The translations under genes and the position numbers were made by a program. Positions 1-14,201 of a stretch of 14,201 nucleotides of DNA are shown here, piece after piece. Position 1 is the stretch's first letter, and the number at the start of each line of letters is the position of its first letter. A model generated the notes under the pieces. That model ran no database searches, was not told the origin of the DNA, and saw only the letters and a program-made list of their open reading frames with translations. Source of the DNA: a bacterium UBA3734. Lineage in GTDB: Bacteria > Bacteroidota > Bacteroidia > Bacteroidales > Bacteroidaceae. Where the stretch lies: NCBI GenBank assembly GCA_002372575.1, contig DFHC01000177.1, positions 2,960 to 17,160 on the forward strand, given 5' to 3'.

Positions 1-144
1 GGCGGCTGCACCATCAACCTCGTGAAGGACGAGCTCTACGATTCGTTCATCGAGACGGCCAAGAAGAAGTATTTCGAGAAATACAACAAGGTGCCGAAAG
101 TCTATGACGTGGTCATCAGCGACGGTTCGCGTAAGATTTGTTGA
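1..144 (+). CDS. galK: Galactokinase, C-terminal fragment
   Basis: Frame 1 is open from the window edge to TGA at 142-144 and gives the last 47 residues of a protein whose start lies outside the window. It begins GGCTINLVKD and ends VVISDGSRKIC, which I recognise as the end of a galactokinase of the GHMP kinase family. Galactokinase phosphorylates galactose at C1 in the cytoplasm as the first committed step of the Leloir pathway. The next gene on the same strand encodes a FucP/GluP-type sugar transporter, and a galactokinase-transporter pair is a usual galactose arrangement in Bacteroidales. The identification rests on this short tail plus the neighbour, and the catalytic residues are not visible. 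Confidence 0.85.
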   Translation, partial: GGCTINLVKDELYDSFIETAKKKYFEKYNKVPKVYDVVISDGSRKIC

Positions 145-150
145 TATAAA

Positions 151-196
151 GGGAAAGAAAGGGGAGTGAAAGGGGAGTGAAAGGGGAGAGAAAAGG
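151..196 (+). repeat. Tandem 11-bp purine-rich repeat (unit GGGGAGTGAAA)
   Basis: Units lie at 161-171 and 172-182 (perfect GGGGAGTGAAA) and 183-193 (GGGGAGAGAAA, one mismatch), with a decayed 10-bp unit GGGAAAGAAA before them at 151-160. The array starts only 6 nt after the galK stop, in the galK-transporter gap. The same unit occurs in tandem at 6234-6277 on the other strand, again in the gap upstream of a start codon and purine-rich on the transcribed-sense strand. I infer either a lineage-specific intergenic element or an mRNA leader element. Its function is unknown. Confidence 0.85.
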
Positions 197-204
197 ACAA
201 TAGT

Positions 205-236
205 CTGAACTCCTGAACTCCTTGACTCCTAAACTA
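205..236 (+). repeat. Degenerate tandem 8-bp repeat (CTGAACTC)
   Basis: Four 8-mers run head to tail: CTGAACTC at 205-212, CTGAACTC at 213-220, CTTGACTC at 221-228 and CTAAACTA at 229-236. The run ends 22 nt before the transporter ATG. Together with the 11-bp array just upstream it fills most of the galK-transporter gap, where I see no TAnnTTTG promoter box. The transporter is therefore probably read through from galK. The role of the repeat is unknown. Confidence 0.7.
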
Positions 237-258
237 CTAAAACAATAAAATTAAAAAA

Positions 259-1530
259 ATGAGTAATCAAAAGAAACAATGGGGAGCCATCATCGTGATG
301 ATTGCGCTCTTCGCCATGATTGCCTTCGTGACGAACCTCTGTACGCCGATGGCAACGATTATCAAGAATCAGGGTGAAATTTCGAATGTGCTTGCCCAGA
401 TTGGTAACTACGGCAACTTCGTGGCCTATCTCGTGATGGGTATTCCTGCCGGTATGCTCATTTCGAAGTACGGCTACAAGAAAACCGCCCTCATCGGCCT
501 CGTTATCGGTATGATCGGCATTCTGATTCAGTGGTGCAGCGGCCTGATCGACGCAGGCGACGGCTCGAACATCGGCGTTGTCTTCACCGTCTATCTCATC
601 GGTGCTTTCATTGCCGGTTTGACGATGTGCATCCTGAACTGCGTGGTGAACCCGATGCTCAACCTTCTCGGAGGCGGCGGCAACAAGGGAAACCAGCTCA
701 TTCAGGTGGGCGGCGTGTTCAACTCGACGGCTGCTGTGGCTTGCTACATTCTGATGGGTGCGCTCATCGCCGACGCCACGAAGGCCAAGATTGCCGACGC
801 CACACCCGCGCTGATGATTGCCCTGGCCATTTTCGCCATCGCTTTCGTTGTGATTCTCTTCACGAAAATCGATGAGCCCGAGCAGGCTCCCGTGGAGCTT
901 AGCCTCGTGAAGGGTGCCATGAGCCATCGCCACTTCGCACTCGGTGCGCTCGCCATCTTCCTGTATATGGGCATCGAGGTTGGCACGCCGAACTTCGTGC
1001 AGCAGTATCTCACGAATGAAAAGGGTATGGACGGCAGCACGGTCGGCCTGATTGTCGCCGTCTATTGGTTCCTGATGCTCGTGGGCCGCTTCGCTGGTGC
1101 CGCCATCGGCAACAAGGTGAGCAGCCGCACGATGGTGACAACCGTTTCAATTGCCACGCTCTGCCTTGTGCTCTTCGGTATGTTTGCACCGCAAGACGTG
1201 CTCGTGGCCTTCCCGGGCGTTGACTGGGGCAAGCTCACGGTCGTTTGGCAAGACATTCCCGTTGGCATCTTCGCCTTCCTGCTCGTGGGTCTTTGCACGA
1301 GCGTGATGTGGGGAGCCATCTTCAATATGGCCGTCGAGGGACTCGGCAAGTACACCGCCATTGCATCGGGTATCTTCATGACGATGGTATTCGGCTGTGC
1401 CGTGATGGTGTTTGCCCAGGCTCTGGTGGCCGATGCCGTTGGCTACATCAACAGCTACTGGGTGGTCATCTTCTGTGCTGCCTACATCCTGTTCTACGCC
1501 CTCGTGGGTTCGAAGCCTGCAAAGCAGTAA
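259..1530 (+). CDS. Sugar MFS transporter, FucP/GluP type (probable glucose/galactose uptake)
   Basis: The protein has 423 residues and about 12 hydrophobic segments, the usual size for the fucose/glucose-galactose branch of the major facilitator superfamily in the inner membrane. Recognisable parts are IPAGMLISKYGYKK (about residues 62-75, the loop after TM2), a VNPMLNLLG motif in TM4 (about 130-138) and VFNSTAA in TM5 (about 153-159), each with a counterpart in E. coli FucP. By my alignment, FucP Asp46 in TM1 falls at Thr29 and FucP Glu135 in TM4 at Asn127, so both carboxylates tied to proton coupling in FucP appear absent. The gene lies 114 nt after galK on the same strand with no promoter box between, so galactose entry for the Leloir pathway is the likely role. 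ATG at 259 fits the start of TM1, and the 13-bp hairpin after the stop ends the unit. Confidence 0.9.
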   Translation: MSNQKKQWGAIIVMIALFAMIAFVTNLCTPMATIIKNQGEISNVLAQIGNYGNFVAYLVMGIPAGMLISKYGYKKTALIGLVIGMIGILIQWCSGLIDAGDGSNIGVVFTVYLIGAFIAGLTMCILNCVVNPMLNLLGGGGNKGNQLIQVGGVFNSTAAVACYILMGALIADATKAKIADATPALMIALAIFAIAFVVILFTKIDEPEQAPVELSLVKGAMSHRHFALGALAIFLYMGIEVGTPNFVQQYLTNEKGMDGSTVGLIVAVYWFLMLVGRFAGAAIGNKVSSRTMVTTVSIATLCLVLFGMFAPQDVLVAFPGVDWGKLTVVWQDIPVGIFAFLLVGLCTSVMWGAIFNMAVEGLGKYTAIASGIFMTMVFGCAVMVFAQALVADAVGYINSYWVVIFCAAYILFYALVGSKPAKQ

Positions 1531-1551
1531 TCCAACGACATCCATACAAGA

Positions 1552-1584
1552 AAAAGAGGAAAGATTTCGGGTCTTTCCTCTTTT
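1552..1584. terminator. Bidirectional intrinsic terminator between the transporter gene and smpB
   Basis: A perfect 13-bp inverted repeat (AAAAGAGGAAAGA at 1552-1564, its complement at 1572-1584) encloses a 7-nt loop. The stem base is A-rich on one side and T-rich on the other, so it can end transcripts from either direction. It lies 21 nt after the transporter stop on the + strand and 3 nt past the smpB stop on the - strand, which suits shared use by two convergent genes. Confidence 0.85.
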
Positions 1585-1587
1585 CTT

Positions 1588-2073
1588 TTAGAATCTGTTG
1601 CCTTTCAGTGCACGGTCGATTTCTCGACGGTCTTCCTTTTCTTTGAGAGTCTGCCGTTTGTCGTATTGCCGTTTTCCGCGACACAGGGCGATATCCACCT
1701 TTGCACGTCCGTTTTGGTCGATGAAAATCAGTGTGGGAACAATCGTGTAGCCGGGTTGCTTTCCAGCGTCTTCCAAGCGTCTGATTTCGCGCTTCGTGAG
1801 TAGGAGCTTGCGCTCGCGCTTGGAGTCGTGGTTGGCGTAGGAACCGTAGAAATAAGGTGAGATGTTCATTCCTTTCACCCACATTTCTCCGTTTACGATG
1901 TAGCAATATGTATCAACAAGCGAAGCCTTTCCGGCACGAATCGACTTGATTTCCGTGCCCGTCAGAACAATGCCGGCCGTCAGTTCCTCCACGAAGAAGT
2001 ATTCAAATGCGGCTTTTTTGTTCTTGATTTGTATCGGACTTTTCTTGCGAAGTTCCTGCTGCGCTTTGTTCAT
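1588..2073 (-). CDS. smpB: SsrA-binding protein SmpB
   Basis: SmpB binds tmRNA and brings it to stalled ribosomes, where it acts in trans-translation. At 161 residues this is the normal length. Family signatures are clear: an N-terminal [11 protein letters not shown] stretch (16-26), [10 protein letters not shown] (37-46) in the beta-barrel core, a [16 protein letters not shown] segment (77-92), and [15 protein letters not shown] (133-147) leading into the basic C-terminal tail that enters the mRNA channel. ATG at 2073 gives the expected N-terminus. The start lies 12 nt after the stop of the upstream GH84 gene on the same strand, and I see no TAnnTTTG box in between, so smpB is probably transcribed at least partly as the second gene of that unit. 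No tmRNA gene is visible in the window. Confidence 0.97.
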
Positions 2074-2085
2074 TGTCGTTTCTGT

Positions 2086-5000
2086 TTAAAAGAGTACCTT
2101 TCGGCCACCTTGAATATAGATGCCACGGGCGCGGGGCTGTTTGACGCGACGTCCTTGCAGGTCGTAGAGAGGCTGCGTGGAGCGGTCGATGCTTCCATTG
2201 TCGATGATGCCCTGAATGGCGGTGGGGAGAATAGCGGTTTCGTCGTTTTCCTCGATGATTTCATAGATGGCTGGAGCCGTTCCGTTCCATGAGAGGCGCA
2301 CACTGGCAGCTTTGGGATACGATGTGAGGTCGATGCGTTGCGCACTCTGCGAGAGTGTCGTGATTTGTGTCCAGTTTACGCCGTCCTCGGTCACTTCCAC
2401 TTTCACGCCCGATGGCACGTCGTTGCCGCTGAAAATCGTGATGGAAGTGGTGGGATGCTGCTGCACAAGGCGGTAGATCAGCATATTTTTGTTTGGCACG
2501 ACAAAAGTCGATGGCGTGGCATCGATGGCGTTTACAGCCGCCAGTCCGTTGCCGTCCACGCAGCGTGGCGACACGCAACTTTGCTTGTTCACTTCCATTT
2601 CGAACAATCGCAGCCATTTGTCGGTCTTGGCATTGACGACGCGCAGTCGCACGAACTTTGCCTTAGCCTCGTCGCCGTCGAAATCAACGTATTTCATCTC
2701 GTTTCCGCCCTGTGTGGCATAGCTTCCATTGAGCGTGAAGGTGGTCGTGCTTGTGCCTTTGACCTTCAGGGCTGTCCACGAACTTCCGTCGGCGGAAACC
2801 TCAACACGCGCCGAGTTCATGAAGTCGTTGTTCTTCGTGCCGAAACAGATGCGCACGTCGCGGATGATAGTCTGAGAGGCCAGATTGAGCACATACGTGT
2901 CGCCATTAGCCTGATTCTTTTTCACGGCCCACCACGTGTCGTAGTTGCCGTCGGTGAGGTTGGAAAGAGGCTGGTCTTCTGCATTGTCGCCCTCGGGGAC
3001 GGTGACGCTTTTGATTGACGGACTTCCCTCGGGAACTATCGAGAACGTCGTCAGGTTAAACTTGGCTGTCTGCGTCTCGTCGCCGATATTCTCGAAAATG
3101 ACATATTTCACCAGGCCATTCGGCAGTTCGTCTTTGTTTTCGAGCGTTTTCCACGTACGGAAATCCTCGCTGTATCTCACGGTAAACTGCTGCAAGAGCG
3201 TTTCGTCGAAAGTCCATCGGCCGATGCGTATGGCTTGCGGCAGACTGATGCCGGCAAAGCGGCCAGACGGCACTTCCAAAGCTGTTGCAGCGAGGTAATA
3301 GATATTGTTGCTGCTACTGTAAACTGCCCGGAAGAGGTTGCCCGGGTCGGTCGGCAGGTTATGGACTACTCCATGCTTCTGGTCGGCTGACTCAAAGGCG
3401 TTTTTCAGGATGTTGTCGCGCATCCAATAGACGAAGGGGTAGAAATATTTGTGCGACGCCTGTGCCTGTCTTGCCGACACGCTGACCCACTGGCCCATGC
3501 CTTCGAGGGCGTAGGCCGTATAGGCCGTGTTGGTTTCGAGGTCGGGAATCATGTTGAGAGCCGTCACGTAGCCTGGCCAGCGCTCCAGAAGGTCTTCTGA
3601 ACCTTCAGCGGCGTCCATCATCTTGAGCGTGATGTCCACCATGGCCTGCAACTTGAGCAGCCATGGCCTGATGTCGGCGTAGAGCAGGCGGTTGCTCTCG
3701 ATTTCGCTGTCTTTGTAGGCCAGGAACTTCGCGCAGATGTTTTGCATATTCAGCATCCGTTCGCGCATTTGTGCAACATAGGTGTTCGAGGCGTTGTTGA
3801 TGCGGTTTTTCAGGTTATTGATGAACGTTCCGAAGGTGCTGGGGTCGTTCCAGCGCAGATAGTCGCAGAGCAGGGAGAAGTCCTCGGCGTCGTCGTTGCC
3901 TACGACGGCCTTCACGGCAGCCTGATAGCTTTTCGTGTTGTTGAATCCGGCCGTGTGCCAGCTGTAGTCGGCCACGCTGAACAAGGCCAGTTTCGAGAGT
4001 TCGCCCTCTTGCATCGGGTTGCTGACGATGCCAATGCCGCCCGTGAGCGTCGAGGGCAGCGTGCCGTTGCTGTTCACCTGCGGCATCTCGAAGAAGTTGG
4101 CGTACATGTCTTTCGTATAGATCTGGCCGTCGGAGTTGTCGTTGCAGGGATAGTTCCACCACCAGCCCACGTCGCGTCCGAGATACTGGCGCACGACGTT
4201 GAGGTCGTTGCTGTTGGGAATACTCCACACGCCCCATCCCGTGGTGTAGATGGTGATGTTTTTGGGCGTGGAGGCGAGGGCCGAGAAGAATCCGCGCAGA
4301 TTGTCGGCGCTGACCCAGCTCGATGCGTAGGCTTGGGGCACGAAATGCAGCGGACGAACCGTGTCGGCAGGGGCTGCTCCGGCCTTGTTGTACTTCGATT
4401 CCAGTCCGCGCTGCACGGCGGTGAGCCGCGAGGCGTTGAGTTTGAACTGCTCTTCGCTATTCGGCATTCCCACGTCATCGACGAAAATGGCAAACTGGCG
4501 CACGCCGAGGTTGTACATCTTGTAGAATTTCCCCAGAATATCGTTCACCACCGTATTGCTTCCGAGGAAGTTGTTTCCCGGATGGATGGCCCAGATGAAG
4601 TTCACCTTCGTGGCTGCCGACTGCTTCGTGAGGTCGCGCACCATATTCTGCGTGAGCCAGCCTTTTTCCTCTTGGTCGGGCGTGATGCTCGTGGGGTAGG
4701 GGTCCTGCCAGTTGTTTGAGTGGTAGGGGTCGCTTTTCGCGCCGTAGAGATAGGTGTTCATCTTGAAGCGCATCATGAAGCGCATCAGGTCTTTCTTCAC
4801 GCTGATGCTATAGGGGTAGCCGTAGTAGCCTTCCACGAGTCCGCGACTTTGCAGGTCGGCATAGTCGCCGATGGTCACGGTTGGCATCGCGTTGGTGGCG
4901 TGTTGGTCCATCATTTGCTCGAGCGAGGCCAGTCCGAAGAACACGGCGTCGGTGTTTTCGCCGAGCACGATCAGGCGGGCATTGCCCTCCGTCTGCCACA

Positions 5001-5361
5001 GGCGGAGCACGTGGCGGTCGTATTTGTTGCGTTGCCTCAGTGCCGTGCGGCTCAGACTGATGGCCGTGGCCTGCTGATCAACGATTTCGCCGCTGCCGCC
5101 AACGCCGAGCAGGATGTTCGACACGCCATCGTTGATGGCTGCCGAGAACGAGGCCGACAGTCCGTGTTCAGACAGAATTTGCGACAAGCGGTTTTTTGTC
5201 GGCTCGTCGATGCTGCTTTCGCACACCACGTTCACGTTTTGGGTGAAAACAGCCGTTTCGCCGCCGTAGTTTACGCTCTGCGGAACGGGATAGATGCTAT
5301 ACGTCTGCGCTGAGGCCACGAGGGCGAGGCAGAGGGCTACAAAAGTAAGGATTCTTTTCAT
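2086..5361 (-). CDS. Secreted GH84 beta-N-acetylglucosaminidase with discoidin-like modules
   Basis: The likely product is a 1091-residue exported enzyme that removes terminal beta-linked GlcNAc from host or microbial glycans. MKRILTFVALCLALVASA is a signal peptide with cleavage before Gln19. Residues about 20-160 form the N-terminal alpha/beta domain seen before GH84 and GH20 barrels. The barrel carries LVEGYYG (175-181), YLYGAKSDPYH (204-214), and the catalytic Asp pair in FVDDVG (Asp295-Asp296), which serves substrate-assisted catalysis in GH84. WWWNYP (400-405) follows in the barrel. After a helical region come beta-sandwich modules, a clear F5/8 type C (discoidin) domain at about 780-925 and a weaker one at about 930-1035. 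The tail ends with YDLQGRRV (1066-1073) and GIYI, a short C-terminal motif common in Prevotella secreted proteins and possibly a sorting signal. An in-frame ATG at 5442 lies upstream of the promoter box and would hide the signal peptide, so I prefer 5361 (5367 is also possible). smpB follows after 12 nt. Confidence 0.92.
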   Translation of the reverse strand: MKRILTFVALCLALVASAQTYSIYPVPQSVNYGGETAVFTQNVNVVCESSIDEPTKNRLSQILSEHGLSASFSAAINDGVSNILLGVGGSGEIVDQQATAISLSRTALRQRNKYDRHVLRLWQTEGNARLIVLGENTDAVFFGLASLEQMMDQHATNAMPTVTIGDYADLQSRGLVEGYYGYPYSISVKKDLMRFMMRFKMNTYLYGAKSDPYHSNNWQDPYPTSITPDQEEKGWLTQNMVRDLTKQSAATKVNFIWAIHPGNNFLGSNTVVNDILGKFYKMYNLGVRQFAIFVDDVGMPNSEEQFKLNASRLTAVQRGLESKYNKAGAAPADTVRPLHFVPQAYASSWVSADNLRGFFSALASTPKNITIYTTGWGVWSIPNSNDLNVVRQYLGRDVGWWWNYPCNDNSDGQIYTKDMYANFFEMPQVNSNGTLPSTLTGGIGIVSNPMQEGELSKLALFSVADYSWHTAGFNNTKSYQAAVKAVVGNDDAEDFSLLCDYLRWNDPSTFGTFINNLKNRINNASNTYVAQMRERMLNMQNICAKFLAYKDSEIESNRLLYADIRPWLLKLQAMVDITLKMMDAAEGSEDLLERWPGYVTALNMIPDLETNTAYTAYALEGMGQWVSVSARQAQASHKYFYPFVYWMRDNILKNAFESADQKHGVVHNLPTDPGNLFRAVYSSSNNIYYLAATALEVPSGRFAGISLPQAIRIGRWTFDETLLQQFTVRYSEDFRTWKTLENKDELPNGLVKYVIFENIGDETQTAKFNLTTFSIVPEGSPSIKSVTVPEGDNAEDQPLSNLTDGNYDTWWAVKKNQANGDTYVLNLASQTIIRDVRICFGTKNNDFMNSARVEVSADGSSWTALKVKGTSTTTFTLNGSYATQGGNEMKYVDFDGDEAKAKFVRLRVVNAKTDKWLRLFEMEVNKQSCVSPRCVDGNGLAAVNAIDATPSTFVVPNKNMLIYRLVQQHPTTSITIFSGNDVPSGVKVEVTEDGVNWTQITTLSQSAQRIDLTSYPKAASVRLSWNGTAPAIYEIIEENDETAILPTAIQGIIDNGSIDRSTQPLYDLQGRRVKQPRARGIYIQGGRKVLF

Positions 5362-5382
5362 CTTCATTCGAAAATTTTTCCG

Positions 5383-5414
5383 CAAAGGTAGTGAAAAGTT
5401 TCCTATGAGAGAAA
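5383..5414 (-). promoter_or_regulatory. Bacteroidetes-type promoter for the GH84-smpB unit
   Basis: On the minus strand TACCTTTG (5390-5383) matches the -7 consensus TAnnTTTG exactly, and TTTC (5414-5411) lies 20 nt upstream where TTTG is expected. The predicted transcript starts near 5380, giving a leader of about 13-19 nt to the ATGs at 5367 or 5361. This placement decides the GH84 start, because the in-frame ATG at 5442 would lie outside the transcript. Confidence 0.75.
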
Positions 5415-5475
5415 CTTTTTCACATTTTTTCAAAATTATCAAGCAAAGCGCGCCCCTTATCTGACGGAAATCGCC

Positions 5476-6204
5476 TTATTGTTCGCCCAGTTCCTTGATT
5501 TTCAGGTCTTTTGCGTCGATGGAACCAACTCCATTCACGTAATTCGAGAAATTTTGCACCTCACCACCCAGTTTGATGCTTCCCACGCCTTCCATCGTGC
5601 AGTGGACCGAGCCGCTGTTTTGGAAGTTCTCCACCTTGATGTTTCCCACGCCATTCATACTGAGCTGAGTTTCCTGCGCGGTGACGTCAGAAAGTTGAAT
5701 CGAGCCGGCTCCTGCCACGTTGGCCTGCAAGCGGTCGCAAATGAGCGACGGGATATTGATGCTCCCCACACCCTCCATGCTCAGGCGCAGCGTGTCAGTG
5801 TCAAGCGTGCCCTTCGTCTTGAACGATCCTACGCCGCTCAAGGCCACGCCGATGAGGTCTGGCGAGGTGACATAGATAAGGATTTTCCCCTTTTTGCGTT
5901 TAATGGCATTTTTCGGTTCCTTCACGTTGATTTGTAGCATTTCTCCGTCGCTTTTCACGCTGATGAGTTCGGCGTCTTCAGCCTTGCTGTACCGTGCACG
6001 AACGCTTGTAGAGTCGCCTTGCACGTAGATGACTCTACAAACGCCGTCGATGCTGATGCGCTCGAAGGCGGCGATTTCGCCAAATGTTTTTGAGTACTTG
6101 AGCGTCAGGGGCTCGCTCTTGTCGTTTTTGATGTTCATACGGCATGCGCTACACAGCGCAATGGTGGCTATCAAGGCCGTCAAAATCATCATTTTCTGTT
6201 TCAT
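5476..6204 (-). CDS. GIN-domain (DUF2807) lipoprotein, predicted beta-solenoid
   Basis: The protein has 242 residues and a lipoprotein signal ending LCSAC, with Cys21 as the lipidated residue, so it should be membrane-anchored at the cell envelope. From about residue 40 it matches the Bacteroidetes family called putative auto-transporter adhesin, head GIN domain. The second half holds six copies of a G-V/A-G-S/N-I/F motif starting at residues 124, 145, 165, 185, 206 and 225. That regular 19-21-residue period is one coil of a parallel beta-solenoid per repeat. The family's function is poorly known, and the adhesin name rests on fold resemblance only. The gene lies between the metallopeptidase and GH84 genes on the same strand. 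I see no TAnnTTTG box upstream, only the 11-bp repeat array. A TTG/CTG alternative start is not needed, since ATG at 6204 gives a normal signal peptide. Confidence 0.88.
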   Translation of the reverse strand: MKQKMMILTALIATIALCSACRMNIKNDKSEPLTLKYSKTFGEIAAFERISIDGVCRVIYVQGDSTSVRARYSKAEDAELISVKSDGEMLQINVKEPKNAIKRKKGKILIYVTSPDLIGVALSGVGSFKTKGTLDTDTLRLSMEGVGSINIPSLICDRLQANVAGAGSIQLSDVTAQETQLSMNGVGNIKVENFQNSGSVHCTMEGVGSIKLGGEVQNFSNYVNGVGSIDAKDLKIKELGEQ

Positions 6205-6233
6205 AATGTTGCTATTTTATTGGTTTAATTCTC

Positions 6234-6277
6234 TTTCACTCCCCTTTCACTCCCCCTTCACTTCCCTTTCTTTTCTT
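6234..6277 (-). repeat. Second tandem array of the 11-bp GGGGAGTGAAA unit
   Basis: Read on the minus strand, two perfect units (6255-6245 and 6244-6234) are preceded by decayed units GGGAAGTGAAG (6266-6256) and AAGAAAAGAAA (6277-6267). The unit and the order (decayed first, then two perfect) match the array at 151-196. The array lies about 30-75 nt upstream of the GIN lipoprotein start, purine-rich in the sense direction of that gene. Confidence 0.85.
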
Positions 6278-6324
6278 TAGACGGAAAGCAGCTGCAAAAA
6301 GTTGCAGATTTCAACAAAAAAATG

Positions 6325-6364
6325 AAAAAACCGCCGACATTGCTGCCGACGGCCTTGTTTTTTT
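6325..6364 (-). terminator. Probable intrinsic terminator after the metallopeptidase gene
   Basis: The segment starts 8 nt beyond the metallopeptidase stop. A GC-rich core with GCCG (6333-6336) able to pair with CGGC (6350-6353) is flanked by six A on one side and seven T on the other, so on either strand a stem would be followed by a T-run. The stem is imperfect (its inner part is a GCCGAC direct repeat, not an inverted one). Termination is therefore plausible but not certain. Confidence 0.5.
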
Positions 6365-6371
6365 GAGGCGA

Positions 6372-7247
6372 TCACAGCTCGCTCTCGGGAATATTGAACG
6401 TGGTGACGTTCATGTCGCCCCTCTTGATGCCGAGGCTGAGCCACTTCATGCGCTGTGCCGAGGTGCCGTGGGTGAACGACTCGGGCTGCACGTAGCCCTG
6501 CGCCTTCTTTTGCAGGTAGTTGTCGCCGATTTTCTGGGCGCAGTCGATGGCTTCCTCCACGTCGCCCGCCTCGAGCGAGTTGTATTCCTGATCGTCGTAG
6601 TGCGCCCAAACGCCGGCGTAGTAGTCGGCCAAAAGTTCGAGCCTGACGCTGATTTTGTTGGCCGAAACCTTGTCGGTGCGGCTCATTTGCTGGTGCGCCT
6701 GGCCGAGGATTCCGAGCAGGTTCTCGACGTGGTGGCCGACTTCGTGCGCAATGACGTAGGCGTAGGAGAAGTCGCCGTCGGCACCGAGCTGCTGCTTCAT
6801 CGTGGTGAAGAACGAGAGGTCGATGTAGAGTTTCTGGTCGCCCGAGCAATAGAAGGGTCCGACTGCCGACGATGCCGTTCCGCAGGCCGAATTGACGCGA
6901 TTCGTGAAGAGCACGAGCGTGGGCGGCTGATACTTGCGGCCCATCTGCTGGAACACCTTCGCCCAGACGTCTTCGGTCGAGGCCAGCACCTGGCGCGAGA
7001 ACTTTGCCAGCTGCTGCTCTTCCTCGGTGAACTCGCGCTGGCCGTCCATCTGCTCTTCCTGCACGGTGCCAAGTCCGCCCTGTTGCACCACATTGGTCAC
7101 TACGTCGCCCAGGTTTCCGCCGCCGAGCAGCGTGAACAGGGCAATCATAATAATACCTCCGAGGCCGCCGATTCCAGCCTTTGTCGCTGTGCTCATACCG
7201 CGACGATCCTCGACGTTGCTACTTTCTCTTCTTCCGTCTAATCTCAT
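6372..7247 (-). CDS. YpfJ-type neutral zinc metallopeptidase (Zn_peptidase family)
   Basis: The protein has 291 residues. It opens with the family's conserved NVEDRRG (11-17), followed by one glycine-rich membrane segment (about 27-45), so the peptidase domain probably faces the periplasm. The conserved ACGTASSAVGPFYC stretch (121-134, with Cys122 and Cys134) precedes the zinc motif HEVGH (His168, Glu169, His172). LELLADYYAGVWAH (203-216) supplies Glu204 and Asp208 as likely third ligand and support. The length and motif order are normal for the family (PF04228; E. coli YpfJ). The substrate is not known for this family. The gene is divergent from the kinase gene at 7364, with 116 nt between them containing a promoter for each direction. 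ATG at 7247 places NVEDRRG near the N-terminus as in relatives. Confidence 0.92.
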   Translation of the reverse strand: MRLDGRRESSNVEDRRGMSTATKAGIGGLGGIIMIALFTLLGGGNLGDVVTNVVQQGGLGTVQEEQMDGQREFTEEEQQLAKFSRQVLASTEDVWAKVFQQMGRKYQPPTLVLFTNRVNSACGTASSAVGPFYCSGDQKLYIDLSFFTTMKQQLGADGDFSYAYVIAHEVGHHVENLLGILGQAHQQMSRTDKVSANKISVRLELLADYYAGVWAHYDDQEYNSLEAGDVEEAIDCAQKIGDNYLQKKAQGYVQPESFTHGTSAQRMKWLSLGIKRGDMNVTTFNIPESEL

Positions 7248-7279
7248 GTTTTTTTGCTTTTTGGTTAATGATTTGCCTG

Positions 7280-7287
7280 CAAAAATA
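7280..7287 (-). promoter_or_regulatory. Promoter -7 box for the zinc metallopeptidase gene
   Basis: On the minus strand TATTTTTG (7287-7280) fits TAnnTTTG. I see no TTG-type -33 element 19-21 nt upstream. The predicted transcript would start near 7277, with a leader of about 30 nt to ATG at 7247. Confidence 0.55.
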
Positions 7288-7326
7288 GTAAAAATTTTGG
7301 TATCACCGCGCTAATTTGGCCAAAAA

Positions 7327-7358
7327 TTTGTGTTTTCGAGAATAATTCCCTATCTTTG
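7327..7358 (+). promoter_or_regulatory. Full Bacteroidetes promoter for the sensor-kinase operon
   Basis: TTTG at 7327-7330 is followed after exactly 20 nt by TATCTTTG at 7351-7358, so both the -33 and -7 elements match the consensus. The predicted start point is about 7361-7362, which leaves only 2-3 nt before the GTG start codon at 7364. Confidence 0.85.
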
Positions 7359-7363
7359 CGGTC

Positions 7364-10300
7364 GTGGAAACGAGAAATCAGCGGACTTTTGAGCCCTTCA
7401 TTCGGTTTTTCGGACGATGCCTCGCCTTGCTGCTGGGCACGCTCTGTTTTTCGGCCTGTACGACGCGCAACAGCGATGCCGTTGACAGGCTGAACGACTT
7501 GGCCTACGCCCACCACTACCGCTCGCTCGATTCCACGAGAATCTATGCCGAAAAAGCCCTCAGGCTGGCTTCCGACGACGACGCACGGGCCGAGGCACTG
7601 AACCATCTTGCCTTCGTGAGCATCGTGGAGATGGACTACGACCGCGCCAAGCGACTACTCGACAGCATTTCCACCGACAACCTCATCGAGTTGCTCGTGG
7701 CCGACGTGCAATGGATGCGACTTTGCCAGCGCGAGTCGCAAAACAAGCTTTTCTACGACTATCGCGAGCAGGCCCAGCGGCGCATCCGTCGTGTGGAAGA
7801 GGAGCGCAACCGCCTTTCGCCGCATCAGTCGCGCCGCTTCGTGTATGCCCTGTCGGAGTTTTCGCTCGTGGAGTCGGTGTATTTCTACTATGTGGGACTT
7901 GCCGAGCAGTCGCGTGCGGCCATCACCGCCATCAATCTGAACGAGGAAATCGCCGGCGACACGGCGCAATTGCTCAATTATTTGTATAATGTGGGTGCGG
8001 GCGGCGTGATTGAGGCTGGGACGAAGCACGAGGTGAGCGAGCGCGAGTTTGAATACCTGCTTCGCTGCCATCAGCTGGCGAGGCGGGGCGGCTACAAATT
8101 CTTCGAGGCGCAGGCGTTGCAGGGAATGGGCGAGCATTTGGAAGACGTGGTTTTCCGCGAGCGATATTTGCGGGAAAACCTGTCGGTGGAGGGCATTATC
8201 AACCCCGACGAGATGGCCGATTCGCTCCTCGCGGGCTACTTGGCGCAGCGCGCGCTCAACCTGTTCATCGACTATGGCGACGTCTATCAGACGGCGGGCG
8301 CCTATCGCACGCTCGCGGAGTGCTACTGGGGGCTGAGCGACTATCAGTCGGCGGAAATCTGCCTGCTCAATGCGCTGAACCGCGACACGGTCATCAACCG
8401 TGCGCCCGACCTCGTGGCCAGCATCCGCGAGCAGCTGAGCCTCGTCTATTCCGCCATCAACGACAAGCCGCGCAGCGACCAAAACCGCAACCTCTACCTC
8501 GACATGCAGGAGCAGACGCGCCAAGACCGTCAGCTCGAAGCCCGCGCCGACCAGTTGCGGCAGTCGTCGCGCCAGCTGAACACGATGATTGCGGCGGTGC
8601 TCGCAGCCATTCTGCTGCTTTTGGCCCTGCTGTATTTCTTCCACCGGCTGCGCCGTCGCAACGACCAGCTCCACACCACCGACACGCTCTTGCAGCCGCT
8701 CGAATCGTGGAAGCAGCAGACACAGGCGAAAATGCACGAGTTGGAGGAGCGCGACGAGGAAATCCACGAGCAGATTGAGCAGGTGAAACTGCATATCCTG
8801 AACAACAAAAAGCGCAATTTGGAGCAGCGTGCCAAGGTGTCGCTCGTGAACAGCATCACGCCCTTCATCGACCGCATCCTGAACGAGGTGCGCCACCTGC
8901 TCCGCGACAAGGAATCGGCTTCGCGCCGGCGCGAGCGACTTGCCTACGTGGCTGAACTGACCGACAAAATCAACGAATACAACGCCGTGCTCACCGATTG
9001 GATTCAGCTGCGGCAGGGCGAGCTGAGCCTGCGCATCGAGAGTTTCCCCTTGCAGTCGCTGTTCGACATCGTGAAGCGCGGAAAAATGGCCTTCCAATTG
9101 AAAAACATTGACTTCGTGGTGGAGGACACGCGCGAAGCCGTGAAGGCCGACAAGACGCTCACGCTCTTCATGCTCAACACGATGGCCGACAACGCCCGAA
9201 AATTCACACCCGAGGGAGGCCGCGTCACGATTTCCTCGACCTCGACCGGCGATTTCGTGGAAATCTCCGTCACTGACACGGGCTGCGGAATGAGCGAGGA
9301 GCAGCTTTCCACGCTGTTCACGCATCAGCCTGCGTCGTCGCACGGCTTTGGGCTGATGAACTGCAAGGGAATCATCGACAAATACCGCAAGGTCAGCAAG
9401 ATTTTCAGCGTCTGCGAGATTTCGGCAGAGAGCGAACAGGGTAGGGGAAGCCGATTCTGGTTCCGGCTGCCGAAGGGCGTGGTTCGAGCCATCGCATTCT
9501 TGATGCTTTTCCTCGCGCCAGCCGCGAGCAGCCACGCCGCAGAACCGCTGGCCAAGGCCGCCGCCTATGCCGACAGCGCCTATTATTGCAACATCCGAGG
9601 CGACTTCGCACAGACGCTGCTCTTCGCTGACAGTTGTCGCCGACAGTTCAACGAGCACTACCAGACGATGTCGCCACGAGGCTCGCTCCTGATGCTGGAA
9701 TACGACGACGCGGCCCTTCTGCCAGCCGAATTGCAGTGGTATCGCGACAGTCTGCCGACGGACTACGACGTCATTCTCGACATCCGCAACGAAACCGCCG
9801 TCGCCGCCCTCGCGCTGCATCGCTGGGAACTCTACGCGTATAATAATAAGGTATATACACAGCTTTTCCGCGAGCTCTCTGCCGACAAGACGCTCGACAG
9901 CTACTGTCGCGTGATGCAGAAGTCGGAAACGAACAAAAACGTGGCCGTCATCCTGCTGATTTTGCTGCTTCTGGCCATTTTCCCGGCCTATTATTTCCTG
10001 TATTATCGCCATCGGCTGGCCTATCGCTACAACGTGGAGCGCATCAACCACATCAACCAAACGCTGCTGAGCGAGGCTTCTGCCGAGGAGAAACTGCGGA
10101 ATATCCGGCAGCTGTGGAAGGGGAAGTCGAAGTCGCCCGACGAAAAAGACCAGTTGCTCGACGAACTGGTGGCGCAGATTTCCGACGCGCTGCAGCGAAG
10201 CATCGAAAACGACCACCTGCAGCAGACGCACCTCGAACTGGCCGAGGACGAACTGCGCCGCTCGCAATACGAAAACGACCAGCTCCACATTAGCAATAAC

Positions 10301-10840
10301 GTCTTGGACAACTGCCTCTCGACACTGAAACACGAGACGATGTACTATCCCTCGCGCATCCGACACCTGATTTCGCCGGCCTCGGAGGGCGTTTTCGACG
10401 AGGAAAACCTGCCGGCCATCGCCGAGCTGGCCTCGTACTACAAGGAGCTTTACACCCTGCTCAGCGCGCAGGCGATGCGACAGGTCGAGGGCAAGCAGCG
10501 CATCGACCGCGAGCAACTCGAACATCTCTTTGAAATCCTTCGAAAACACGGCGGCAGCGAACCCGTGGCAACCGAAAACGGGGCTCCGCAGGGTTACGTC
10601 AGCGTTGTTGTCGGAATGCCTGCGCTGCAACTTTCCGACCGCCAGCGCACACAGCTCTTCACGCCGCTCACCGTGGATTTCGACTACTTCCTCTGCCGGC
10701 AGATTGTGCGCGACTTCGGCGAGGCCGCCAACGCCCGTGCCTGCGGCATTCAGGCCGTTTCCGAGCCCGATGCGACGGGAAAACCGCAAGAAAAAATCGT
10801 CATCACACTAACAAAACAGATATGGAACCTTTTAAAGTAA
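7364..10840 (+). CDS. Tandem sensor kinase-like lipoprotein: ATPase half fused to H-box half (DUF5112/DUF5113-like)
   Basis: The protein has 1158 residues. The N-terminus has a lipoprotein-like signal ending LCFSAC (Cys32), then an all-helical TPR-like sensory region (about 40-395) and TM1 (408-426). After a coiled coil (430-490) comes SLVNSITPFIDRIL (493-506), in the H-box position but with Asn496 in place of His. The ATP-binding domain follows: N box NTMADNARKFTP (605-616), DTGCGM (638-643) and SHGFGLMN (659-666). Residues 706-726 are hydrophobic and end SSHAAE, like a signal peptide. A second extracytoplasmic region (727-857) leads to TM3 (858-881), a coiled coil, and LKHETMYYPSRI (988-999) with His990. 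The C-terminus resembles an ATPase domain without its N and G boxes. The halves align (N496 with H990; RQ-RIE-LF with RQ-RID-LF). From memory the family corresponds to Pfam DUF5112/DUF5113 of Bacteroidales. The response regulator gene overlaps its 3' end, so it is the likely phosphate acceptor. The GTG start is the only usual one between the upstream in-frame stop (7343-7345) and the signal peptide. Confidence 0.85.
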   Translation: METRNQRTFEPFIRFFGRCLALLLGTLCFSACTTRNSDAVDRLNDLAYAHHYRSLDSTRIYAEKALRLASDDDARAEALNHLAFVSIVEMDYDRAKRLLDSISTDNLIELLVADVQWMRLCQRESQNKLFYDYREQAQRRIRRVEEERNRLSPHQSRRFVYALSEFSLVESVYFYYVGLAEQSRAAITAINLNEEIAGDTAQLLNYLYNVGAGGVIEAGTKHEVSEREFEYLLRCHQLARRGGYKFFEAQALQGMGEHLEDVVFRERYLRENLSVEGIINPDEMADSLLAGYLAQRALNLFIDYGDVYQTAGAYRTLAECYWGLSDYQSAEICLLNALNRDTVINRAPDLVASIREQLSLVYSAINDKPRSDQNRNLYLDMQEQTRQDRQLEARADQLRQSSRQLNTMIAAVLAAILLLLALLYFFHRLRRRNDQLHTTDTLLQPLESWKQQTQAKMHELEERDEEIHEQIEQVKLHILNNKKRNLEQRAKVSLVNSITPFIDRILNEVRHLLRDKESASRRRERLAYVAELTDKINEYNAVLTDWIQLRQGELSLRIESFPLQSLFDIVKRGKMAFQLKNIDFVVEDTREAVKADKTLTLFMLNTMADNARKFTPEGGRVTISSTSTGDFVEISVTDTGCGMSEEQLSTLFTHQPASSHGFGLMNCKGIIDKYRKVSKIFSVCEISAESEQGRGSRFWFRLPKGVVRAIAFLMLFLAPAASSHAAEPLAKAAAYADSAYYCNIRGDFAQTLLFADSCRRQFNEHYQTMSPRGSLLMLEYDDAALLPAELQWYRDSLPTDYDVILDIRNETAVAALALHRWELYAYNNKVYTQLFRELSADKTLDSYCRVMQKSETNKNVAVILLILLLLAIFPAYYFLYYRHRLAYRYNVERINHINQTLLSEASAEEKLRNIRQLWKGKSKSPDEKDQLLDELVAQISDALQRSIENDHLQQTHLELAEDELRRSQYENDQLHISNNVLDNCLSTLKHETMYYPSRIRHLISPASEGVFDEENLPAIAELASYYKELYTLLSAQAMRQVEGKQRIDREQLEHLFEILRKHGGSEPVATENGAPQGYVSVVVGMPALQLSDRQRTQLFTPLTVDFDYFLCRQIVRDFGEAANARACGIQAVSEPDATGKPQEKIVITLTKQIWNLLK

Positions 10841-11547
10841 TCATCGTAGAAGACGTGCCGCTCGAACTGAAAGGCACCGAAGGAATTTTCAGAAACGACA
10901 TTCCCGAGGCCGAAATCATCGGCACGGCGGAAAACGAGCAAGCCTACCTGAAGCTCCTGAAAAAGCAGGTGCCCGACCTCGTGCTGCTCGACCTTGGACT
11001 CGGCGGCTCCACCACCGTCGGCGTGGAGATTTGCCGCTACACGAAAGAGGCTCATCCGCAGGTGAAAGTGCTGATTTTCACGGGCGAAATACTCAACGAA
11101 AAACTCTGGGTAGATGTGCTCGATGCCGGTTGCGACGGCATCATCCTCAAGAGCGGCGAACTACTCACGCGCAGCGACGTTTCGAGCGTGATGGACGGCA
11201 AGACGATGGTGTTCAACGAGCCGATTCTCACGAAAATCGTGGAGCGATTCAAAACCAGCGTCGGCTCGCAGCTGATGCGTCAGGAAGCCCTCATCGACTA
11301 TGAAATCGACGAATACGACGAGCGATTCCTGCGCCACCTCGCACTGGGCTATACGAAAGAGCAAATCACGAACCTGCGCGGGATGCCTTTCGGCGTGAAA
11401 AGCCTTGAAAAGCGCCAGAACGACCTCGTGCAAAAGCTCTTTCCCGACGGCAACGGTCGTTACGGCGTGAACGCCACGCGACTGGTGGTGCGAGCCCTTG
11501 AAATGCGCATTCTCGACCTCGACAACCTTCAACCCGACGAACAATAA
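10822..11547 (+). CDS. Response regulator, receiver plus NarL-like output domain
   Basis: The protein has 241 residues. The receiver domain (about 4-125) has the acidic pair Glu10-Asp11, phosphoacceptor Asp57 in LVLLDLGL, Thr87 in IFTG and Lys110 in ILKSG, so all catalytic positions are present. Residues about 163-232 form a helical output region starting DERFLRHLALGYT, which looks like the opening of a LuxR/NarL-type helix-turn-helix but diverges after KEQITNLRG. A loop FPDGNGRYGVN lies where the recognition region should be. This resembles the Bacteroidales output domain I recall as DUF5932, and DNA binding is probable but inferred. The ATG lies inside the end of the kinase gene (19-nt overlap, another frame), so translation is probably coupled and the kinase is almost certainly its partner. 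The next gene starts 1 nt after its stop. Confidence 0.92.
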   Translation: MEPFKVIIVEDVPLELKGTEGIFRNDIPEAEIIGTAENEQAYLKLLKKQVPDLVLLDLGLGGSTTVGVEICRYTKEAHPQVKVLIFTGEILNEKLWVDVLDAGCDGIILKSGELLTRSDVSSVMDGKTMVFNEPILTKIVERFKTSVGSQLMRQEALIDYEIDEYDERFLRHLALGYTKEQITNLRGMPFGVKSLEKRQNDLVQKLFPDGNGRYGVNATRLVVRALEMRILDLDNLQPDEQ

Positions 11548-11548
11548 G

Positions 11549-12145
11549 ATGACGTACCGACGAATCGTAAACTACCTTGTGCTGGCGCTCATCGTGGCGC
11601 AGATTGCGCTCGTGCTGGTGTCGTGGCTTGTTACGGCGGCGTGGCCCGAGCTGCCCATGCACTCGCTGCTGAGCAGCGGCGGCATCCGTTGGCTCTTTGC
11701 CTCGATCACGCAAAACCTGCTCACGCCCGTGCTCGTGTGGCTGATGTTCGGCTGCATGGCATACGGCGTGCTGCGCGAGAGCGGCTTGTTGAGCCTGCGC
11801 CGTCCCTACACGTTCCGGCAGCGCTCGGCCCTGCGATTCGTTGCCGTCGAAATCTTGCTGTTTGTCGTCGTTTTGCTGCTGCTGACCCTCACTCCCCATG
11901 CGCCCTTGCTCAGCGTCACGGGCGAGCTGTTCCCGAGCAGCTTTTCCGACGGTTTGGTTCCCTTCGTGTGCCTTGCGCTCGTGGTCATGGCCGTCACTTT
12001 CGGCCTCGCAACGGGGCGGTTTTCTTCGCTCGGCAGTGTTGTCGAGGCTCTGACAAAGGGATTCTCAAAAGGCGCATCGCTCTGGCTCCTCTATATTCTG
12101 GCCGCCGAGTTTTTCGCCTCTCTCCGTTATTTTCTGGGGACTTAA
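11549..12145 (+). CDS. Small multi-pass membrane protein resembling part of an AbgT transporter
   Basis: The protein has 198 residues and about five hydrophobic segments (7-29, 52-75, 95-115, 135-155, 177-193). The stretch SLLSSGGIRWLF (39-50) followed by a membrane segment and LRESGLLS (75-82) resembles the N-terminal part of AbgT-family p-aminobenzoyl-glutamate transporters. Those are about 500 residues long, so this is under half of one. It has no frameshift or remnant downstream, so it looks like a real short protein and not a decaying one. I do not know its function. An upstream in-frame ATG at 11498 lies inside the response regulator gene and adds an unlikely polar extension. ATG at 11549 is 1 nt past that gene's stop, which argues for co-translation with the two-component system. 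It might be a third component or a target of the system. Confidence 0.7.
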   Translation: MTYRRIVNYLVLALIVAQIALVLVSWLVTAAWPELPMHSLLSSGGIRWLFASITQNLLTPVLVWLMFGCMAYGVLRESGLLSLRRPYTFRQRSALRFVAVEILLFVVVLLLLTLTPHAPLLSVTGELFPSSFSDGLVPFVCLALVVMAVTFGLATGRFSSLGSVVEALTKGFSKGASLWLLYILAAEFFASLRYFLGT

Positions 12146-12168
12146 AACATAAAATCATGTTGAAACCC

Positions 12169-12199
12169 TTGGCCGTTTCGCTTTTTAATCGTACTTTTG
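12169..12199 (+). promoter_or_regulatory. Bacteroidetes promoter for the FtsX-like permease gene
   Basis: TTG at 12169-12171 and TACTTTTG at 12192-12199 are separated by 20 nt, a full match to the -33/-7 pair. The predicted start near 12202 gives a leader of about 20 nt to ATG at 12223. The permease is therefore probably its own transcription unit, although read-through from the upstream operon remains possible. Confidence 0.8.
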
Positions 12200-12222
12200 C
12201 AGCCGTTCTGAAGAAATAAGCG

Positions 12223-13422
12223 ATGAAAGGCAACCTCATTTGGAAATTGTTGCGACAGCACGTCAGCATACCGCAGTTGGCAGGTTTTTTCCTGGCAAAC
12301 CTCGTCGGCATGACCATTATTTTGCTCGGCTGCCAGTTTTATCACGACATCAGCCCGATTTTCATGGCGGAAGACGGCTTGCTGAAGTCAGATTTTGTGG
12401 TGGTGAGCAAGAAAGTGGGCGCTATGCCGAGTCTCAACAGCCGCTCGCTCCAGTTTTCGCAAGATGAAATCGATGAGCTCAAATCGCAGGGATTCATTGA
12501 TGGAGTAGGGCAATTCACGACGGCTGAATTCAAGGTAGATGCCTCGATGAGCATAGGCGGACAGCGTGCGTTCAGCACTGAGTTGGCCTTGGAGAGTGTG
12601 CCCGACGAGTTTATCGACGTGGCGAAAGACAATTGGACGTTCAGCGAGGCCGACGCCGTGGTGCCCATTATCTTGCCGCGTAGCTATCTGGCGATGTATA
12701 ACTTCGGATTTGCCCGCAGCAGGGCTTTGCCACAGCTCAGCGAGGGCGTGGTGAGTACGATTTCTATCGACCTGCTCCTCCACGGCGGTGGTCGACAGAT
12801 GCAGTACAAAGGGCGTGTCATTGGTTTTTCGGGCAGGCTGAACGCCATTCTCGTGCCGCAGCGCTTTATGGAGATGGCCAACAGCCATTTCGCACCCGAC
12901 GCGCAGCCTTCACCTACGCGACTGCTCGTGAAAACGGGCGACCTCGCCGCCGACAATATCACGCAGTTCATTGAAGACCACGGCTACGAGGTCGAGAACG
13001 ACCGCCTCGAAGCCGAGAAAACGGCCTTTTTCCTCCGACTGCTTGTGGGCATCGTGGTGCTTGTGGGCATCGTGATTTCGTTGCTCAGCTTCTACATCCT
13101 GATGCTCAGCGTCTATCTGCTCGTACAGAAAAACGCCGACAAGCTTCAGACACTGCTGCTCATCGGACACAAGCCCTCGCAGGTGGCTTTGCCTTACCAG
13201 TTGCTTACTGTCGGGCTGAACGTGACGGTGCTGCTGATTGCGCTCGCCGTTGTGTGGATATTTCGCGCGCGCTACATGCAAATCGTGGAGACGCTTTTTC
13301 CCCTTGGAACAGCCACGACGATGCTCCCCGCCGTGCTTATAGGCCTTTTGCTGTTGCTGCTCACCACGCTCGTCAATGCGTGGGTGATTCGCAAGAAGAT
13401 TTTTTTCTTATATTTTTCATAA
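12223..13422 (+). CDS. FtsX-like ABC transporter permease without an adjacent ATPase
   Basis: The protein has 399 residues with the FtsX/MacB membrane topology: TM1 at about 17-39, a large extracytoplasmic domain (40-268), then three membrane segments (about 270-300, 320-347 and 365-387). Between TM2 and TM3 the loop QKNADKLQTLLLIGHKPSQV (302-321) matches the cytoplasmic coupling region of FtsX-type permeases, where the ATPase docks. Proteins of this class move or extract substrates such as lipoproteins, or signal across the membrane, and here the substrate cannot be told. No ATPase gene flanks it within the window: upstream is the AbgT-like gene and downstream a TonB-dependent receptor. It must share an ATPase encoded elsewhere, or act without one. 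ATG at 12223 sits suitably downstream of its promoter. Confidence 0.85.
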   Translation: MKGNLIWKLLRQHVSIPQLAGFFLANLVGMTIILLGCQFYHDISPIFMAEDGLLKSDFVVVSKKVGAMPSLNSRSLQFSQDEIDELKSQGFIDGVGQFTTAEFKVDASMSIGGQRAFSTELALESVPDEFIDVAKDNWTFSEADAVVPIILPRSYLAMYNFGFARSRALPQLSEGVVSTISIDLLLHGGGRQMQYKGRVIGFSGRLNAILVPQRFMEMANSHFAPDAQPSPTRLLVKTGDLAADNITQFIEDHGYEVENDRLEAEKTAFFLRLLVGIVVLVGIVISLLSFYILMLSVYLLVQKNADKLQTLLLIGHKPSQVALPYQLLTVGLNVTVLLIALAVVWIFRARYMQIVETLFPLGTATTMLPAVLIGLLLLLLTTLVNAWVIRKKIFFLYFS

Positions 13423-13450
13423 AAAAGTCTTTCATTTGGAAAATTATTGC

Positions 13451-13458
13451 TAAATTTG
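13451..13458 (+). promoter_or_regulatory. Promoter -7 box for the TonB-dependent receptor gene
   Basis: TAAATTTG at 13451-13458 fits TAnnTTTG. No TTG-type element lies 19-21 nt upstream; a TTTG at 13435-13438 is too close. The predicted start near 13462 gives an AT-rich leader of about 60 nt to ATG at 13522. Confidence 0.6.
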
Positions 13459-13521
13459 CACACGATTTCAAGAATCACGAACAATTTTCCTTATTTACTA
13501 ATTTAATTAATACTAAAACTT

Positions 13522-14201
13522 ATGCAGAAAAGATTGTTCTTTCTGGTTGCTATGATGCTGAGCGTTTCGACAGCCATCATGGCACAAGTTACCACGTCCA
13601 GCATGAGCGGAAAAGTCACTCTCGGCCACGAAGGCGGAGAGGAAGTAATCGGCGCAACAGTGCAAGCCGTCCACGAGCCTTCGGGAACCCGCTATGCTGC
13701 AGTGACAAACGTAGATGGACTCTTCAGCATTCAGGGTATGCGCACGGGCGGACCGTATGCCGTCACCGTGAGCTACGTGGGCTTCCAGCCTAAGACGCTG
13801 AAGGGCATCCAGCTCCAGCTGGGTGAGACCTACAATTTGCATGTTTGGCTCTCGGAAGATGCCAACGAGCTTGCTGAAGTCGTTGTCAGCGGCAAGGCTT
13901 CGAAGTTTGCCGCCGAAAAGACCGGCGCCTCGACCAACATCACGAGCCAGCAGATTACGAGTCTGCCCACCGTGAGCCGTTCGATCACCGACGTGACGCG
14001 ACTCTCGCCCTACGGCGGCAATGGAATGACCTTTGCCGGACGCGACGAGCGCACGGCCAACTTCACCATCGACGGTGCCAACTTCAACAACAACTTCGGC
14101 CTCTCCGGCGGTCTGCCTGGCGGCGGTAACCCCGTTTCGCTCGATGCCATCGAGGAGTTGCAGGTGGTGATTTCGCCCTACGACGTGCGCCAGACCAACT
14201 T
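13522..14201 (+). CDS. TonB-dependent receptor, Oar-like, N-terminal part
   Basis: The frame is open from ATG at 13522 to the window edge (226 complete codons), so the barrel is missing. MQKRLFFLVAMMLSVSTAIMA is a signal peptide with Gln22 as the likely first mature residue. Residues about 24-115 form a carboxypeptidase-regulatory-like beta-sandwich (SGKVTL, ATVQAVHEPSGTRYAAVTNVDGLFSI, VSYVGFQ), the usual N-terminal extension of Bacteroidetes receptors. From about 120 the plug domain begins (ELAEVVVSG, then SLPTVSRSITDVTRLSP, NFTIDGANFNNNFG, SLDAIEELQVVISPYDVRQ). The INGA-like TIDGANFNN pattern and the SPYDVRQ ending fit Oar/OmpA-like TonB-dependent receptors rather than classic SusC. No SusD can be seen, but the window ends here. 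Its outer-membrane substrate is unknown. Confidence 0.93.
   Translation, partial: MQKRLFFLVAMMLSVSTAIMAQVTTSSMSGKVTLGHEGGEEVIGATVQAVHEPSGTRYAAVTNVDGLFSIQGMRTGGPYAVTVSYVGFQPKTLKGIQLQLGETYNLHVWLSEDANELAEVVVSGKASKFAAEKTGASTNITSQQITSLPTVSRSITDVTRLSPYGGNGMTFAGRDERTANFTIDGANFNNNFGLSGGLPGGGNPVSLDAIEELQVVISPYDVRQTN

Follow-up and report, generated by a model that had tools for sequence, protein, structure and literature searches.

Complementary conservation of an ATPase domain and a phosphoacceptor histidine in the two halves of a fused sensor kinase

The window analysed here, a 14,201-nucleotide stretch of DNA from a member of the Bacteroidaceae, a major gut and rumen group, contains a single open frame encoding both halves of a fused sensor kinase, the end of which is overlapped over 19 bases by the start of a response regulator gene (Table 1). 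DUF5112 (336.3 bits, curated cut-off 29.4) and DUF5113 (204.9 bits, cut-off 27.1) score well above the Pfam cut-offs, and the partial DUF5113 copy is recovered as the second match in the window genome, at 68.1 bits. The cysteine that ends the N-terminal signal is present in 175 of 181 non-redundant relatives. CheA proteins are marked by P1 (HPt) and P5 domains; no CheA-type domain is found among the 14 Pfam matches with E of 1 or less.

Table 1 Features of the fused kinase locus (window coordinates; residue numbers refer to the kinase)
Feature	Position	Strand	Basis and remarks
Fused sensor kinase, 1158 aa	7364..10840	+	GTG start; Pfam DUF5112 + HATPase_c + DUF5113
Lipoprotein-type N-terminal signal peptide, ending at Cys32	7403..7459	+	Sequence
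DUF5112, residues 40-301; putative periplasmic sensor part	7481..8266	+	Pfam; TPR-like in model
Partial first DUF5113 copy, residues about 343-427, continuing into TM helix 1	8390..8644	+	
DHp1, residues 470-552	8771..9019	+	Alignment; phospho-His position is N496
CA1, intact ATPase domain, residues 556-704	9029..9475	+	Pfam, alignment
Internal signal-peptide-like junction, residues 704-725, KGVVRAIAFLMLFLAPAASSHA followed by AE	9473..9538	+	
Second DUF5113, residues 729-882, putatively periplasmic; C-terminal end is TM helix 3	9548..10009	+	Pfam, hydrophobicity
DHp2, residues 962-1042	10247..10489	+	Alignment; H990 followed by E991
CA2, degenerate ATPase domain with kinase CA fold kept, residues 1045-1156	10496..10831	+	
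Response regulator, receiver + DUF5932	10822..11547	+	Pfam; D57 codon 10990-10992

An earlier note on this DNA had described the first half as a good ATPase with Asn at the phospho-His position and the second as a phospho-His domain with an ATPase remnant. Both descriptions hold. CA1 gives a strong HATPase_c match (residues 603-704, E 2.3e-17) and carries N610 (at 9191), D638-G640-G642 within DTGCG (9275-9289) and G661-G663 within GFG (9344-9352), while the alignment places N496 (codon 8849-8851, within SLVNSITPFIDRIL) where the phosphorylated His is expected. In the second half, H990 (codon 10331-10333) lies within LKHETMYYPSRI; in the alignment with relatives, MPALQL occupies the DTGCGM column and the N-box Asn is absent. 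This Asn was found in 0 of 29 sampled second halves; of the other motifs, the Asp of DxGxG is retained in 19/29 and the first Gly of GxG in 13/29. CA2 nonetheless retains the kinase CA (GHKL) fold. Neither half is thus a complete unit combining a phospho-His with an intact ATPase: half 1 lacks the His and half 2 the ATPase motifs. As judged from sequence, ATPase and phosphoacceptor are assigned to different units, as in a split kinase; here, however, one open frame encodes both units, which are not encoded as separate proteins.

This complementary pattern is conserved. The master alignment comprises 450 rows, selected as single open frames, with two repeat-containing rows removed beforehand; because of that selection a split gene could have escaped sampling, and the rows are not independent genomes, as some proteins entered twice and 181 rows are left at 75% identity. 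N610, D638, G640, G642, G661 and G663 are invariant in all 449 rows with a residue at these positions, and H990 and E991 in all 447, H990 standing in one frame with CA1 in every row that extends that far. The earlier note had also asked whether N496 and H990 are both conserved. H990 is; position 496 varies, accommodating 16 residue types (N 340, T 33, Y 24, C 8, H 8, M 7, D 6, S 5, L 5, with the remaining 14 rows spread over seven others). Because one copy keeps the ATP-using part and the other the His that is phosphorylated, the two halves probably must act in concert, as a pair built into the protein, each likely needing the other.

Homologs with His at position 496, which the earlier note had named as counting against its reading, do exist, in 8 of the 450 rows. 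In all eight this His precedes S, A, G or N and never an acidic residue, whereas the His of half 2 and of unfused kinases is followed by Glu or Asp. On a quick, unrooted 79-row tree, which cannot itself separate gain from loss, position 496 needs at least 28 changes and His needs two, and the His496 rows form two clades inside an 18-row group of 8 Tyr, 8 His and 2 others. Given the two clades near Tyr496 rows and the missing acidic neighbour, we consider it unlikely that His496 is a retained ancestral phosphoacceptor, and read it as secondary: position 496 appears to be an unconstrained site at which a bare His arose twice, while His990 never changes.

In the window's own family, DUF5112 occurs in 312 of 399 genomes and 25 of 30 genera. 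A survey across the phylum detected DUF5113 in 6 of 395 genomes, five from this family and the sixth a weak match below cut-off. Public names among the protein matches include a Prevotella 'DUF5112' and a Bacteroides 'DUF5113 domain-containing protein'. In the three Bacteroides-type genomes from the DUF5113 survey the frames span 1440-1495 aa and contain DUF5113 twice in full, while the shorter Prevotella-like members have one full and one partial copy. In 82 of the 84 loci examined, a regulator like that of the window follows directly, on the same strand; the remaining two have 0 and 727 bases of downstream sequence. The regulator's E10, D11, D57, T87 and K110 are invariant (83/83) and supply the acidic pair, phospho-Asp, Thr/Ser and Lys of a two-component receiver. 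DUF5932 was found in 0 of the 11 Bacteroidaceae genomes without DUF5112 that were tried.

Kinases of unfused form provide a view of where the two halves may have come from. Another family of the same order contributes two genomes in which a regulator that matches DUF5932 weakly stands beside a 718-aa single kinase. A protein search with this kinase recovered P0344 and P0345, the latter a DUF5112 protein above the Pfam cut-off, and P0345, used as query against 344 genomes of the order, gave a further locus, L204 in genome G1123, beside a response regulator. The unfused set comprises P0344/P0345, the P0241 group, G1123 (L204) and G888/G1070 (L160/L161); a response regulator is likewise adjacent at L160 and L161. 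The fused and unfused proteins share a lipoprotein-type start, present in all single kinases read, and an alignable DHp motif. They differ in that the unfused kinases are single units of 657-920 aa with His and ATPase intact (His-Asp and all six ATPase residues in 11/11 tabulated), against roughly 1000-1540 aa for the fused proteins. The profiles built for the two halves and for the single kinases align mutually, with N496, H990 and the single kinases' His in one column; judged only by DHp-CA scores, neither half lies nearer to the single kinases than four canonical kinases do (medians 72.9, 44.7 and 77.4 bits). Since the unfused relatives keep both His and ATPase, the simplest history suggested by these comparisons, leaving the exact ancestor aside, is that a complete kinase was duplicated and fused, and that the copies then underwent opposite losses.

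The junction between the halves resembles an export signal. Across 181 non-redundant rows, its median uncharged run is 15 and its median 19-residue hydropathy 1.70, close to the N-terminal signal (18 and 1.88) and unlike the two membrane helices (20 and 3.15 for TM1, 23 and 2.71 for TM3), which makes a membrane helix less likely as the junction's sole role. A lipobox is present at the junction in 39 of 180 rows and in 27 of 49 long members, against 2/181 for TM1 and 6/178 for TM3; before redundancy removal, 113 of 118 Bacteroides-type rows carry it. Among short members, 90 of 131 have an AxA-like site, by a rule that often fires on controls too; the signal-peptidase-I rule, firing at 103/180 junctions, 79/181 TM1 and 71/178 TM3 segments, is a weak discriminator, and the combined signal rules miss 179 of 365 N-terminal signals as excised. 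In the window, the candidate cleavage site lies between SHA and AE, after residue 725, and residues 707-726 form one of six stretches with pLDDT below 50 in the structural model. An internal translation start at the junction is not supported, since no start codon is conserved at position 706 (V 64, I 45, L 12 and M 11 among 153 rows). Taken together, these observations suggest that half 2 was once exported by a signal of its own and that cleavage of the fused chain at this point may still take place. A more tentative reading, to which we give slightly less than an even chance, is that the junction acts as a genuine internal signal peptide, belonging to the lipoprotein type in Bacteroides-like members and mostly to the signal-peptidase-I type in Prevotella-like ones; cleavage on export would then turn this polyprotein into a strictly 1:1 heterodimeric kinase with complementary halves of one active site. 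The FbcH cytochrome polyprotein of Bradyrhizobium is a bacterial precedent for a cut polyprotein, and such a cut would be an unusual way of enforcing 1:1 subunits. The signal-peptide-like junction, the duplication history and the pseudo-dimer geometry described below were not part of the earlier note.

To describe how the halves meet, two coevolution methods, mean-field and pseudo-likelihood, were run on 447 rows (an effective depth of about 190 at the 80% identity level and of 43 at 62%), the pseudo-likelihood run on DHp1 and DHp2 columns only. By mean-field, significant bands joined helix a1 of half 1 to a2 of half 2 (antiparallel, p 0.040), a2 of half 1 to a1 of half 2 (antiparallel, p 0.017) and a1 to a1 (parallel, p 0.023); the parallel a2-a2 band was not significant (p 0.66), and four wrong-orientation controls gave p 0.09 to 0.81. 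By pseudo-likelihood, the antiparallel a1(1)-a2(2) band was again significant (p 0.002), and the top four couplings all linked DHp1 with DHp2, ranking above intra-hairpin ones. In that run a2(1)-a1(2) and the parallel a1-a1 and a2-a2 bands did not reach significance, a borderline value was obtained for the parallel coiled coil (p 0.057), and one block in the wrong orientation, a2-a2 antiparallel, gave p 0.003. Neither method found the intra-DHp2 control significant. For both antiparallel pairs the best diagonals are displaced from the homology registers by 5-8 residues, and for parallel a1-a1 by 7-11 (best 505 by mean-field and 487 by pseudo-likelihood, expected 494).

Among the top 50 inter-half pairs by pseudo-likelihood, 24 are in register against 13.9 expected (p 0.0019) and 5 in wrong orientation against 13.7 expected, by binomial tests that treat pairs as independent and with register windows (±8, from homology offsets and the intra-DHp1 register) fixed after the pseudo-likelihood result was known; the corresponding mean-field counts are 25 in register and 12 in wrong orientation. 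The top mean-field coupling, DHp1 488 with CA2 1119, has no explanation. Coupling between CA1 and DHp2 gave no clear pattern, and such a contact is not demonstrable by coevolution because the His990 region is invariant and CA1-DHp1 couplings are at least as strong. At this modest depth, and with some contrary results, coevolution favours packing of DHp1 against DHp2; it cannot say whether the paired halves share one chain. A DHp1-DHp2 heterobundle would place CA1 to act on His990 in trans between the halves.

Based on these data, we regard it as probable that the protein is an internally duplicated histidine kinase acting as a single-chain or processed heterodimer, in which a DHp1-DHp2 bundle lets the first ATPase serve His990 and, through it, Asp57. 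Signals sensed by the periplasmic parts would shift the paired helices. DHp1 and DHp2 would form one four-helix bundle, much as paired subunits do in an ordinary kinase dimer. At the sole surviving active site, ATP bound to CA1 would phosphorylate His990 of the partner DHp2, in trans between halves, and the phosphate would pass to Asp57 of the adjacent DUF5932 regulator, and DHp1 and CA2 would persist in a structural or regulatory role. The sequences themselves show the complementary loss, its conservation and the neighbouring regulator; the heterobundle is supported, not proven, by coevolution. We infer signal integration, the phosphotransfer steps and pairing within or between chains, the phosphotransfer steps resting on family knowledge together with invariance. 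The earlier note's interpretation is supported in part: its core, that the first ATPase serves His990 and thence the adjacent receiver, fits the complementary conservation, the neighbouring regulator, the complete unfused relatives and coevolution, while the AND gate of two inputs that it also proposed is a speculative addition.

Homodimers are usual for kinases, and DHp1-DHp1 and DHp2-DHp2 pairs might instead form across chains, with CA1 reaching His990 in a higher-order complex or cluster. The low pTM of the model (0.53) leaves the domain arrangement open, and some coevolution blocks are off register or not significant; since DHp1-DHp2 couplings nevertheless cluster near dimer-like registers, and the four strongest by pseudo-likelihood exceed those within hairpins, we consider separate homodimers unlikely. 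Still less probable, in our estimate, is that His990 is phosphorylated by another kinase, or that half 2 is a phosphotransfer or phosphatase module, with CA1 used otherwise in a rewiring like that of DivL or RcsD. DivL has lost its phospho-His, keeps the CA fold and acts on another kinase, and its structure 4q20 ranks with the best matches of the CA1 region in both fold and sequence. Rewiring pseudo-kinases of this type exist, as the parts of PMC4211667 and PMC5361649 available to us describe for DivL of Caulobacter crescentus. The fused protein differs from DivL in having the partner His in the same chain, invariant in 447/447 rows, whereas DivL-type proteins have no phospho-His; the six CA1 ATPase residues are kept in 449/449 rows, in the same frame as His990, and no second kinase gene is seen within the window. 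Autophosphorylation of half 1 elsewhere, for example on the Tyr (24 rows) or His (8 rows) at position 496, with half 2 vestigial, strikes us as highly improbable: other rows have N, T, M, C, L or any of nine further types at this position, its His never has an acidic follower, and S986, K989, H990, E991 and P996 of the supposedly vestigial half are invariant in 388/388 rows.

Separation of ATPase and phosphoacceptor is itself known. In HK1-HK2-TcrA of Mycobacterium tuberculosis, the ATPase lies in one protein and the phosphoacceptor His in another, and the pair feeds one regulator; HK1 and HK2, from separate genes, are one kinase cut in two, not a duplication with reciprocal loss. The fused protein is, by comparison, a duplicated kinase with reciprocal loss. 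Three genes, Rv0600c-Rv0601c-Rv0602c, encode the mycobacterial system (PMC8965865, in the portion available). CheA3/CheA4 of Rhodobacter sphaeroides is a split histidine kinase of which neither protein autophosphorylates alone, according to the accessible text of PMC3591291. The likeness is that ATP binding and the phosphoacceptor reside on different polypeptide units, which have to come together; CheA3 and CheA4 are, however, two CheA-type proteins from separate genes, whereas the fused kinase has membrane sensor halves in one gene, each with both a DHp and a CA domain, of which one per half is dead. Hik36-Hik43 is another known split kinase (PMC7656254, as far as its available text goes).

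A literature search found no paper on DUF5113, DUF5112 or DUF5932 and no biochemistry for this Pfam-named family, and among titles and abstract openings on pseudo, tandem or fused kinases, pseudodimers and internal duplication, none was recognised as this design. What appears to be new is that a duplicated kinase with reciprocal loss, fused in one gene, has been maintained across a bacterial family, and that coevolution favours a pseudo-dimer for it; the internal signal-peptide-like junction also appears to be new. If the proposed arrangement is true, it would reveal the elements of a kinase dimer that have to be present in just one subunit, and would offer a clean route to asymmetric, one-site kinase signalling. 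It would also be a natural, fixed version of the laboratory test in which ATPase-dead and His-dead subunits complement each other. Mutant complementation served as an assay of cis versus trans autophosphorylation in MtrB, which came out cis, in the part of PMC5956149 available, where CheA mutant complementation is cited as a reference. The division of labour between His-dead and ATPase-dead subunits is the same as in the fused kinase, the laboratory subunits being made mutants and the arrangement in the fused kinase one fixed by evolution.

The strongest mean-field coupling overall joined residue 488 of DHp1, in the first half of the fused sensor kinase, to residue 1119 of CA2, the degenerate pseudo-ATPase of the second half. 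The proposed DHp1–DHp2 four-helix heterobundle alone does not account for this pair. Half 2 of the long, Bacteroides-type members and the unfused kinases, which carry His and ATPase in one unit, share a C-terminal HD(D/E)..RGC(K/R)I-like motif (residues 1106–1131 of the window protein); this motif is absent from half 1 and from the single canonical kinase shown alongside in the alignment. In both halves of the long members L117, L118 and L119, additional segments also separate the membrane helices from the DHp domains; these are missing from the two Prevotella-like rows compared. These segments were judged GAF-like by eye, and a Pfam scan of L119 returned no GAF match.

The 3′ end of the kinase gene and the start codon of the response regulator gene overlap by 19 bases (10822–10840), which suggests that the two are translationally coupled. 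The regulator gene is directly followed by one for a short membrane protein whose match to the AbgT profile covers only positions 250–355 of 502. In the Bacteroides-type locus L118, a full-length AbgT transporter (506 aa) lies directly 3′ of the regulator, and at L120 a 210-aa frame with no Pfam match occupies the corresponding place. The long antisense frame is probably a codon-bias shadow, the DNA being G+C-rich. The minus-strand neighbours comprise a beta-N-acetylglucosaminidase (NAGidase) with an F5/8 domain, a DUF2807 protein and a putative neutral zinc metallopeptidase.

Features around the kinase gene (window coordinates)
Feature	Position	Strand	Remark
Opposite-strand neighbours	2086–5442 and 5476–7247	−	
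Open frame, 1044 aa	7655–10789	−	Antisense to nearly the entire kinase gene
AbgT-like short membrane protein, 198 aa	11549–12145	+	Partial AbgT profile match
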